Positions 1 through 64,000 of a stretch of DNA of 64,000 bases are shown piece after piece. The first letter of the stretch is position 1; every line of letters begins with the position of its first letter. A program made the position numbers and the translations under genes. The stretch is taken from the NCBI GenBank assembly GCA_019636655.1, contig JAHBXB010000002.1:136537-200536 (forward strand), written 5' to 3'. The stretch is from Phycisphaeraceae bacterium (lineage in GTDB: Bacteria > Planctomycetota > Phycisphaerae > Phycisphaerales > UBA1924). A model generated the notes under the pieces. It had not been told where the DNA came from. It searched no databases and saw only the letters and a program-made list of their open reading frames with translations.

Positions 1-102
1 GCCGGTCTTGGGTGCCGGCTTGCGCACCGGTCGGCGGGCCGGCTTCGCGGATGCCTTGGTTGCCTTGCGAGCGGACTTCTTCCGACCTTTCTTCTTCGCC
101 AT
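1..102 (-). CDS. Lys/Ala-rich basic protein, N-terminal part (cut by window edge)
   Basis: Only the first 34 codons are in the window. They begin MAKKKGRKKSARKATKASAK and continue with alternating Lys, Arg, Ala and Pro. This composition resembles the basic tails of histone H1-like or other nucleic-acid-binding bacterial proteins. The start is well supported: the minus strand carries GGAGGT about 8 bases before the ATG at 102. No folded domain can be judged because the rest lies outside the window. It could equally be a basic extension of a larger protein such as a ribosomal or DNA-binding protein. The function is therefore left open. Confidence 0.6.
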   Translation of the reverse strand, partial: MAKKKGRKKSARKATKASAKPARRPVRKPAPKTG

Positions 103-279
103 ACCGTGGACCTCCGGCCGCATGATAACGAGGCCGGACGCCGACGCTCGACTTCGCAAACGCCCATGGACCCAAGCGGCACCCTCGATCGACCGATCGA
201 CGACTATCCTTCGCGCCCGCGCGTCGGGTACCAGTTGGTCGTAACCCCCTGCAACAGGGGATCTTGAGGAGTTTTCCGC

Positions 280-1767
280 ATGTCAGGCCGCCTGCCCATT
301 GCCCTCGCCCCCGGAGACGGGATCGGCCCCGAGATCATGGCCGCCGTGCTGGAGGTGTTTGAGAAGGCCGGCGTCAATGACCACCTCGAGTTCATCCCGG
401 TGGAAATGGGACGCGCGGTGTTTGAGCAAGGGAACACCCGAGGTCTGACCGACGGCGCCATCCGGACGACCGAGGATTGTGGCGTGCTGTTCAAGGGCCC
501 GATGGCCACACCCAAGGGGGGTGGCGGCAAATCGATCAACGTGACGGCGCGGAAACTGTGGAACGCATTCGCGAACCTGCGGCACTTCATCACGCTGCCG
601 GGCGTCGAGACGGTGTACTCCCGCGCCGGGATCAACGTCGATTTCTACGTGGTCCGCGAGAACATCGAGGATACCTACGGCGGGATCGAGCACCGGCTGA
701 GCAACGACGTGATGCAGTGCAAGCGGCTGATCTCCGCGCCGGGATCGGACGACGTGCACCGGTTCGCGTTCCACACAGCGCGCCGGCTCGGGATCAAGTC
801 CGTGTTCTGCGGCCACAAGGCCAACATCATGAAGCTGACCGACGGGCTCTTCCTCGACCGGTTCCGGGTCGCGGCGAAGGAGTTCCCGGAGATCACGACG
901 GGCGACGTCATCATCGACGCACTGTGCATGAACCTGGTGCTCAAGCCGCAGCAGTACGAGATGATCGTGCTCCCGAACCTGCAAGGCGACATCGTGAGCG
1001 ACCTCGCGGCGGGGCTCGTCGGCGGGCTGGGCTTTGCGCCCTCGGCCAACATCGGCAACAACATCTCGATCTTCGAGGCGGTGCACGGGACCGCTCCGGA
1101 CATCGCGGGGCGCGGGGTCGCCAACCCCACGGCGCTGCTGCTGTCCGGGTTGATGATGCTCCGGCACCTCGGGCTGCTGCGGCAGGCCGCGATTATCGAG
1201 AACGCCCTGCTGAGCGCCCTTGAGTCCGGCGTGCACACCGGGGATTTCGGCAGCCCGACCGTCCCGCCGGTCGGCACGCGGGACTTCGCCGCGGCGATCA
1301 TGGACCGGCTAGGCGGGACGCCGAGGACGGTCCCCGCGAGGACGGTCCCGGAGCAGGGCTCGCCGACGTTCAAGCGCGGTCCACGCCCCGTGAGCCAGCC
1401 TGTGGTCCGCACCTTCCAGAACGTCGTGAGCCACGTCGTTGGGTGCGACATCTACCTCGATACCCGGCTGAGCACGATCGAACTGGCGGAGCAGATGAAC
1501 CGGCTGTGCGCCGACTCCCCGTTCCAGCTCACGCTCATCAGCAACCGCGGCACGCAGGTGTGGCCGACGGGCAGCGTGTTCACCGAGTGCGTGGACTACT
1601 ACCGCGTTCGGTTCGAACTCCGCGACGGGATCGGCGCCGGGGCGTTCGGGCAGGGCCCGACGATCGCCCTGCTGGACCGTGTCGCGGAGAAGTTCATCGT
1701 GTGCACGTACGAACTGCTGCGTGTCTTCGACGGGCAGAAGGGGTACTCGCTGGCGCAGGGGCAGTAG
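280..1767 (+). CDS. icd: Isocitrate dehydrogenase, two-domain (Thermus-like) form, probably NAD-dependent
   Basis: This protein of 495 aa belongs to the isocitrate/isopropylmalate dehydrogenase family and should oxidatively decarboxylate isocitrate to 2-oxoglutarate in the TCA cycle. The family core spans about residues 1-345. It has the substrate loop GGGGKSINVTARK near residue 81, the RENIEDTYGGIEH motif with Tyr133, and the metal ligands Asp213, Asp237 and Asp241. Residues 365-495 form a second small domain like the C-terminal extension of Thermus isocitrate dehydrogenase, and the total length matches that form. The coenzyme loop reads GTAPDIAGRG with Asp274-Ile275. NADP enzymes usually have Lys-Tyr there, so NAD is the likelier cofactor (inference). 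GAGGAG precedes the ATG. The absence of a neighbouring leuB-type operon favours icd over isopropylmalate dehydrogenase. Confidence 0.88.
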   Translation: MSGRLPIALAPGDGIGPEIMAAVLEVFEKAGVNDHLEFIPVEMGRAVFEQGNTRGLTDGAIRTTEDCGVLFKGPMATPKGGGGKSINVTARKLWNAFANLRHFITLPGVETVYSRAGINVDFYVVRENIEDTYGGIEHRLSNDVMQCKRLISAPGSDDVHRFAFHTARRLGIKSVFCGHKANIMKLTDGLFLDRFRVAAKEFPEITTGDVIIDALCMNLVLKPQQYEMIVLPNLQGDIVSDLAAGLVGGLGFAPSANIGNNISIFEAVHGTAPDIAGRGVANPTALLLSGLMMLRHLGLLRQAAIIENALLSALESGVHTGDFGSPTVPPVGTRDFAAAIMDRLGGTPRTVPARTVPEQGSPTFKRGPRPVSQPVVRTFQNVVSHVVGCDIYLDTRLSTIELAEQMNRLCADSPFQLTLISNRGTQVWPTGSVFTECVDYYRVRFELRDGIGAGAFGQGPTIALLDRVAEKFIVCTYELLRVFDGQKGYSLAQGQ

Positions 1768-1789
1768 TCGCCGGTCGACCGCGGCGAGG

Positions 1790-2461
1790 CTACGAGCACC
1801 CGCCGCCGGTGAGACCGCCGAGCCAGGCGCCAACAAACGATGCGAGGTCCACCGGTTCCACGGCGCCGTTGCCGTCGTAGTCCCCGTCCAGGACGCCTTG
1901 CTCGATGCTGCGGCGCCACTCGAGCACGAACGCCGCCACATCCGTCGGCGCGAGCGTGCCGTCGCGATCCCAGTCGGAGCGGCAGCGCGATGCGGCCAGG
2001 CGGATGACCGTGTCGAAGCACTGCCGATTGTTGCGGTCCAGTTCCAAGTCCATCGAGTCCGGACTGGCGGGCACCTGACCTTCCCCCTGGAAGTGGAACA
2101 CCTCCGTGTTGCTCAGCGCCAGGTCCACACCCATGAACTCTGTCGGCACGAATGGACTGTACTGGAAGTTGCCCGAGCCGGTGTACTGACGCTGGGCGAC
2201 CGGCGCATCCAGGATCATCGCGCGGACCTCGTAGAAATCGAACACATCGCCGATCGCGACCCGGGCCAGAACGAACGATCCCTGGATTGGTCCAAAGTCG
2301 GAGATGGGGCACAAGCAGGGGTCATAGCAGCCCTCGGTCAACAAGGCGGGCGCTGAAACCCTCCACAGGCCGCTGCGGTCCGTTGGGTCAACCTGGGCAT
2401 GCGCGATGCAGGTCGCGCCGAGGACGGCCACGCCGACTGGAAGTGCGGTTCGCAGTGACAT
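1790..2461 (-). CDS. Exported protein with C-terminal dockerin-like EF-hand pair
   Basis: The 223-aa product begins MSLRTALPVGVAVLGATCIA, a typical signal peptide with a cleavage site near AHA-Q. The middle of about 120 residues has no family I recognise. The last 60 residues hold two calcium-loop repeats, DWDRDGTLAPTD and DYDGNGAVEPVD, each followed by a hydrophobic helix containing F-x-x-x-W. This is the paired-repeat dockerin-like module common at the C-termini of Phycisphaerae exported proteins. The reading frame is open further upstream, but AGGAGG lies 7 bases before the ATG at 2461, which fixes the start. It is convergent with icd, 22 bp from its stop. No cohesin-like partner is visible in the window. 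Confidence 0.8.
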   Translation of the reverse strand: MSLRTALPVGVAVLGATCIAHAQVDPTDRSGLWRVSAPALLTEGCYDPCLCPISDFGPIQGSFVLARVAIGDVFDFYEVRAMILDAPVAQRQYTGSGNFQYSPFVPTEFMGVDLALSNTEVFHFQGEGQVPASPDSMDLELDRNNRQCFDTVIRLAASRCRSDWDRDGTLAPTDVAAFVLEWRRSIEQGVLDGDYDGNGAVEPVDLASFVGAWLGGLTGGGCS

Positions 2462-2571
2462 GCAGGGGCCTCCTGATTGTGGTTGCAACACACCCCGAGC
2501 CCCGCTTCATCTCAAGTGATAAGTGTACCGGCGGAATCACCAGTGGTGCAGCAGACCCACCCTACGAACGT

Positions 2572-4341
2572 TCAGCGACCGGCCGAAGCCGTCCCAGCCG
2601 GCCGACGCGCGGCGATCGGCAGGATTGCATCGCCGCCCACGGGATAGGGGCTGCCCCCCGGCAGGACATCGCCGCAGTAGGTCCGCTCGAGTTCCGCCGC
2701 GTGCTCCGCCATGTCCTTGGGCGGACGCACGTTCGCCCTCAGGCGGTTGAGCCGCTCCGGTCGCGCCACGATTCCCGCGATCTGGTCGGCCAGCGAGGCG
2801 GCGTCGTTGCCGCGGAAGAGCAGCCCGTTGTGGTCGTGCCGAACAAAGTCGGGGATACCGCCGAGAGCCGCGCCGAGCACCGGCACGCCGCAGGCAAATG
2901 ACTCGAACACCGTCTGGGGTCCCGGGTCCCACCATGTGCTCCCGACATAGGTGAGGTCCTTTCCACCGAGGCACCAGGGGATGTCGTGGATCTGGTAACC
3001 GTGCGCCGTGCTGAGGCGCGCGAGGCGCGGCTCAAGGCGTCGGAACCGCCACTCGATCGTCTCGCCGCCCAGGGCGAACACCGAGAGGTCGATCGCCCGC
3101 GACACATCAGCGCTGAGCAGCCCGAGCGCCTCGGCGAGCAGGGGCAGGCCCTTGTTGAAGTGGTTGTACCCGAGGAATACGAGCCTGACCGGCCTCTGCT
3201 GCGTCGCCGGACGCTCGTCAAACGGCGGAGGATCGAACAGCAACTCCCGGTGACGCCGTGCGACACCCACGATCCGCGATCCGATCGGCATGGTTTCGAT
3301 CCGGTCGCCGGGGACCCCCATCGACGCGTACATCTCGCGGACAAAAGAGGAGACCGCCAACACCTTGTCGCAGGACGCGAGCATCTCGACCATGGCGCGC
3401 CGCCGCGTGGCGTAGGCGTTCCCTGGGGCGCCCAGCGCCCGCGGCTGCAGGATGTTGAGCACCGGCTTGTCGCGCGGGTCTCGCACGGGTGGCGCCGAGC
3501 GTTCGAACGCGATCGCCGCCGCCTGGCCTCGCGATTCGTCGCCCCGGTGCGGTCGGGCGCCGCGCACATCGGCCGCCTCCACGACGGGCCGGCCGGGAAG
3601 ATAGATGCCGCCATCGGGCCCCGCTCGCAGCCGCCGCACGTCCAGGGCCGCGTGAGCCACCCGCGCAGCCTTCACGATGATCCGCTTGGGCCACGAGAGT
3701 TCGTGCTTGAACGACCCCCACTCGGCCCGCAATCGCTCGCCCGCGCCCGCGGCGGACTCCTCGGCGTGCCGCCGCTGGTAGTCCGCCTCGCGCCTGGCCC
3801 GCTCAACCGCGGGCGGCTCGGACTTCACGCACGTCTCGCACGAACGCCCGGCGTCAAAGTCGTGGCAGGCCCACCGGTGCTCGCGTGTCAGCGTGACCTG
3901 CGGGCACAGGGTGTGGTAGTTGTGGAGGCTGTAGATCACCCTGGCGCCGGAACGCTTCGCGGCGCTCACACACCCGGCGCTGAAGCCTTCGACGTTGTGC
4001 CAATGCACGGCGTCGGGCCGCAGCGTGCAGAACAGATTCGAAAGAACTCGCTCCAGTTCCGGTTGGGCGATCTCGCCCGCAGGCTCGGCGAACTGCGCCA
4101 TTGACGGCGCGAGCACCGGCGAGTTGATGACCTCGAAGATCCGGACGCCCAGCCAATCGTCGTGACGTCGCACGAAACAGTGTCGCGGACGCGGCACATA
4201 CACCAAACCGCCGAACAGACTGACCACCTCGTGCCCGCGCTCCACCAGTTCCAGTGCGAGCGATTGGCAATAGCCGTTGACACCACCACCGAATCGGGCT
4301 CCATCCCAGATCGGGGCCCAGTTGACCAGAACGATGCGCAT
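2572..4341 (-). CDS. Family 4-type glycosyltransferase with large central insertion
   Basis: The 589-aa protein starts MRIVLVNWAPIWDGARFGGG, the N-terminal Rossmann strand and glycine-rich acceptor loop of GT-B glycosyltransferases. The C-terminal half carries the sugar-nucleotide site, with FESFACGVPVLGAALGGIPD near residues 515-535, the hallmark of family GT4. It presumably transfers a sugar from a nucleotide donor during surface polysaccharide or glycolipid synthesis in the cytoplasm. A roughly 150-residue charged insertion separates the two lobes. A CETC motif in a Cys-containing segment (CHDFDAGRSCETC) follows the first lobe and could bind metal. AGGTG lies upstream of the chosen ATG. 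The frame stays open for 29 more codons, but these lack protein-like character. Confidence 0.82.
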   Translation of the reverse strand: MRIVLVNWAPIWDGARFGGGVNGYCQSLALELVERGHEVVSLFGGLVYVPRPRHCFVRRHDDWLGVRIFEVINSPVLAPSMAQFAEPAGEIAQPELERVLSNLFCTLRPDAVHWHNVEGFSAGCVSAAKRSGARVIYSLHNYHTLCPQVTLTREHRWACHDFDAGRSCETCVKSEPPAVERARREADYQRRHAEESAAGAGERLRAEWGSFKHELSWPKRIIVKAARVAHAALDVRRLRAGPDGGIYLPGRPVVEAADVRGARPHRGDESRGQAAAIAFERSAPPVRDPRDKPVLNILQPRALGAPGNAYATRRRAMVEMLASCDKVLAVSSFVREMYASMGVPGDRIETMPIGSRIVGVARRHRELLFDPPPFDERPATQQRPVRLVFLGYNHFNKGLPLLAEALGLLSADVSRAIDLSVFALGGETIEWRFRRLEPRLARLSTAHGYQIHDIPWCLGGKDLTYVGSTWWDPGPQTVFESFACGVPVLGAALGGIPDFVRHDHNGLLFRGNDAASLADQIAGIVARPERLNRLRANVRPPKDMAEHAAELERTYCGDVLPGGSPYPVGGDAILPIAARRPAGTASAGR

Positions 4342-4501
4342 GGTGACACCTAAGCATACCGCGTGCCATGGCCAGTATTGGCCAAAGTGGCGGGCCCGGC
4401 GTTTCCGCCGGGCCACGCCCTGCCCCAAGCCCCCACAAGAGTCCAGCCGATCGGCCGCGCGTCAAAGGCCTCGCGGCTGGACAGCCCACGACGACCCGGC
4501 G

Positions 4502-5515
4502 CTAGTCCGCCCAGAGATTGACCGAACCGGACGACCCGGTCGTGAGCGTGCCTGTGTTGACCGGGAGCGATGCCACCGGCCTCAACAGCGCGTTCGACTT
4601 GAGCCTCCCGTCCGTCTGAATGGAGGCACTGGCGTCGTCCTGCTCATCGACAAACAAGTTGTCGGCGACGGTGAGCGGGCCGGACCCCGAGGCGTTTCGC
4701 CGGTAGTTGACGCCGTCAGGCGCCGGCTTGGTCTCGAAGGTGACGTGCCCGTCGTTGTAGCCGATGTTGCCCTCCCAGGTGTTGCGCCCGCCGTGGATCA
4801 GCAGGGTGTTGGACGTCACGCCAGGGACCGGACTTGTCGGCGAGTTGAGCGTGTAGCGCCCGGAGGTCGGCCACACGATCTCGCTGTACCCGGGCCCGCG
4901 GTTGCCGATGACCGCCTCGGTGGTCGCGAACGTGCTGCTCCACCGGGAGAGCCTTCGCCCCAGCGGGATCTGGTGCGCGTACGACTGGTGCGCCACCTTC
5001 ACGTTGCCGTCCAGGCGGCGGTACGTCCCTGGATCGACGGGCGTGCCGGCGAAGCCGGGGTCCCACATCGCGCCCGAGCCGTTGGCGGGGACGCCCCCGG
5101 CCGCGGAGACGGCCTCCGGGTTGGTGTACTGATACCGCTCGTCCCGCTTCACCTGGCCGGTGTTGGACTCCGACGGGCTGACCGCCATCTCCGGCAGGAA
5201 CGCGCCGTTGAAGATGAGGATGGACAGGATGTTCCCGGTGTTGTCTTTGCTGGCGCCGCTGCTGGAGGCGATGGTGCCGTCTCCCGCATCGTGCCGCGAC
5301 GGCAGTGGGTAGGAATCCGAGTTGGCCTGAGCGAAGACAATCATCCCCTGCATGACCGACCGGACCTGGTTCGCATCCTTCAGGGCCCGGGCGGCCTGCG
5401 TGGCCCGGCTGAGCGCCGGGAGCAGCAGGCCGACGAGCAGTGCGATGATCGAGATCACGACGAGCAGTTCGATAAGCGTAAATCCGCGTTGAATTGGAAG
5501 ACCTCTGGTCTTCAT
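4502..5515 (-). CDS. Pseudopilin-type protein with H...DGH C-terminal motif
   Basis: The 337-aa product starts with a short basic leader, then [20 protein letters not shown]. That is the classical prepilin cleavage motif (cut after Gly, Glu at +5) followed by a single hydrophobic helix. The large globular remainder contains HGGRNTWEGNIGYNDGHV near residue 265, the H-x9-DG-type signature of the expanded planctomycete pseudopilin family. A prepilin peptidase should process it, and it is anchored in or exported across the cytoplasmic membrane. It is far longer than a canonical GspG or GspH. No secretion ATPase or prepilin peptidase gene is nearby, so its secretion apparatus must be encoded elsewhere. 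AAAGGA precedes the ATG. Confidence 0.88.
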   Translation of the reverse strand: MKTRGLPIQRGFTLIELLVVISIIALLVGLLLPALSRATQAARALKDANQVRSVMQGMIVFAQANSDSYPLPSRHDAGDGTIASSSGASKDNTGNILSILIFNGAFLPEMAVSPSESNTGQVKRDERYQYTNPEAVSAAGGVPANGSGAMWDPGFAGTPVDPGTYRRLDGNVKVAHQSYAHQIPLGRRLSRWSSTFATTEAVIGNRGPGYSEIVWPTSGRYTLNSPTSPVPGVTSNTLLIHGGRNTWEGNIGYNDGHVTFETKPAPDGVNYRRNASGSGPLTVADNLFVDEQDDASASIQTDGRLKSNALLRPVASLPVNTGTLTTGSSGSVNLWAD

Positions 5516-5946
5516 TGGTTGTCCTTTCGACGTTGGTTGCCGACATCACAGCGACACGCCCCCCTCCCCTAAGAACCCTCGTGCGCAGACCGATCGCGCC
5601 GACGATCCCGGGCGCCCGTGACCGGGGCGCGGCGATCGCGCATGAGGTGCGTGGCTCGATCCGCCGCGTGAACTCGACGACAATCGCTGCCGCATCACGG
5701 GCGTTAAGCCGGTCGGGTTGTCGACGTGTGGGGGCCTCGTCGCGGGAAGAACGCGGGTGACGCGATGGTCACCATGAGGACGATGGGTACAGGATGCTGC
5801 GACGCTCCTGGCCCTGCGCACGCCACTCTGCACGTGCAGTCAAACGGAATGTCATATAACAGTCCGATGACCGGTCGGTCCGCGGTTGCATCAGGTCAGC
5901 CAGAAGTTGCAAGATCTCGATCGGAACGGTTGCCGGAACCGGAACG
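5516..5946. other. Gene-free spacer between rpiA and the pseudopilin gene
   Basis: This 431-bp stretch has no convincing reading frame; the longest open frame is Arg/Ser/Pro-rich noise without a ribosome site. It must hold the pseudopilin promoter and the end of the rpiA transcript, but I see no clear terminator. A perfect 12-bp palindrome, CTGCACGTGCAG, lies at 5828-5839 next to a short AT-rich patch (TCATATAAC, around 5851-5859). It could be a regulator site, but nothing else supports that. Confidence 0.4.
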
Positions 5947-6681
5947 TCAGTGGCAGCCGCAGCCCTGGCCGCAGCCGCCCTCGGACTCCGGCTGGTCCTG
6001 CCGGATCACCCGCCGGATGCCGTCCTTGGACTCGATGACCAGTTCGTCGCACTCGTGCAGGAACAGGCCGTGGTCCACCACGCCCGGCATCGCGTCGAGC
6101 ACCGCGGCGAGCTCCTCGGGGTCGTAGTCGCCCATCGTGACATCAATCACCAGGTTCCCGTTGTCGTTGAGGAACATCTGGCCGTCGAGCCCGCGCCGGA
6201 AGACGCCGTTGAGACCGGCCTCGCGCAGGTGCCGCCGGATCGACGACAACCCGAAGGACTGCACCGCGACCGGCAGCGTCGCACGCGTGCCGAGGCGGTC
6301 GACCAGCTTGACATCCGTGATCATGTAGATCCGCCGGTCCGCCGCGGAGGCGACGATCCGCTCGCGGACGAACGCCCCGCCCGCCCCCTTGACCATCCGC
6401 AGGGCCGGATCGACCTCGTCGGCGCCGTCGAAGAGCAGGTCGATCCGCTCGACCATGGTGAAGTCGATGACGTTCAGGCGATGGGCCCGGGCGAGCGTCT
6501 CGGTGGCGTGGCTCGTCGGCACGCAACGGACGTCGAGCTTCTCCTCGCGCACGCGATCGGCCAGGGCGAGTACGCCGCGGGAAGCGGTGCGGCCGGTTCC
6601 GAGCCCGACGATCATTCCGGATTGGACCTCGGCGACGACGGCTTCGGCCAGGGCATCGGCGGTGTTGGGTTCACGATTCAA
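5947..6681 (-). CDS. rpiA: Ribose-5-phosphate isomerase A
   Basis: The 244-aa enzyme interconverts ribose 5-phosphate and ribulose 5-phosphate in the pentose phosphate pathway. Family motifs are in order: the phosphate loop GLGTGRTA at 26-33, DGADEVD at 85-91, KGAGGAFVRE at 98-107 with the probable catalytic Glu107, and a C-terminal substrate lid around LVIDVTMGDYDPE. The last residues, GGCGQGCGCH, are a Cys/His-rich tail not usual in RpiA and look able to bind metal. The start codon lies inside the end of the upstream aldehyde dehydrogenase gene (11-bp overlap), so the two genes are probably co-transcribed and translationally coupled. Confidence 0.93.
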   Translation of the reverse strand: MNREPNTADALAEAVVAEVQSGMIVGLGTGRTASRGVLALADRVREEKLDVRCVPTSHATETLARAHRLNVIDFTMVERIDLLFDGADEVDPALRMVKGAGGAFVRERIVASAADRRIYMITDVKLVDRLGTRATLPVAVQSFGLSSIRRHLREAGLNGVFRRGLDGQMFLNDNGNLVIDVTMGDYDPEELAAVLDAMPGVVDHGLFLHECDELVIESKDGIRRVIRQDQPESEGGCGQGCGCH

Positions 6682-8224
6682 AGCGGATCCCCTGTGCGAG
6701 TTCGAACTTGCCGGAGAAGTTGATGGTGCACGTCTGGCGGCGCATGTACGCCTTCCACGAATCAGATCCCGATTCCCGTCCCCCGCCCGTGTCCTTCTCG
6801 CCGCCGAAGGCCCCGCCGATCTCGGCCCCGGAGGTCCCGAGGTTGACGTAGGCCAGGCCGCAGTCGCTCCCGGCGCCCGAGGGAGCCAGGAACCGCTCCA
6901 TCGAGCGGATCGATTCGGTGAAGATCGCCGATGCGAGGCCCTGGTCCACGCTGTTGTGCAGCGCGATGGCCTCGTCGAGCGTCTTGAAGGTGAAGACGTA
7001 CAGGATCGGGGCGAACGTCTCCTCCTGCGCGATCGGCAGGGTGTTCGACGCCGGCGCCCGGATGAGCGTGGGCTGGACGAAGTGGCCCTTGAGGCCGCCG
7101 GGCAACGCCCGTTCCCCGCCCGCGAGCACCGTGCCCCCCTGCTCCTTGGCCGTGCGCACCGCGTGCAGGTACTGCTCTACCGCCCGCTCGTTCACCAGCG
7201 GACCGACGAGCGTGCCGGCCTTCATCGGGTCGCCGATCCTCGCCGCAATCTGCCCGTAGGCACCGGCGATCCGGGCCACGAACGACTCGGCGATCTTCTC
7301 GTGGACGATCAGCCGGCGCGTTGTGGTGCAGCGCTGGCCGGCCGTGCCGACGGCGCCGAAGACGATCGTCCGCAGCGCCAACTCCTGGTCCGCATCCTCG
7401 TTGACGATGATCGCGTTGTTGCCGCCGAGCTCCAGCAGCGTCCGCCCCAGGCGACCCGCCACGACCTGCCCGACGCGCCGGCCCATCCGGCACGAGCCCG
7501 TCGCGCTGATCAGCGGCAGACGCCGGTCCGCGATCATCCGCTCGCCCACCACCTCGTCGGTCCCCATCACCAGGCGGAAGACGCCCGGATGCCCCATCGT
7601 CGACGCCACCCGGTCCGCCAGCGCGTTGGTCGCGATGCTCGTCAGCGGCGTCAGCAGGCTCGGCTTCCAGATCACCACATCCCCGCACACCGCCGCGAGC
7701 ATCGCGTTCCACGCCCACACCGCGTTGGGAAAGTTGAACGCCGTAATGACCCCGATCGGGCCCAGCGGCAGCCACTGCTCCAGCATCCGGTGGTTCGGAC
7801 GCTCGCTCGGCAGCGTCGCCCCGTAGAGCTGTCGGGAGAGGCCTACCGCGAAGTCGGCGATATCCACCGATTCCTGCACCTCGCCCACCCCCTCGGCCTT
7901 GATCTTCCCCATCTCCGTGCTGACCAGCGAGCCCAGGGCCTCGCGGTGGCGGCGGAACTCGTCGCCGATCGCCCGGACGACCTGCCCACGGACCGGGGCC
8001 GGAACCTCCCGCCACGCCCGGAACGTCTCCGTCGCCTCTGCAATCGTCGTTTCGTACGACTCGGCCGTGTCGAGCCGGGCCCCGCCGAGCACCTCCAGCG
8101 TCGCCGGGTTCACTGATGCAACGACGCCTGTGTCGGGCTTCTCACGCCCGGAGACCGAAGCGACGAATCGCGGATCGTCGGTGACACCCAATTGACGAAG
8201 AAGATCTGAGGGCATGAGCGGCAT
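6671..8224 (-). CDS. Aldehyde dehydrogenase, ALDH7 (alpha-aminoadipic semialdehyde) type
   Basis: The product of about 517 aa has the full aldehyde dehydrogenase fold. The Rossmann entry motif FNFPN lies at about 163-167, followed by WKPS, the general base Glu265 in LLELGGNN and the nucleophile Cys299 in GQRCTTTRR. The tight match around the catalytic sites and the LGPIGVITAFNFPN segment suggest the ALDH7 branch, which oxidises alpha-aminoadipate semialdehyde from lysine or pipecolate breakdown; the substrate assignment is inference. The frame opens with TTG at 8239, and ATGs lie at 8224 and 8215. None has a good ribosome site, so the exact start is uncertain. It overlaps rpiA by 11 bp and diverges from rdgB. 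Confidence 0.85.
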   Translation of the reverse strand: MPLMPSDLLRQLGVTDDPRFVASVSGREKPDTGVVASVNPATLEVLGGARLDTAESYETTIAEATETFRAWREVPAPVRGQVVRAIGDEFRRHREALGSLVSTEMGKIKAEGVGEVQESVDIADFAVGLSRQLYGATLPSERPNHRMLEQWLPLGPIGVITAFNFPNAVWAWNAMLAAVCGDVVIWKPSLLTPLTSIATNALADRVASTMGHPGVFRLVMGTDEVVGERMIADRRLPLISATGSCRMGRRVGQVVAGRLGRTLLELGGNNAIIVNEDADQELALRTIVFGAVGTAGQRCTTTRRLIVHEKIAESFVARIAGAYGQIAARIGDPMKAGTLVGPLVNERAVEQYLHAVRTAKEQGGTVLAGGERALPGGLKGHFVQPTLIRAPASNTLPIAQEETFAPILYVFTFKTLDEAIALHNSVDQGLASAIFTESIRSMERFLAPSGAGSDCGLAYVNLGTSGAEIGGAFGGEKDTGGGRESGSDSWKAYMRRQTCTINFSGKFELAQGIRFES

Positions 8225-8303
8225 GTTAGGCGCGGCCAAGGCCCGGACTTGGGGGGTTCTGGGGTTCCTGCGGGCCCCGGACGCCCGGGGGTAGGATCGG
8301 CGG

Positions 8304-8960
8304 ATGACGAGCGACCCGATCGTGCTGGCGACCGCGAATCCTCACAAGGTGGAGGAACTGCGCGAGATCTTCGCCCTCGCCGGCGTGCCGGTCGTGGGCC
8401 TCGCCGACCTCTCGGCGCCCGCCGGAGGCTTCCGCGAACCGGAGGAGTCCGGGACCACCTTCGAGGCCAACGCCGCGATCAAGGCGGCGTCGTACGCCCG
8501 TCAGACCGGTCGCACCTGCCTGGCGGATGACTCGGGGCTGATGATCGATGCGCTGAATGGACGCCCGGGCGTGATCTCCTCGCACTACAGCACCGATGGC
8601 CGCGAGACCGGCGCCTCCCGCGCCGAGCGAGACCGGCAGAACAACGAGCGGGTGCTGCGGGAGCTGGCCGGCGTGGAGCCCGAGCGGCGCACAGCTCGGT
8701 TTGTGTGCGTCATGGCGCTCGCCGGTGCGGATGGCTCCATTCTCGCGACGTCGCGCGGCGCCTTTGAGGGACGGATCGGGATCCCGCCGCGTGTCCCGAG
8801 CGGGACGAACGGGTTCGGGTACGACCCACTGTTCCTCGTCGCTCCCGGGTTTTCCCAAACCGGCGCGGAACTGGACGCGGCCGAGAAGAACCGGGTGAGC
8901 CACCGGTCGGGGGCGGCGCGAGAGATGGCCCTGCTGCTGCGGTCAATGAGGAACAGGTAG
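8304..8960 (+). CDS. rdgB: XTP/dITP diphosphatase (RdgB/HAM1 family)
   Basis: The 218-aa protein should hydrolyse non-canonical purine triphosphates (dITP, XTP) to monophosphates, keeping them out of DNA and RNA. Family motifs are present: TANPHK at 10-15 near the triphosphate pocket, TTFEANAAIKA at 51-61, LADDSGL with metal-binding Asp75-Asp76, the specificity loop TNGFGYDPLF, and a terminal NRVSHR that recognises the base. Length is slightly above the usual 195-205 aa because of short loops. It is transcribed away from the aldehyde dehydrogenase gene, with 79 bp between the two starts. Confidence 0.93.
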   Translation: MTSDPIVLATANPHKVEELREIFALAGVPVVGLADLSAPAGGFREPEESGTTFEANAAIKAASYARQTGRTCLADDSGLMIDALNGRPGVISSHYSTDGRETGASRAERDRQNNERVLRELAGVEPERRTARFVCVMALAGADGSILATSRGAFEGRIGIPPRVPSGTNGFGYDPLFLVAPGFSQTGAELDAAEKNRVSHRSGAAREMALLLRSMRNR

Positions 8961-9634
8961 CTCACCGGGCTGGCCAGTACCTGGCATGGTCACGGGTGTG
9001 CGCGCGCCGCGAGCGCCCCGCGCGGCAAGGACGAGGAATTCTCAGATTCTTGTAACCGCCGCCGCCGCAGCGGCTTGCCCCGCTTCCGCCATGCACACGT
9101 GTCGAAGTTGTGCGCGCAGACGCGCACCTGGCCCCATGGGTAGGGCTGCTCGTCGCTGCCCATGATCGGCGTCAGCCCAACCGCACAAGGGACCAGCCAA
9201 TGCAGCCACCCCCCAGTACCGCGTACCGCGACGACTCCCTTGACTGCTCCCGCCACGGGCTTACGCTACCGGCGTTCTTGGTGCCCCAAAGCCAAATGGC
9301 CGATGGGGCTGAAAAGGGAAGCGTGGTGCCGGCCCTGCATGTGCAGTGCCCATTCCACCGCGGACGCGCCGCCGTAAACAGGCACGAAACCGCGAGCCCC
9401 ACCGATGGCCACTGCCCCCGCTCGCCGGGGACGGGAAGGCCGGGCTCGCCGCCTGAAGCCGGAAGACCTGCCAGGGACTGTTGCCGTGTCCGCCCTCGCG
9501 ACCAAGGGGCGTCGGCGCTTCGCCCCGCGAGTTCCCCGCGGCGGCGCGCACCGACCATTCCCACTCCCCCACGCGAGGGCACCAAAGTCCCGGGGACCGT
9601 CGCGCGCGAATCGCGACGAAGCGGAGTCTGTCCC
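8961..9634. other. Gene-free GC-rich spacer with an imperfect palindrome
   Basis: This 674-bp stretch has no frame that looks coding on either strand. The open frames are Arg/Pro-rich and have no ribosome sites or family motifs. At 9252-9273 lies GCCACGGGCTTACGCTACCGGC, an imperfect palindrome of the kind seen as interspersed intergenic repeats in planctomycetes. Only one copy is visible here. The remainder may hold the promoter for the 9635 gene and a decayed element; I cannot identify its origin. Confidence 0.4.
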
Positions 9635-10678
9635 ATGGTTCGAATCGGTGTTCTGTGCGCCGTGCTCGTCGCGGCGGTTGTGACCTCCCTTACCCCGGTG
9701 GCGTCCGCGACGCTCCCCCCCTACTCCCCCGTCGGCTCGTTCGCCCTGCCGTCGAGCGGCCCTTTTGACCTGCTTCCCGACGGCCGCGTCGTGCGGCTTG
9801 ATGGATCGGATGTGTGGGTGCAGCAGGCGGTCAACTCGTCGGCGTACACGCGGGTCGGATCGGTTGCGCCTGGCGTGATCTCGTCGTTCGGAGCCTCCTT
9901 CGCCCGCATCAGCCCGGACGGGCAGACGCTGGCCATCGGCGACAACAACTTCGGCCCCGGCGCGAACGTGCTGCTCGTGGCCATGTCGTCGCTCCACACC
10001 GGCGTGCCCACCACGCCAGTGGCGGTTGCCTCGCCAAACCAGGAGGCCGCCTGGTCGGGGAACGGGTCGCTGTACGTCTCCGGCTTCGGCGCCGCCCCGG
10101 TGGTCAGCCGCATCGACGTCCCAAGCCTGAGCGCAACCACCGTGATCAGCGGGAGCGGGGCCTGGGGCGCCTCGGGCGGCGTCGCGATCGCCGACGGGCG
10201 CCTGTACACATCGGATGGATTCAACACCGCGGCGGGCGGGGCGCCGACGGGGAACATCCGAGCCTTCGCCCTCTCGCTCCTTGTCGGCGGGACGCCGGTG
10301 GACTTTGCAACAGGCATACTGGTGGCCGATGCCCTCTCGGGGGCAAGCCTCGGATTCGACGCCGGTGGACACCTGCTGGTCGGCGGTGGAGATTTCTTCT
10401 CGGGCTCGGACGACTTTGGTTACGCCGCGGTCATCGACTCTGACGCGATCCTGGCGGCACTTGCGGGCGGCCCGGTTGCGCCCGATGCCTCGGAGCTTCG
10501 GCTGAGCCCGGCGGGGTCCGGCGCGTACTACGCGACGCAGTTCAACCCCGTCACCGGCGAGTTGCTCGTCGTCGCGGACGGCACGGCGTACCGCTACGCG
10601 GTGCCCGCGCCACCGGCGGTCTTCGGCCTTCTCGCCGGGTTCGCCGCGCTCTCGACACGGAGGCGCCGCCATGCCTAG
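9635..10678 (+). CDS. Exported propeller-like protein with PEP-CTERM-like tail
   Basis: The 347-aa product begins MVRIGVLCAVLVAAVVTSLT, a signal peptide cleaved near ASA-T. The body is built of short repeated strands (e.g. FARISPDGQTLAIGDN and VAIADGRLYTSDG) in the manner of a YncE- or WD40-like beta-propeller. It ends VPAPPAVFGLLAGFAALSTR followed by RRRHA: a Val-Pro motif, a hydrophobic helix and a basic cluster, the layout of a PEP-CTERM exosortase sorting tail. GGAG lies about 10 bases before the ATG. The 3' end overlaps the next gene by 8 bp, marking the first gene of a probable four-gene operon ending at 12944. Ligand or substrate unknown. Confidence 0.75.
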   Translation: MVRIGVLCAVLVAAVVTSLTPVASATLPPYSPVGSFALPSSGPFDLLPDGRVVRLDGSDVWVQQAVNSSAYTRVGSVAPGVISSFGASFARISPDGQTLAIGDNNFGPGANVLLVAMSSLHTGVPTTPVAVASPNQEAAWSGNGSLYVSGFGAAPVVSRIDVPSLSATTVISGSGAWGASGGVAIADGRLYTSDGFNTAAGGAPTGNIRAFALSLLVGGTPVDFATGILVADALSGASLGFDAGGHLLVGGGDFFSGSDDFGYAAVIDSDAILAALAGGPVAPDASELRLSPAGSGAYYATQFNPVTGELLVVADGTAYRYAVPAPPAVFGLLAGFAALSTRRRRHA

Positions 10679-11822
10679 TTCGACCGGTTCGCTGCGCGCA
10701 GGCCTGATCGGGGCAGTCGCCGTGTGCACGGGGGCAGGTGCAACATGGGCGCAGTCCCCGTTCGCATCGCGAGTTCTCGAGTACCGCCCCGCGCCGGGTC
10801 AACTCGTCAACAACCCCGCGTTCAGCGACCCCGCTCGGGCCCTGGGGCCGCCGATCGGCGGGGGCGCTGATGCACCCGACAACTCGAAACTCGTGACCCT
10901 CGGCGGGTTCGGCGGGACGATCACATTCGGGTTCGAATCGCCGATCCCGAACCTGCCGGTCTCCGCCGGCAACCCGCGGGGCGTCGACTTCATCGTCTTC
11001 GGCAACGCCTTCTTCGTCTCCGGCGACACGAGCCGCCGCTACGCCGAGCCGGGGGTCATCGAGGTCTCGCGCGACACCAACGGCAACCACCTGGCAGACG
11101 ATGCGTGGTACCTGATCGCCGGTTCGCACCTCGCGCCGCCGGTGGCGAAGACGACGCAGACCTGGGACACCAACACGGCGGACCCGACATTCCCGCCCTC
11201 CAACCCCGCGTGGATCCCCGGCTGGGCCTCCGGCGAGTTCCAGACCAGCGGCTTTGCGCTCCCCGCCGCGATGTTCCCCACCGGCCCGGTGCTGAACAAC
11301 CCCAATGGACCGGCGTCCGTCGACGAGGGCGTGTGGGGGTACGCGGATTGCACGCCGACGATGGTGCTGGGCGATCTCACCGGCGACGGCGTGGCGGACG
11401 ACCCCTCGCTCACGCCCGAGCGCTTCTACACCCGCCCCGACGACCCGATGGGCGTGGGTGTGCTGGCCGGCAGCGGCGGCGGCGATGCCATCGACATCTC
11501 CTGGGCCGTCGACGCGGCGACGGGCATGACCGCCTCCCTCCCATCGATCGACTTCGTCCGCATCAGCACGGGGAGCACCGTCGTCCACCCGGTGCTCGGC
11601 GAACTCTCAACCGAAGTGGGCGGCGTCGCGCGCGTCATCCCGGTCCGGCGGTCCGACTTCAACGGCGACGGCGAGGTCACACCGCTGGATGTGGCGGCGT
11701 TCATCAACGCGTGGGTCGCGGATCTCGCCGCGGGAACGCTTCAGGCGGACTTCGATCGCGACGGGGTGATCACGCCGACCGATATCGCGGTGTTCATCGG
11801 CGCGTGGTTCATTCAGGAGTAG
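10671..11822 (+). CDS. Exported surface protein with C-terminal dockerin-like EF-hand pair
   Basis: The 383-aa product has a signal peptide ending near ATWAQ. Its body of about 280 residues contains [25 protein letters not shown] and [10 protein letters not shown]. From memory this resembles the 'cell surface protein' family that accompanies YncE-like propellers in Bacteroidetes surface loci, but I cannot confirm it. The C-terminus has two calcium-loop repeats, [12 protein letters not shown] and [12 protein letters not shown], spaced as a dockerin-like module. Translation is likely coupled to the preceding gene, since the ATG lies inside its last codons. Together the pair looks like partners at the cell surface. 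Role unknown. Confidence 0.75.
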
Positions 11823-11832
11823 GAGAGCCGGC

Positions 11833-12666
11833 GTGAGGCGTCGGGCGTTCACACTCATCGAGCTGCTCGTGACGATCGCCATCGTCGCGCTCCTGGTCTC
11901 GCTGCTCCTGCCGTCGCTGGCCGGGGCGCGGGAGGCTGCTCGCTCGGGCGTGTGCGCCTCCAACCTCCGCCAGATTATGACCGCCTCGGACCTGTACGCC
12001 TCCGACCACGCGGACCACATGCCGCCGGGCGCGGCAGACTTCCTCGTCAACCTCCAGCGCTGGCACGGCTCGCGAACCAGCCAGTCGGCGGCGTTCAGCC
12101 CCGAGGGCGGACCGATCACGCCCTACCTCGACGACTCGGCCGGCTCCAGCCGCTTGATCCGCGAGTGCCCCACGTTCGTGCCGACGCTTCGGCTGCTCCA
12201 GCAGGCCGGGTCGGGCGGGGGGTACGAGCGGGCGTGCGGGGGGTACGGGTACAACCTGCGATACGTCGGGGTGGTGCTGCGACGCGTATCACCCACGGTC
12301 CTGACTGTCGCCACCGACCGCGCGGGCTCACCCCGGCACCTCTTCGGCCGCCCCGCGGCAACGCTCGGCTTCGCCGACTCCGCCGCGCCCAGCGCGGGGG
12401 CTGCCGGCGTAATCGAGTACTCGTTCATTGAGCCCCGCTTCTGGGTCGATGCGCCGGGGGTCAGGACGGATGCGACGATGCACTTCCGGCACGGGGCGTC
12501 CGCCGGGAACCCCGGGAACGCGAACATCGCGTGGCTCGATGGGCACGTCTCGCCCGACGCCATGGCATTCTCCAGGCCCACGGAGTTCGAGGGGCTCGAC
12601 TGCCGGAGCCGATCGCTCGGATGGACAGGCCGGGAGGACTCCAACATCCTGTACTCCGGAGAGTGA
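11833..12666 (+). CDS. Pseudopilin-type protein (GTG start)
   Basis: The 277-aa product begins [20 protein letters not shown], a short leader with the prepilin motif and a single N-terminal helix. Near the C-terminus the HFRHGAS...WLDGHVSP segment (about residues 217-240) gives the H...DGH motif of the planctomycete pseudopilin family. The start is GTG, with AGGAGA six bases upstream and only 10 bp after the preceding stop. It is therefore the third gene of the 9635-12944 cassette. It probably forms a periplasm-facing pseudopilus component or a membrane-anchored export aid for its neighbours (inference from context). No assembly ATPase is nearby. Confidence 0.85.
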
Positions 12667-12668
12667 GC

Positions 12669-12944
12669 GTGGAATCGCCCGGGCCCGACATGCCGACAGG
12701 GGCGACACCGGTCGATCGGTGCGTCTGCCTCGGGCTGCCGTTCGAATACCTCCGCGGCGTAGCCCGGGCCGGCGGTCTGTCGTTCGCCCAGTTGCGAGCC
12801 GCCACCGGCTGCTCGACCGGGTGTTCGATGTGCGAACCGTACGTGCGGCTGATGCTGGCGACGGGTCAGACACGGTTCCCGATCATGTCCGAGGCCGACT
12901 TCCGACGCGCCGGCGTCGATCCGTCACCCGGAGCGGGGGAATGA
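12669..12944 (+). CDS. BFD-type [2Fe-2S]-binding small protein
   Basis: The product of 91 aa contains RCVCLGLPFEYL followed by LRAATGCSTGCSMCEPYV. The spacing is C-x-C-x31-C-x2-C, exactly the cluster-binding pattern of the bacterioferritin-associated ferredoxin (BFD) domain, which also occurs in NifU and some reductases. A further Cys lies three residues before the last pair. The chosen start is GTG at 12669, two bases after the pseudopilin stop, with GGAG upstream. GTG at 12663 and ATG at 12690 are alternatives. Being last in an otherwise exported, surface-protein cassette is odd for a cytoplasmic Fe-S protein and suggests a link to iron or redox sensing. Confidence 0.75.
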   Translation: MESPGPDMPTGATPVDRCVCLGLPFEYLRGVARAGGLSFAQLRAATGCSTGCSMCEPYVRLMLATGQTRFPIMSEADFRRAGVDPSPGAGE

Positions 12945-12976
12945 AAAACGCCCCCGCGGTCGGCCGCGAGGGCGTT
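12944..12976 (-). terminator. Intrinsic terminator of the rpoB-rpoC transcript
   Basis: Read on the minus strand, a GC-rich inverted repeat (AACGCCCTCGCGG / CCGCGGGGGCGTT, short GC loop) is followed at once by a run of five T. It lies 27 bp after the rpoC stop and abuts the stop of the convergent BFD gene. The plus strand has no T-run after the hairpin, so it acts mainly on rpoC. Confidence 0.85.
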
Positions 12977-13002
12977 GGATTCAAGACTGTCAACCGATGG
13001 GC

Positions 13003-17400
<4,398 letters not shown>

Positions 17401-17439
17401 GCGTTTCTCCAAGGTGGTGCGGCCGGTCGGGCCGCGGCT

Positions 17440-17688
17440 TCACCTGGTCAGGTCCTCGATACGCTCCGCCTCTTCCGATCCCGTCGTCGCCGTCCCGCCG
17501 GTACGCCCGGCCGCGGTCGGCCACCCGAAAACTCCGATCAGTCCGCACGCCACCAGGCCGATGCTCAGGGCCAGCGGGGCACCCATGGTTCCGGTCGCCG
17601 CGTTCGCGACGACCCCGGCGGAGCCAAGCGTCAGCCAGACCACGCCGAGGACCCTCCGGGCTCGCCGCTCCGGCACGGGTGCGGTCAT
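17440..17688 (-). CDS. Small two-helix membrane protein between rpoB and rpoC
   Basis: The 82-aa product starts with a basic stretch (MTAPVPERRARR). It continues with two hydrophobic segments at about 12-31 and 35-56, and ends in a charged tail, GSEEAERIEDLTR. It has AAGGAG with ideal spacing before its ATG, 13 bp after the rpoB stop, so it is well expressed with rpoB and rpoC. I know of no conserved gene at this position in other bacteria. It has no recognisable family motif. Its function is unknown; both termini are predicted cytoplasmic by the positive-inside rule. Confidence 0.7.
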   Translation of the reverse strand: MTAPVPERRARRVLGVVWLTLGSAGVVANAATGTMGAPLALSIGLVACGLIGVFGWPTAAGRTGGTATTGSEEAERIEDLTR

Positions 17689-17701
17689 GCGATCTCCTTT
17701 T

Positions 17702-21511
<3,810 letters not shown>

Positions 21512-21706
21512 CGATACCCTCGTGATGGTTCAGATAGCCTCTCCAGCGGTGTGCTGGGGCCATGATGATGTCGTGAAAAACGTGTCGTCCACCCGTCTCG
21601 CGCCGCGTCGAATCGATCAGTATAACCAGACCAGGGGGCCCAGGCAAGGCCTCCAGACGCCCCCGGTTCACCGCTTGGTGTCTGATCGGGTGCTGTCCGG
21701 CTAAGG

Positions 21707-21740
21707 AAAATGGAGGGCCCCCGTTTGGCGGGGGCCCCCC
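21707..21740 (-). terminator. Intrinsic terminator or attenuator between rplL and rpoB
   Basis: Minus-strand reading gives GGGGGGCCCCCGCC, a short AAAC-containing loop, then GGGGGCCCTCC followed by ATTTTCC. The stem is almost entirely G/C and the T-tract is short. It starts 21 bp after the rplL stop and 195 bp before rpoB. Confidence 0.8.
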
Positions 21741-21761
21741 TTGAACAGTCTCGTCGTCGAA

Positions 21762-22139
21762 TCAGGCCAGCTCGACCTTGGCGCCCTCGGCCTCGAGGGC
21801 CTTCTTGAGCTTCTCCGCGTCGTCCTTGGAGATGCCCTGCTTGACGGCCTTGCCCGGGTTGTCGACGAAGGCCTTCGCCTCCGCCAGACCCAGACCCGTC
21901 GCCTCGCGGACGACCTTGATGGTCGGGATCTTCTTCGCGGGATCCACGGCCTTGAGGATCACGTCGAAGGTCGACTTCTCCTCGGCCGCGGCCGCGGCGG
22001 GGGCCGCGGCGGCCATCATGACGCCGCCGCCGGCGGCCGCCTCGATGCCGTAGGTGTCCTTCATGTACTTGCTGAGTTCGACGGCGTCCTTCAGAGAAAG
22101 ACCCGCCAGCTTGTCACCGAGTTCTGCGATCGCGGACAT
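21762..22139 (-). CDS. rplL: 50S ribosomal protein L7/L12
   Basis: The 125-aa stalk protein has the N-terminal dimerisation helix ([20 protein letters not shown]), an Ala-rich hinge around residues 45-58, and the C-terminal factor-binding domain with [20 protein letters not shown] and [13 protein letters not shown]. It recruits elongation factors to the ribosome. GAGG lies 6 bases before the ATG. The frame has an earlier TTG two codons upstream that I reject. A 141-bp gap separates it from rplJ, longer than usual. Confidence 0.97.
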
Positions 22140-22280
22140 GTTCAACCTCGTGTTCTTCCGCGGGGGCGCCTCTACGCCGAAACCCGCTACCTGCTCACCC
22201 GAGTGGGGCCGGACGCCCGGCCGTTATCCCGTTTGGGCCAGTCGGATGCGAAAGTCTGCCATCCCCCCACCACCCGCTGT

Positions 22281-22826
22281 CTAACCGACCTTGGCGATCG
22301 TCTCGCCCTTCTCCAGCTTGGTCTCGATCGCCTTGATGATCCCGGCGATGCCCGATCCGGGGCCCTTGATCTGGGCCATGAGCTTGCGTCCCGGGCTGAC
22401 AATGAGCGTGACCGCCTGGGCGATCGCCTCGTCCTTGGTCGGGAACTTGCTCAGCTCCGTCACGCCGGCCTTGCCCTTATAGAGGGTGCCGTCGAGCACA
22501 GCGCCCTTGAGCTCGATCGCCGGGAACTTCTCGACGAGCTTGACGATCTCGCGGGCGACCTCGACGACGCTGCTGCCGCCGAAGGCAAGGGCGCTGGGCC
22601 CCTGGAGCACCTCGGCGAGGGCGGCCAGGCCGGTGTCCTTCACCGCGTTGCGGGCCAGGGCGTTGCGCACAACCTGGATCTTGATGTTGTTCTTCCGCAG
22701 CGAGTGGCGGACCTTGGTGGTGTCCACACCGGTCATGCCGCGGATGCTGATGACCATCGCGTCGCTCGTGCCGGTCAGGCGCGACACGTACTCGCTCATG
22801 ATGACTTCTTTGACGACCTTTGACAT
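22281..22826 (-). CDS. rplJ: 50S ribosomal protein L10
   Basis: The 181-aa protein anchors L7/L12 dimers to 23S rRNA. The RNA-binding domain holds RGMTGVDTTKVRHSLRKNNI, VVRNALARNAV and the LAEVLQGPSALAFG stretch. The C-terminal helix (GSGIAGIIKAIETKLEKGET) is the L12-binding segment. It lies 30 bp after rplA, so it belongs to the rplK-rplA-rplJ-rplL unit. The short leader leaves little room for the classical L10-binding attenuator, which would have to be within rplA. Confidence 0.96.
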   Translation of the reverse strand: MSKVVKEVIMSEYVSRLTGTSDAMVISIRGMTGVDTTKVRHSLRKNNIKIQVVRNALARNAVKDTGLAALAEVLQGPSALAFGGSSVVEVAREIVKLVEKFPAIELKGAVLDGTLYKGKAGVTELSKFPTKDEAIAQAVTLIVSPGRKLMAQIKGPGSGIAGIIKAIETKLEKGETIAKVG

Positions 22827-22856
22827 GGCCCGCTCTTTCTTCTAGTGGCTCGGCGA

Positions 22857-23555
22857 TCAGGCGATCGCCGCCGTCTCCAGCTTGATCTGAACGCCCGGGG
22901 TCATCGCGCCGCTGACGACGACCTTCTTGATGAACACGCCCTTGGCACTCGACGGGCGGGACTTTTCGATGGTGCGGATGAAGTGCTCGACGTTCTCGGT
23001 CAGCGCATCGTCCTTGAAGGACATCTTGCCGACCACGGCGTGCACGTTCCCGCCCTTGTCGTTGCGGTACTCGACCTTGCCGGCGGAGTACTCCCGCACC
23101 GCCTCGACGACCTTCGGCGTCACCGTGCCCGCCTTCGGCGAGGGCATCAGGCCCTTGGGGCCCAGCACCTTGCCCAGGCGGGAGACGACACGCATCATGT
23201 CCGGCGAGGCCACAGCAACGTCGAACTCCATCCAGCCGCCCTCGATCTTGGCGACCAGTTCCTCGGCCCCGGCCTCGATCGCGCCGGCCGCCTTCGCGTC
23301 CTTCGCGACGTCCTCGCGGCAGAACGCGACGACCCGCTTGGTCACGCCGATGCCGCGGGGCAGCGACACCGAGCCGCGGATCCCCTGATCGGCGTGGGCC
23401 GGATCGATGCCAAGGTGCAGCACGATGTTCACCGTCTGGTCGAACTTCGGCATCTTGTACTTCTTGAGCGCCGCGATCGCGTCCTTTGCCGGGAGCGGGG
23501 CCGCGGGGATCAGCTCGGCGTTCGCCTTGCTCCGCTTGGAGAGTTTCACTGCCAT
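22857..23555 (-). CDS. rplA: 50S ribosomal protein L1
   Basis: The 232-aa L1 protein forms the mobile stalk at the E site. The signature [20 protein letters not shown], followed by [12 protein letters not shown], lies near residue 114, and [20 protein letters not shown] near the end. GGAGGG sits 7 bases before the ATG, only 2 bp after the rplK stop, so the two are co-transcribed. In many bacteria L1 represses its own L11-L1 mRNA; no clear L1 target was seen upstream of rplK. Confidence 0.97.
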
Positions 23556-23557
23556 GC

Positions 23558-23986
23558 TTAGCCCTCCACCGTCACGCCCATCGACCGGGCGGTGCCTTCA
23601 ATGATCCGCATCGCCGCCTCGATGGACCCCGAGTTCAGGTCCGCCATCTTCTCCTCCGCGATCGCCTTCACGTTCGCCTTGGAGATCTTGCCGACCTTGT
23701 CCTTGTTCGGGACGCCCGAGCCCTTCTCGATCTTCGCCGCCTCGCGGATGAGCACGCTCGCGGGCGATGACTTGATCTCGAAGGTGAACGACCGATCGTT
23801 GTAGACCGTGATGATGCAGCCGACGATCTTGCCGTTGAGCTTGGCCGTCGCCGCGTTGAACTGCTGGATGAACTGGCCGGGGTTGACGCCGTTGCCGCCC
23901 AGCGCCGGACCAAGCGGCGGTGCCGGGGTGGCCTTGCCACCCGGGGCCATGATCTTGAAGCGCTTTGTGACTTCTTTCTTGGCCAT
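23558..23986 (-). CDS. rplK: 50S ribosomal protein L11
   Basis: The 142-aa protein starts [20 protein letters not shown] with the N-terminal proline-rich thiostrepton-site segment [19 protein letters not shown]. It ends in the rRNA-binding domain ([20 protein letters not shown] and [12 protein letters not shown]). It sits in the GTPase-associated centre of the 50S subunit. A strong GGAGGTGGAG precedes the ATG. The usual partners secE and nusG are absent upstream, where a protein of unrelated type (24219-25367) is found instead, so this operon starts at rplK. Confidence 0.97.
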
Positions 23987-24218
23987 TGATCTCCACCTCC
24001 CACCGGCCCGCCGGGATCGACCCGGCCAAGCTCCGCTCCGGCCAAGGAGGCGGGGGGCTCGGTGGTAAAACGGTTTAAGCTATTCCCCACGCCGACTCCG
24101 ACGTGGGGGGCGGAATACTACCCGCACCGAACCGCCGGACAAGCGGTATTCGGTCAACCCAGCCGGCCTGCGGGACTGGTCCGCGCAGCATACAAAAGCC
24201 GTACAATTTACGGGGACG

Positions 24219-25367
24219 TCACACGTCCAGACTCGCCTCGAGTTCCCCCGCGATCCGCGGCGCCAAGCCCCGGTCCTTCGCCCGCTTCAGCATGTTGCGG
24301 GCCACCGAATCGCGACCTTCGGCCTGCATCAGCACGATCACCGTCAGCCACGACGACGCGGTGTCCACGTTGTTCGCGTACGCCACCGCGCGCAGCAGAA
24401 GTTTCCGCAGGTGCTCGTCGCCGACGACCGCCCCGGCGTTCAGCGGGTAGACGGCGAGCGACGGGTCGCGGTCGTACGCCAAGGCCATCATCGCGGCGGC
24501 GTCGGCCGGGTGGTTCGCATCGAGCAGCGCGAACGCCAGGACGCGCATCGCGCCGGTGTCGTCGGCATTCTGGTTGAGGAACGACTTGATGAACCCGATC
24601 GCGGCCTCGGGATCCCTATCGCGCAGCGCTTCGACGCCATGATCAAAGTCGGTCGGCTCGACCGGCGGCGGAGGCTCGGGCGGAGGGGCCGCCTGAGGCT
24701 GGGTGGATGCGGTGTATTGGACACCCGCTGCGTACGGCACGCCCTCGGCGTAGGAGACGACCGGACCGTAATCGACGTAGTCGGTGCCGCACCACCGTGG
24801 CCCGCAGCCTGCAGCACCCGTCCAGGACCACTGACCGCCGCTCGACCACACCGGCCACACCCGACGGCGATAACTGCCGAAGTCCGCGACCGGGGCGCCC
24901 GCATGGAGCCGAATGGTGGGATTGCCGGCAAACTGAGCGTCCAACTGGGACTGAACCACACTGACGCTGCCCGTTCCGACCGTGCCCGTGCCGAGCGCGA
25001 CGCCGGTCCCGCGATCAACCACCACTCCGCCCCCGACAGGGCCCCGGGAAGGCCCGACGACGGGGTACCGGCGCGACGTCGGCGGAGGGGGAGGAAGCAG
25101 CGTCTTATCGCGGGTTAGCAGCGATCCCTTTCGGGCGATGCCGAATCCGGTCCCCCCCGTTGCGCGGGTTCCACCGAGGTCCTTGATCGGTCCCGGCATC
25201 GACACCCGCGGCTGGCCGAGGTTCATGCGCTGGCCGGTGGTTGGTTGAGGTCGCGCTGCTTCCGGAGGTGCGGGCGCCGCGGTCACGTCCGGCGCTGCTC
25301 CGAGCAAGCCACCGAGGACAAGTGCAGAGAGCAGACGGCTGGGCCGGGCTCGCATGCTTGGGTTCAC
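24219..25367 (-). CDS. Exported protein with C-terminal TPR-like region
   Basis: The product is about 382 aa. Its N-terminus VNPSMRARPSRLLSALVLGG continues to a cleavage site near VTAA-P. A low-complexity region rich in Gly, Pro and Thr follows, then an aromatic/Cys patch (CGPRWCGTDYVDYG), a Pro/Glu run, and a helical region of about 120 residues with TPR-like repeats (e.g. GAMRVLAFALLDANHPADAA and NMLKRAKDRGLAPRIAG). GGAGG lies 8 bases before a GTG at 25367, which I take as the start; the frame is open further upstream without a ribosome site. It diverges from the 25500 lipoprotein. Function unknown; similar layouts are common in planctomycete periplasmic proteins. Confidence 0.65.
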   Translation of the reverse strand: MNPSMRARPSRLLSALVLGGLLGAAPDVTAAPAPPEAARPQPTTGQRMNLGQPRVSMPGPIKDLGGTRATGGTGFGIARKGSLLTRDKTLLPPPPPTSRRYPVVGPSRGPVGGGVVVDRGTGVALGTGTVGTGSVSVVQSQLDAQFAGNPTIRLHAGAPVADFGSYRRRVWPVWSSGGQWSWTGAAGCGPRWCGTDYVDYGPVVSYAEGVPYAAGVQYTASTQPQAAPPPEPPPPVEPTDFDHGVEALRDRDPEAAIGFIKSFLNQNADDTGAMRVLAFALLDANHPADAAAMMALAYDRDPSLAVYPLNAGAVVGDEHLRKLLLRAVAYANNVDTASSWLTVIVLMQAEGRDSVARNMLKRAKDRGLAPRIAGELEASLDV

Positions 25368-25499
25368 GCTCGAATCCTCCAGCGAGGGCCGAACTGCTCG
25401 TGCCCTCCCGGTTTGACGTCTGAGCGGCATGGAAAGTTCCCCCCTTCTCCACGGCCGGCGTTGCGACGCCACACCCTGCCCCTGGAGTACTCTATTGCC

Positions 25500-26138
25500 A
25501 TGCTCCACCCCCTCGTTTCTGGTGTCCGTTTGTTGGCCGCGATGACCTGCCTGGCGTTGAGCCTGCCGGGGTGCACCCCCGGGTCGACCCGCCTTGACAT
25601 CGAGTCGTCGGATCGCGGCCGCGTGCTGGCACCGGAGTTCGTCACCGGCGTTTATGCCGAGACCGACAACAATACCGCGACCATGTACCTCTCAGACCTG
25701 CCGCTGGAGACGCTGACCAGCGCGAACACCCAGGTTGGGTCGCTCACGGGAACGATCGTCCACATCCACATGTTCCTTGTGCCGGAGGCGGGGCGGACGC
25801 CGATCGACCGGAACGCCTGCAACATCTCGATCCAGGCGGTCGTCCTGAGCCAGGGGCGGATCGGCCACTACGGAGGGGGAGGCTTCCTGCTTCCTGCCGG
25901 GGAGCCGGGAGGCTCCAAGTTCGGCGGGTCCCTGCTCAACGCCACGCTGGTCCTGCTGCAGTCCAACCCGGGATTCGCAGACCGGCTCGGGGTGGCCACC
26001 GTTTCGGGAGCGGTCAGCGCCGCCCGCGACCCCGGCGCGACCAACATCGTGGCGCAGCGCTTCGATTCGATCGTCAGCGCCCTGCCGATCAAGCATCGGG
26101 AGCAGTCGGAGGACGATCCGCCGATCGACGCACCGTAG
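25500..26138 (+). CDS. Putative lipoprotein of unknown function
   Basis: The 212-aa product starts MLHPLVSGVRLLAAMTCLAL and reaches the lipobox LSLPGC at about residues 19-24, so it should be lipid-anchored in the periplasm or outer membrane. The remaining sequence is a compact mixed region with alternating hydrophobic strands (TGTIVHIHMFLVPEAG, NISIQAVVLSQGRIGHYG). No known family is recognised. It lies 25 bp before the ChrA-like gene in the same direction, so the two may be co-transcribed. The ATG is supported by signal-peptide position; the nearest GGAG is 12 bases away. Confidence 0.6.
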   Translation: MLHPLVSGVRLLAAMTCLALSLPGCTPGSTRLDIESSDRGRVLAPEFVTGVYAETDNNTATMYLSDLPLETLTSANTQVGSLTGTIVHIHMFLVPEAGRTPIDRNACNISIQAVVLSQGRIGHYGGGGFLLPAGEPGGSKFGGSLLNATLVLLQSNPGFADRLGVATVSGAVSAARDPGATNIVAQRFDSIVSALPIKHREQSEDDPPIDAP

Positions 26139-26163
26139 ATTGCGGTTCACGAGACCGTTGCAA

Positions 26164-27342
26164 ATGGGCTCACTCGCTGAAGTCGGCACTGCCTTCCTTA
26201 AACTCGGAGTGATCTCGTTCGGTGGTCCCACCGCCCACCTGGGCTATCTCCGAGAGGAGTTTGTTGGCAAGCGCCGATGGCTCACGGATGAGGCCTTCGC
26301 GGACTTGGCCGCGCTCTGCCAGTTCCTCCCCGGACCCGCGAGCAGCCAGGTGGTCTTCGCCCTCGGAATGCTGCGGGCGGGCCTCATCGGTGCGCTCACG
26401 GCATCCGTGTGCTTCATGCTCCCATCAGTGGCGATGATGATTGCCTTCGCGTACGGCGTCGAAGGCGTGGGGAACCTTCAGCACGCCGGGTGGCTGCACG
26501 GGCTCAAACTCGCTGCGGTGGTCGTCGTCGCACAGGCCGTGTGGGCGATGGGCCGGAGTCTCTGTCCGGATCGTGCCCGACTCACACTCTGCGTCCTTGC
26601 CGCCGTCGTCACGCTCACGGCCCCAGGGGTGATCACCCATCTTGCGGTGATCGCCGCCGGCACTGCGATCGGATGGCTTGTCTACCGCCATGCACCCGTG
26701 CCCCACAACGAGGGGCCCCCGCCGAGAATGCAAGGGCACGTCGGCGCGGTAGCCGCCTTGGTAGCCTTCGGTGCGCTGCTCGTGCTCCTCCCGTCACTGG
26801 CAGCATCGACGGACAGCAGGTCACTCGCGGTCTTTGACCGTTTCTACCGTTCAGGCGCGCTGGTGTTCGGCGGTGGACACGCTGTGCTCCCGCTGCTGCG
26901 AGCGGAGGTCGTGCCGCCGGGGTGGGTCTCGGATGACGCGTTTCTCGCGGGCTACGGAGCGGCCCAGGCGGTGCCCGGCCCACTGTTCACCTTCTCGGCC
27001 TACCTGGGCGCTGTGATTCATGGCGGGCCAAACGCATGGGTAGGCGGTCTCTGGTGCCTCCTTGCACTGTTCCTTCCCGGATGGCTGCTGGTGGGTGGAA
27101 CTCTCCCGTTCTGGCACCAAGTGCGTGCGCAGGCATGGGCCCAGGCGGGGCTCAAGGGTGCGAACGCGGCCGTTGTCGGCGTCTTGCTCTCGGCCCTCTA
27201 TGCGCCCGTGTTCACAGAAAGTGTCTCGAGCGCACGGGACATCGCGGCGGCGCTCGTCGGCTTCGCAGCGCTGCACTTCTGGAAGACGCCAACGTGGGCT
27301 GTCGTGGTGCTCATGGCCGCACTCGGGCAATGGGCGCCGTAA
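26164..27342 (+). CDS. Chromate transporter (ChrA family, two-domain form)
   Basis: The 392-aa protein has about ten hydrophobic segments and two homologous halves. Each half carries the family's aromatic-glycine signature: FLKLGVISFGGPTAHLGYL and FLPGPASSQVVFALGMLRAG in the first, FYRSGALVFGGGHAVLPLL and GYGAAQAVPGPLFTFSAYLG in the second. ChrA proteins extrude chromate from the cytoplasm, driven by the membrane potential. Many genomic homologues have unproven substrates, so the resistance role is inference. Start choice is uncertain: TTG at 26140 is in frame, ATG at 26164 is used here. No regulator such as ChrB is adjacent. Confidence 0.85.
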   Translation: MGSLAEVGTAFLKLGVISFGGPTAHLGYLREEFVGKRRWLTDEAFADLAALCQFLPGPASSQVVFALGMLRAGLIGALTASVCFMLPSVAMMIAFAYGVEGVGNLQHAGWLHGLKLAAVVVVAQAVWAMGRSLCPDRARLTLCVLAAVVTLTAPGVITHLAVIAAGTAIGWLVYRHAPVPHNEGPPPRMQGHVGAVAALVAFGALLVLLPSLAASTDSRSLAVFDRFYRSGALVFGGGHAVLPLLRAEVVPPGWVSDDAFLAGYGAAQAVPGPLFTFSAYLGAVIHGGPNAWVGGLWCLLALFLPGWLLVGGTLPFWHQVRAQAWAQAGLKGANAAVVGVLLSALYAPVFTESVSSARDIAAALVGFAALHFWKTPTWAVVVLMAALGQWAP

Positions 27343-27355
27343 GTTCGCATCGCCG

Positions 27356-28486
27356 CTACGGATGCTCGGCTTCCCATCGCTCGACGACATCGTGGGCGGC
27401 GCCCGAGTACAGCGTTTGCAGCAGCGTCGGCGCGAGCCCAAGCCCGACCAGGCGTGGAGCGGACATCGCATTGAACCGGTCCGGATCCATCATCATGAGG
27501 TCGGGGTCCGCGATGGGCGAATCACCGTCGAAGGTCGTCTCGAACATCGTCCGCAGTGCCAGGTAACGGCTCGCGTACAGGTCGAACGCCTCCTCGGCGC
27601 TGCTGGCCAGGTCCGCCATCGGACTGGTGGTCGCCTTGGCGGGCTGGAGGTGGTCGTCCGTGGAAACGATGTCGGACCCGAAAAGGATCCGCCCCGTCCA
27701 CTTCGCGAAGAACTCGGCGGTCTGAGCCCTGGGGTGCCGGCCCAGTTCCCGCACGATCCACTTGGTGGCCGAGGTGTCCAGGTACAGGTTCGGGTGCCTC
27801 GCGAGCATCCCGCCGAGGAACTCTAAATCCTCCGGCCATCCCCCCATGTGCGCCGCGATCCACGGGTTTGAGAACCGATCGAGCATCCGCTCGAACCCCT
27901 CGTACTGCTGGCGCTTCGTGCCGAAACGCCGGGCATCGGAGTAGCGGCTGGCGAACCAGGTGTCCGGATCCGCGACATGGATCATGAACATCATCCCCAG
28001 ACGCTCCCCGACCTCGCAGGCCTTCACCCGCCACGCGCTGTCGACTTCCGCGAGGTCGGTCGCGCCCCAGGTTGATTGGGCCAGGTCCGGCACCACCTCC
28101 CGCAATCGCGGCGAGGCCCAGATCTTCAGGATCCGTGATCCCAGGTCGCGCCGGAACAGCTCGATCTCCTGCACGTACCCGGCCCGGTGGGCCCTGTTCT
28201 TGTCGGGGTCCGCCCACGAGGGGAACGCGATGAACCGCACGGCGTCGCCGAGGGCGTCGCGCACCACCGCGGCGCCGGGCCGCTGGGTCATTGAGTAGAT
28301 CCGCCTGACGCCGAAGAGCCGGGCCGCCTCGAGGTGGATGGCCGGGGCCTTCGCACCGGCGAGGTGGGCGTGGATGTCGATGATGGGCGTGACCGGCAAC
28401 CCCAGGCGGGACGCTTCAATGCGGTAATCCAGCCCTAGCCTGTTGGCCGTCCACACCCGCGCCGTGCCCGCCGTGCCGAAACTCAT
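27356..28486 (-). CDS. Amidohydrolase-2-type TIM-barrel hydrolase
   Basis: The 376-aa protein has the metal ligands of the amidohydrolase-2 (ACMS decarboxylase-like) superfamily: H-x-H in IDIHAHLAGA near residue 38, a His in MMFMIHVADPDTW, another in PWIAAHMGGWPE, and the conserved Asp in ILFGSDIVS. Such enzymes are metal-dependent hydrolases or decarboxylases on small carboxylic substrates. The precise substrate cannot be read from the sequence. The true start is the ATG at 28486, 12 bases downstream of GGAGGGG. It is convergent with the chrA-like gene (13 bp) and divergent from the 28520 glycosyltransferase. Confidence 0.8.
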   Translation of the reverse strand: MSFGTAGTARVWTANRLGLDYRIEASRLGLPVTPIIDIHAHLAGAKAPAIHLEAARLFGVRRIYSMTQRPGAAVVRDALGDAVRFIAFPSWADPDKNRAHRAGYVQEIELFRRDLGSRILKIWASPRLREVVPDLAQSTWGATDLAEVDSAWRVKACEVGERLGMMFMIHVADPDTWFASRYSDARRFGTKRQQYEGFERMLDRFSNPWIAAHMGGWPEDLEFLGGMLARHPNLYLDTSATKWIVRELGRHPRAQTAEFFAKWTGRILFGSDIVSTDDHLQPAKATTSPMADLASSAEEAFDLYASRYLALRTMFETTFDGDSPIADPDLMMMDPDRFNAMSAPRLVGLGLAPTLLQTLYSGAAHDVVERWEAEHP

Positions 28487-28519
28487 TGCCCGATGATACC
28501 CCTCCGCCGCGACACCCCG

Positions 28520-29686
28520 ATGCCCCGCGTGGCGCTCGCGCACGACTGGCTGGTCGGATACCGCGGCGGCGAGGCCGTGCTCGACGCGATCGCCTGCGTC
28601 GTCTCCCGCGAGGCGCGGCCCGCGTGCCTGCTGGCCATGTTCGACGACGGCCGGCCGCTGACCCCGGCGATCGATGCGTTGCCCCGGACGATCTCGGCCC
28701 TGAACTCGCTCCCGCTCGCGGCGAGTCGATTGCGGCGGTGGCTCCTGCCGATGTACCCGCTGGCGGTCATGGACCTCTCGCGCCGACTGCAGACACTGCA
28801 CGCGCACGAGCCCATCGACCTGCTCATCTCAACCTCCTCCGCGGCGGTCAAGGGGCTGCGCGCCCCGCGGGGAGTGCCGCACCTGTGCTACTGCCACGCT
28901 CCGGCCCGCTACCTCTGGTCGCAGACCGAGGAGTACGCCTCCGGTTCGTTCGGCCTGGCGCGACGCGCGGGGCTCGGGATCCTCGGCGGCCCGCTGCGCC
29001 GATGGGACGCCGCCACCGCCGCGAACGTGACGGAGTTCATCGCGAACTCCAGCCACACCGCGGAGCACGTCCGCCGGTGTTACGGGCGGAATTCAACGGT
29101 TGTCCACCCGCCGGTGAGGACCGATTTCTTTACGCCCGCACCGCCCGGAAGCCCGCCGGCGCATGCTGGATCGGACGCCCAGGCGGGATTCTGGCTCGTC
29201 GTCTCGGCGCTCGAACCGTACAAACGGATCGACCTGGCCATTCAGGCCGCCAATCGGACGGGGCGGCCTCTCGTGATCGCGGGGCATGGCTCTCAAGAGG
29301 CCCACCTCAGGTCCCTCGCGGGACCCGGCGTGCGGTTCGTGGGGCGGGTCAGTGATGAGAAGCTCCGGGACCTTTACCGCTCGGCCGCACTCTTGCTCTT
29401 CCCGCAGGTTGAAGACTTCGGGATCGTCGCCGGCGAGGCCCTGGCGTGCGGCCTGCCGGTCGTGGCGCGCCGGGCGGGCGGGGCCCTCGACATCGTCACG
29501 GACGGAGTCACGGGCTCGCTCTTCGATTACCCGACCGTCGAGTCCCTGCTCGACGGGATCGGGCGTGCCCCGGATTCGCGATCCAGCGCCGGCGCGTGCC
29601 GGCGTGCCGCCGAGCGTTTCGGCGCCGACGTGTTTGCCGCGGCGATGTCGCAACGGATCAGCGCGGCACTCCGGCGTGATCGCTGA
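28520..29686 (+). CDS. Family 4 glycosyltransferase
   Basis: The 388-aa protein begins MPRVALAHDWLVGYRGGEAV, the N-terminal Rossmann strand and acceptor loop of GT4 enzymes. The C-terminal domain opens with WLVVSALEPYKRIDLAIQA and contains the E-x7-E nucleotide-sugar motif in EDFGIVAGEALACGLPVVAR. It should transfer a sugar (mannosyl- or glucosyl-type donors are common) in surface glycan assembly. The ATG at 28493 is also in frame, but the second ATG at 28520 matches the conserved N-terminus. The gene diverges from the amidohydrolase gene with the starts only about 30 bp apart. No ribosome site is obvious. Confidence 0.88.
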   Translation: MPRVALAHDWLVGYRGGEAVLDAIACVVSREARPACLLAMFDDGRPLTPAIDALPRTISALNSLPLAASRLRRWLLPMYPLAVMDLSRRLQTLHAHEPIDLLISTSSAAVKGLRAPRGVPHLCYCHAPARYLWSQTEEYASGSFGLARRAGLGILGGPLRRWDAATAANVTEFIANSSHTAEHVRRCYGRNSTVVHPPVRTDFFTPAPPGSPPAHAGSDAQAGFWLVVSALEPYKRIDLAIQAANRTGRPLVIAGHGSQEAHLRSLAGPGVRFVGRVSDEKLRDLYRSAALLLFPQVEDFGIVAGEALACGLPVVARRAGGALDIVTDGVTGSLFDYPTVESLLDGIGRAPDSRSSAGACRRAAERFGADVFAAAMSQRISAALRRDR

Positions 29687-29691
29687 GCGGC

Positions 29692-30135
29692 TCAGCCCTC
29701 GTCGGCCCCCACCATGCGCGACTCGGCGATCAGCCGCCGGCCGTCCTCGGTCGTGCACGGCTCGATGGTCGTTCGGCCGCCGAGCGCCCCCTGACGCACG
29801 AGCAGGTACGCCGACTCGCCCGACTGCAGCATGACACGCGACACCGAACTGGAGTTTCCCTCGACGCGCACGAGGTACTCACCCGGCGGCAGCACCTTGG
29901 CGCGGTACTCACCCGGCTGCACCGGGCCGATCGGCTCCTGGTTGAGCACCAGTTCAACGGTTCCGCCGCCGATCATGTCACCGGGGCGGAACATGTAGAT
30001 CACACCCTGCCCACCGGCGAGCTGGGCCGGCCGGAACTCCGGCTTGGGGTTGGCGCACGCCGCCACGACCACTGTCGCAACCACCGCCAATCCCGAAACA
30101 AACCAAGCCATGAACCCGCGTGTGGCGATTGCCAT
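29692..30135 (-). CDS. Small lipoprotein with beta-rich domain
   Basis: The 147-aa product starts MAIATRGFMAWFVSGLAVVA and has the lipobox VVAAC at residues 24-28, so it is lipid-anchored. The mature part resembles small DUF2846-like domains: VIYMFRPG, then a beta-rich segment with QPGEYRAKVLPPGEYLVRVE and SGESAYLLVRQG. That assignment is from memory and unproven. GGAG lies 6 bases before the ATG. It is convergent with the glycosyltransferase stop (5 bp) and diverges from mraZ across a 348-bp regulatory region. Confidence 0.7.
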   Translation of the reverse strand: MAIATRGFMAWFVSGLAVVATVVVAACANPKPEFRPAQLAGGQGVIYMFRPGDMIGGGTVELVLNQEPIGPVQPGEYRAKVLPPGEYLVRVEGNSSSVSRVMLQSGESAYLLVRQGALGGRTTIEPCTTEDGRRLIAESRMVGADEG

Positions 30136-30483
30136 AGGTGCTCCAATGGGGAGTCCACCACCACTCTTGGGGAGAGTCCGTGGATAACTCCGTGCGCGCC
30201 TGAGTGTACCCAAACCCGACTGTTCGTCGGCTGCCAGGCCGGTCCGTGTGGAAGACCTGTGCACATGACCTTGATATTGCTCGACTTACGCCAATCCAGG
30301 CGTCATTTCGCCCTGTGGATGACTCGCCCCCGACACAACGTTCGAGGCGGCCCGAGACAAAAAGTGTGGCAAACATGACTCGATGTGTTGCATTGTGGGG
30401 CAAAGTGGGAGATAATCCCGCGCCTGCCCGGATGCGTTTCCGGCCGGGGACGGAGCCCTCGATGAACTCGGAGCCCATCGCAC
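30136..30483. other. Divergent intergenic region upstream of mraZ
   Basis: This 348-bp stretch holds no gene. It separates the 29692 lipoprotein from mraZ and carries the mraZ promoter at 30386-30416 plus an AT-richer segment. Three near-matches to the DnaA 9-mer (CGTGGATAA 30179-30187, TGTGCACAT 30258-30266, TGTGGATGA 30314-30322) occur but are too weak to call an origin. Confidence 0.5.
30386..30416 (+). promoter_or_regulatory. mraZ promoter with embedded MraZ-box repeats
   Basis: TTGCAT (30388-30393) and GATAAT (30411-30416) form a -35/-10 pair with exactly 17 bp between them. Within that interval the repeats TGTTG (30386-30390), TGGGG (30396-30400) and TGGGA (30406-30410) follow each other with 5-bp spacers. 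That is the known MraZ operator pattern of TGGGN direct repeats; the first copy is degenerate. MraZ bound here would block RNA polymerase, giving self-repression. The start codon is about 60 bp downstream. Confidence 0.85.
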
Positions 30484-30945
30484 GTGCTCTTCACCGGCCA
30501 ATCACTGCACTCGATCGATTCGAAGCTGCGGCTGGCGATCCCGGCGAAGTACCGCAACCAGTGGAAGACCTCCCGCGACGGCGAGGCGTGGTATTGCCTG
30601 CCGTGGCCGACCGGGCACCTGAGGCTCTACACCGAGGCGAGGTTCGTGGAACTGGCCGAGCAGGGCGAGGCCACGCTGACCCCCGATTCGGCCGAGGCGA
30701 GCCTCGAGACGGTCCTGTTCGGATTCGCCGAGAGGCTCGAAGAGGACAAGGCCGGTCGGATCACCATCCCCCGTGCCCACCTCGACCGGGCGACGATCGG
30801 GTCGGACGTGGTCGTTGTCGGCGCCCGATTCAGGCTGGAGATCCACGACCGAGCGCGGTGGGACGCCTCGGCGACGGACATGTTCAACCGCCTTCCGGAG
30901 TTCATCGATTCAACCGCGGCTCGTAGGGGGCAGGCGCCCCGCTGA
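30484..30945 (+). CDS. mraZ: Transcriptional regulator MraZ
   Basis: The 153-aa protein has the two SpoVT/AbrB-like halves of MraZ, with LHSIDSKLRLAIPAKYRNQW in the first and LEEDKAGRITIPRAHLDRAT in the second. MraZ forms a ring-shaped oligomer that binds TGGGN repeats and usually represses the division/cell-wall cluster that it heads. Here the start is GTG, with GGAG about 10 bases upstream. The usual downstream partners rsmH and ftsL are absent; a 319-bp gap and convergent genes follow. The regulator therefore stands alone, with a clean operator of its own. Confidence 0.93.
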   Translation: MLFTGQSLHSIDSKLRLAIPAKYRNQWKTSRDGEAWYCLPWPTGHLRLYTEARFVELAEQGEATLTPDSAEASLETVLFGFAERLEEDKAGRITIPRAHLDRATIGSDVVVVGARFRLEIHDRARWDASATDMFNRLPEFIDSTAARRGQAPR

Positions 30946-31264
30946 TTCCGTTTGAGAGAGAGTTGCCCGGCCGGGCGGAGACGGTCGACCCGGGCGTTGT
31001 CAGGGATGACAGGTCAGTTCATGACCGACAGTGAGAGGCCCGCTGGGAGCGATCGAACGGATTCGTTGTTCCGTCCGGACCGGGTGACAGGGTGTGACGC
31101 AGGGACGCGTCCGCCATCCACGCAGGACGCCGTTTTGTGCGGCTGAGCGCCCTGCAATGGACATCCGGCCGGGCTGGTGAACGGAGCACTTCCCACGCGG
31201 CAACTACGGCGTCCGGGCGGACCACCACCGCCCGGACGCTGTCGTCTTGGGCGTGCTGAATCGG
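30946..31264. other. Convergent intergenic region after mraZ
   Basis: No coding frame is supported in this 319-bp stretch. It contains the strong inverted repeat at 31209-31239 that probably ends both converging transcripts. Nothing else is recognised. Confidence 0.5.
31209..31239. terminator. Hairpin between convergent mraZ and ankyrin genes
   Basis: A perfect 12-bp inverted repeat, GCGTCCGGGCGG and CCGCCCGGACGC with a 7-nt loop, lies between the convergent stops. No T-run follows on either strand, so it may act as a transcript-stabilising 3' end or a weak bidirectional terminator. Confidence 0.6.
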
Positions 31265-32200
31265 CTACTTCTTCTTCTGAAGCAGGGCCGCCACAGCGGC
31301 GCCCTTGTCGTCACCGCGGGTCGCGGCGTGATCGGCGGCGGTCCAGCCGCGGAGGTCGACCGCATCCGGCGGGGCGCCGGCCTCGAGCAGCATCGCGACC
31401 ATCTCGGTATCGCCGCGCAGCGCCGCCTTCATGAGCGGGGTGACCCCATCGGCATCGGCCTGGTCGGCCTTGGCTCCGGCATCAATCAGGGCCCGCAGCA
31501 TCGCCGCGGAAGCACGGTCGCTCGCGGCCGCGACCGAGAGGGCCGTGTTGCGGTCCTTGTCCGCGGTCATGGTGGCGGCACCCGCCGAGATCAGCATCGC
31601 TACCTTGGCCGGGTCGCCGGACTGGGCGGCGAGCATCAGCGCGGTCTGGCGGTACTTGTTGCCGGCGTTGGGGTCGGCACCGGCACCAAGGAGGGCCTGG
31701 AGCGTCGCCGCCTCGCCGCGGGCCGCGGCGAGCATCAGCGGGGTAAGCCCAACGTCGGTCCGCGGGTCGGCCCGCGCGCCGGCCTCGAGCAGGGCCTGCA
31801 CGCTGGAGGGTCCGCCCCACCCCGCGGCAAAGTACAGGGCCGTGCGGCCGTCGTCGGTGCGAGCATCGAGCCGGCACTTGCCCTCGATGAGCGTCTGGAT
31901 GGCTTCGGGCTTGCCCGCCATGGAGGCCGCCATGAGCGGGGTCATCCCCCGCCGGGAGGGATCGTCCGATTCGTACCGCAAGTCCACGGGTGCCCCCGCG
32001 GCAATCGCGGCCCGGATCGCGGCGACGTCGCCGGCGCCCGCCGCATCAAACAGCGATGCGGCGGAGCCGGAAGGAGCCTCGGCAGCAGCGGGCTGCGCCG
32101 TCGTCGCGATCGACTTGACGACGTACACCGCCGCAGCGCCCACAACGATCAGGAGCAACAACAGGAGCCAGTGCGTCTTGCGGGCGTGATGCTCGGACAT
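31265..32200 (-). CDS. Membrane-anchored ankyrin-repeat protein
   Basis: The 311-aa protein has a short polar N-terminus, one transmembrane helix (LLLLLLIVVGAAAVYVV, residues 12-28), a low-complexity Ala/Pro linker, and about seven ankyrin repeats from residue 48 on. Repeats are recognised by TPLMAAS-, TALYFAA-, TPLMLAA-, TALMLAA-, TALSVAA- and TPLMKAA-type openings with GA-type turns. It should sit in the cytoplasmic membrane with the repeats on one side, probably binding another protein. No enzymatic domain. It is convergent with mraZ and 51 bp downstream of the EF-G-like gene. Confidence 0.9.
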   Translation of the reverse strand: MSEHHARKTHWLLLLLLIVVGAAAVYVVKSIATTAQPAAAEAPSGSAASLFDAAGAGDVAAIRAAIAAGAPVDLRYESDDPSRRGMTPLMAASMAGKPEAIQTLIEGKCRLDARTDDGRTALYFAAGWGGPSSVQALLEAGARADPRTDVGLTPLMLAAARGEAATLQALLGAGADPNAGNKYRQTALMLAAQSGDPAKVAMLISAGAATMTADKDRNTALSVAAASDRASAAMLRALIDAGAKADQADADGVTPLMKAALRGDTEMVAMLLEAGAPPDAVDLRGWTAADHAATRGDDKGAAVAALLQKKK

Positions 32201-32251
32201 CGGTGGGATGCTCCTGCGGGTGTACGACGGAGGCCGCCGTGGGAATGCCGG

Positions 32252-34333
32252 TCATTCGTCGGGGTGGGGCTTGTACGCGGCGACGACATCCTGCTGGATG
32301 TGCGGCGGCGTGCGCTCGTCGTGGCTGTAGTCCATGGTGTACGCGCCCTGCCCGCCGGTCATGCTCTTGAGCTCGTTCGAGAAGTTCTGCAGTTCCGCCA
32401 GCGGGGCCTGGGCCTTGATGATCGCGGTGCCGTCCGAACCCACGTCCGTGTCGAGCACGCGCCCGCGCTTGCCCGAGAGCAGGCCGGACAGGTCGCCCAT
32501 GTGCTGACTCGGCAAGGTGACCTCCAGCATCACGAACGGCTCCATCAGCACCGGCTTGGCCTTCTGGATCGCATCGATGAACGCCTTCTTGCCGGCGGTG
32601 ACAAACGCCACTTCCTTGCTGTCGACGTCGTGGTACTTGCCGTCGTACAGGGCCACGCGCACGCCTGTCAGCGGATAGCCGGCGATCGCGCCGTCGCTGA
32701 GAACCTGCCGGCACCCCTTCTCCACGGCGGGCCAGAACTGGCGCGGCACCGTCCCCCCCACCACCTCGGAGACGAACTCGAACCCATCCGGATGGTCCGG
32801 CGGCAGCGGCTCGACACGCAGATAGACCTCGCCGAACTGACCGGCCCCGCCGGTCTGCTTCTTGTGCCGGTGGTGCCCCTCGGAACGCGAGGTGATGGTC
32901 TCCTTGTACGCGATCCGCGGCTTGCTGGTCTCCAGGTCGATGTTGTAGCCGGCCTTGAGCCGCTCCAGGATCACGCGCAGGTGCAGCTCGCCGAGCCCGC
33001 GCATCACCGTCTGCTTCGTCGCCGCGATCCGCTCGATGCGGAAGCACGGGTCCTCCTCCATCAGCTTGTGGCAGGCGGTGGCGAACTTCGTCTCGTCGGC
33101 ATGGTTCTTCAGTTCGACCGCCAGGCCGAACAACGGGCGGGGCAGGGCCAACGGGAGCAGGTGCACCGAGTCGTGCTCGTGGCTGTCGTGCAGCACGCCG
33201 TCGAAGTGCGCCTCGTCGATCTTGGCCAGCACGCCGATATCCCCGGCGGTCACGTCGTGCACCTCCGCCATCTCCTTGCCCTGGGCCTTGAAGAGGTGCC
33301 CCACGCGGATGGGCTTCTTCTGGTCGTTGATGAACAAGTCGGCCTTGGTCTTGACCGTCCCAGAGAGGACACGGAAGTACGCGAGTTTCCCCACGAACGG
33401 ATCGGCCGTCACCTTGAAGATGTGCGCAATCGTTTTCCCCGCCGGGTCCGGCTCGGGGGTGAACGGCAGCTCGTCCCCGGTTTCGCCGGAGGGCGCGATC
33501 GGCCGGTAGAGAAACTCGGGGGGCATCACCTCCGTCGGCGCGGGGCACAGGTCGGCGAACAGGTGCAGCAGGTCCTCGATGCCCGCCCCGGTCTTGGCCG
33601 AGACGAAGCAGATGGGCACCAGGTGCCCCTCGCCCAGGCACTTCTCGAACGCCGCGTGCACCTTTTCGGGGTCGAGCTGGTCGGCCTTCTCCAGGTACGT
33701 TTCCATCAGCGACTCTTCGACCTCGACAATCTGCTCGATGATCGCCCGATGGGCTTCCTTTACCGAGGAAAAGTCCGCATCGTCCCCGGCGTCGTCGGTC
33801 CCGTCGTGGTCGAAGACGTTGACGACATCCTTTCGGTTCTTCGTCGGCAGGTTGATCGGTAGACAGATGGAGCCGAACGCCTCGCGGAGGCGCCCGACGA
33901 GATCCTCGAGCCTGGCCTCGGTGGCCTCCATCTTCGTCACGATGATCATCCGCGGGATATGCCGCTCCTCCGCGATCGACATCAGCCGGCGCGTGGTCGA
34001 CTCGATCCCCCGCACCGCATCGACCGCGACCGCGACGGTCTCTGCCGCGGGCATCGCGGCGATCGCGTGCCCAATGAAGTCCGACAGCCCGGGCGTGTCG
34101 ATCAGGTTCACCAGGTGGCCGTGGAAGTCGAAGTGCACCGGCGTGGCCGAGAGGGAGTGCTTGTGCGCCTTCTCCTCGGGCGAGTTGTCCGAGACGGTGG
34201 TGCCCTCCTCGACCGTCCCGATGCGTTTGGTCGCCTTCGCCTCGAAGAGCAGCCGCTCGACCAGCGTCGTCTTCCCGCATCCCCCGTGACCCGTAAGAAC
34301 AATGTTGCGGATGTCGGCGGGTGCGTGGGCCAT
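32252..34333 (-). CDS. EF-G-like translational GTPase (EF-G paralogue)
   Basis: The 693-aa protein has the full EF-G domain order. It starts with a GTPase with P-loop GHGGCGKTT (residues 15-23), switch-1-like EGTTVSDNSPEE and G3 DTPG, then a beta-barrel domain II (FKVTADPFVGKLAYFRVLSG), domain III, domain IV (GGAGQFGEVYLRVEPLPP) and domain V (MLEVTLPSQHMGDLSGLLSG). The sequence resembles the EF-G II/EF-G-like branch (G-H-x-G-x-GKTT) rather than canonical EF-G. The G4 motif is TKME instead of NKxD. A standard fusA, with rpsL/rpsG, is not in this window. GGAGG precedes the ATG. Role as translocase, recycling factor or stress-specific paralogue is open. Confidence 0.85.
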   Translation of the reverse strand: MAHAPADIRNIVLTGHGGCGKTTLVERLLFEAKATKRIGTVEEGTTVSDNSPEEKAHKHSLSATPVHFDFHGHLVNLIDTPGLSDFIGHAIAAMPAAETVAVAVDAVRGIESTTRRLMSIAEERHIPRMIIVTKMEATEARLEDLVGRLREAFGSICLPINLPTKNRKDVVNVFDHDGTDDAGDDADFSSVKEAHRAIIEQIVEVEESLMETYLEKADQLDPEKVHAAFEKCLGEGHLVPICFVSAKTGAGIEDLLHLFADLCPAPTEVMPPEFLYRPIAPSGETGDELPFTPEPDPAGKTIAHIFKVTADPFVGKLAYFRVLSGTVKTKADLFINDQKKPIRVGHLFKAQGKEMAEVHDVTAGDIGVLAKIDEAHFDGVLHDSHEHDSVHLLPLALPRPLFGLAVELKNHADETKFATACHKLMEEDPCFRIERIAATKQTVMRGLGELHLRVILERLKAGYNIDLETSKPRIAYKETITSRSEGHHRHKKQTGGAGQFGEVYLRVEPLPPDHPDGFEFVSEVVGGTVPRQFWPAVEKGCRQVLSDGAIAGYPLTGVRVALYDGKYHDVDSKEVAFVTAGKKAFIDAIQKAKPVLMEPFVMLEVTLPSQHMGDLSGLLSGKRGRVLDTDVGSDGTAIIKAQAPLAELQNFSNELKSMTGGQGAYTMDYSHDERTPPHIQQDVVAAYKPHPDE

Positions 34334-34566
34334 ACGGGTGTGCCTCCGAGTTCGGGTTGTTGGCCGAGGATTCGTGGCCGCGTCACCGGGACCGTGCTCC
34401 CGACTCCCGCGGCGCCTCGTGCTCCGGGACGGTGATCAATCGCAGTGTAAGGTCTCGGTGAACACGCGGAAAGGCCTAATTCCGCGCGCGTGCACACCCA
34501 ACCGGGACCAGTTTCCGGCTTGTCCGCACCAACACCCCGAATTCAGGCAGCGCGCGTGGCTCGCCT

Positions 34567-35049
34567 CTAACCAAGCACGTTGAGGCGCGAGCCCGCGGCC
34601 ATCGGCACCGCAACCTGGTACGTCACCTCGATCCGGCGGACCACCTGCTCCACCGGCACGGGCGAGACGTCTCCGATTCGCGGCGCGCCCAGCGGCCGCC
34701 GCGGCGGCTCAGACTCTTCGGGAGCACGACGAGTGACATTCGTTTCCGGACGCTCCGGCGGTCCGGAGACGACCCGCACCTCGACCGCCGCCTTCGGGCA
34801 CGCCTCGATCTGCCCAGGGAGCGGGAAGAAGTTCCAGGGTCCCCAGTTCCAAGATTCCCAGCACCACCACGGCAGAGCACCGATCTCCCTGCACCACGGC
34901 CCGCACGCACGATCGCATGCCCACGACCACTCGAAGCAATCCCGTCCCCGGATGGCGGCGCTTACTCCGACTTCCCGTGCGCACACGGGCCGGAGCGCTG
35001 GCAGCGGCCAGAGTGGCGGAGTATCGGTGCAGATCTTGAGCGGTCCCAC
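34567..35049 (-). CDS. Hypothetical Cys/Trp-rich protein
   Basis: The 160-residue frame has high G/C third positions throughout the second half, which supports coding. The C-terminal 60 residues look like an ordinary soluble beta-segment (VVRRIEVTYQVAVPMAAGSR). Residues about 38-75 are extraordinarily rich in Trp and Cys (CFEWSWACDRACGPWCREIG, then ALPWWCWESWNWGPWNFF). No family is recognised. The start is uncertain because only GTG codons are available (35049 is the furthest). It diverges from queA. An overlapping frame on the same strand offers a hydrophobic N-terminus (MRSCVRAVVQGDRCSAVVVL), so a frameshift or a wrong start cannot be excluded. Confidence 0.35.
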   Translation of the reverse strand: MGPLKICTDTPPLWPLPALRPVCAREVGVSAAIRGRDCFEWSWACDRACGPWCREIGALPWWCWESWNWGPWNFFPLPGQIEACPKAAVEVRVVSGPPERPETNVTRRAPEESEPPRRPLGAPRIGDVSPVPVEQVVRRIEVTYQVAVPMAAGSRLNVLG

Positions 35050-35274
35050 TCCCCCACTGCTCCGAACGGCGTGCCGAACCCCGGATGCGGCGCGCGGCCC
35101 GATAATTGCGGTCCTCTATCGCGCCAAACGGCTGCTCGCGCCCGGCGCCCGGCCGCGCGACGCACTCCGGTGGCGGGGTGTGTGGCGTGCGTGCAACAAT
35201 GCGCGTTGCCACGCGGAAACACGTGCCGTGTGCAGCGCCGCCGTCTAGACCTCGACGACCAGGAAGCGACACGA

Positions 35275-36423
35275 GTGTTACGGACGACCGCGCTGGACTA
35301 CACCCTCCCCGCGCCGATGATCGCGACGCACCCGGTGCAGCCGCGCGACTCGGCCCGCCTCATGGTGGTGAGTGCGCACGACGCCAACGCCCCGGCCGCT
35401 CACGCAACGGTCCGCGACCTCCCCGACCTGCTCCGCGCCGGCGACCTCCTGGTTGTGAACAGTTCCCGCGTCCTCCCCGCGAGGTTCCGGGGTGTGCGTG
35501 CCGACACGGGGGGAATCGTCGACGGCCTGTACCTCGGGCCTGCGCCAAGCGCCGGACCGCTCCCCCGGTGGGGCGTCCTGCTCAAGGCGCGCCGGGCCAA
35601 GCCGGGCGTGACGGTGACGCTCGACAACCGCTCGGGATCTCCCAGCGGGATCTCGCTCCGCCTGCTCGAACGCCACCATGACGAGGATTCCGAGAGTGGC
35701 GGCTGGGTCGTCGAGCTCCTCGGCGCAGGATCCACCCGTGAAGCCCTCGATCACGTCGGCCTCACCCCCCTGCCCCCCTACATCCGCCAGGCCCGGAAGG
35801 CCGCTCACGACGCCGGCAGCGATGCCGAGGACCAGCGCGTGTACCAGACCGTCTTCGCCCATGACGAGGCCGGCGAGCCGCACGGTGCGGGCGGCTCCGT
35901 CGCCGCGCCCACAGCGGGGCTCCATTTCACGCCGGAACTGTTCGATCGCCTCCGCGCGGCGGGCGTCGAGACCGCCGAGGTCACGCTGCACGTCGGCATC
36001 GGGACCTTCAAGCCCGTGGACGCCGAGTTCGTCGAGCAGCACCCGATGCACTCGGAGTGGTGCTCTATCCCCGAGTCCACCGGCTTGGCCATCGACCGGG
36101 CCCGGGCCCGTGGCGGGCGCGTCATCGCCGTCGGCACCACGACCGCCCGAACACTGGAAACGTTCGCCGATCTGCCGTCGCTCGCCCAGCCCGGCGGGAT
36201 GGGGACCTGGACGCGGATCCTGATCACACCGGGCCACCGATGGCGGTGGGTCGATGCGCTGCTCACCAACTTCCACCTGCCCCGCAGCACGCTGCTGGCG
36301 ATGGTCGCGGCCCGGTTGGGTCATGACGAGAGCGCGGCCCAACGCCTGATCGCGCACTACCACGAGGCGATCGCGGCGGGCTACCGGTTCTATTCGTTCG
36401 GAGACGCGATGCTGGTCCGCTGA
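35275..36423 (+). CDS. queA: tRNA preQ1(34) S-adenosylmethionine ribosyltransferase-isomerase
   Basis: The 382-aa enzyme makes epoxyqueuosine in tRNA wobble position 34 by transferring and isomerising the ribosyl group of AdoMet onto preQ1. Family markers are ATHPVQPRDSARLMVV, DLLVVNSSRVLPARF, the long SVAAPTAGLHFTPEL motif, HVGIGTFKPVDAEFVEQHPM, and the C-terminal LLTNFHLPRSTLLAMVAA and AIAAGYRFYSFGDAML. The ORF is open far upstream, but the frame becomes protein-like only from GTG at 35275 (VLRTTALDYTLP), with AGGAA 10 bases upstream. It meets the 36425 gene end to end with one base between stops. Confidence 0.95.
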   Translation: MLRTTALDYTLPAPMIATHPVQPRDSARLMVVSAHDANAPAAHATVRDLPDLLRAGDLLVVNSSRVLPARFRGVRADTGGIVDGLYLGPAPSAGPLPRWGVLLKARRAKPGVTVTLDNRSGSPSGISLRLLERHHDEDSESGGWVVELLGAGSTREALDHVGLTPLPPYIRQARKAAHDAGSDAEDQRVYQTVFAHDEAGEPHGAGGSVAAPTAGLHFTPELFDRLRAAGVETAEVTLHVGIGTFKPVDAEFVEQHPMHSEWCSIPESTGLAIDRARARGGRVIAVGTTTARTLETFADLPSLAQPGGMGTWTRILITPGHRWRWVDALLTNFHLPRSTLLAMVAARLGHDESAAQRLIAHYHEAIAAGYRFYSFGDAMLVR

Positions 36424-36424
36424 T

Positions 36425-37792
36425 CTACCGGACGATCACCACGCCGTGCGGACCCTTGCCGACGCCGATGAAGATATCCGTCGAGGACAGCGACGGGCTC
36501 GACCCGCCGTGGACCTGCCACACACCGAGCCAGCCGTTGTTGTCCTCGACGTCGAAGGAGCGGAACTGCGTGACCAGCACGAACCGGCCGGCGGCATCGA
36601 ACGTGAGCCCCAGCGGCATCGCCGGCATCTCGTACTCCCCCGCGTTGGTGAGCAGGCCGGTCGGCCCATCGATTGCCAGGAGCGAGACGGACCCTCCTCG
36701 GGTCAGGCGCGGGTCGCTGTCAGCAAGGTACGAGCGTCGCAGGTTGCTCGTCACGATGAGCCGCCCATCGGGGCTCACCGCGATCCCGGTCGGGGAAATG
36801 CCCACCGTTGCCTGCGAGACGAGCGTGTGCTGCACCGTGCGGACGCCCATCGCGCCGGGCTCCGGCGCAATCTCGGCGGGGATATCGGAGAGCCGGACCA
36901 CGCTCAGCGACCCCTGCGGGGCGCCGACGCGAAAATCCTCAACGTCCCGGCCCCATTGCAGATTCGTCGTGATGAAGTACCGGCCGTCGGGCGTAAACAC
37001 GCCCGTGTAGGGGTACTTCCCGACCGACACAGGCTCGCCCCAGGGCCGGAGACCGAAGGTGCCAGCATTGCTGTCGCTCGTGAACTCGTAGAAGACCACT
37101 TGGTCCCGCTCGGGCAGCGTCACGGCCAGGTGCCGGCCATCGGGAGACCAGACGATCGCGGCGGGCGCCGCCGAGGTGTCGTCCACCTCCATCAACGGCC
37201 AGGCCAGCGGCACGCCCAACCGACCGTCGCGGAACGGGACGATGATGATCTGCTCACCCGGGCTCTTGGTCGTCACTGCGACCAGGTCGCCTGCTGGGTT
37301 CACATCCACCGACACCGGCTCGCCGGGGTTGGAGAGCTCACTGCCGATATCGAGGGCGTTGGTGACCTGCGGCCGGAGCGGATCGCTGAGGTCCACGGCG
37401 AACAGGTGCTTGCCGGGGGGGAGATCCTGGACCGTGACGGCGCTGTCGGACGCCTGGCCGCGGGTCTCGATGATGAAGGCCGTGCGGCCGTCGCGGGTGA
37501 CGGTCAGGCCGTTTGGCGGGCCGATGACCGAGTTCGACACGTTGATCTGCGCGAACGGCGTGGCCGGCTCCTGGATCGGCAGGGTCAGGACCGTGAGCGT
37601 GTCGGTGATGCTCGGATCGCGCGGGCCCAGTTCGCCGGTCAGGAACGCGGGCGCGGACATGTCCGCATCCGACACGGTGGCGATGTAGCGGCCGCTGATG
37701 TCGCTGGGCTTCGGAGGCCCGCCGCACCCCGCGAGCAGGGCCAGGGCGAGCGTGCCGGTCGTCCGGAAGAAAGCGTGGGGTGTTCTGAGCAT
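36425..37792 (-). CDS. Lipoprotein with beta-propeller (lactonase/YncE-like)
   Basis: The 455-aa protein has a signal peptide with the lipobox LLAGC at about residues 19-23. The rest is made of repeated propeller blades with motifs such as AIVWSPDGRHLAVTLPERDQ, TGVFTPDGRYFITTN, GIAVSPDGRLIVTSNLRR and LTFDAAGRFVLVTQFRS. This S-P-D-G-R pattern is typical of seven-bladed lactonase/YncE-like propellers. It would sit on the periplasmic face of a membrane. A catalytic or binding role cannot be assigned. It converges with queA and is followed upstream by the pseudouridine synthase operon. Confidence 0.8.
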   Translation of the reverse strand: MLRTPHAFFRTTGTLALALLAGCGGPPKPSDISGRYIATVSDADMSAPAFLTGELGPRDPSITDTLTVLTLPIQEPATPFAQINVSNSVIGPPNGLTVTRDGRTAFIIETRGQASDSAVTVQDLPPGKHLFAVDLSDPLRPQVTNALDIGSELSNPGEPVSVDVNPAGDLVAVTTKSPGEQIIIVPFRDGRLGVPLAWPLMEVDDTSAAPAAIVWSPDGRHLAVTLPERDQVVFYEFTSDSNAGTFGLRPWGEPVSVGKYPYTGVFTPDGRYFITTNLQWGRDVEDFRVGAPQGSLSVVRLSDIPAEIAPEPGAMGVRTVQHTLVSQATVGISPTGIAVSPDGRLIVTSNLRRSYLADSDPRLTRGGSVSLLAIDGPTGLLTNAGEYEMPAMPLGLTFDAAGRFVLVTQFRSFDVEDNNGWLGVWQVHGGSSPSLSSTDIFIGVGKGPHGVVIVR

Positions 37793-37900
37793 GGAGAGTG
37801 CCTACCAGCCGCGAGCGCCGAGGCCCGGTCATCGGGGAGCGTCCACGGGGGCGTTAGATTAGCACGCGACGGACAATTCCGCGACCCTCCCCCCGCCGGC

Positions 37901-39130
37901 TCAGGATGGATCCGCCCCATCCAGCAGCGCCTCGATGGACAGATTCGCCCCAGGAAGCCCCTGGGGTTCCTCTGTTCTGCCAAGGGCGCGGAGGGAGCGG
38001 ACAAGATGGGCAACATCCGTCGGCAGCGGCGCGGTGAACTTCATCGGCTCCCCCGAGATCGGGTGCCGGAATGTGAGCGTCGCGGCGTGCAACGCCTGGC
38101 GGGCCAACCCGCCGAGTTCCGCCGGCGCGGGGGCGCCGCCGTACATGTCGTCGCCCACCAGCGGATAGCCGCGGTGCGAGAAGTGCACGCGGATCTGGTG
38201 GGTCCGACCGGTCTTGAGTTCCACTTCGATCAGCGAGCAGGCCCCGGGCGCATCGGCGGGCTCGTAACGACCCAGCACGCGGTAGATCGTCACGGCCGAC
38301 TTGCCGAGCGCGTCGTGCCGAACAACGTACTTCTCGCGGTAGCCCTTCTCGCGTGAGGGGTGCGGCCCGATCGGCAGGTCGATCACGTCGATCACCGGCT
38401 CCACCCAGCCGTGCACCACCGCGACGTACCGCTTGTCCACGGTTCGGTGCTCGAACTGCTGGGCGAGCTTCCAGTGGGCCTCGTCGCTCTTGGCAAAGAC
38501 GATCACGCCGCTCGTGTTCCGGTCGAGACGGTGCACCACGCCGGGCCGGGCGAACTCCCGCCCGACCCCTGAGAGCGCGCCGCCGCTGCGGTGCTGGAAG
38601 TGGTACGCCAGCGCGTTGATCAGCGTGCCCGAGAGGTGAGACCTCGCCGGGTGCACGATGATGTCCGGCTTCTTGTTGAGCACGATCAGGTGCTCGTCCT
38701 CGAACAGAACATCCAGGGGGATGTCCTGCGGAGGTACATCGGTCACGGGCGGCGGCGGGAGGAAGACCTCGATACGGTCGTTCAGCCGCAGCACGGTGGA
38801 CGCCTTGGGCGATCGCGCGTTCACGCTGACCCCGCCCTCGTCGATTAGCCGCTGCAACTGCGTGCGGCTCATGAACGGGATGCGGTCGCACAGGTAGCGA
38901 TCCAGGCGCTTGCGGAGGTCCCGTTGGAGCGTGAACACGACCCGGTTGGGCGCATCATCGTCCGCGAGCGGTTCGAGCGTCTCCCCCTCCGCGGCCTCCC
39001 TCGCCTCGCCGGGCTCGGCGTGGACCGCCCTCCGCAACGCGTCCTCGTCGACCAGCCCACCGGGACGGATGAGCGGGTTGGGCGATGACCCGTCGTCACC
39101 GTCCTTGGGCGCACCGCCACGCTTGCTCAT
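37901..39130 (-). CDS. RluA-family 23S rRNA/tRNA pseudouridine synthase
   Basis: The 409-aa enzyme converts specific uridines to pseudouridine in rRNA or tRNA. Residues 62-125 form an S4 RNA-binding domain (RLDRYLCDRIPFMSRTQLQR). The catalytic domain has GVVHRLDRNTSGV with catalytic Asp203, then KRYVAVVHGWVEP, ELKTGRTHQIRVHFSHRGYP and ALHAATLTFRHPISGEPMKF. The N-terminal 60 residues are an acidic, probably disordered extension. The RluD/RluC subtype cannot be settled without alignment. It lies 28 bp downstream of the TPR gene, as the last gene of the coaX operon. Confidence 0.9.
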   Translation of the reverse strand: MSKRGGAPKDGDDGSSPNPLIRPGGLVDEDALRRAVHAEPGEAREAAEGETLEPLADDDAPNRVVFTLQRDLRKRLDRYLCDRIPFMSRTQLQRLIDEGGVSVNARSPKASTVLRLNDRIEVFLPPPPVTDVPPQDIPLDVLFEDEHLIVLNKKPDIIVHPARSHLSGTLINALAYHFQHRSGGALSGVGREFARPGVVHRLDRNTSGVIVFAKSDEAHWKLAQQFEHRTVDKRYVAVVHGWVEPVIDVIDLPIGPHPSREKGYREKYVVRHDALGKSAVTIYRVLGRYEPADAPGACSLIEVELKTGRTHQIRVHFSHRGYPLVGDDMYGGAPAPAELGGLARQALHAATLTFRHPISGEPMKFTAPLPTDVAHLVRSLRALGRTEEPQGLPGANLSIEALLDGADPS

Positions 39131-39158
39131 GATGGCGATTCCTCACCCGGCGAGCGGC

Positions 39159-40073
39159 CTACCGGCCCGGCCCGGGAGCCGGCGGCTCCGGGGACGGCGC
39201 GGGCGTTGGAGACGCCTCGCCACTTGGAGCCACCGCGTCCGCACCGGGGGGTGGACCGGAAGGAGCCGTCTCGGCGGGGCCGCTTGGCGGCGGCGCGAAG
39301 GGCACGTTCACCGGAATCGGCGCCGCCGCGGCCGGGGCCGGCGGCTTGGGCAGTTGCGAGAGCTCGTACACCTTCGGCGGGTCCTTGAGGCGATCCAGCG
39401 ACTCGGCCCGGTTGGTGGCGATGATGCTCAGATCCGGAAAGCCGGCGGAGGTCGCCCGCTCCTTGATCTGTGCGTAGAACGTCCGCGCGCCCTCCCAATC
39501 AGAGCGGCACTCGGCCACCGCCGCCAGGCCGAACAGCGAGTTGATCGCCTGGATCGGCATCCCCGCCACGTTCTTCGTGCCGGCCAGCACTTCTTCATAG
39601 AGACGGCCTGCCTGCTCCAAGTGGGTCGCCCGCTCGGCCTCGCTCAGGCCTTTGCCGGGGGGAGTCGTCCCGTCGGCCCCGGCGGGTGTTCCGGGGTCGG
39701 GGGCAATCGAACCATCCGGGTTGAGCTGTCCGCCGGGTGCGACCCCAGTGCGGTAGGCGGAGAGATGGATCTCCGCCGCGGTCAGGCGTGCCAGGTGCGG
39801 CACCGCCCCGACATCGGAGTAGTCCGCGGCCACCGCGACCAGCGAGTCCGGGCTCCCGCTCTCGACCGCGCTGGTGAGCTGCTCATACGCCGCATCCAGG
39901 CGGCGGACCTTGGCCTGCTGCCATCGGTTGAGCCCCCAGTAGGCGACCGCCGCGATGGCGATCACCATCAGGACGGGCGTCGAGTACTTTCGCAGGAAGT
40001 CGATGAACTCGACATTGAGCCGGGATTCCTCGAGACCGGCGCCCTCTCGGATCTGTTGTTGGCGTTCGTCCAT
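39159..40073 (-). CDS. Membrane-anchored TPR-like (YfgM-type) protein
   Basis: The 304-aa protein has one transmembrane helix (VLMVIAIAAVAYWGLNRWQQ, residues 34-53) after a soluble N-terminus. A helical region follows with tetratricopeptide-like units (AERATHLEQAGRLYEEVLAG, IQAINSLFGLAAVAECRSDW), and it ends in a long Pro/Ala-rich tail. The topology is like YfgM, an inner-membrane protein that binds chaperones at the Sec translocon; this is a fold-level comparison. The start is the ATG at 40073, as the frame upstream is not protein-like. The gene follows the MnmE-like GTPase by 110 bp. Confidence 0.75.
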   Translation of the reverse strand: MDERQQQIREGAGLEESRLNVEFIDFLRKYSTPVLMVIAIAAVAYWGLNRWQQAKVRRLDAAYEQLTSAVESGSPDSLVAVAADYSDVGAVPHLARLTAAEIHLSAYRTGVAPGGQLNPDGSIAPDPGTPAGADGTTPPGKGLSEAERATHLEQAGRLYEEVLAGTKNVAGMPIQAINSLFGLAAVAECRSDWEGARTFYAQIKERATSAGFPDLSIIATNRAESLDRLKDPPKVYELSQLPKPPAPAAAAPIPVNVPFAPPPSGPAETAPSGPPPGADAVAPSGEASPTPAPSPEPPAPGPGR

Positions 40074-40183
40074 AATGAAGCAGAGTTCGGGCGGAATCCC
40101 CCGTTTCGATTGAGTTCCGCGGTGCGGACCCAGAGCGTAGGCGCCGGGCGCCGTGAAACTCCCGGGTGCGGCCGAATCGCGAA

Positions 40184-41164
40184 CTACCAGAACCGCCACG
40201 GCCCGGGGTGGGCGAGGGCGTCTGGCGGAACAAGTCGATCGCGGATCGCTGTGACCAATCCCTGGACCCCCTCCCCGGTTCGCACGCAAACGGCCAGTTC
40301 CACTGTCCCGGCTGCCGGCAATCCGAGGTCGGACCGCAAGGCGACTCGAAGCGTGGGGGCCGCCGATTCCCACGGCACCAGCCCGGAAGCGCCGTCGCAT
40401 GCCAGGACCACCAAATCCGCGTGTCGGGCCATGCCGAGCGCGATCCTCCTGGCCTCCGCGGCGATGCCGTCGGGCCCATCCGCCTCGATCCCCGGGGCGT
40501 CAATGTACCGGACGACGAGCCCGGCCAGGTCAAGCAGGGCCCCGACGTGATCCCTGGTGGTCCCCGACTCGTCCGCAACCAGCGACACCCCCCGGCCTGC
40601 GAGCGCGTTAAGGAGCGACGACTTGCCGATGTTCGGAGGCCCAACCGTAACGACCAGCGGTGGCTCAATCAGACGCTGAAGGAGCCGGCTCCGTGCGGCC
40701 ACATCCTCTTGTTCCAGCGCTGACTCGTTCCCCACAAGGGCCCAGCGGCGCGGCTGGTCAAGCAGCAGATCCTGGGCCAGCGGGCTGGCGGCCCGCGCCA
40801 GCGTATCGAGCATCTTCGCTTCGATCTCACCCTCGGCTTCGGGGTAGCGGTCCGCGGCGCAAACGGCTCGATTCTCTGCGATTCCCACGGCCAGCATCGC
40901 GTCGATCAACCGGCGGACCACTGCAGGGCCCGCATGGGGCATGAGGAGACATTGGTTGCCGGCCACCCTGGCGACGATCCCCCGGTCCACGCCCGCCAAG
41001 TCCCGAAGCGCCATCCCGCCAACCCCCACCTCGCGAATGGACAGGGCCGCAAGGGCCGCATCGACGTCGCCGTTCAGCGCAATCGCCGCGATCGCGCCGC
41101 TCCCGGTCGGCGGGGGCGTCGCCAATCGCCATGTGCATTCCCACGCCGACACGCCAGGCTCCAC
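40184..41164 (-). CDS. MnmE-like GTPase lacking the C-terminal catalytic motif
   Basis: The 326-aa product has a degenerate MnmE N-terminal domain (RLATPPPTGSGAIAAIALNG, residues 13-32), a helical middle, and an embedded G domain with P-loop GPPNIGKSS (175-183), G2 TTRD (202-205) and G3 DAPG (222-225). True MnmE is about 450 aa and ends in C-I/L-G-K, whose cysteine is needed for tRNA wobble-uridine modification with MnmG. This protein ends ...ALAHPGPWRFW and has no such motif. The G4 NKxD is replaced by RSDL. It could bind folate or tRNA without catalysis, or have a new role. The start is GTG, 5 bp after the coaX stop. Confidence 0.75.
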   Translation of the reverse strand: MEPGVSAWECTWRLATPPPTGSGAIAAIALNGDVDAALAALSIREVGVGGMALRDLAGVDRGIVARVAGNQCLLMPHAGPAVVRRLIDAMLAVGIAENRAVCAADRYPEAEGEIEAKMLDTLARAASPLAQDLLLDQPRRWALVGNESALEQEDVAARSRLLQRLIEPPLVVTVGPPNIGKSSLLNALAGRGVSLVADESGTTRDHVGALLDLAGLVVRYIDAPGIEADGPDGIAAEARRIALGMARHADLVVLACDGASGLVPWESAAPTLRVALRSDLGLPAAGTVELAVCVRTGEGVQGLVTAIRDRLVPPDALAHPGPWRFW

Positions 41165-41169
41165 GCGGC

Positions 41170-42003
41170 TCAGTCTTCCGACTCGACGGCGTCCATGACC
41201 AACTCACACGCCGCCATAAGCCCGATGAGCGTCAAGTCCGGCACGATGTGCTCGACCAGTTCATCGCCGTCGAACAGCAGCGGCGCATCGCCCCCGGTCG
41301 CGATCACCCTCGGGTACGCCTGGTAGAAGTCCGCGTACCGATCGATCAGTGTGTGCGCCAGCCCACGGGCGGCGGCGACCGCCCCTACGGCCATCGCCTG
41401 CGGCGTCGTCTTGCCAAATGGCGGCTCTCCCTCTTGCGGGAGAAGGTCCGGCCGGAGGTCCACCGCCGGCAGCGCCGCCGTCTTCTCGTGCATCGCCACG
41501 AGCATCATCCTCACCCCCGGGGCGATCGCCCCGCCGTGGAACACGCCGGCCCCGTCCACAAAGTCGACCGTGACGGCCGTGCCCGCGTCAATCACGATGC
41601 ACGCCTGCTTGGACCGCGTGTACGCCGCCAGGGCATTCAGAAGCCGATCTTCGCCCACCGTAATCGGGGGGATCAGCGTGTTCTGAATCGGAATCGGCAA
41701 GTCCCTCCCAGCCCGAAAAACCTGCGCCCCTGTTTCTGTCAGGTGGGCCTGGATCCGCTCGGCCACCGGGTCGTTCACCGACGCAATCACCACCCGGGCG
41801 CCCGCTACCCCCCGACCCTCCCCCGACCCCGCCGCGCTCGACTGGGCAACGTCCGCTGCCTCGCCACTCAGGTCCGCGAGGAGCCCGCCAAGATCGCTGT
41901 TCTCGCGGCTGACCGAGGGATCGAGCTGTCCCTCGATCGCGTAGGCGTATCGCGTCCGCGTGTTTCCGACTGACACCAGCAGCAAGGGGGTAGCAGAGGG
42001 CAT
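41170..42003 (-). CDS. coaX: Type III pantothenate kinase
   Basis: The 277-aa enzyme should phosphorylate pantothenate in the first step of CoA synthesis, using ATP and a monovalent cation. Type III signatures are PITVGEDRLLNALAAY with Asp119, IDAGTAVTVDFVD with Asp139, GGAIAPGVRMML and IATGGDAPLL. The first signature, normally D-x-G-N-T near the N-terminus, reads SVGNT: the Asp that helps bind ATP/Mg is Ser11. GAG lies about 8 bases before the chosen ATG; earlier in-frame starts at 42030 and 42084 are less like the family. It heads a probable operon with the MnmE-like, TPR and pseudouridine synthase genes. Confidence 0.85.
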   Translation of the reverse strand: MPSATPLLLVSVGNTRTRYAYAIEGQLDPSVSRENSDLGGLLADLSGEAADVAQSSAAGSGEGRGVAGARVVIASVNDPVAERIQAHLTETGAQVFRAGRDLPIPIQNTLIPPITVGEDRLLNALAAYTRSKQACIVIDAGTAVTVDFVDGAGVFHGGAIAPGVRMMLVAMHEKTAALPAVDLRPDLLPQEGEPPFGKTTPQAMAVGAVAAARGLAHTLIDRYADFYQAYPRVIATGGDAPLLFDGDELVEHIVPDLTLIGLMAACELVMDAVESED

Positions 42004-42092
42004 GGCCCACTCTAGGTGCTCCCCCGCCATTGCCCTGTAGCGGACGCCCCGGTCCGTGTACAGTGGCCACGTCAGCAGGGGCACGAACCACG

Positions 42093-43397
42093 ATGTCGAG
42101 ATGCCGGGTCGACCAATCGATTGAACGCCGCGAGATTAACGGCTTTTCCTTTCCTCTCGGGGTGTACCCCGTTGAGGAGATGTCCCCGCGCGAGGGGTAC
42201 GCGGTCTGGTTCGAGCCAGCCGACGGGGCGGACACCGGCGGCGCCGCGGGGGGTGACGCGCCGGACCTCGACAGCCCCGAGGAGGGAGGTCTCGCGGCAG
42301 ACTGGGAGGAATGGCCCGACCGGTACGTCCTCGATATCGCGATCTCCGCCACCCGCGTCGAGTCCCTTTCCCGCGCCCTGTTCGCGATGATGCCGGGGAG
42401 GATCTCCCCCATCCTCGACTTCCTCGGCCACGACGCGTACCGCGAGATCGATCCCTACGTCTCTTACGACCTGATCGGCCAGGAGCGGTTCATCGATGCC
42501 CTGCGGCGCTACCGGGCGTTCTTCTTTGAGGACGGCCTTGTCGGCTTTGGCGCCCTGAGCGAGGAGCCCTTCATCTATGTGTTCGTCGACGAGCACAAGC
42601 TGATCACCGTCCGCGTGGAATCCGCCCTTAAAGAGAAGGTCGAATCGCTCCTCGCCGCGTTCGACCTCCAGCCGGTCGACGAGATCAGTGGCGCCGACGC
42701 CGTCACCCACGAGCATCGGGGCGTCCTCGATGCCCCGGAGGACCGGACCGACCTGCTTATCGCTGAGGAGATCGTCGAGGAACTGGTCGACGAATGGGCA
42801 TTGGTCCTCAACGTCGACGCCTACAGGAATGTCGATGCGGACGGCCACGAACTGGGCATCACCCCCTGGCGGTGCATCGTCCGGTGGGACCGATCAGGCG
42901 ACACCCCCGACGAGACCCCGATCACCCGGAACCGGGGACAATCCGATCGGCCATCGGAAACGGAGGGCGACCCGGAGGAGGATGACGAGGAGTCATGGGC
43001 CGCCGACCCACCCGGCGACCACCCCGAAGTCTCAGTCCCCGCCCCGCCCGCCCGGAGAGCAGTTGGCAAGTCCTGGAATGGCCCAGAACGCCTGTATGCC
43101 GAGGTACTGGTCACCGCCGGCAGCCTCGCCGCCGCGGACAACCTGGCCCTGACCCGCCTTCGAGAGATGTTGGACGACGATGTGGCCCCCGACGGAACCG
43201 AGGTCGTGGTCGTGGCGGATCGGCTGACCGAGTCGGATGGGAGGTCCGCCACGACGGACACACAGTGGAGCACGCCGGGACCGGTCCGTATGCCCAGGAC
43301 ATCCCGTCCCCCACTCCCCCGGCGGGAGCCCCGGAAGGCGACCCAGCCGGCATTCGACCTGAAGGTGGAGCAGGTCCTCCGATCGCGGTGGCTGTAG
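42093..43397 (+). CDS. Acidic conserved-looking protein of unknown function
   Basis: The 434-aa protein starts MSRCRVDQSIERREINGFSF and is cytoplasmic-looking, with no signal peptide. The core (residues about 70-215) has strongly patterned secondary structure, e.g. RYVLDIAISATRVESLSRAL and SPILDFLGHDAYREIDPYVS. A long acidic, Pro-rich linker (about 270-330) precedes a short C-terminal domain with NLALTRLREMLDDDVAPDGT and a basic tail. No family recognised. Third-position G/C is high throughout. It is divergent from coaX with 89 bp between the two starts, so they may share a regulatory region. Confidence 0.65.
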   Translation: MSRCRVDQSIERREINGFSFPLGVYPVEEMSPREGYAVWFEPADGADTGGAAGGDAPDLDSPEEGGLAADWEEWPDRYVLDIAISATRVESLSRALFAMMPGRISPILDFLGHDAYREIDPYVSYDLIGQERFIDALRRYRAFFFEDGLVGFGALSEEPFIYVFVDEHKLITVRVESALKEKVESLLAAFDLQPVDEISGADAVTHEHRGVLDAPEDRTDLLIAEEIVEELVDEWALVLNVDAYRNVDADGHELGITPWRCIVRWDRSGDTPDETPITRNRGQSDRPSETEGDPEEDDEESWAADPPGDHPEVSVPAPPARRAVGKSWNGPERLYAEVLVTAGSLAAADNLALTRLREMLDDDVAPDGTEVVVVADRLTESDGRSATTDTQWSTPGPVRMPRTSRPPLPRREPRKATQPAFDLKVEQVLRSRWL

Positions 43398-43693
43398 GCC
43401 ATCTTGCCGTGGCCTTGCTCCCCCGGGGCCCATCCCGGGAGGGGCCAGGATCCGTAAAGGTTCGTCTCCACTGGCAGTTGCGTTGACGGATCGGCCCCGG
43501 TATCTTCCACTCCCCCCGGGTTGGCGGATGGCCGGCGGGGATCTAAGCACCCACGGAAGGGGCGATGAGTCGTGCGCGCCGGACCGCCAGGGCGGGCGCC
43601 CGACACGCCGAAGCGGCGCTGCCTTCGGACACGAATGACCACACCCGCGGGATGAACCAAGCGCGTTCATCGCCGCCTGACGGAGAGTTGCCC

Positions 43694-46600
43694 ATGCTCA
43701 TGAAGAACACGCGTCCCACCACGGGGTTCTTGACAGTGGCCGCGCTCGCGGCCGGCTTTGCGGTGACGCCCGGCGTGCTCGCCCAGGTGGCGGGGTCGGC
43801 GCAGGGCGTTTCGGAAGTCGCCCCGGCGGTTTTGCCCCTCGACAAGGCGGCTGCGCTGCTTCAAGAGGGCAAGCCCGTGCAGGCCAAGGCGATGATCGGG
43901 CAACTGCTCCGACCGGGCGTTGCCGAGTCCCTCTCCGAGTCCGAGCGAGATCGCGCCATTCTGCTGAACCACACGGCCGACGAGCAAACGCGGGCCCTGA
44001 GCGCGGTGGAGTGCAGCCTGCAGAAGGCCGAGTGGTCCGTGGTCGACGGGGACCTCCGCTTTGCGGAGCGACAGGCCACCGCCGTGCTCAACCGCGCCAA
44101 CACGAGCGAGGAGGACCGGGCCCGCGCCCGAGAAGTGCTCGACGAGGTGAGCCAGCGCCGGGCGGAGATTGCGCCGCTCATCGGTGGGCTGATCGACGAC
44201 GCGGTCCGCGAGTTCAACACCGGCGAGTACTCGCAGGCGAAGGCCACGCTGACCTCGGTCTCCCGCTCGGGCGTTCCGCTCAGCGGCGCCCAGGAGCGCG
44301 TCGTAGACCAATACCAGATGAAAATCATCGAGATCGAGCGCCAGCAGGGCAGCCTGATTGACGCCGATTCTCACCTTGCCGTGCTCGGCATGCTCCAGCC
44401 CGGGACCGTCCGTCGGGGCGGTGGACAGACCGCACCGACGCCCGCCCAGCCCCCCGCGCCCTCTGAGCCGCAACCCGCACCATCGCAGCCCGGCGTCTGG
44501 TCGGAGACCGACCAGTCGCCCCAATCGCAACCGCCCGCCCAGCCGCAGCCGCAGGCTGCGCCGCAGCAGCCGGCCCCGCAGCCCCAGCCGACGTTCCAGC
44601 CCGCTGGTCAGGAGGACCTGATCCAGGCCGCTCTCCGCGCCGATGCGCAGCGCATCTTCGCCGAGGCGGAGATGGCGTTCACGGAGAAGCGGTACAACGA
44701 CGCGATCCGCTCGTACACCCTGAGTTCGACGGTCAACCGCCAGTACCTCTCCCCCGACCAGATCGCGCAGGCCGAGTCGCGCCTGGCCGAAGCGAGAGAA
44801 CTCGCCGGCCGCAACGCGCCGCAGAACATCGTCGGTCCCACGCAGGCCAACATCAAGATCCGTCGCGAGCGCACCCAGGCGACGTTCGACAACGAGATCG
44901 ATCAGGCCAGCAAGGCCCTCGCAGCGGGCGACACCGCCAAGGCCCGTGAACTCACCGCACGGGCCCGCCTCACGGCCCGTTCCAACGCCGAGGTCTTCAG
45001 CGAGGCCGAGAACCAGACCTTCTCGCAGCGCGTGGACGAGATGAGCCAGCGGATCGAGACCGAGGCGGAGCAGATCCGGATCAAGGAAGCCAACGCCAGC
45101 GAGGCGATGCTCAAGAAGCAGCAGGAAGAGGCCGCCGCCACCAGCCGCGCCAACAAGGAGAAGAAGATCTCCGAGTCGATCGACCGCATCCGGGCGCTGC
45201 AGGCGGAACAGAAGTACGCCGAGGCGCTCCAGGTCGTCGACCAGGTGCTCTTCCTGGATCCGAACAACCCGAGCGCCCTGCTGCTGCGTGATGCACTGGC
45301 CGACATCATCGTCTACAAGGACTTCTGGGAGGTTCGGCGCAAGGCAGCCCGCATCGCCGGCAAGAACCAGGTCCAGAACTTCAAGGAGATGCTCCCGCCG
45401 AAGGACATCGTGGACTACCCGGAGGACTGGCCGTCCCGCTCGTTCCAGCGCGGCGAACTCGCGGCGTACGCCGAGAGCCCGGAGGATCGCCGGGTGCTCG
45501 CGACGCTCAACGCCAAGAAGATCCCGGTCGACTTCAACGACAACACCCTGAGCGATGTCCTCTCGTTCATAGAGACGGTTTCGCAGGTCAACATCGATGT
45601 CGACTGGGAGAGCCTCCAGCAGGTCGGTATTAACAAGGAATCGCTGGTCTCGCTGAAACTGACGAACGTGTCGCTCCGCGTGGCTCTCGACCGTGTGCTG
45701 GAGAAGGCCAGCCGCGACCAGTTCTCCAAGGCCGGCTGGACCGTCACCGACGGCATCCTGAGGATCGCGTCGGATGAATCCCTGCGTAAGCAGACGGTGC
45801 TGGTCCCGTACAACGTCACCGACCTGTTGCTGGAGATCCCGAACTACTACGACGCACCGCAGATCGACCTGCAGGGCGTGCTGCAGCAGTCCCAGGGCGG
45901 CGGCGGCGGCCAGAGCCCCTTCCGCGACGACCAGCAGCAGCAGCGGAACCCGGAGGAGCAGGAGCGCCGGCGCCGTGACCGCATCACGCAGATCATGGAC
46001 ATCATCCGTCAGAACGTCGACTACGAGGGGTGGCGGGAGAATGGCGGAGAGACCGGTGCGATCCAGGAGCTCAACGGCACCCTGATCATCAGGAACACCC
46101 CCAGGAACCACCGCGAGATCATGGGGTTGCTCTCCAAGCTCCGCGAGATCCGCTCGATGCAGATCAACGTCGAGACCAAGTTCCTGCTCGTCAACCAGGA
46201 CTGGTTCGAGCAGATCGGGTTCGATATCGACGTCATCTTCAACGCCGGCAGCAACCAGGTCACCGCGGCACAGGCGGTAGACCCGACGATCCAGCCGATC
46301 GATTTCTTCAGCTTCAACGGCGCCAACAAGGGCGTGCAGCGCAACGTCACGGGGCAGAATCCGGTGACCGGCACCACGGCCCCGCCCATCAACATCACCC
46401 AGGGCGTCGTCCCGCCGCAGCGCTGGTCGCCCATCGGCGCCCTCCAGGACTCCCTCGGCCTCACCAACGGCATCGCGGCGTCCTCGGTCCGTGACGACTC
46501 GCTCACCGCGGCCGTCCTTGGAGCCGCCCCTGCCCTCGGCATCGCCGGTCAGTTCCTCGACGACGTGCAGGTCGACTTCCTCGTCGTTGCGACGCAGGCC

Positions 46601-47218
46601 GACCGGCGCTCGGTGCAGCTCACCGCTCCTCGCCTGACCTTCACCAACGGCCAGACGGCCAACATCTTCGTCGTCACGCAGCAGGCCTTCGTCTCGGACC
46701 TCACGCCGATCGTCGGCGACTCGGCCGTCGGCTTCGATCCGACTGTCTCGGTCGCCTCCGAAGGCGTGACGATGCTCGTCGAGGGCGTCATCTCCTCCGA
46801 CCGGCGGTACGTGACCATGAACATCGATGCCGGCGTCTCGCGGATCGACGGCTTCGGCCAGCAGGCCGTCACGGCCGTCGCCGGCGGACAGCTGGTCAAC
46901 TCCGCGGATACCCAGTCGTTCATCCAGTTGCCCACCGTCACCGTCACCCGCGTCCGCACGACCGCATCGGTCCCCGACGAGGGCACCGTGCTGCTCGGCG
47001 GTCAGCGCCTGGTGACCGAGATCGAGATCGAGACCGGCGTCCCCGTCCTCTCCAAGATCCCGATCATCAACCGGTTCTTCACCAACTCCATCACCAGCCG
47101 TGAGGAGCAAACGCTCCTGATCCTGGTCAAGCCCACGATCATGATCCAGTCCGAACAGGAAGAGAAGAACTTCCCCGGCCTGGGCGACGCGATGCGGACG
47201 GGGCTGGGAATCCAGTAA
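43694..47218 (+). CDS. Large secretin (GspD/PilQ-like) with TPR and coiled-coil N-region
   Basis: The 1174-aa product starts MLMKNTRPTTGFLTVAALAA, a signal peptide ending near VLA-Q. Residues 30-235 are helical repeats; 249-306 are a Gln/Pro-rich linker; 310-560 contain helical repeats and a coiled-coil-prone stretch. From about 608 comes a secretin N0-like domain (KKIPVDFNDNTLSDVLSF), then N1-type repeats with an EQERRRRDR-rich insert. The C-terminal secretin beta-domain at about 950-1150 has VQLTAPRLTFTNGQTANIFV and GTVLLGGQRLVTEIEIETGV, then VPVLSKIPIINRFFT. It should form the outer-membrane gate of a type II or type IV pilus machine. GGAG lies 8 bases before the ATG. No other machine gene is adjacent. 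Confidence 0.9.
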   Translation: MLMKNTRPTTGFLTVAALAAGFAVTPGVLAQVAGSAQGVSEVAPAVLPLDKAAALLQEGKPVQAKAMIGQLLRPGVAESLSESERDRAILLNHTADEQTRALSAVECSLQKAEWSVVDGDLRFAERQATAVLNRANTSEEDRARAREVLDEVSQRRAEIAPLIGGLIDDAVREFNTGEYSQAKATLTSVSRSGVPLSGAQERVVDQYQMKIIEIERQQGSLIDADSHLAVLGMLQPGTVRRGGGQTAPTPAQPPAPSEPQPAPSQPGVWSETDQSPQSQPPAQPQPQAAPQQPAPQPQPTFQPAGQEDLIQAALRADAQRIFAEAEMAFTEKRYNDAIRSYTLSSTVNRQYLSPDQIAQAESRLAEARELAGRNAPQNIVGPTQANIKIRRERTQATFDNEIDQASKALAAGDTAKARELTARARLTARSNAEVFSEAENQTFSQRVDEMSQRIETEAEQIRIKEANASEAMLKKQQEEAAATSRANKEKKISESIDRIRALQAEQKYAEALQVVDQVLFLDPNNPSALLLRDALADIIVYKDFWEVRRKAARIAGKNQVQNFKEMLPPKDIVDYPEDWPSRSFQRGELAAYAESPEDRRVLATLNAKKIPVDFNDNTLSDVLSFIETVSQVNIDVDWESLQQVGINKESLVSLKLTNVSLRVALDRVLEKASRDQFSKAGWTVTDGILRIASDESLRKQTVLVPYNVTDLLLEIPNYYDAPQIDLQGVLQQSQGGGGGQSPFRDDQQQQRNPEEQERRRRDRITQIMDIIRQNVDYEGWRENGGETGAIQELNGTLIIRNTPRNHREIMGLLSKLREIRSMQINVETKFLLVNQDWFEQIGFDIDVIFNAGSNQVTAAQAVDPTIQPIDFFSFNGANKGVQRNVTGQNPVTGTTAPPINITQGVVPPQRWSPIGALQDSLGLTNGIAASSVRDDSLTAAVLGAAPALGIAGQFLDDVQVDFLVVATQADRRSVQLTAPRLTFTNGQTANIFVVTQQAFVSDLTPIVGDSAVGFDPTVSVASEGVTMLVEGVISSDRRYVTMNIDAGVSRIDGFGQQAVTAVAGGQLVNSADTQSFIQLPTVTVTRVRTTASVPDEGTVLLGGQRLVTEIEIETGVPVLSKIPIINRFFTNSITSREEQTLLILVKPTIMIQSEQEEKNFPGLGDAMRTGLGIQ

Positions 47219-47243
47219 GCCCCTGGTAATGTCCCCCCCCTCG

Positions 47244-47268
47244 AACGCCGGCACGGGCCGGCGTTTTT
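47244..47268 (+). terminator. Intrinsic terminator after the secretin gene
   Basis: AACGCCGGC, a 4-nt ACGG loop and GCCGGCGTT form a 9-bp stem followed by TTTTT. It begins 26 bp after the secretin stop, so the STAS gene downstream has its own promoter. Confidence 0.88.
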
Positions 47269-47373
47269 CTTTGGCCCCGGCGGTCCCGGCGCAGCGATCC
47301 GGCGCTCGCCGCAAACCCGGGCGGTGTATAGTTGAAGCCCCGGCCCCACCGGGGACGGCAAGGAGTGCGACGG

Positions 47374-47733
47374 ATGTCGGCAAGTACTTCGCGGCTGCGA
47401 GTGAAGAAAGACGGCGAGGTGACCCAGATCGAGTTCATCGATCGAAACATCCTCGACGAGGCCAATATCCAGCAGATCGGCGAGGAGATCGCGCGGGTCG
47501 TCGACGCGGGCCCGAAACCGCGGCTGCTCATCTCGTTTGCCGGTGTGGACCACCTCTCATCCGCGGCCCTGGGCACGCTGATCACGGTCAACAACCGGAT
47601 TAAGTCGAAGGAGGGTCAGTTGCGGCTGGCCAACATCGATCCCCAGATCCTCGAGGTCTTCAAGATCACGAAACTCGACAAGCTCTTCCAGATCCACGAC
47701 AACACCGACCGGGCGATGTCCAGCTTCTCCTGA
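47374..47733 (+). CDS. STAS-domain anti-sigma factor antagonist
   Basis: The 119-aa protein is a single STAS domain, as in SpoIIAA and RsbV. The phosphorylation loop reads DHLSSAALGTL, with Ser63 in the place of the serine that the anti-sigma kinase phosphorylates. The hydrophobic strands VTQIEFIDRNIL and PRLLISFAGV flank it. When unphosphorylated it would bind the anti-sigma kinase, freeing a sigma factor or another target. AGGAG is 8 bases before the ATG. Directly followed by the HATPase partner (67 bp), forming a partner-switch pair. Confidence 0.88.
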   Translation: MSASTSRLRVKKDGEVTQIEFIDRNILDEANIQQIGEEIARVVDAGPKPRLLISFAGVDHLSSAALGTLITVNNRIKSKEGQLRLANIDPQILEVFKITKLDKLFQIHDNTDRAMSSFS

Positions 47734-47783
47734 CCCCTCCCCGCGCGCCCCCGGACCGCGACCGGTTGGGGGGAGGCACACCC

Positions 47784-47804
47784 ATGGCACTCCAGGCGGA
47801 ATGA
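47784..47804 (+). other. Six-codon leader ORF overlapping the anti-sigma kinase start
   Basis: ATG GCA CTC CAG GCG GAA TGA encodes Met-Ala-Leu-Gln-Ala-Glu. A strong GGGAGG sits 7 bases upstream of this ATG. Its stop overlaps the ATG of the next gene in ATGA (47801-47804), and that gene has no ribosome site of its own. It may be a translational-coupling leader, or a small sequence change may hide the true N-terminus of the kinase. Confidence 0.45.
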
Positions 47805-48241
47805 CCATACCGGGCGACAACGTGGACTTGGTCCTGCGCAGCGAACGCGCGGAGATCGACCGCGCCATCGAGAACCTGCTGGGCGTCCTCGAGAGACTGA
47901 ACTACCCGGATGCCGCTCGGTTCGCCGTGCGTCTCGCGATCGAGGAGGGCCTCGCCAACGCCTTCAACCACGGGCACAAGGCCCTTCCCAAGGACACCCC
48001 GGTCCGGCTGGAGTTCAAGGCGACGCCCGCCCAGGTCCACATCTCGATCGAGGACCAGGGCCCCGGCTTCAAACCGGCCGCCGTTCCTGACCCGACGCTC
48101 GATGAGAACCTCGAGATCCCGACCGGCCGCGGGTTGCTGCTCATGCGGTCATACATGAGCAAGGTCGACTACAACGACCGGGGCAATCGTGTCTCGATGG
48201 TCTACCGCAATCCGGCCCTGGGTTCAGGCAGCGCCGATTGA
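47801..48241 (+). CDS. RsbW/SpoIIAB-type anti-sigma serine kinase (HATPase)
   Basis: The 146-aa protein is a GHKL ATPase. The N-box is EEGLANAFNHGHK with Glu49 and Asn53, the G1 box IEDQGPGF has Asp85, and the G2 box is TGRGLLLMRSY. These proteins phosphorylate their STAS antagonist and bind a target sigma factor or response protein in the alternative state. Pairing with the STAS gene directly upstream supports a partner switch. The target is unknown; a sigma-70 factor is encoded 6 kb away, but the link is only conjecture. The start is the ATG inside the ATGA overlap with the leader ORF. Confidence 0.87.
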   Translation: MTIPGDNVDLVLRSERAEIDRAIENLLGVLERLNYPDAARFAVRLAIEEGLANAFNHGHKALPKDTPVRLEFKATPAQVHISIEDQGPGFKPAAVPDPTLDENLEIPTGRGLLLMRSYMSKVDYNDRGNRVSMVYRNPALGSGSAD

Positions 48242-48407
48242 CGCCGGCGCCTCGATACCGTATATTTGCCTATCGTTGCCATCCGAGTATCTCGGCTACT
48301 GAATCGCAGTCTCAACAAGGATAGAATGGTTCCAACTGCCTGATCCATCGGTGATTTTGAGGCTCATCCGCTCCATTGAGCCCGGGCTGACGCTGGAGTG
48401 AGCACCC

Positions 48408-49649
48408 ATGACCGTCAAACTCCCGATTTACCTCGACCACGCCGCGACGACCCCCTGCGACCCCCGAGTCGTCGAGGCGATGCTCCCGTACTTCACAGAG
48501 AAGTTCGGCAACCCCGGCTCCCGCAACCACCGGTTTGGTTGGGAGGGCGAGGAGGGCGTCGACCGGGCCCGCGGGCAGGTCGCCGCGCTGCTCGGAGCGG
48601 ACGAGAAGGAGATCATCTTCACCTCCGGCTCGACCGAGAGTAACAACCTGGCGATCCGCGGCGGGGCGCTGATGTACGAGAAGGCCCCCGCCGGCAGCGG
48701 CCAGCCCCGTGGGCACATCATCTCAGCCGTCCACGAGCACAAGGCCGTGCTCGATCCCTGCAAGCGGCTCGCGAAGGAGGGGTTCGATGTGACGTTCCTT
48801 GAGCCCGGGAAGGACGGGATCATCACCGCCGACATGATCAAGGCCGCCCTCCGCGACGACACCATCCTGGTGACGATCATGTGGGCGAACAACGAGATCG
48901 GGACGATCAACGAGATCCCGCAGATCGGCGCCCTGTGCCACGAGAAGGGCGTGCTGTTCCACACCGATGCAACCCAGTGGGCGGGCAAGATGCCCGTCAA
49001 CGTGGAAACCGACAACGTCGACCTGCTCTCGATGTCGAGCCACAAGATCTACGGCCCCAAGGGAGTCGGGGCCCTGTACGTTCGTCGTCGGAAGCCGCGT
49101 GTCCGCCTCGCCGCCCTGGTCGATGGCGGGGGTCAGGAGCGCGGCTTCCGCTCCGGCACGCTCAACGTGACCGGAATCGTCGGCCTGGGCAAGGCCTGCG
49201 AGATCGCCATGCAGGAGATGGACCGGGACGGCGAGAGGCTGCTGAAGCTCCGGCGCCGGCTCGAGCAGGGCGTGACCTCGCAACTGGACACCACCGCGAT
49301 CAATGGCCACGCCGATAAGCGGCTGCCGCACATCACCAACATCTCCTTCGGGTTCGTTGAAGGGGAGAGCCTGATGATGGCGGTGAAGGAGATCGCGTGC
49401 TCGTCCGGCTCGGCGTGCACCAGCGCCTCGCTGGAGCCGTCGTACGTGCTCAAGAGCCTCGGCGTCGGCGACGACCTCGCCCACTCCTCGCTGCGGCTCT
49501 CCCTGGGCAAATGGACGACTGACGAGCAGGTCGACTACACCATCGGCAAGATCGTGTCGGCGGTCCGGAAACTGAGGGAACTCAGCCCGCTGTACGACAT
49601 GCACAAGGAGGGCATCGACCTGAGCAAGGTCGAGTGGGCCCACCATTAG
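48408..49649 (+). CDS. iscS: Cysteine desulfurase (IscS/NifS type)
   Basis: The 413-aa PLP enzyme takes sulfur from cysteine and hands it to scaffold proteins as a persulfide. PLP-site features are [10 protein letters not shown] (71-80), [10 protein letters not shown] with Asp187, and Lys213 in [10 protein letters not shown]. The mobile loop carries the catalytic persulfide Cys337 in [20 protein letters not shown] is 9 bases upstream. It is the first gene of an iscS-iscU-iscA unit (86 and 101 bp gaps) closed by a terminator. There is no iscR, hscA/B, fdx or suf component here. Confidence 0.95.
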
Positions 49650-49735
49650 CAGGACCGCACCCCAGGGTGCGGGGCGAACGAGTGAATCCCGGTGCGGTGC
49701 CCGCGGCCGTGCCACCAGCGACGATGAGGTGAGCC

Positions 49736-50170
49736 ATGGCATACGGCGAGAAGATCATCAACCACTACGAGCACCCGCGGAACGTGGGCAACTTCGGCAC
49801 GCAGGCCGAGGTCAAGGCCCGCAAGGACGTCGGCGTGGGCCTGGTGGGCGCCCCCGAATGCGGCGACGTCATGCAACTGCAGATCAAGGTCAACCAGGAA
49901 TCTGGGGTGATCGAGGACGCGAAGTTCAAGTGCTTCGGCTGCGGGTCGGCAATCGCCTCCTCCTCCCTTGCGACCGAGTGGCTCAAGGGCCGCACGCTGG
50001 ACGAAGGCCTGGCGATCAAGAACACCCAGATCGTCGAGGAGTTGTCGCTGCCGCCGGTCAAGATCCACTGCTCGGTCCTCGCCGAGGATGCGATCCGCAG
50101 CGCGATCGCCGATTACAAGACCAAGAACGGGCTCGCCTCCGAGCAGCCCCACGCCGCTCAGACGCACTGA
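49736..50170 (+). CDS. iscU: Iron-sulfur cluster assembly scaffold IscU
   Basis: The 144-aa scaffold builds [2Fe-2S] clusters with IscS sulfur. Cluster ligands are Cys42 in APECGDVM, Cys69 in FGCGSAIASSS and Cys112 in KIHCSVLAEDA. Asp44 holds the labile cluster position. LPPVK (105-109) is the chaperone-recognition motif, although no hsc chaperone is adjacent. An extra cysteine, Cys66, precedes the usual one. GAGGTGA lies upstream of the ATG. Confidence 0.95.
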   Translation: MAYGEKIINHYEHPRNVGNFGTQAEVKARKDVGVGLVGAPECGDVMQLQIKVNQESGVIEDAKFKCFGCGSAIASSSLATEWLKGRTLDEGLAIKNTQIVEELSLPPVKIHCSVLAEDAIRSAIADYKTKNGLASEQPHAAQTH

Positions 50171-50271
50171 CGATACCCCCTCGGGCCCGCCCTCGGCGAT
50201 CGGCAAACCCCCGACCGACCGCGAGCGTACAACCAGTGCCCGGTGACCGATCCCAAGGAGTAGCCGCTCAC

Positions 50272-50655
50272 ATGTCCACGAACCACACCGCGACCACGAC
50301 CGCAGCGCCCGATGTCGACACCGGCGGCGTCTTCCTGACCGAGACCGCCGCGAGGGAGATCCGGTCGATCATCCAGCAGCAGGAACTGGACGCCGACAAG
50401 ATCCGCCTGCGCGTCGGGGTCAAGGGCGGCGGGTGCTCGGGTTTCTCCTACCTGCTGGACCTCACCGAGACGCAGAAGGATCACGACGAGGTCTTCGAGC
50501 GGCACGGCATCAAGGTCATCTGCGACCCCAAGAGCCTGCTCTACCTCTCCGGGACCACCGTCGACTTCAAGGACGAGATCATGGGCCGCGGGTTCGTGTT
50601 CCAGAATCCGAATGCGTCGTCGTCGTGCGGCTGCGGGTCGTCCTTCTCGGTCTAA
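50272..50655 (+). CDS. iscA: A-type Fe-S carrier protein
   Basis: The 127-aa protein has the A-type carrier pattern: Cys55 in KGGGCSGFSY and the C-terminal pair Cys119-Gly-Cys121 in SSSCGCGSSF. It carries Fe-S clusters from IscU to targets. IscA, ErpA or SufA cannot be told apart here; its position after iscU suggests IscA. AAGGAG lies 11 bases before the ATG. The frame runs upstream into the iscU region but this N-terminus is the natural one. A strong terminator follows. Confidence 0.92.
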   Translation: MSTNHTATTTAAPDVDTGGVFLTETAAREIRSIIQQQELDADKIRLRVGVKGGGCSGFSYLLDLTETQKDHDEVFERHGIKVICDPKSLLYLSGTTVDFKDEIMGRGFVFQNPNASSSCGCGSSFSV

Positions 50656-50969
50656 GCCTCCCGCCGACATTGACCCCCGCTTCGTGGGGGACTTGCCACC
50701 CACCCGATCGCCGTGCGAATCGCACGACTCCGTCCGGTACCCAAGCGGCGAAAATGCCGCTTTTTTCTTGCATCGGAGGCGTCTCTTACGTAACAATGGG
50801 AGGCCTCAGGGGTTACCCGCGAGGTCGGGTCCGCGTGCTCACGTCGAAGTCGGCGGGGGGTGTTCTGGGAACGAGCACGCCGTAGCGCCGCCGCATCCTT
50901 CCGCCGCGTGCCCCGCGGCCGACCGGCGCTCCGCCGATCCGGTTCCATGGGGCCACGGAGGGCGCGAGC
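50656..50969. other. Spacer after iscA with terminator and short palindrome
   Basis: No supported gene lies in these 314 bp. They hold the iscA terminator (50743-50766) and, a little before it, CGTGCGAATCGCACG (50712-50726), a 15-base inverted repeat that may be part of an additional stem. The promoter of the ACT-domain gene should lie in the last 150 bp, but I cannot point to a consensus. Confidence 0.5.
50743..50766 (+). terminator. Intrinsic terminator of the isc operon
   Basis: AAGCGGC, loop GAAAAT, GCCGCTT forms a 7-bp stem that runs straight into a six-T tract. It is about 88 bp after the iscA stop and is a textbook Rho-independent terminator. Confidence 0.93.
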
Positions 50970-51449
50970 ATGGGCGAAACTTCCATTCCACTCGAGACCA
51001 GCCAGGGATACGCCCCGCCGACGGTGACGCAGTTCTCTGTCTTTCTCGAGAACAAGGTCGGCAAGCTCCACGAACTGCTGCGCACCTTCGACAACGCCAC
51101 CGTCCATATCTGCGCCCTCTCCGTGCACGATGCAACGGACCACGCCGTGGTGCGGCTGATCACCAACAGCGCCGAGGACACCCGCCTGATGCTCACCCGG
51201 CACGACCTCGCGTTCACCGAGATCGACGTGCTGGTCGTTGAACTCGGGAAGGAAAAGGGCCTGGCCCGGCTGTGCATGTACCTGCTGGGGGCGGAGCTGA
51301 ATATCCGGTTTGCCTACCCGCTGATGCTGCGGCCTAACGGGAGCCCGGCGATTGCACTGGCCGTTGACGATCCCGTGCTGGCCGGGCAGATCCTGCGCCG
51401 CAAGGAGTTCCGCCTCTACGGCGAGAACGAACTGCCCAAGCACGGCTGA
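50970..51449 (+). CDS. ACT-domain protein
   Basis: The 159-aa product has an ACT-like fold: FSVFLENKVGKLHELLRTF at 22-40 and VHICALSVHDATDHAVVRLI after it. A second, similar half follows (LARLCMYLLGAELNIRFAYP, ALAVDDPVLAGQILRRKEF). Tandem ACT modules bind amino acids or related metabolites and regulate enzymes or act as sensors. There is no catalytic domain. GGAGG lies 8 bases upstream of the ATG. It converges with trxB, 13 bp from its stop. Confidence 0.83.
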   Translation: MGETSIPLETSQGYAPPTVTQFSVFLENKVGKLHELLRTFDNATVHICALSVHDATDHAVVRLITNSAEDTRLMLTRHDLAFTEIDVLVVELGKEKGLARLCMYLLGAELNIRFAYPLMLRPNGSPAIALAVDDPVLAGQILRRKEFRLYGENELPKHG

Positions 51450-51462
51450 CCGGCCCGCGGCG

Positions 51463-52452
51463 TTATTCGATGCCCTTGGAAGAGAGCCATCGCTCCGCGT
51501 CGATCGCGGCCTGGCATCCCATGCCCGCCGCCGTCACCGCCTGGCGGTAGTGCGGATCGGCAACATCGCCCGCCGCGAAGACGCCCTCGATGTTGGTCAT
51601 GCTGGACCTGGAACCGAGCACCAGGTACCCGCTGTCGTCGAGCGTGAGACCGCTGCCCTTGAGGAACCGGGTCGTCGGGGTATGGCCGATCGCGATGAAC
51701 AGGCCCTTCACGTCCAGGGTGCTGCGCTCGCTGGTAACGGTGTCCTCCAGCACGACCCCCGAGATGCTCTGGTCGCCGAGAACATCGACGACGACCTTGT
51801 TCCACAGCACCTTCGCGTTGGGCTTGCTCAGGAACCGCTGCTGCATGATCTTGCTGGCCCGCAGCGCATCGCGCCGGTGGATCACGTAGACGACCGAGCC
51901 GAACTTCGTGAGGTAGGAAGCCTCCTCCATTGCGGTGTCGCCGCCGCCGATGACCGCAAGAGGCTGGCCGCGGAACGCGGGCAGGGCCCCGTCGCAAACG
52001 GCGCAGGCGGAGACGCCGCCGCCGGACCGGGCGAGTCGCATCTCGTTCTCGAGGCCGAGCCAGTTCGCCGTAGCCCCGGTCGCGACGACTACGGCGTGGG
52101 CGCGAACCGTTTTCTTGCTGCTCGTGGTCAGTTCAAAGGGTCGCTTGGAGAAGTCGCAGGACAGGATGTCCTCGCCCGCAACCCGTGTTCCGAACCGTTC
52201 GGCCTGCTTCTGGAAGTCGCCCATCATCTCGGGGCCGGTGATTCCCTTGGGGAAGCCCGGGTAGTTCTCGACTTCCGTGGTCAGCATGAGCTGGCCGCCC
52301 GGCAGGATCGGGCCGGGGTCGGACTTGGGGACGCCGATGTAGACCACCGGGTCCAGCTTGGCCCGTGCCGCGTAGATCGCGGCGGTCCAGCCCGCGGGGC
52401 CGGACCCGATGATGACCAGTTTCTCAACGCCAGTGCCTGGGGAATGGGTCAT
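51463..52452 (-). CDS. trxB: Thioredoxin reductase
   Basis: The 329-aa flavoenzyme transfers electrons from NADPH to thioredoxin. FAD site: VIIGSGPAGWTAAIYAARA (13-31). The redox pair is Cys150 and Cys153 in SACAVCDG; CAVC replaces the more usual CATC. NADPH domain: VIGGGDTAMEEASYL with VIHRRDALRAS. The C-terminal FAD segment reads GVFAAGDVADPHYRQAVTAA. The start ATG at 52452 lacks a clear ribosome site. It converges with the ACT-domain gene. Confidence 0.95.
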   Translation of the reverse strand: MTHSPGTGVEKLVIIGSGPAGWTAAIYAARAKLDPVVYIGVPKSDPGPILPGGQLMLTTEVENYPGFPKGITGPEMMGDFQKQAERFGTRVAGEDILSCDFSKRPFELTTSSKKTVRAHAVVVATGATANWLGLENEMRLARSGGGVSACAVCDGALPAFRGQPLAVIGGGDTAMEEASYLTKFGSVVYVIHRRDALRASKIMQQRFLSKPNAKVLWNKVVVDVLGDQSISGVVLEDTVTSERSTLDVKGLFIAIGHTPTTRFLKGSGLTLDDSGYLVLGSRSSMTNIEGVFAAGDVADPHYRQAVTAAGMGCQAAIDAERWLSSKGIE

Positions 52453-52563
52453 GGTTGCATGCTATTCGCGTCGGGGTCTTGTTGTTGGATGCCGGCGGCA
52501 CCACATCACTCCGCGGCGCCGGCGGCGGCGCGGAGGCTCAACCGGCAGCAGGGCAACAGCGGG

Positions 52564-54153
52564 CTACTTGAGTTGGCCTTCCTGGATCAGGTGCTGACGC
52601 AGCAGCGACAGGTCGGGCGGCCAGATGACGTAGTCACCGGTGGTCAACTCCGACGCGGCGCCGCCGGTAGCGTCCTTGGCCCAGCCACGGTCTCCATCGG
52701 GCCCGACGGAGTAGAGAACGAACTCACCCTCGCCCAGTTTGACCGCGAACGGCTTGTACTTCTTGCCGACAAAGACGGTCATCTCGTGGATCTTTCGGCC
52801 ACCGGCAAGGTCGCGCGAGGGGACAAAGAACTGGAAGTTGCGGCCCTGGGGGTCGAACGGGTCCTTGGCGAGGTCCGGGATGTACACGGGCCGAATGCCG
52901 GTCAGGATCGCGGGGAAGGTCCCGTTCTTGATGAAGTAGGCGTACATCGCGAGGGCCTGGCGGCTCCCCTCGAGCTGGACTCGCAGGTCCTTGCGCAGGT
53001 TCAGCAGGCGCGGGTATGGCCGGTACACGACCGTAGCGAGGCGCATCGCCGGATTACCGGCGACGAGCTTGCGGTAGTCGCTGTCCGAGGCGATCGTGGG
53101 GTCGAACGGGTCGAGGCCCCAGCGGTACTTGAAATCGCCGGCAACCTTTCGGATGTTGGCCAGCGTCTGCGGCTTGGCCGCCGCGACGCGCCGCACGTCC
53201 TCCCACCCCGCGGCCTCGGAGAACATCCGCAGCGGACGGTCGCCGACCGACATCTTGGCAAGCGTGGCGGCGAAGATCTCGGGATTCGGCTTGTCGCCGT
53301 TGCCGTACACGCGGGCCACGAGCTGCTCGGCGGCGAGCTGGTCCGCGGCGGGGATCCGGATACGGGCGAGGCCAATCGGGCTCGCCGCATCATCGAGCCG
53401 CTTGACGACGTCCTGCAGCTTTTCGATCGTGAGCGAGTGCGTCGGGGACTTGAAGTCGCGGTACGCGATGTCGTCCATCAACGTGAACGCGAACGCGAGC
53501 AGGTCCATCCCGGTGGCCTTTTCACCGGCCAGTTCGCGGTCTGCGATCTGGCGTGCGAACAGCCCGAGCCGCAGCGCAAGTTCCAGGGCATCACCGGACT
53601 TCCCGTCCGCCGCGAGACGGTTGCACTCGACCGCGACGAGGCACGCCATGTTCTTGACGCTCTTGAGGTACCTGAACTCCGCGGCTGCGAGGAGTGGCGG
53701 ATCACCCAGCTCCGTGTACAGGTCCGCCGCGACAAGGTCGATCGGAACCCCGTCGACGCCGTAGGGCTGGGCGAAGACCATGTGGCCGAGCGAGCTTTCG
53801 TTCTTGGTTACGGCGGCGAGGGCCTCAAGCACCGCCTTCTGCTGGGATGCGGTGGCCCAGGCCTGGGCGGCCTCCCATTCGCGGCTCTTTGGGGTGATCA
53901 GGGCGGCGGACTCCATGTCCGAGACCGCCGCGGGAGGGGGCTGCATCTTGGCCAGCGCGGGGAGCAGGACCAGGTCGCTCCGCTTCTCGCTGGGGAGCGG
54001 CACCGTCCGGCCGCTGAGGTTGACGTAGGTGGCGTAGAGCTTGTTGGCCTGATCTGTGTAGTCGTCGGCCCGAGCCGCGGCGGAGAACATGAATGCCGAC
54101 GCAACCACAAGGGCGGTCGCCAGGCGGGCCAGGGTTGGAACGCGTGAGATCAT
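52564..54153 (-). CDS. Large exported protein of unknown function
   Basis: The 529-aa product has a signal peptide (MISRVPTLARLATALVVASA, cleavage near ARA-D) and no other membrane segment. The mature part is mostly helical, e.g. KAVLEALAAVTKNESSLGHM and LAVECNRLAADGKSGDALEL-like stretches. It ends in a shorter beta-rich portion that includes FAVKLGEGEFVLYSVGPDGD. The terminal GPDGDRGWAKDATG segment resembles C-terminal segments of planctomycete periplasmic proteins, but I cannot name the family. GGAG is 9 bases upstream of the ATG. It sits 154 bp downstream of the sigma gene, behind a terminator. Confidence 0.7.
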   Translation of the reverse strand: MISRVPTLARLATALVVASAFMFSAAARADDYTDQANKLYATYVNLSGRTVPLPSEKRSDLVLLPALAKMQPPPAAVSDMESAALITPKSREWEAAQAWATASQQKAVLEALAAVTKNESSLGHMVFAQPYGVDGVPIDLVAADLYTELGDPPLLAAAEFRYLKSVKNMACLVAVECNRLAADGKSGDALELALRLGLFARQIADRELAGEKATGMDLLAFAFTLMDDIAYRDFKSPTHSLTIEKLQDVVKRLDDAASPIGLARIRIPAADQLAAEQLVARVYGNGDKPNPEIFAATLAKMSVGDRPLRMFSEAAGWEDVRRVAAAKPQTLANIRKVAGDFKYRWGLDPFDPTIASDSDYRKLVAGNPAMRLATVVYRPYPRLLNLRKDLRVQLEGSRQALAMYAYFIKNGTFPAILTGIRPVYIPDLAKDPFDPQGRNFQFFVPSRDLAGGRKIHEMTVFVGKKYKPFAVKLGEGEFVLYSVGPDGDRGWAKDATGGAASELTTGDYVIWPPDLSLLRQHLIQEGQLK

Positions 54154-54237
54154 CGAGGAGGGCTCCGGTCCCTGCTTTGGGCGCAGGGCCGGGCATCGTA
54201 GCCGATTTGGGCCCCTGACGGGCTTCGCGACGGCCTC

Positions 54238-54280
54238 AAAAAGCACTGAGCCCACCGCGTAATCGCGGCGGGCTCGGTGC
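54238..54280 (-). terminator. Intrinsic terminator of the sigma factor gene
   Basis: On the minus strand GCACCGAGCCCGCCGCG, loop ATTA and CGCGGTGGGCTCAGTGC form a long stem with only one mismatch and one G-U pair, followed directly by TTTTT. It starts 28 bp after the sigma stop and closes that transcript before the downstream exported-protein gene. Confidence 0.92.
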
Positions 54281-54307
54281 GGCGAGAGAGAGTTTGGTTG
54301 GACGAAC

Positions 54308-55240
54308 CTAGCCGGCGACGCGGGGGCTTCCCCGGCGGGCTTGCCCGTTGGAGGGCTTCTCGGCCCGGCGGAAGAACCGGCTCGGGCGGTCGTCGTTGAT
54401 CTGGGCATTGAGCTTCCGGAGGGCCTCATCGGCGATCTGGCGGACTCGCTCGCGCGAGATCCCGATGTCCTGGGCGATCTGCTTGAGCGTGAGCGGCTCC
54501 TGGCCATCGAGTCCGAATCGGAGGCGGAGGATGCGGGCCTCCCGCTCGTCGATCGCGTCGAGCAGGCGGCGGATGGTGCGGAGTTCGTCGTCCCGCAGGG
54601 CGCAGTCGTCGGAGGTCATGGCGCGATCGTCGGCGAGGATGTCGTCGAGATTGACGACCTTGCCGTCCTCGTCGAGCGGCGCCTGGGAGGGAACGCGGAA
54701 CGCCTTTACGGCTCGCTTGATGATCCGGAGTTTCTTGAGGGGGAGCTGGGTCTCGTCGGCGAGCTCCTGGAGGGTGGGCGGCCGGCCGAGTTCCTTCTCG
54801 AGCTTCTGGCTCGCCTGCTTCCATCTCGCGATGAGTTCGACCATGTAGGCCGGAACGTGGATCGGCTGAACAGCGTTGATCAGCGCCCGCTTGATCGCCT
54901 GCTTGATCCACCACGATGCGTACGTGCTGAACCGTGCGCCCTGCGCGGGATCAAAGCCCTCGACCGCGCGGAGCAAACCGACATTGCCCTCCTCAATGAG
55001 ATCCTGGAGGGCGAGGCCGCGGTTGGAGTAGTTCTTGGCGATCGAGACGACCAGCCGCAGGTTGGCGCGGATCATGCGCTCCCGCGAGGCCGGACAGTTG
55101 TCGTTGATGATCGCCCAGCCGAGCGTCTTCTCCTCGTCCGCGGTGAGGAGCGCTGTCTCGTTGATCTGGCGCAGGTACAACTGAAGGCCGGACTGGAGTT
55201 CGGCCCTCGGCGAGGACTTGATGCCGGTAACGGAACGCAA
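54308..55240 (-). CDS. RNA polymerase sigma factor, sigma-70 family (RpoD/RpoS-like)
   Basis: The 310-aa factor has region 1.2 ([20 protein letters not shown]), region 2 ([20 protein letters not shown], then [16 protein letters not shown] and [17 protein letters not shown]), region 3, and region 4 with the helix-turn-helix [20 protein letters not shown]. Region 1.1 is absent, so it is the size of group 2 factors. The likely start is TTG at 55240: AAGGGA is 6 bases upstream and the protein-like sequence begins there ([14 protein letters not shown]). An ATG at 55348 is in frame but yields a Gly/Ser/Arg-rich leader and overlaps an inverted repeat. Confidence 0.93.
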
Positions 55241-55719
55241 TGTGTTTCCCTTGCAGAAGGAGCGAGAACCGCCCTCTGAACCCGCGCCACCGGAGTGGGC
55301 CCTCCGACGACTGAAAGCGCTTCGCTGACCCGTGCCCGACGGTTGCATCGACCGTGCAACTTTGACCCTTGAGCCGCTTGCATCCTCGCAGAGTTAAGCC
55401 GGGGAACTGGGACGTCGGCAACCGGTTACCGGCCACATGTAGCCGATCGCGATCTCGCTGGCCAAAACTCTGGCACTCGGCGCGATCCTCGTCAATGCGA
55501 TGGTTCTCCTGAGAATCGCGGCAGGTTCCGACGCCGCACGATGCCGGATCCCGTCGGGCTCGCAGACCTCCGATAAACTCCGGCCAAGGGTCCACAGTTC
55601 CCCCTTGGTGGCTTGCCCACGGCCGTGTCGCACGTGAGTGCGTGCTAACGAGGGCCCCGTCTCGTATAGTTCAGGAGCATGGGTTGTGGCGAGGCGCCAC
55701 GCCGGCAGATGGAGTTGAT
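55241..55719. other. Divergent regulatory region upstream of the sigma factor gene
   Basis: This 479-bp stretch separates the sigma gene from the divergent UVR-motif gene. It has no convincing coding frame. It contains the GTTGCA-N7-TGCAAC inverted repeat (55342-55360) and a further palindromic patch around CCGGTTACCGG (55422-55432). Promoters for both genes must lie here. Confidence 0.5.
55342..55360. promoter_or_regulatory. Inverted repeat, candidate operator
   Basis: GTTGCA and TGCAAC are perfect inverted 6-mers separated by seven bases, a common spacing for a dimeric regulator. The site lies about 100 bp upstream of the presumed TTG start of the sigma factor, so it is well placed for repression or activation. 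The regulator is not identifiable. Confidence 0.45.
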
Positions 55720-56487
55720 GTGAGCGCTGATCTGAGCAAAATCCTTGGGCGTTGGCCCTATGAGTCCGGGCAGCTCAACGTGCGGTTGATCGAAGGGGAT
55801 GACGGCGAGCCGCGAATCCAGCTCCGTGTTGATCTGGGCATCCTGCAGATGCGCACCGAGGGGCGGCCCGACGGGCTTCGGCCGATGGGACACGAGTCGC
55901 TGCTGGAGTACCACGAACAGCGCCTGGATGAGGTGGTCGCGGGCGAGGGCTCAGCGGCAACGTTTGTCCTGAACGAGGACGAGTGCCGCGAGCTGCGCGA
56001 AGAGGCGGTGCAGTACTACCACCGCTACGTCTGCCTGCTGGCGTTGGAGGACTTTGAGGGTGTCATCCGCGACACCACCCGCAACCTGCGCGTGATCGAC
56101 CTGTGCGTGAAGTACGCGGAGACCGAGGCGGATCGGACGGCGCTGGAGCAGTACCGGCCGTACATCACGATGATGCGGGCGCGGGCGCTCGCCAGCCAGG
56201 CCCTGAAGGACAACGAGCCCAAGGCCGCGATCCACGCGATCGACCAGGGCCTCGACGCGCTGAAGTCCTACTTCTCGGACTCCGGCCGCGCGGAGGCGTA
56301 CGACGAGTCCGCCGAGGTGCGGCACCTGCGAGGGATGCGCGATGCGCTGATCCCCAAGCTGCCGGTGAGCCAGAAGGGGGAGTTGCGTCAGCGGCTGGCG
56401 CAGGCCATCGAGGAAGAGAACTACGAACTGGCCGCGATCCTGCGGGACGAACTCAAGATGCTGGACACCGGCGAGGGCCGCGCCTAA
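55720..56487 (+). CDS. UVR-motif protein
   Basis: The 255-aa protein has a mixed N-terminal domain (LNVRLIEGDDGEPRIQLRVD), a helical middle (ALEDFEGVIRDTTRNLRVID) and a terminal UvrB/UvrC-type motif (RQRLAQAIEEENYELAAILR). The UVR motif mediates contact between UvrB and UvrC and is also found in McsA and Clp-linked proteins. It is not UvrB itself: no helicase motifs are present. GTG at 55720 is chosen, with GGAG at good spacing. The gene diverges from the sigma factor. Confidence 0.78.
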   Translation: MSADLSKILGRWPYESGQLNVRLIEGDDGEPRIQLRVDLGILQMRTEGRPDGLRPMGHESLLEYHEQRLDEVVAGEGSAATFVLNEDECRELREEAVQYYHRYVCLLALEDFEGVIRDTTRNLRVIDLCVKYAETEADRTALEQYRPYITMMRARALASQALKDNEPKAAIHAIDQGLDALKSYFSDSGRAEAYDESAEVRHLRGMRDALIPKLPVSQKGELRQRLAQAIEEENYELAAILRDELKMLDTGEGRA

Positions 56488-56506
56488 GCGTCGGCTGGTC
56501 GCCTGA

Positions 56507-58342
56507 TCAGCCGACCGGCCCGGTCGCGGCGGGGAGGGCCCGTCGCTCGGTCAGTTTGCGCAGCACCTGCCGCGCCATCGCCTCGGCGGTCGCGACCTCA
56601 GCGACGGTCACCTCATCGGCTCCGACGCCGGTTGCCGCGAACGCGCTGCTGAGGTAACTGGTGCGCACCGCGATGAAGATGTCGGGCTTGGCCGCGCGGA
56701 TCGACTGGCAGGCGCGGAGCACCGCATCGTCGTCGGGGATCGTGAGCACGACGGCGTCGGCTCGGTCGATCCCCGCGGACTCGAGGACCTCGGGGTTCGA
56801 GATGTCGCCGTAGACGATCGAGCGCCCGAGGCTGGTCTGGCGGGCGACGGTCTTGGGGTTGAGCTCGACGACGATGTACGGGATGCCGTCGACTTCAAAC
56901 CGATCCGCGACGGCGCGTCCGACAATTCCAAACCCAGCGACGATAATGTGGCCGTGCCTGACGGGGGCCGGGGTCTCCGCCGAGGGAGCGGTGTCCTCCG
57001 CGGCGGCGGCGTCGGCCGCCTTGGCCCGGAGGCGTTCGCCCGGTTCGCGAAGGGCAACCGAGTTGATCCAGGGCGCGGGCTGAATCCGGGCCAGCCGGGG
57101 GATTAGGCGCAGGGCGAGCGTGTGGACCATCGGCGTCGCGATAAGCGAGAGCACGACGACGGCGATCAGCGTCGGCGCGACGTCATCGGGGATGATCCCC
57201 TTTGTTCCGGCCGCGGCGAGAACGATGAGGCTGAACTCTCCGGCCTGCGAGAGCAGGGCGCCGGTGAGGAGGGAGACGGGCGCGGTCGCCCCGCCCGCCC
57301 AGCAGCAGAAGGCGATCACAAGCGTCTTGATCCCCATGAGAGCCACGAGTCCGATGCCGACGAGCCACCAGTGGCCGAGGATCACGCTGAAGTCCATCTG
57401 CAGGCCGACGACGGTGAAGAACACCGCCATGAAGAGGCTCCGCAGCGGCGAGAGCTGGCCGGCGAGCTGATGCTTGAATGACGTCGAGGTGAGCATGAAG
57501 CCGGCGAGAAACGAGCCGAGCGCCGGCCCGATCCCCGTGACCGTCGTCAGGACGGCCGCGCCCAGGGCGACAGCCGCGGAGACGACCAGCAGTTCCTCGG
57601 AACCGCCGGCGCCCCCGCCGCGGGCCGCTTCCTTGAGCAGGCGCGGCAGGACGTACCGCCCGAAGGCCAGCATCACGGCGATACCGCCGATGGCGAATCC
57701 CGCGGCGATGAAGAGTCGGCTGACCTTGCCCAGATCCTCGGTCAGGATGACCTTCTCGGCGACACCCCCCGGCGATCCGCCGGCCCAGACCGCTAGGAGC
57801 GGGAGCAACGCGAGGACAACGACCGAGAGCAGGTCCTGAACGATCGCGATGCCGATGCAGAGCCGCCCGTGCACACGGTTGACCTCGCGCCGGGTCTGCA
57901 GGATCCCCAGCACGACCGCCGTGGAAGACATGGCGAATGCCATCCCCACCGCCAGCGCAGCCGGAGCGCTGACCCAGAGGGCACTGACCCCCCAGATCGC
58001 CGCCATCACCAGCACCGACGACACCACGCCGACAGCGATGATGCTGACCATCCCGGTGCGGATGGCGTCCATGTCCAGGTGCATTCCGATCGTGAACATC
58101 AGCAGCAGGATCGCCAGCTCGGACATCTGTGAGATGTTCTCATCGCTGGTAATCAGGGCGAGGGTGCCCGGCCCGATGATCGCCCCTGTGATCAGGTAGC
58201 CGGGAATCGTGGACATCCCCAGGCGGCGCAGCAGCATCGTCACCAGGCCCGCGGCGGCAAGGAGGAGGAGCAGGTCGATGACCAGCGACCGTTCGCCACC
58301 CGCCGAGGCGCCGTGCTGTGCGATATAGAGAAGGAGTCCCAC
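56507..58342 (-). CDS. KefB-type cation/proton antiporter with RCK domain
   Basis: The 611-aa protein has a sodium/proton exchanger-type membrane domain (about 12-13 helices; STIPGYLITGAIIGPGTLAL, VGMAFAMSSTAVVLGILQTR, GALLSQAGEFSLIVLAAAGT). A cytoplasmic RCK/TrkA-N domain follows at about 455-600, with HIIVAGFGIVGRAVADRFEV as the NAD-binding loop and IVYGDISNPEVLESAGIDRA. Typical of potassium/proton antiporters in which NAD(H) or glutathione conjugates gate transport; a KefF/KefG partner is not adjacent. The start is GTG at 58342. The gene follows mnmG by 29 bp. Confidence 0.9.
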   Translation of the reverse strand: MGLLLYIAQHGASAGGERSLVIDLLLLLAAAGLVTMLLRRLGMSTIPGYLITGAIIGPGTLALITSDENISQMSELAILLLMFTIGMHLDMDAIRTGMVSIIAVGVVSSVLVMAAIWGVSALWVSAPAALAVGMAFAMSSTAVVLGILQTRREVNRVHGRLCIGIAIVQDLLSVVVLALLPLLAVWAGGSPGGVAEKVILTEDLGKVSRLFIAAGFAIGGIAVMLAFGRYVLPRLLKEAARGGGAGGSEELLVVSAAVALGAAVLTTVTGIGPALGSFLAGFMLTSTSFKHQLAGQLSPLRSLFMAVFFTVVGLQMDFSVILGHWWLVGIGLVALMGIKTLVIAFCCWAGGATAPVSLLTGALLSQAGEFSLIVLAAAGTKGIIPDDVAPTLIAVVVLSLIATPMVHTLALRLIPRLARIQPAPWINSVALREPGERLRAKAADAAAAEDTAPSAETPAPVRHGHIIVAGFGIVGRAVADRFEVDGIPYIVVELNPKTVARQTSLGRSIVYGDISNPEVLESAGIDRADAVVLTIPDDDAVLRACQSIRAAKPDIFIAVRTSYLSSAFAATGVGADEVTVAEVATAEAMARQVLRKLTERRALPAATGPVG

Positions 58343-58371
58343 GGGGCGATGGTAGCGTCAGCGGCCAGTTG

Positions 58372-60324
58372 CTACACGGACGAAGCCGGCGTCCGCGCCG
58401 CATCGGAGTGCCGGCGGACCAGGACCGCGAGCAGGGTCAGATCAGCCGGGGTGATCCCCTCAAGACGACCGGCCTGGCCGAGTGTCTCGGGACGGAACCG
58501 GGCGAGAGCGAGGCGGGCTTCGGATCGCAGGTTGATAAAGGTCGAGTAGTCGATGGCTGCCGGGAGCCGCCGGCGCTCCAACTCCTCGTGGCGGCGGACC
58601 TCGGCCCGCTGGCGGGCCAGATACGCCTCATAGACGCGGTTGGTGTGGACAGTCAGCAGAGCGCGGTCGCTGAAGGGCCGGCCGGCGATGGGCTCGACGA
58701 CCGCCGCGAGATCGGTGGGGGTGAATCCCGGGCGCCGGATGGCGTCCGCAAGGCGCTCGCCACCCGGCAAGCGGATCGCCGCGATAGCCCGATCGAGGTC
58801 GGCAATCTGGCGCCGGCGCTCGGCGTACAAGCCAGCCCGTGCCCTGCCGAAGGGGGCCGATTCCAGCAGGCCCCACTCGATCGCGAGGCCGGTGAGCCGG
58901 TCAGCGGCGTTGTCGGCCCGGAGCAGGAGCCGGTGCTCGGCGCGGCTGGTGAACATCCGGTAGGGCTCGACGGGGGTCTTGGTGACTAGGTCGTCCATGA
59001 GCACGCCGATGTACGCCTGGTCGCGGCCGAGGGTGACAAGCGGCTCGGAGCGGGTGAATCGGGCGGCGTTGAGTCCCGCCACGAGACCCTGGCCTGCGGC
59101 CTCTTCATAACCGCTGGTGCCGTTGATCTGGCCCGCGAGAAACAGGCCATCGACCGTCTTGGTCATGCCCGTCGCGCCGATCTGGTGCGGGCGGACCATG
59201 TCGTACTCAACGGCGTATCCGGGGCGGCAGATCTCAGCCCGCGCGCAGCCGGGCATGGCGCGAACGACCTGCTCCTGGACATCCGCGGGCAGGCTGGTGG
59301 AGATGCCGTTGCAGTAGATCCAGTCGTCACTGAGGGACTCGGGCTCGAGGAAGACGTGGTGGCTCTGGCGGTCGGCGAAGCGGACGACCTTGTCCTCGAT
59401 CGAGGGGCAGTAGCGGGGACCGACGGACTCGATCTGGCCGGAGTACATCGGCGCGCGGTGCAGGTTGGCGCGGATGAGGTCATGGACCCTTTGATTCGTC
59501 GCGGTGATGCGGCAGTCGACCTGCTCGAGGACGGGGAACCGGGCGACCGAGGGCGCGACGCGGAGCGTGCCGTCGTCGAGGCCCGTCTCCGCGGCCGTCA
59601 GATCGCTGAAGGGGGCTGGCGGCTGGTCCCCCCACTGCGGCTCGAGCGCGTCCCAGTCGATCGTCGATCGCCTCAGGCGCGGCGGGGTGCCGGTCTTGAG
59701 TCGGCCGAGTTCGAAACCGAGTCGGCGGAGGGTGTCGGAGATGCCGACAGCCGGGGCCTCACCGAAGCGACCGCCGGGGGTCCGGGAGTCGCCGGTGTGC
59801 ATGAGGCCGCGCATGAACGTGCCAGTCGTGAGCACCACGGCGCGGGCGGCGAGGACGATGCGCGCCGAGCCGTTGACGACAACCACGACTCCGGTAATGC
59901 GGTCCTGCTCGATGATGAACTCGTCCACCGCGCCGCCGATCACCTCGATCTCCGGCCGCGAGGCGATGAAGCCCTGGACGGCGCGGGCGTAGGCGTGCTT
60001 GTCGCACTGCGCGCGGGGCCCATGGACGGCCGCGCCCTTGGAGGTGTTGAGGACCTTGAAGTTGATGCCGGTGGCATCGGTGGCGAGCCCCATGACCCCG
60101 CCGAGGGCGTCGATCTCTCGGACGATCTGGCCCTTGGCAAGGCCGCCGATGGCGGGGTTGCAGGACATGACGCCGATCTTGGCGGGATCGAGCGTGACGA
60201 GGGCGACGGTGGGCGTGCCGCCGCGGGCGGTGTCGACAGGAAGCAGGTTCGCCGCGGCCCACGCGGCCTCGACGCCCGCGTGGCCGCCGCCAATGACGAT
60301 GACCTGGTAGTCGGTTGGGGGCAT
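58372..60324 (-). CDS. mnmG: tRNA uridine-5-carboxymethylaminomethyl modification enzyme MnmG
   Basis: The 650-aa FAD protein works with MnmE to modify wobble uridine 34 in certain tRNAs. It has the FAD loop VIVIGGGHAGVEAAWAAANL, the MSCNPAIGGLAKGQIVREID motif with Cys55, and GPRYCPSIEDKVVRF with the second catalytic cysteine. GQINGTSGYEEAAGQGLVAG and the C-terminal helical domain (FTSRAEHRLLLRADNAADRL) follow. The ATG at 60324 is the family start; no ribosome site is obvious. Its usual neighbour rsmG is absent. A complete mnmE is not in the window. Confidence 0.96.
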   Translation of the reverse strand: MPPTDYQVIVIGGGHAGVEAAWAAANLLPVDTARGGTPTVALVTLDPAKIGVMSCNPAIGGLAKGQIVREIDALGGVMGLATDATGINFKVLNTSKGAAVHGPRAQCDKHAYARAVQGFIASRPEIEVIGGAVDEFIIEQDRITGVVVVVNGSARIVLAARAVVLTTGTFMRGLMHTGDSRTPGGRFGEAPAVGISDTLRRLGFELGRLKTGTPPRLRRSTIDWDALEPQWGDQPPAPFSDLTAAETGLDDGTLRVAPSVARFPVLEQVDCRITATNQRVHDLIRANLHRAPMYSGQIESVGPRYCPSIEDKVVRFADRQSHHVFLEPESLSDDWIYCNGISTSLPADVQEQVVRAMPGCARAEICRPGYAVEYDMVRPHQIGATGMTKTVDGLFLAGQINGTSGYEEAAGQGLVAGLNAARFTRSEPLVTLGRDQAYIGVLMDDLVTKTPVEPYRMFTSRAEHRLLLRADNAADRLTGLAIEWGLLESAPFGRARAGLYAERRRQIADLDRAIAAIRLPGGERLADAIRRPGFTPTDLAAVVEPIAGRPFSDRALLTVHTNRVYEAYLARQRAEVRRHEELERRRLPAAIDYSTFINLRSEARLALARFRPETLGQAGRLEGITPADLTLLAVLVRRHSDAARTPASSV

Positions 60325-60344
60325 GACGGCGGAGTTTAGGTGGG

Positions 60345-61817
60345 TCAGTGCGCGTTCTTGTGCACGAACCCCCTGAAGAGCGTCAGCACCAGGATCCGCA
60401 GGTCGAACCCCAGCGACCAGTGGCGCACGTAGAAGAGGTCGTACTGCAGGCGTTTGCGGAGGCTCGTCTGGCCGCGGAGGCCGTTGACCTGGGCCCAGCC
60501 CGTGATGCCGGCCTTGACGTGCTGGCGGAGCATGTAGCCGCGCCAGTCGTCGCGGAACCGCATGATCAGTTCGGGGCGCTCCGGCCGAGGGCCGACCAGG
60601 CTCATGTCGCCTTTGAGCACGTTCAGGAACTGCGGCAGTTCGTCGAGGCTCGTACGGCGGAGCCAGCGGCCGATGGGGGTGATCCGGGGGTCGTTGCGCT
60701 CGGTCCACTCGGCGGGGGTCTTGACGGGGCGGCCCGCCTCGTCCTCGACGTGGTACATCGTGCGGAACTTGTAGATCTTGAACGTCTCGCCGCCGAGCGT
60801 CATGCGGCGCTGCTTGAAGATCACCGGGCCCGGGCCGTTCAGCCTGACGATGATCGCGATCAGCAGCATCACCGGCGAGAACAGGAGCATCGCGGCGAGC
60901 GAGCCGAGGATGTCCACGATCCGCTTGCTGACGCCGCCGATACCGTGCGTCGGGCTCTCGCGGTACGAGAGGATCGGCATGCCGTCGAGTTCGCTCACCG
61001 ACATGCTCTGCGGCAGGTAGCGGGGATTGAGGTCGGGCACGACCCGGACGTCGACGGGGAACCGCTCGAGCCGGGTGAGGACGTTGGTCAGCAGGTTGGA
61101 CCGCTGCGACGGGAGCGCCACGTACACCGCGTCGGCCTTGTTGGCATCGAGGACCCTCTCCAGGTCGTCAAGGCCGCCCAGCACCGGCCGGTCCAGACAG
61201 CGGTCGCGGGACTTCTGGTCCAGGTGCGACAGGAAGTAGGCGACGCGGATACCGGTCCAACTGTTGCGCTGCAGCGTCCGCGCCGTGATCTGGCCCAGGC
61301 GGCCCGTACCGATGACCGCGACGTGCCGGAGGTTCCAGCCTCTTCGGCGGAGGACACGCAGCCCGGCGCGGAAACTGACCCGGTGGGCGGCCATCAGCAG
61401 CGGCAGCGCCGTCGCGAGCGTTGCAAACTGCACGCGGCCGGCGTCGAACTCGATCCCCATCCACGTCACCGGCTTGGTGAACGGCACGCTGAACACCGAC
61501 AGGTCGAACAGGTACGCCACGCTCCAGATCACCACGACGCTCACCAGCGAGGCCTTGACTACCTGGATCGCTTCGCTGACCAGTGACCGGTCTCGGCGCG
61601 GCCGATAGAGACCCATCGCCCGGACGACCATGATCGTGATCGGCACCGCGTAGAGGACTAGCGCCTGCTTGGGGTAGCTCTCCCAGTTCCGGGGCCACCG
61701 GTCCGGCGGAACGATCCAGTGTCTCACCAGCCACGCGATGAAGCAGGCGCACGAGGCGACCAGGCCATCCACGGCCACGAGCAACGCAACGAAGAGTTGG
61801 TGCTGCTGCTTGACCAA
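60345..61817 (-). CDS. Undecaprenyl-phosphate sugar phosphotransferase (WcaJ/CpsE-like)
   Basis: The 490-aa protein has four to five N-terminal membrane helices and a Rossmann-like central domain (HVAVIGTGRLGQITARTLQR, about 165-184). The C-terminal bacterial sugar transferase domain starts at about 300. It contains KRIVDILGSLAAMLLFSPVM, GGETFKIYKFRTM, LRRTSLDELPQFLNVLKGD and MSLVGPRPERPELI. Such enzymes put the first sugar phosphate (usually glucose-1-P or galactose-1-P) on the lipid carrier, starting exopolysaccharide synthesis. The start codon is TTG at 61817, with GGGAAA upstream. The gene precedes mnmG by 20 bp. An inverted repeat, GGAGCG-TTCA-CGCTCC, lies 24 bp upstream at 61841-61856. 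Confidence 0.93.
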   Translation of the reverse strand: MVKQQHQLFVALLVAVDGLVASCACFIAWLVRHWIVPPDRWPRNWESYPKQALVLYAVPITIMVVRAMGLYRPRRDRSLVSEAIQVVKASLVSVVVIWSVAYLFDLSVFSVPFTKPVTWMGIEFDAGRVQFATLATALPLLMAAHRVSFRAGLRVLRRRGWNLRHVAVIGTGRLGQITARTLQRNSWTGIRVAYFLSHLDQKSRDRCLDRPVLGGLDDLERVLDANKADAVYVALPSQRSNLLTNVLTRLERFPVDVRVVPDLNPRYLPQSMSVSELDGMPILSYRESPTHGIGGVSKRIVDILGSLAAMLLFSPVMLLIAIIVRLNGPGPVIFKQRRMTLGGETFKIYKFRTMYHVEDEAGRPVKTPAEWTERNDPRITPIGRWLRRTSLDELPQFLNVLKGDMSLVGPRPERPELIMRFRDDWRGYMLRQHVKAGITGWAQVNGLRGQTSLRKRLQYDLFYVRHWSLGFDLRILVLTLFRGFVHKNAH

Positions 61818-62012
61818 TCCACGTTTCCCGGCGGGCTGGAGGAGCGTTCACGCTCCGGGACACGCCCGCGATCCGCCCCTCCCACCGCACCCGCCCACCC
61901 CAGACCCCACCGAACGGCCGCCCCCAGGCCGACGAACCGGCTCCACTGTTCCGATTCCGGCGCGGTTTGTCAACTCCGGAACCGAACGGAACCCCTTGCG
62001 CGTCCCAGGGCC

Positions 62013-62363
62013 TCAGGCCTCCCGGCCGCCGAAATAGGCATCATACATATCGTCGAGCTCGGTCCGAGCTCTTGCGGCATTCGGCTTGGTTACGTGCGTC
62101 GCGATGTTGGTCCATGTGTAATGTGCCACACCCGGACTGGCGACCGCCTGGGACTCGAGCCTGAGGTCGTACTCGGCCCGGCGTTTCGAATCTGAGAGCA
62201 CGGCGTACGCGGCCTGCACCCGCAAGAAGCTGTCCGCCGCGTCGTGCGAGGCGTTGACGTCCGGATGCAGCCTTCGAGCCAGCGATCGGTAGGCCTTCCG
62301 AATCTCGGCGAGGGTCGCCGCTCGCTCGATTCCCAAGGTGGTGTAGTGGGTGCCGCCGGTCAT
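62013..62363 (-). CDS. J-domain protein
   Basis: The 116-aa product starts MTGGTHYTTLGIERAATLAE, with a J domain over residues 5-65, the LHPDVN tripeptide HPD and the AYRSLARRLHPD helix. J domains stimulate DnaK ATPase. The remaining 50 residues are short and lack the Gly/Phe and zinc regions of DnaJ, so this is a class III co-chaperone. It lies 23 bp downstream of the FKBP gene stop, in the same direction. Confidence 0.88.
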   Translation of the reverse strand: MTGGTHYTTLGIERAATLAEIRKAYRSLARRLHPDVNASHDAADSFLRVQAAYAVLSDSKRRAEYDLRLESQAVASPGVAHYTWTNIATHVTKPNAARARTELDDMYDAYFGGREA

Positions 62364-62386
62364 GGTGCGGAGGGGCTTGGGGGATC

Positions 62387-63517
62387 TCACTTGCCTGGCA
62401 TGTCGGCGGGCGGCGAGCCATTGTCAGATGGCGCTGCCTCCGTCGGATTCTCTACAGAAAGACACTCGATATCGAAGATCAGCGTCGCATCCGGGGGGAT
62501 GCTGTTCCGGGCGCCGTCCTTGCCATAGGCAAGGTCGGGCGGAACCACGAGCCGCCGACGCTCGCCGACGCCCATGCCCTGCACGCCCGCGTCGAAGCCC
62601 TTGATCGGGGTCCCCGGAACCGCCGACCGGAACGGAACGCGCCCCTCCTTGCGGGAGGATTCGACCAGCGTCCCATCCGCGAGCCAGAAGGAGAAGTGGC
62701 AGACCAGCGTGCCGCCCGGCGCGAGCCGGGGACCGGCCGGGTCGGCGGGTGGGACAAGGTTGATGATCGTCAGGCCGTCGTCTCGCTTCGTCGCCGCCGC
62801 CTCCGGGGTTGTGCGCACAAACGCGATACCCGGGTCAGCCGCGGGACCCCAGACCTGGGTTCCGGACGCATCAAAGCCGCGGTCGCAGATGACCACCCGG
62901 CTCGCCCCTGCGCCCCCCCCGCTCCCCCCATCGGTCACCTCCATACGGCTGGTCATTTCGACAGCGCCGGACTTGATCGTCGGGTAGGCGATTCCGGTTG
63001 ACGCAACGGTCGGGGCACCCGAAGTCTTCGGGGGCGTGATGGCCAGATCGAGGTTTGGGCTAAGGCTGCTCACGGCGATCGGGGGGAACGCCGCGGGCTG
63101 GGCCCACATGCCGACGAGGGCGTCCTTGAGCGTCGAGGAGCCGGCGAGGTCAAAGACCCTTAGCGTAGGGACGCCGCGCTTGGTGAACTCCTGCATGATC
63201 CCCTGCCGGAACGGCGCCCAGGGGGAATCGGCACGGGCGACCTCGAAGTAGAGGGCGCCGGGGAGGCCCTCGATGGCGACCGGGGCGATGTGCAGCATCA
63301 GCGCCGGGTCGTTTCCCTCGGACTTGAAGGAGCCGATCAAGCGCGTCGCCAGGGTCGCGGGCTCGGAACGCCCAGACGCCGGGCGGTCGTCGATTGATGA
63401 GGGGCCGACGAGCCGGATCTCCTCCGCTACATCGAGCATGCGGAATGCGAACTCATCGCCCGCGGCCGCAACGACGGACAAACTGACTGCGAGGGCTGCT
63501 GCTGCGAACACGGACAT
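62387..63517 (-). CDS. Exported FKBP-type peptidyl-prolyl isomerase with large N-terminal domain
   Basis: The 376-aa product has a signal peptide (MSVFAAAALAVSLSVVAAAG). Residues about 25-240 form an N-terminal domain of unknown type with mixed strands (IAPVAIEGLPGALYFEVARA and PNLDLAITPPKTSGAPTV). The C-terminal FKBP fold at about 265-350 has CHFSFWLADGTLVESSRKEG, FRSAVPGTPIKGFDAGVQGM and GERRRLVVPPDLAYGKDGAR. It should act on periplasmic or surface proteins. The chosen ATG has GGAG 6 bases upstream; the earlier in-frame ATG at 63541 lacks one. Confidence 0.88.
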   Translation of the reverse strand: MSVFAAAALAVSLSVVAAAGDEFAFRMLDVAEEIRLVGPSSIDDRPASGRSEPATLATRLIGSFKSEGNDPALMLHIAPVAIEGLPGALYFEVARADSPWAPFRQGIMQEFTKRGVPTLRVFDLAGSSTLKDALVGMWAQPAAFPPIAVSSLSPNLDLAITPPKTSGAPTVASTGIAYPTIKSGAVEMTSRMEVTDGGSGGGAGASRVVICDRGFDASGTQVWGPAADPGIAFVRTTPEAAATKRDDGLTIINLVPPADPAGPRLAPGGTLVCHFSFWLADGTLVESSRKEGRVPFRSAVPGTPIKGFDAGVQGMGVGERRRLVVPPDLAYGKDGARNSIPPDATLIFDIECLSVENPTEAAPSDNGSPPADMPGK

Positions 63518-63628
63518 TGCACGCTCCGGTGGGCCGCTCATGGCCCCGCGAATCGATGGCGAACCGACTCTGTCAGGGTAGAACCGCCCGGGAGAGCCGG
63601 CTCTTCCAGCAAGCGAGAAGGACCGGGA

Positions 63629-64000
63629 TCAGGCCATCTCGGGGTACAACTTCTGGACCACGGCGATCAGGTCCTTGACGTGGCTGATCGACTCGTTCAT
63701 GAACTTCTGCTCGGTCTCGTCGAGCTTGAAGGTGATGATCTTCTCGACGCCCTTGGCGCCCAGCACGCAGGGGACTCCGACGAACATGCCCTTGCCGCGC
63801 TGGCCGGGGGCGGCGCCGAACTCGTCCTCGCAGTAGGCGGCGGAGGCGATGACCCGCTTCTTGTCGCGGACGATCGCCTCGACCATCTCGACCGTGCCCG
63901 CAGAGGGGGCGTACCACGCGCTGGTGCCCATGAGTTTGACCACCTCGCCGCCGCCGGCCTTGGCTCTCTCGACGCAGGCGTTGATCTTCTCGGCGCTCAG
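63629..64000 (-). CDS. mdh: Malate dehydrogenase, C-terminal part (cut by window edge)
   Basis: The last 123 residues of an LDH/MDH-superfamily enzyme are visible, ending in the C-terminal helix SISHVKDLIAVVQKLYPEMA. The region GTSAWYAPSAGTVEMVEAIV near the cut and KRVIASAAYCEDEFGAAPGQ are typical of bacterial malate dehydrogenase of the LDH-like kind. The enzyme oxidises malate to oxaloacetate with NAD in the TCA cycle. The catalytic His-Asp half is outside the window, so LDH cannot be excluded by sequence alone. Confidence 0.85.
   Translation of the reverse strand: MSAEKINACVERAKAGGGEVVKLMGTSAWYAPSAGTVEMVEAIVRDKKRVIASAAYCEDEFGAAPGQRGKGMFVGVPCVLGAKGVEKIITFKLDETEQKFMNESISHVKDLIAVVQKLYPEMA

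Follow-up and report, generated by a model that had tools for sequence, protein, structure and literature searches.

What does MraZ control when no division gene stands behind it? The role of this regulator beyond the dcw cluster is unsettled, and the planctomycete order examined here (Phycisphaerales) combines an mraZ gene away from rsmH and a strongly conserved mraZ operator with genomes in which FtsZ was not found (0 of 61). We addressed this question in a 64,000-nucleotide stretch of a Phycisphaeraceae genome (the window, from host genome G000), for which a preliminary description had pointed to MraZ-type repeats at the promoter of an isolated mraZ.

A three-box element over the mraZ promoter

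The mraZ gene of the window (30484..30945, plus strand; 153 aa, GTG start, both DxxxR motifs) is preceded on the same strand by three boxes spaced at an exact 10-bp period across 30386-30410: TGTTG (30386..30390), a degenerate box read from the sequence, followed by TGGGG (30396..30400) and TGGGA (30406..30410), both seen in the sequence and in an alignment of relatives. Letter counts for box 1 among 45 order genomes were T40 G44 T44 T44 G45, and a 19-nt stretch in the box 2 region (ATTGTGGGGCAAAGTGGGA) is identical to one upstream of E. coli K-12 mraZ. The promoter, also on the plus strand, consists of a -35 element TTGCAT (30388..30393), whose TTG is near-invariant in the alignment of relatives and in whose place several relatives carry TTGACA, and, after a 17-nt spacer, a -10 element GATAAT (30411..30416), whose positions 2 (A) and 6 (T) are near-invariant, as expected for sigma-70 -10 elements. 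The preliminary description had all three repeats covering the 17-bp spacer; their letters and positions were correct, but box 1 overlaps the -35 hexamer, so that the spacer contains only box 2 and box 3. Directly after the -10, TCCC (30416..30419, plus strand; TCCCA in many relatives) continues in the same 10-bp register as the boxes. CCC stands in this position in 28 of 45 order genomes (22 with CCCA), and follows 43 of 816 NANNNT sites in the same upstream regions, a total that includes the -10 sites counted above. This TCCC(A) may be an inverted box or a C-rich discriminator.

A search of the 3,660,709 bases of the host genome for the exact pattern TGTTGN5TGGGGN5TGGG gave a single location, that at mraZ; no copy differed by one mismatch, and the 36 two-mismatch copies are similar in number to the 31 returned by a reversed-pattern control. 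A sequence-only operator model, built from an alignment of 44 relatives with the window excluded, scored the mraZ promoter at 40.3 bits (E = 7e-10) and the next, partial matches at 12.4 and 11.2 bits (best 150 of 560 first-look candidates scored). The model found a match in 52 of 61 order genomes (E <= 0.1, best 104 candidates per genome scored), 44 of the 61 having also supplied the model, and in 128 of 161 order genomes (E <= 0.01, best 39 candidates scored). By coordinates, the best match lay upstream of mraZ in 51 of the 52, the exception (G036) being a weak match of 16 bits on a different contig; G020, one of the 51, lacks an MraZ match in the protein search, and its operator match at a contig end is followed by the first part of mraZ, cut by the contig end. 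A phylum-wide sample yielded matches in 20 of 199 genomes (E <= 0.05, best 31 candidates scored), 7 of them from the order and 13 from elsewhere, with 7 of those 13 in family f30. At least 16 of 21 consensus positions were present upstream of mraZ in 45 of 58 order genomes, vs. 6 of 3480 shuffled upstream regions; because this consensus was read off the same sequences, the one out-of-sample test is that with the model.

Searches for further MraZ sites in the 61 genomes (best 104 candidates each) gave second matches of at most 15.8 bits, which we treated as chance. A second target at rsmH was likewise considered and set aside, as the 8-kb rsmH region of the host genome holds two relaxed box pairs, one inside the upstream neighbor of rsmH and the other past the far end of rsmH, both judged chance. 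The proposal that this MraZ regulates itself alone agrees with the genome scan, which turned up one exact three-box site and no second strong operator in the host genome, and the conservation of the repeats in relatives, on which the preliminary description depended, is borne out by the model matches in the order. That the boxes are instead a chance motif of a GC-rich promoter, with mraZ not autoregulated, appears exceedingly improbable: a generic sigma-70 scan left the window's mraZ promoter uncalled, and TTGCAT matches TTGACA at only 3 of 6 positions, but the site is unique in the genome, conserved in the order, and shares its 19-nt identity with E. coli. At the level of sequence, we therefore regard the three-box MraZ-type element over the mraZ promoter as confirmed, being both real and conserved in relatives. 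In one order genome (G017, locus L075), the first DNA-binding loop of MraZ is longer by one residue (DPANYR) and TGTCA repeats at a roughly 10-bp period lie upstream of mraZ, a possible case of protein and operator co-variation.

The position of the boxes is the part that stands out. In E. coli, the boxes TGGGAaattgTGGGGcaaagTGGGA come after TTGACA-18-TAAACT, i.e., downstream of the -10, and the accessible portion of PMC7761207 places both the Burkholderia and the E. coli MraZ boxes there, whereas those of the window overlap the -35 to -10 region, unlike this start-site placement. Under a common scoring, the best array lay downstream of the -10 in 25 of 28 scored phylum loci outside the class, the other 3 being "partial" (overlapping the promoter or shifted upstream), and in 10 of 10 scored loci (of 11) from other phyla. 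Among the 57 order genomes scored, the best three-box array lay within the promoter in 30, partly inside or shifted upstream in 23, and downstream in 4; one more order genome (L008) had no promoter call and so went unscored. Also unscored, for want of a start matching the pattern, were L187, L160, the four f30 loci and two of the four class loci; L171 went into the tally of its class. In 40 of the 57, the array began at -15, -25, -35 or -45 relative to the -10, i.e., in one helical phase, which we give as descriptive only because box and promoter picks overlap in sequence and are not independent.

We also considered whether the embedded geometry arose together with the loss of rsmH as a neighbor, and rejected this idea, since by eye the rsmH-linked loci of G116, G199 and family f30 look embedded too, while G184, one of the two class loci scored for geometry, was downstream; geometry is thus not tied to orphaning. 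The comparison of promoter geometry envisaged in the preliminary description accordingly found the embedded form to be frequent in the order and, by eye, present in rsmH-linked relatives. The operator over the core promoter of an orphan mraZ is supported, isolation as the notable feature was incomplete, and the interpretation offered there is partly supported overall.

A single mraZ gene apart from rsmH

The encoded protein matches PF02381 at 58.6 bits in 2 stretches (cut-off 23), and D12, R16, D88 and R92 are invariant in 59 sequences (58 from the order and that of E. coli, in which we take R15 to be the DNA-contacting arginine). MraZ forms rings whose subunits each have two AbrB-like domains, and solved MraZ chains in the PDB match ours by sequence (9qlr, 9qlg, 9sx6, 1n0e). 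The host genome has one MraZ gene, and this gene keeps both DxxxR motifs, unlike the paralogue without DNA-binding residues that the preliminary description had named as a possible objection.

The earlier observation that no rsmH follows mraZ extends well beyond the window. In the host genome the two genes lie on different contigs (mraZ on C2, rsmH on C3), and rsmH adjoins mraZ in 0 of 58 order loci (flanks of 1.5-3 kb) and in 0 of 60 further order regions (about 1.9 kb, reaching about 1 kb behind mraZ). Outside the order, rsmH is near mraZ in 27 of 30 loci of the phylum sample, one of the three loci without it (L183) being a cut contig, and in 4 of 4 other class genomes and 4 of 4 genomes of family f30; the 30 phylum loci include one same-class genome (G116) that is also among the four class genomes. 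Because rsmH adjoins mraZ in most phylum loci but in no order locus, the orphaning of mraZ looks derived in the order. The order loci examined showed no dcw cluster, taken as mraZ followed by rsmH and division genes, and FtsZ (PF00091) was found in none of 61 order genomes, compared with 13 of 14 positive control genomes. An isolated MraZ had been called notable for Planctomycetes; the orphan state stands, but the gene is widespread in the phylum (175 of 199 genomes) and outside the order usually sits beside rsmH.

Gene calls in 73 order regions, made with a composition heuristic and with at least 4 genomes present twice, gave a gap behind mraZ that measured 300-700 nt in 51 of 68 cases, with 5 shorter and 12 longer gaps. 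The next gene was on the minus strand in 38 cases and on the plus strand in 30, and the upstream gene was divergent in 56 of 68. In the window, the divergent gene (29695-30264, minus strand) is lipoprotein-like with weak DUF2846 similarity (27.1 bits, cut-off 34.3), and farther out lies an amidohydrolase gene (27359-28630, minus strand; PF04909) whose relatives, a cluster of 30 members, recur around mraZ in many regions of the order.

ANGGAN hairpins behind mraZ

What occupies the gap behind mraZ was left unmentioned in the preliminary description, whose reading is incomplete in this respect: it holds an array of CsrA-type hairpins. The array of the window is modest, with three plus-strand ANGGAN hairpins, two of which, considered in isolation, are no more stable than shuffles: TTGTC-AGGGAT-GACAG (30997..31012; -4.9 kcal/mol, z -0.65), CGA-ACGGAT-TCG (31054..31065; -2.1 kcal/mol, z 0.77; weak alone), and GACGC-AGGGAC-GCGTC (31096..31111; -10.7 kcal/mol, z -1.55). 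Two extra ANGGA motifs on the same strand (at 31157 and 31181, within 31157..31185) lack a 3-bp closing stem.

Across the order, the array is specific to one strand. The first 400 nt after the mraZ stop in 58 order genomes contain 129 ANGGAN hexaloop hairpins in sense and 1 in antisense, with dinucleotide shuffles giving a mean of 6.0 (sd 2.0, max 11). Genomes carry 0-6 each, with at least one in 54 of 58 and at least two in 39; no stem-3 hairpin was found in this interval in G006, G035, G048 and G051 (4 of 58). Of 140 sense hairpins in the 900 nt after mraZ, 126 fall in the first 300 nt, the first at a median of 103 nt after the stop and with a median spacing of 51 nt. A second set of 60 genomes, chosen as the best-scoring new operator matches of the 161-genome scan and fetched before the region behind mraZ was viewed, gave 142 sense and 4 antisense hairpins (shuffles: mean 6.2, sd 2.5, max 13), with at least one in 59 of 60 and at least two in 43; this set is not fully independent, because several of its genomes share genera with the first. 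Ten named contigs contributed 21 sense and 0 antisense hairpins, 1 of the 10 being without any; five named loci from the same genomes as the first set were excluded from this count, and one of the ten (L147) is the same genome as G350 of the second set.

The array is also specific to the loop. In the second set, ten altered loop motifs gave 2-18 hairpins each vs. 142, and a hexaloop census blind to loop sequence returned ANGGA[CTA] for all ten of the commonest loops, led by AAGGAC, ACGGAC, AGGGAC, ATGGAC and AAGGAT. Sense-minus-antisense hexamer counts were topped by CACGGA, CAAGGA and AAGGAC. In minimum free energy folds of 320 nt, GGA fell in 160 of 421 sense hairpin loops (100 of them ANGGA) vs. 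4 of 419 antisense loops (0 ANGGA), and the g23 alignment used alongside these folds caught 3 of 4 genomes. The loop is closed by a C-G pair in 90 of 129 hairpins. These details bear on the reading in which operator and promoter are real but mraZ is a plain orphan autoregulator, its hairpins being structural or bound by a factor other than CsrA, e.g., as Shine-Dalgarno-like loops. GGA in a loop does resemble a ribosome-binding site, but the free loop position 2 (A42 C38 G25 T24), the common C-G closing pair and the rarity of G-, C- and T-NGGAN loops in the second set (9, 11 and 2 vs. 142) argue against this reading, which we hold to be quite improbable.

Stretches downstream of mraZ showed little primary conservation in BLASTN comparisons, so the hairpins were found by loop motif. 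Among five alignable congeners (g234), a structure hand-written from the same five sequences pairs in 92.7% of cells (shuffled 89.2), and six pairs changed on both sides, compared with an average of 2.3 in shuffles, 1 of 500 of which scored as high. Sliding the pairing partners drops pairing to 35-48%; helix 1 pairs less well (77.8%), and no variation is seen in the terminator helix. Origin from a dispersed repeat was judged unlikely, as stems differ between copies. A known RNA behind mraZ, such as RNase P or tmRNA, was suspected and then rejected, as Rfam gave no match in window 29000-32500 (E <= 1) or in 16 mraZ loci of relatives (gathering score).

Control stretches (the window and twenty 20-kb stretches, 18 of G000 and 2 of G023, 928 kb counting both strands) held 62 stem-4 hairpins vs. 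60-87 in five shuffles, i.e., no overall enrichment, and the only cluster of three hairpins within 300 nt was that behind mraZ. Genome-wide use of ANGGAN hairpins was rejected on the basis of these sampled stretches, though rsmH emerged as a second enriched place. Density around rsmH was 0.13 hairpins per 400 nt, with three clusters at or behind the rsmH end; behind rsmH, 37 genomes (37 of 38 loci were long enough to count) gave 35 sense and 0 antisense hairpins, with at least one in 26 (e.g., L094 3207-3340, L100 3760-4050). Sites of this kind are therefore not exclusive to mraZ; those behind rsmH may represent a CsrA site within the leader of the gene that follows. Eight rsmH-linked mraZ loci from the class and f30 held one hairpin in all.

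The array of the window is followed by a GC hairpin with a T-containing tail (31206..31242, plus strand, core 31209-31239; -32.6 kcal/mol, z -5.3), a probable intrinsic terminator of the mraZ transcript. A stock terminator scan called none in the window. Our own scan, which had no control, found terminator-like structures in 42 of 58 order genomes, with a median end 371.5 nt after the mraZ stop. In the first 250 nt behind mraZ of the 58 order genomes, the word TTGACA occurs 14 times in sense vs. once in antisense, and TTGACAA 11 times vs. 0.

This excess of TTGACA, together with a first hairpin at a median of 103 nt after the stop, favors a reading in which the array is a separate small RNA gene, transcribed from a promoter of its own behind mraZ and outside MraZ control. 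We consider this unlikely, given that no -10 follows the TTGACA words in the few viewed by eye, and that in G051 the hairpins lie between the MraZ operator and mraZ. There, a 538-nt leader contains four motif matches (two overlapping), an argument that it is the promoter, and not one particular side of the gene, to which the array is linked.

Hairpins ahead of the gene are also found in other genomes, with 9 sense and 0 antisense (shuffle mean 0.4) between -10 and start codon among 50 genomes, distributed over 8 genomes including that of the window, whose candidate (30446-30459) lies in a stretch for which another fold is better. Family f5 (G040, G044, G048, G052, G056, G060) carries an ANGGAN hairpin ahead of the mraZ start codon, at a distance of about 19-25 nt, e.g., GAGC-AAGGAT-GCTC. 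Leader hairpins occupy the usual place of CsrA control, and they, along with the location of all the hairpins on the presumed mraZ transcript and the fact that a few sites could equally serve control of the mraZ mRNA, favor a reading in which the transcript is a CsrA target and not a decoy: CsrA would control the stability or processing of the mraZ mRNA, and MraZ would have another job. We rate this as somewhat unlikely, though the most credible of the alternatives. Most sites lie behind the stop codon, in multiple copies (at least two in 39 of 58 genomes, at a median spacing of 51 nt), whereas described control sites are mainly 5' in the available part of PMC4894983, and the leader hairpins of G051 indicate that position relative to mraZ is not fixed.

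CsrA, the proposed unit and its known counterparts

CsrA (PF02599) is encoded in 61 of 61 order genomes, mostly with two matches, and one of the two CsrA proteins of the host genome, inspected by eye, keeps L4 and the VHR arginine, which we take to be RNA-binding residues. FliW, which acts elsewhere as a protein antagonist of CsrA, was found in 60 of 61, and with it in place a further antagonist would not be strictly required. In 6 of 6 genomes of family f2 (G037, G042, G046, G050, G054, G058; loci L218-L223), the mraZ stop is followed at 344-539 nt by a second csrA, with hairpins in the interval, and csrA is in the mraZ region of 23 of 24 further f2 genomes vs. 0 of 36 others. This paralogue (MLVITRREGEEVVIG...) sits just past the hairpin array in either orientation; the 64-kb window contains no csrA paralogue.

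The reading we find probable is that of an autorepressed orphan-MraZ unit whose transcript very probably binds CsrA, most likely as a decoy. Based on the conservation of the operator and on described MraZ proteins, MraZ would bind the three helically phased boxes over -35, spacer and -10 and keep RNA polymerase off by occlusion; as MraZ bound at its own promoter would block RNA polymerase, the mraZ level would be held constant. A single transcript of some 820 nt is expected to carry mraZ and then the hairpins, ending at the GC hairpin near 31242. That it very probably binds CsrA follows from its several ANGGAN hairpins, mostly C-G closed in the order, this being the CsrA/RsmE element: the target of RsmE is a conserved hairpin whose loop is an ANGGAN hexanucleotide (as described in the part of PMC7652899 available), and in Campylobacter high-affinity CANGGANG apical hexaloops are reported, on an mRNA that titrates CsrA together with FliW (available part of PMC4894983). 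MraZ autorepression would then set the number of CsrA sites on the decoy transcript, with titration, rather than CsrA control of mraZ, as its presumptive purpose.

A broader proposal, which we advance tentatively and with less confidence, is that MraZ has been re-employed in this order: freed from FtsZ and the dcw cluster, it would regulate only its own promoter, its transcript would act as a CsrA sponge that buffers the supply of CsrA-binding RNA and links MraZ to CsrA-FliW, and a csrA paralogue would have joined the locus in one family. The orphan unit would thereby have a testable output, an RNA with CsrA-type hairpins. In the accessible text of PMC4682653, Planctomycetes are proposed to use FliW control, and the CsrA-sequestering small RNAs in the accessible parts of PMC7652899 and PMC4894983 are described from Gammaproteobacteria; an RNA arm in FliW-bearing genomes (60 of 61), if true, would alter this FliW-instead picture for Planctomycetes. 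Titles and abstract openings among the literature matches listed mention neither a link between MraZ and CsrA nor a CsrA decoy RNA of Planctomycetes.

On the operator side, the closest comparison is E. coli MraZ and the Pmra promoter of its dcw cluster (Eraso et al. 2014, as cited in the excerpts of PMC8475190 and PMC7761207), with the same protein family, TGGGN boxes and a 10-bp period. There, the boxes lie downstream of the -10 and mraZ is followed by rsmH and ftsL, whereas in the host they cover -35 to -10 and mraZ stands alone. The Burkholderia cenocepacia MraZ site, bound at the mraZ promoter, comprises four 7-nt repeats with 3-nt spacers (available part of PMC7761207) and hence has a 10-bp period like the host boxes; it lies downstream of the -10 and overlaps the transcription start, whereas the host boxes are upstream, over the promoter. 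The Mollicute site (AAAGTGKN3)3 likewise consists of 10-bp direct repeats, and its sole chromosomal occurrence in M. genitalium is the mraZ promoter (PMC5282649 and PMC8475190, in the parts available). The host box unit AAAGTGGGG fits both the Mollicute and the E. coli consensus. In the cluster that these two sources give for Mollicutes, mraZ is joined by mraW, MG_223 and ftsZ, in contrast to the host mraZ, which has no division gene after it and no FtsZ found in its genome.

On the RNA side, the array shares with Csr/Rsm-type RNAs multiple ANGGAN hairpins on one strand in a genome that encodes CsrA. CsrB/CsrC and RsmX/Y/Z of Gammaproteobacteria carry several GGA stem-loops with ANGGAN loops and sequester CsrA (excerpts of PMC7652899 and PMC4894983); the host array is alike, with sequestration presumed, but differs in lying behind an mRNA and in showing no homology to CsrB, CsrC or RsmX/Y/Z by Rfam in window 29000-32500 and 16 relatives' loci. 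A coding transcript with this activity is the Campylobacter jejuni flaA mRNA, which has ANGGA hexaloops and titrates CsrA with FliW present, its two loops lying in the 5' UTR of the flagellin gene (PMC4894983, in the part available), whereas in the order of the host 0-6 loops per genome follow an mRNA whose product, a transcription factor, is presumed to be autorepressed.
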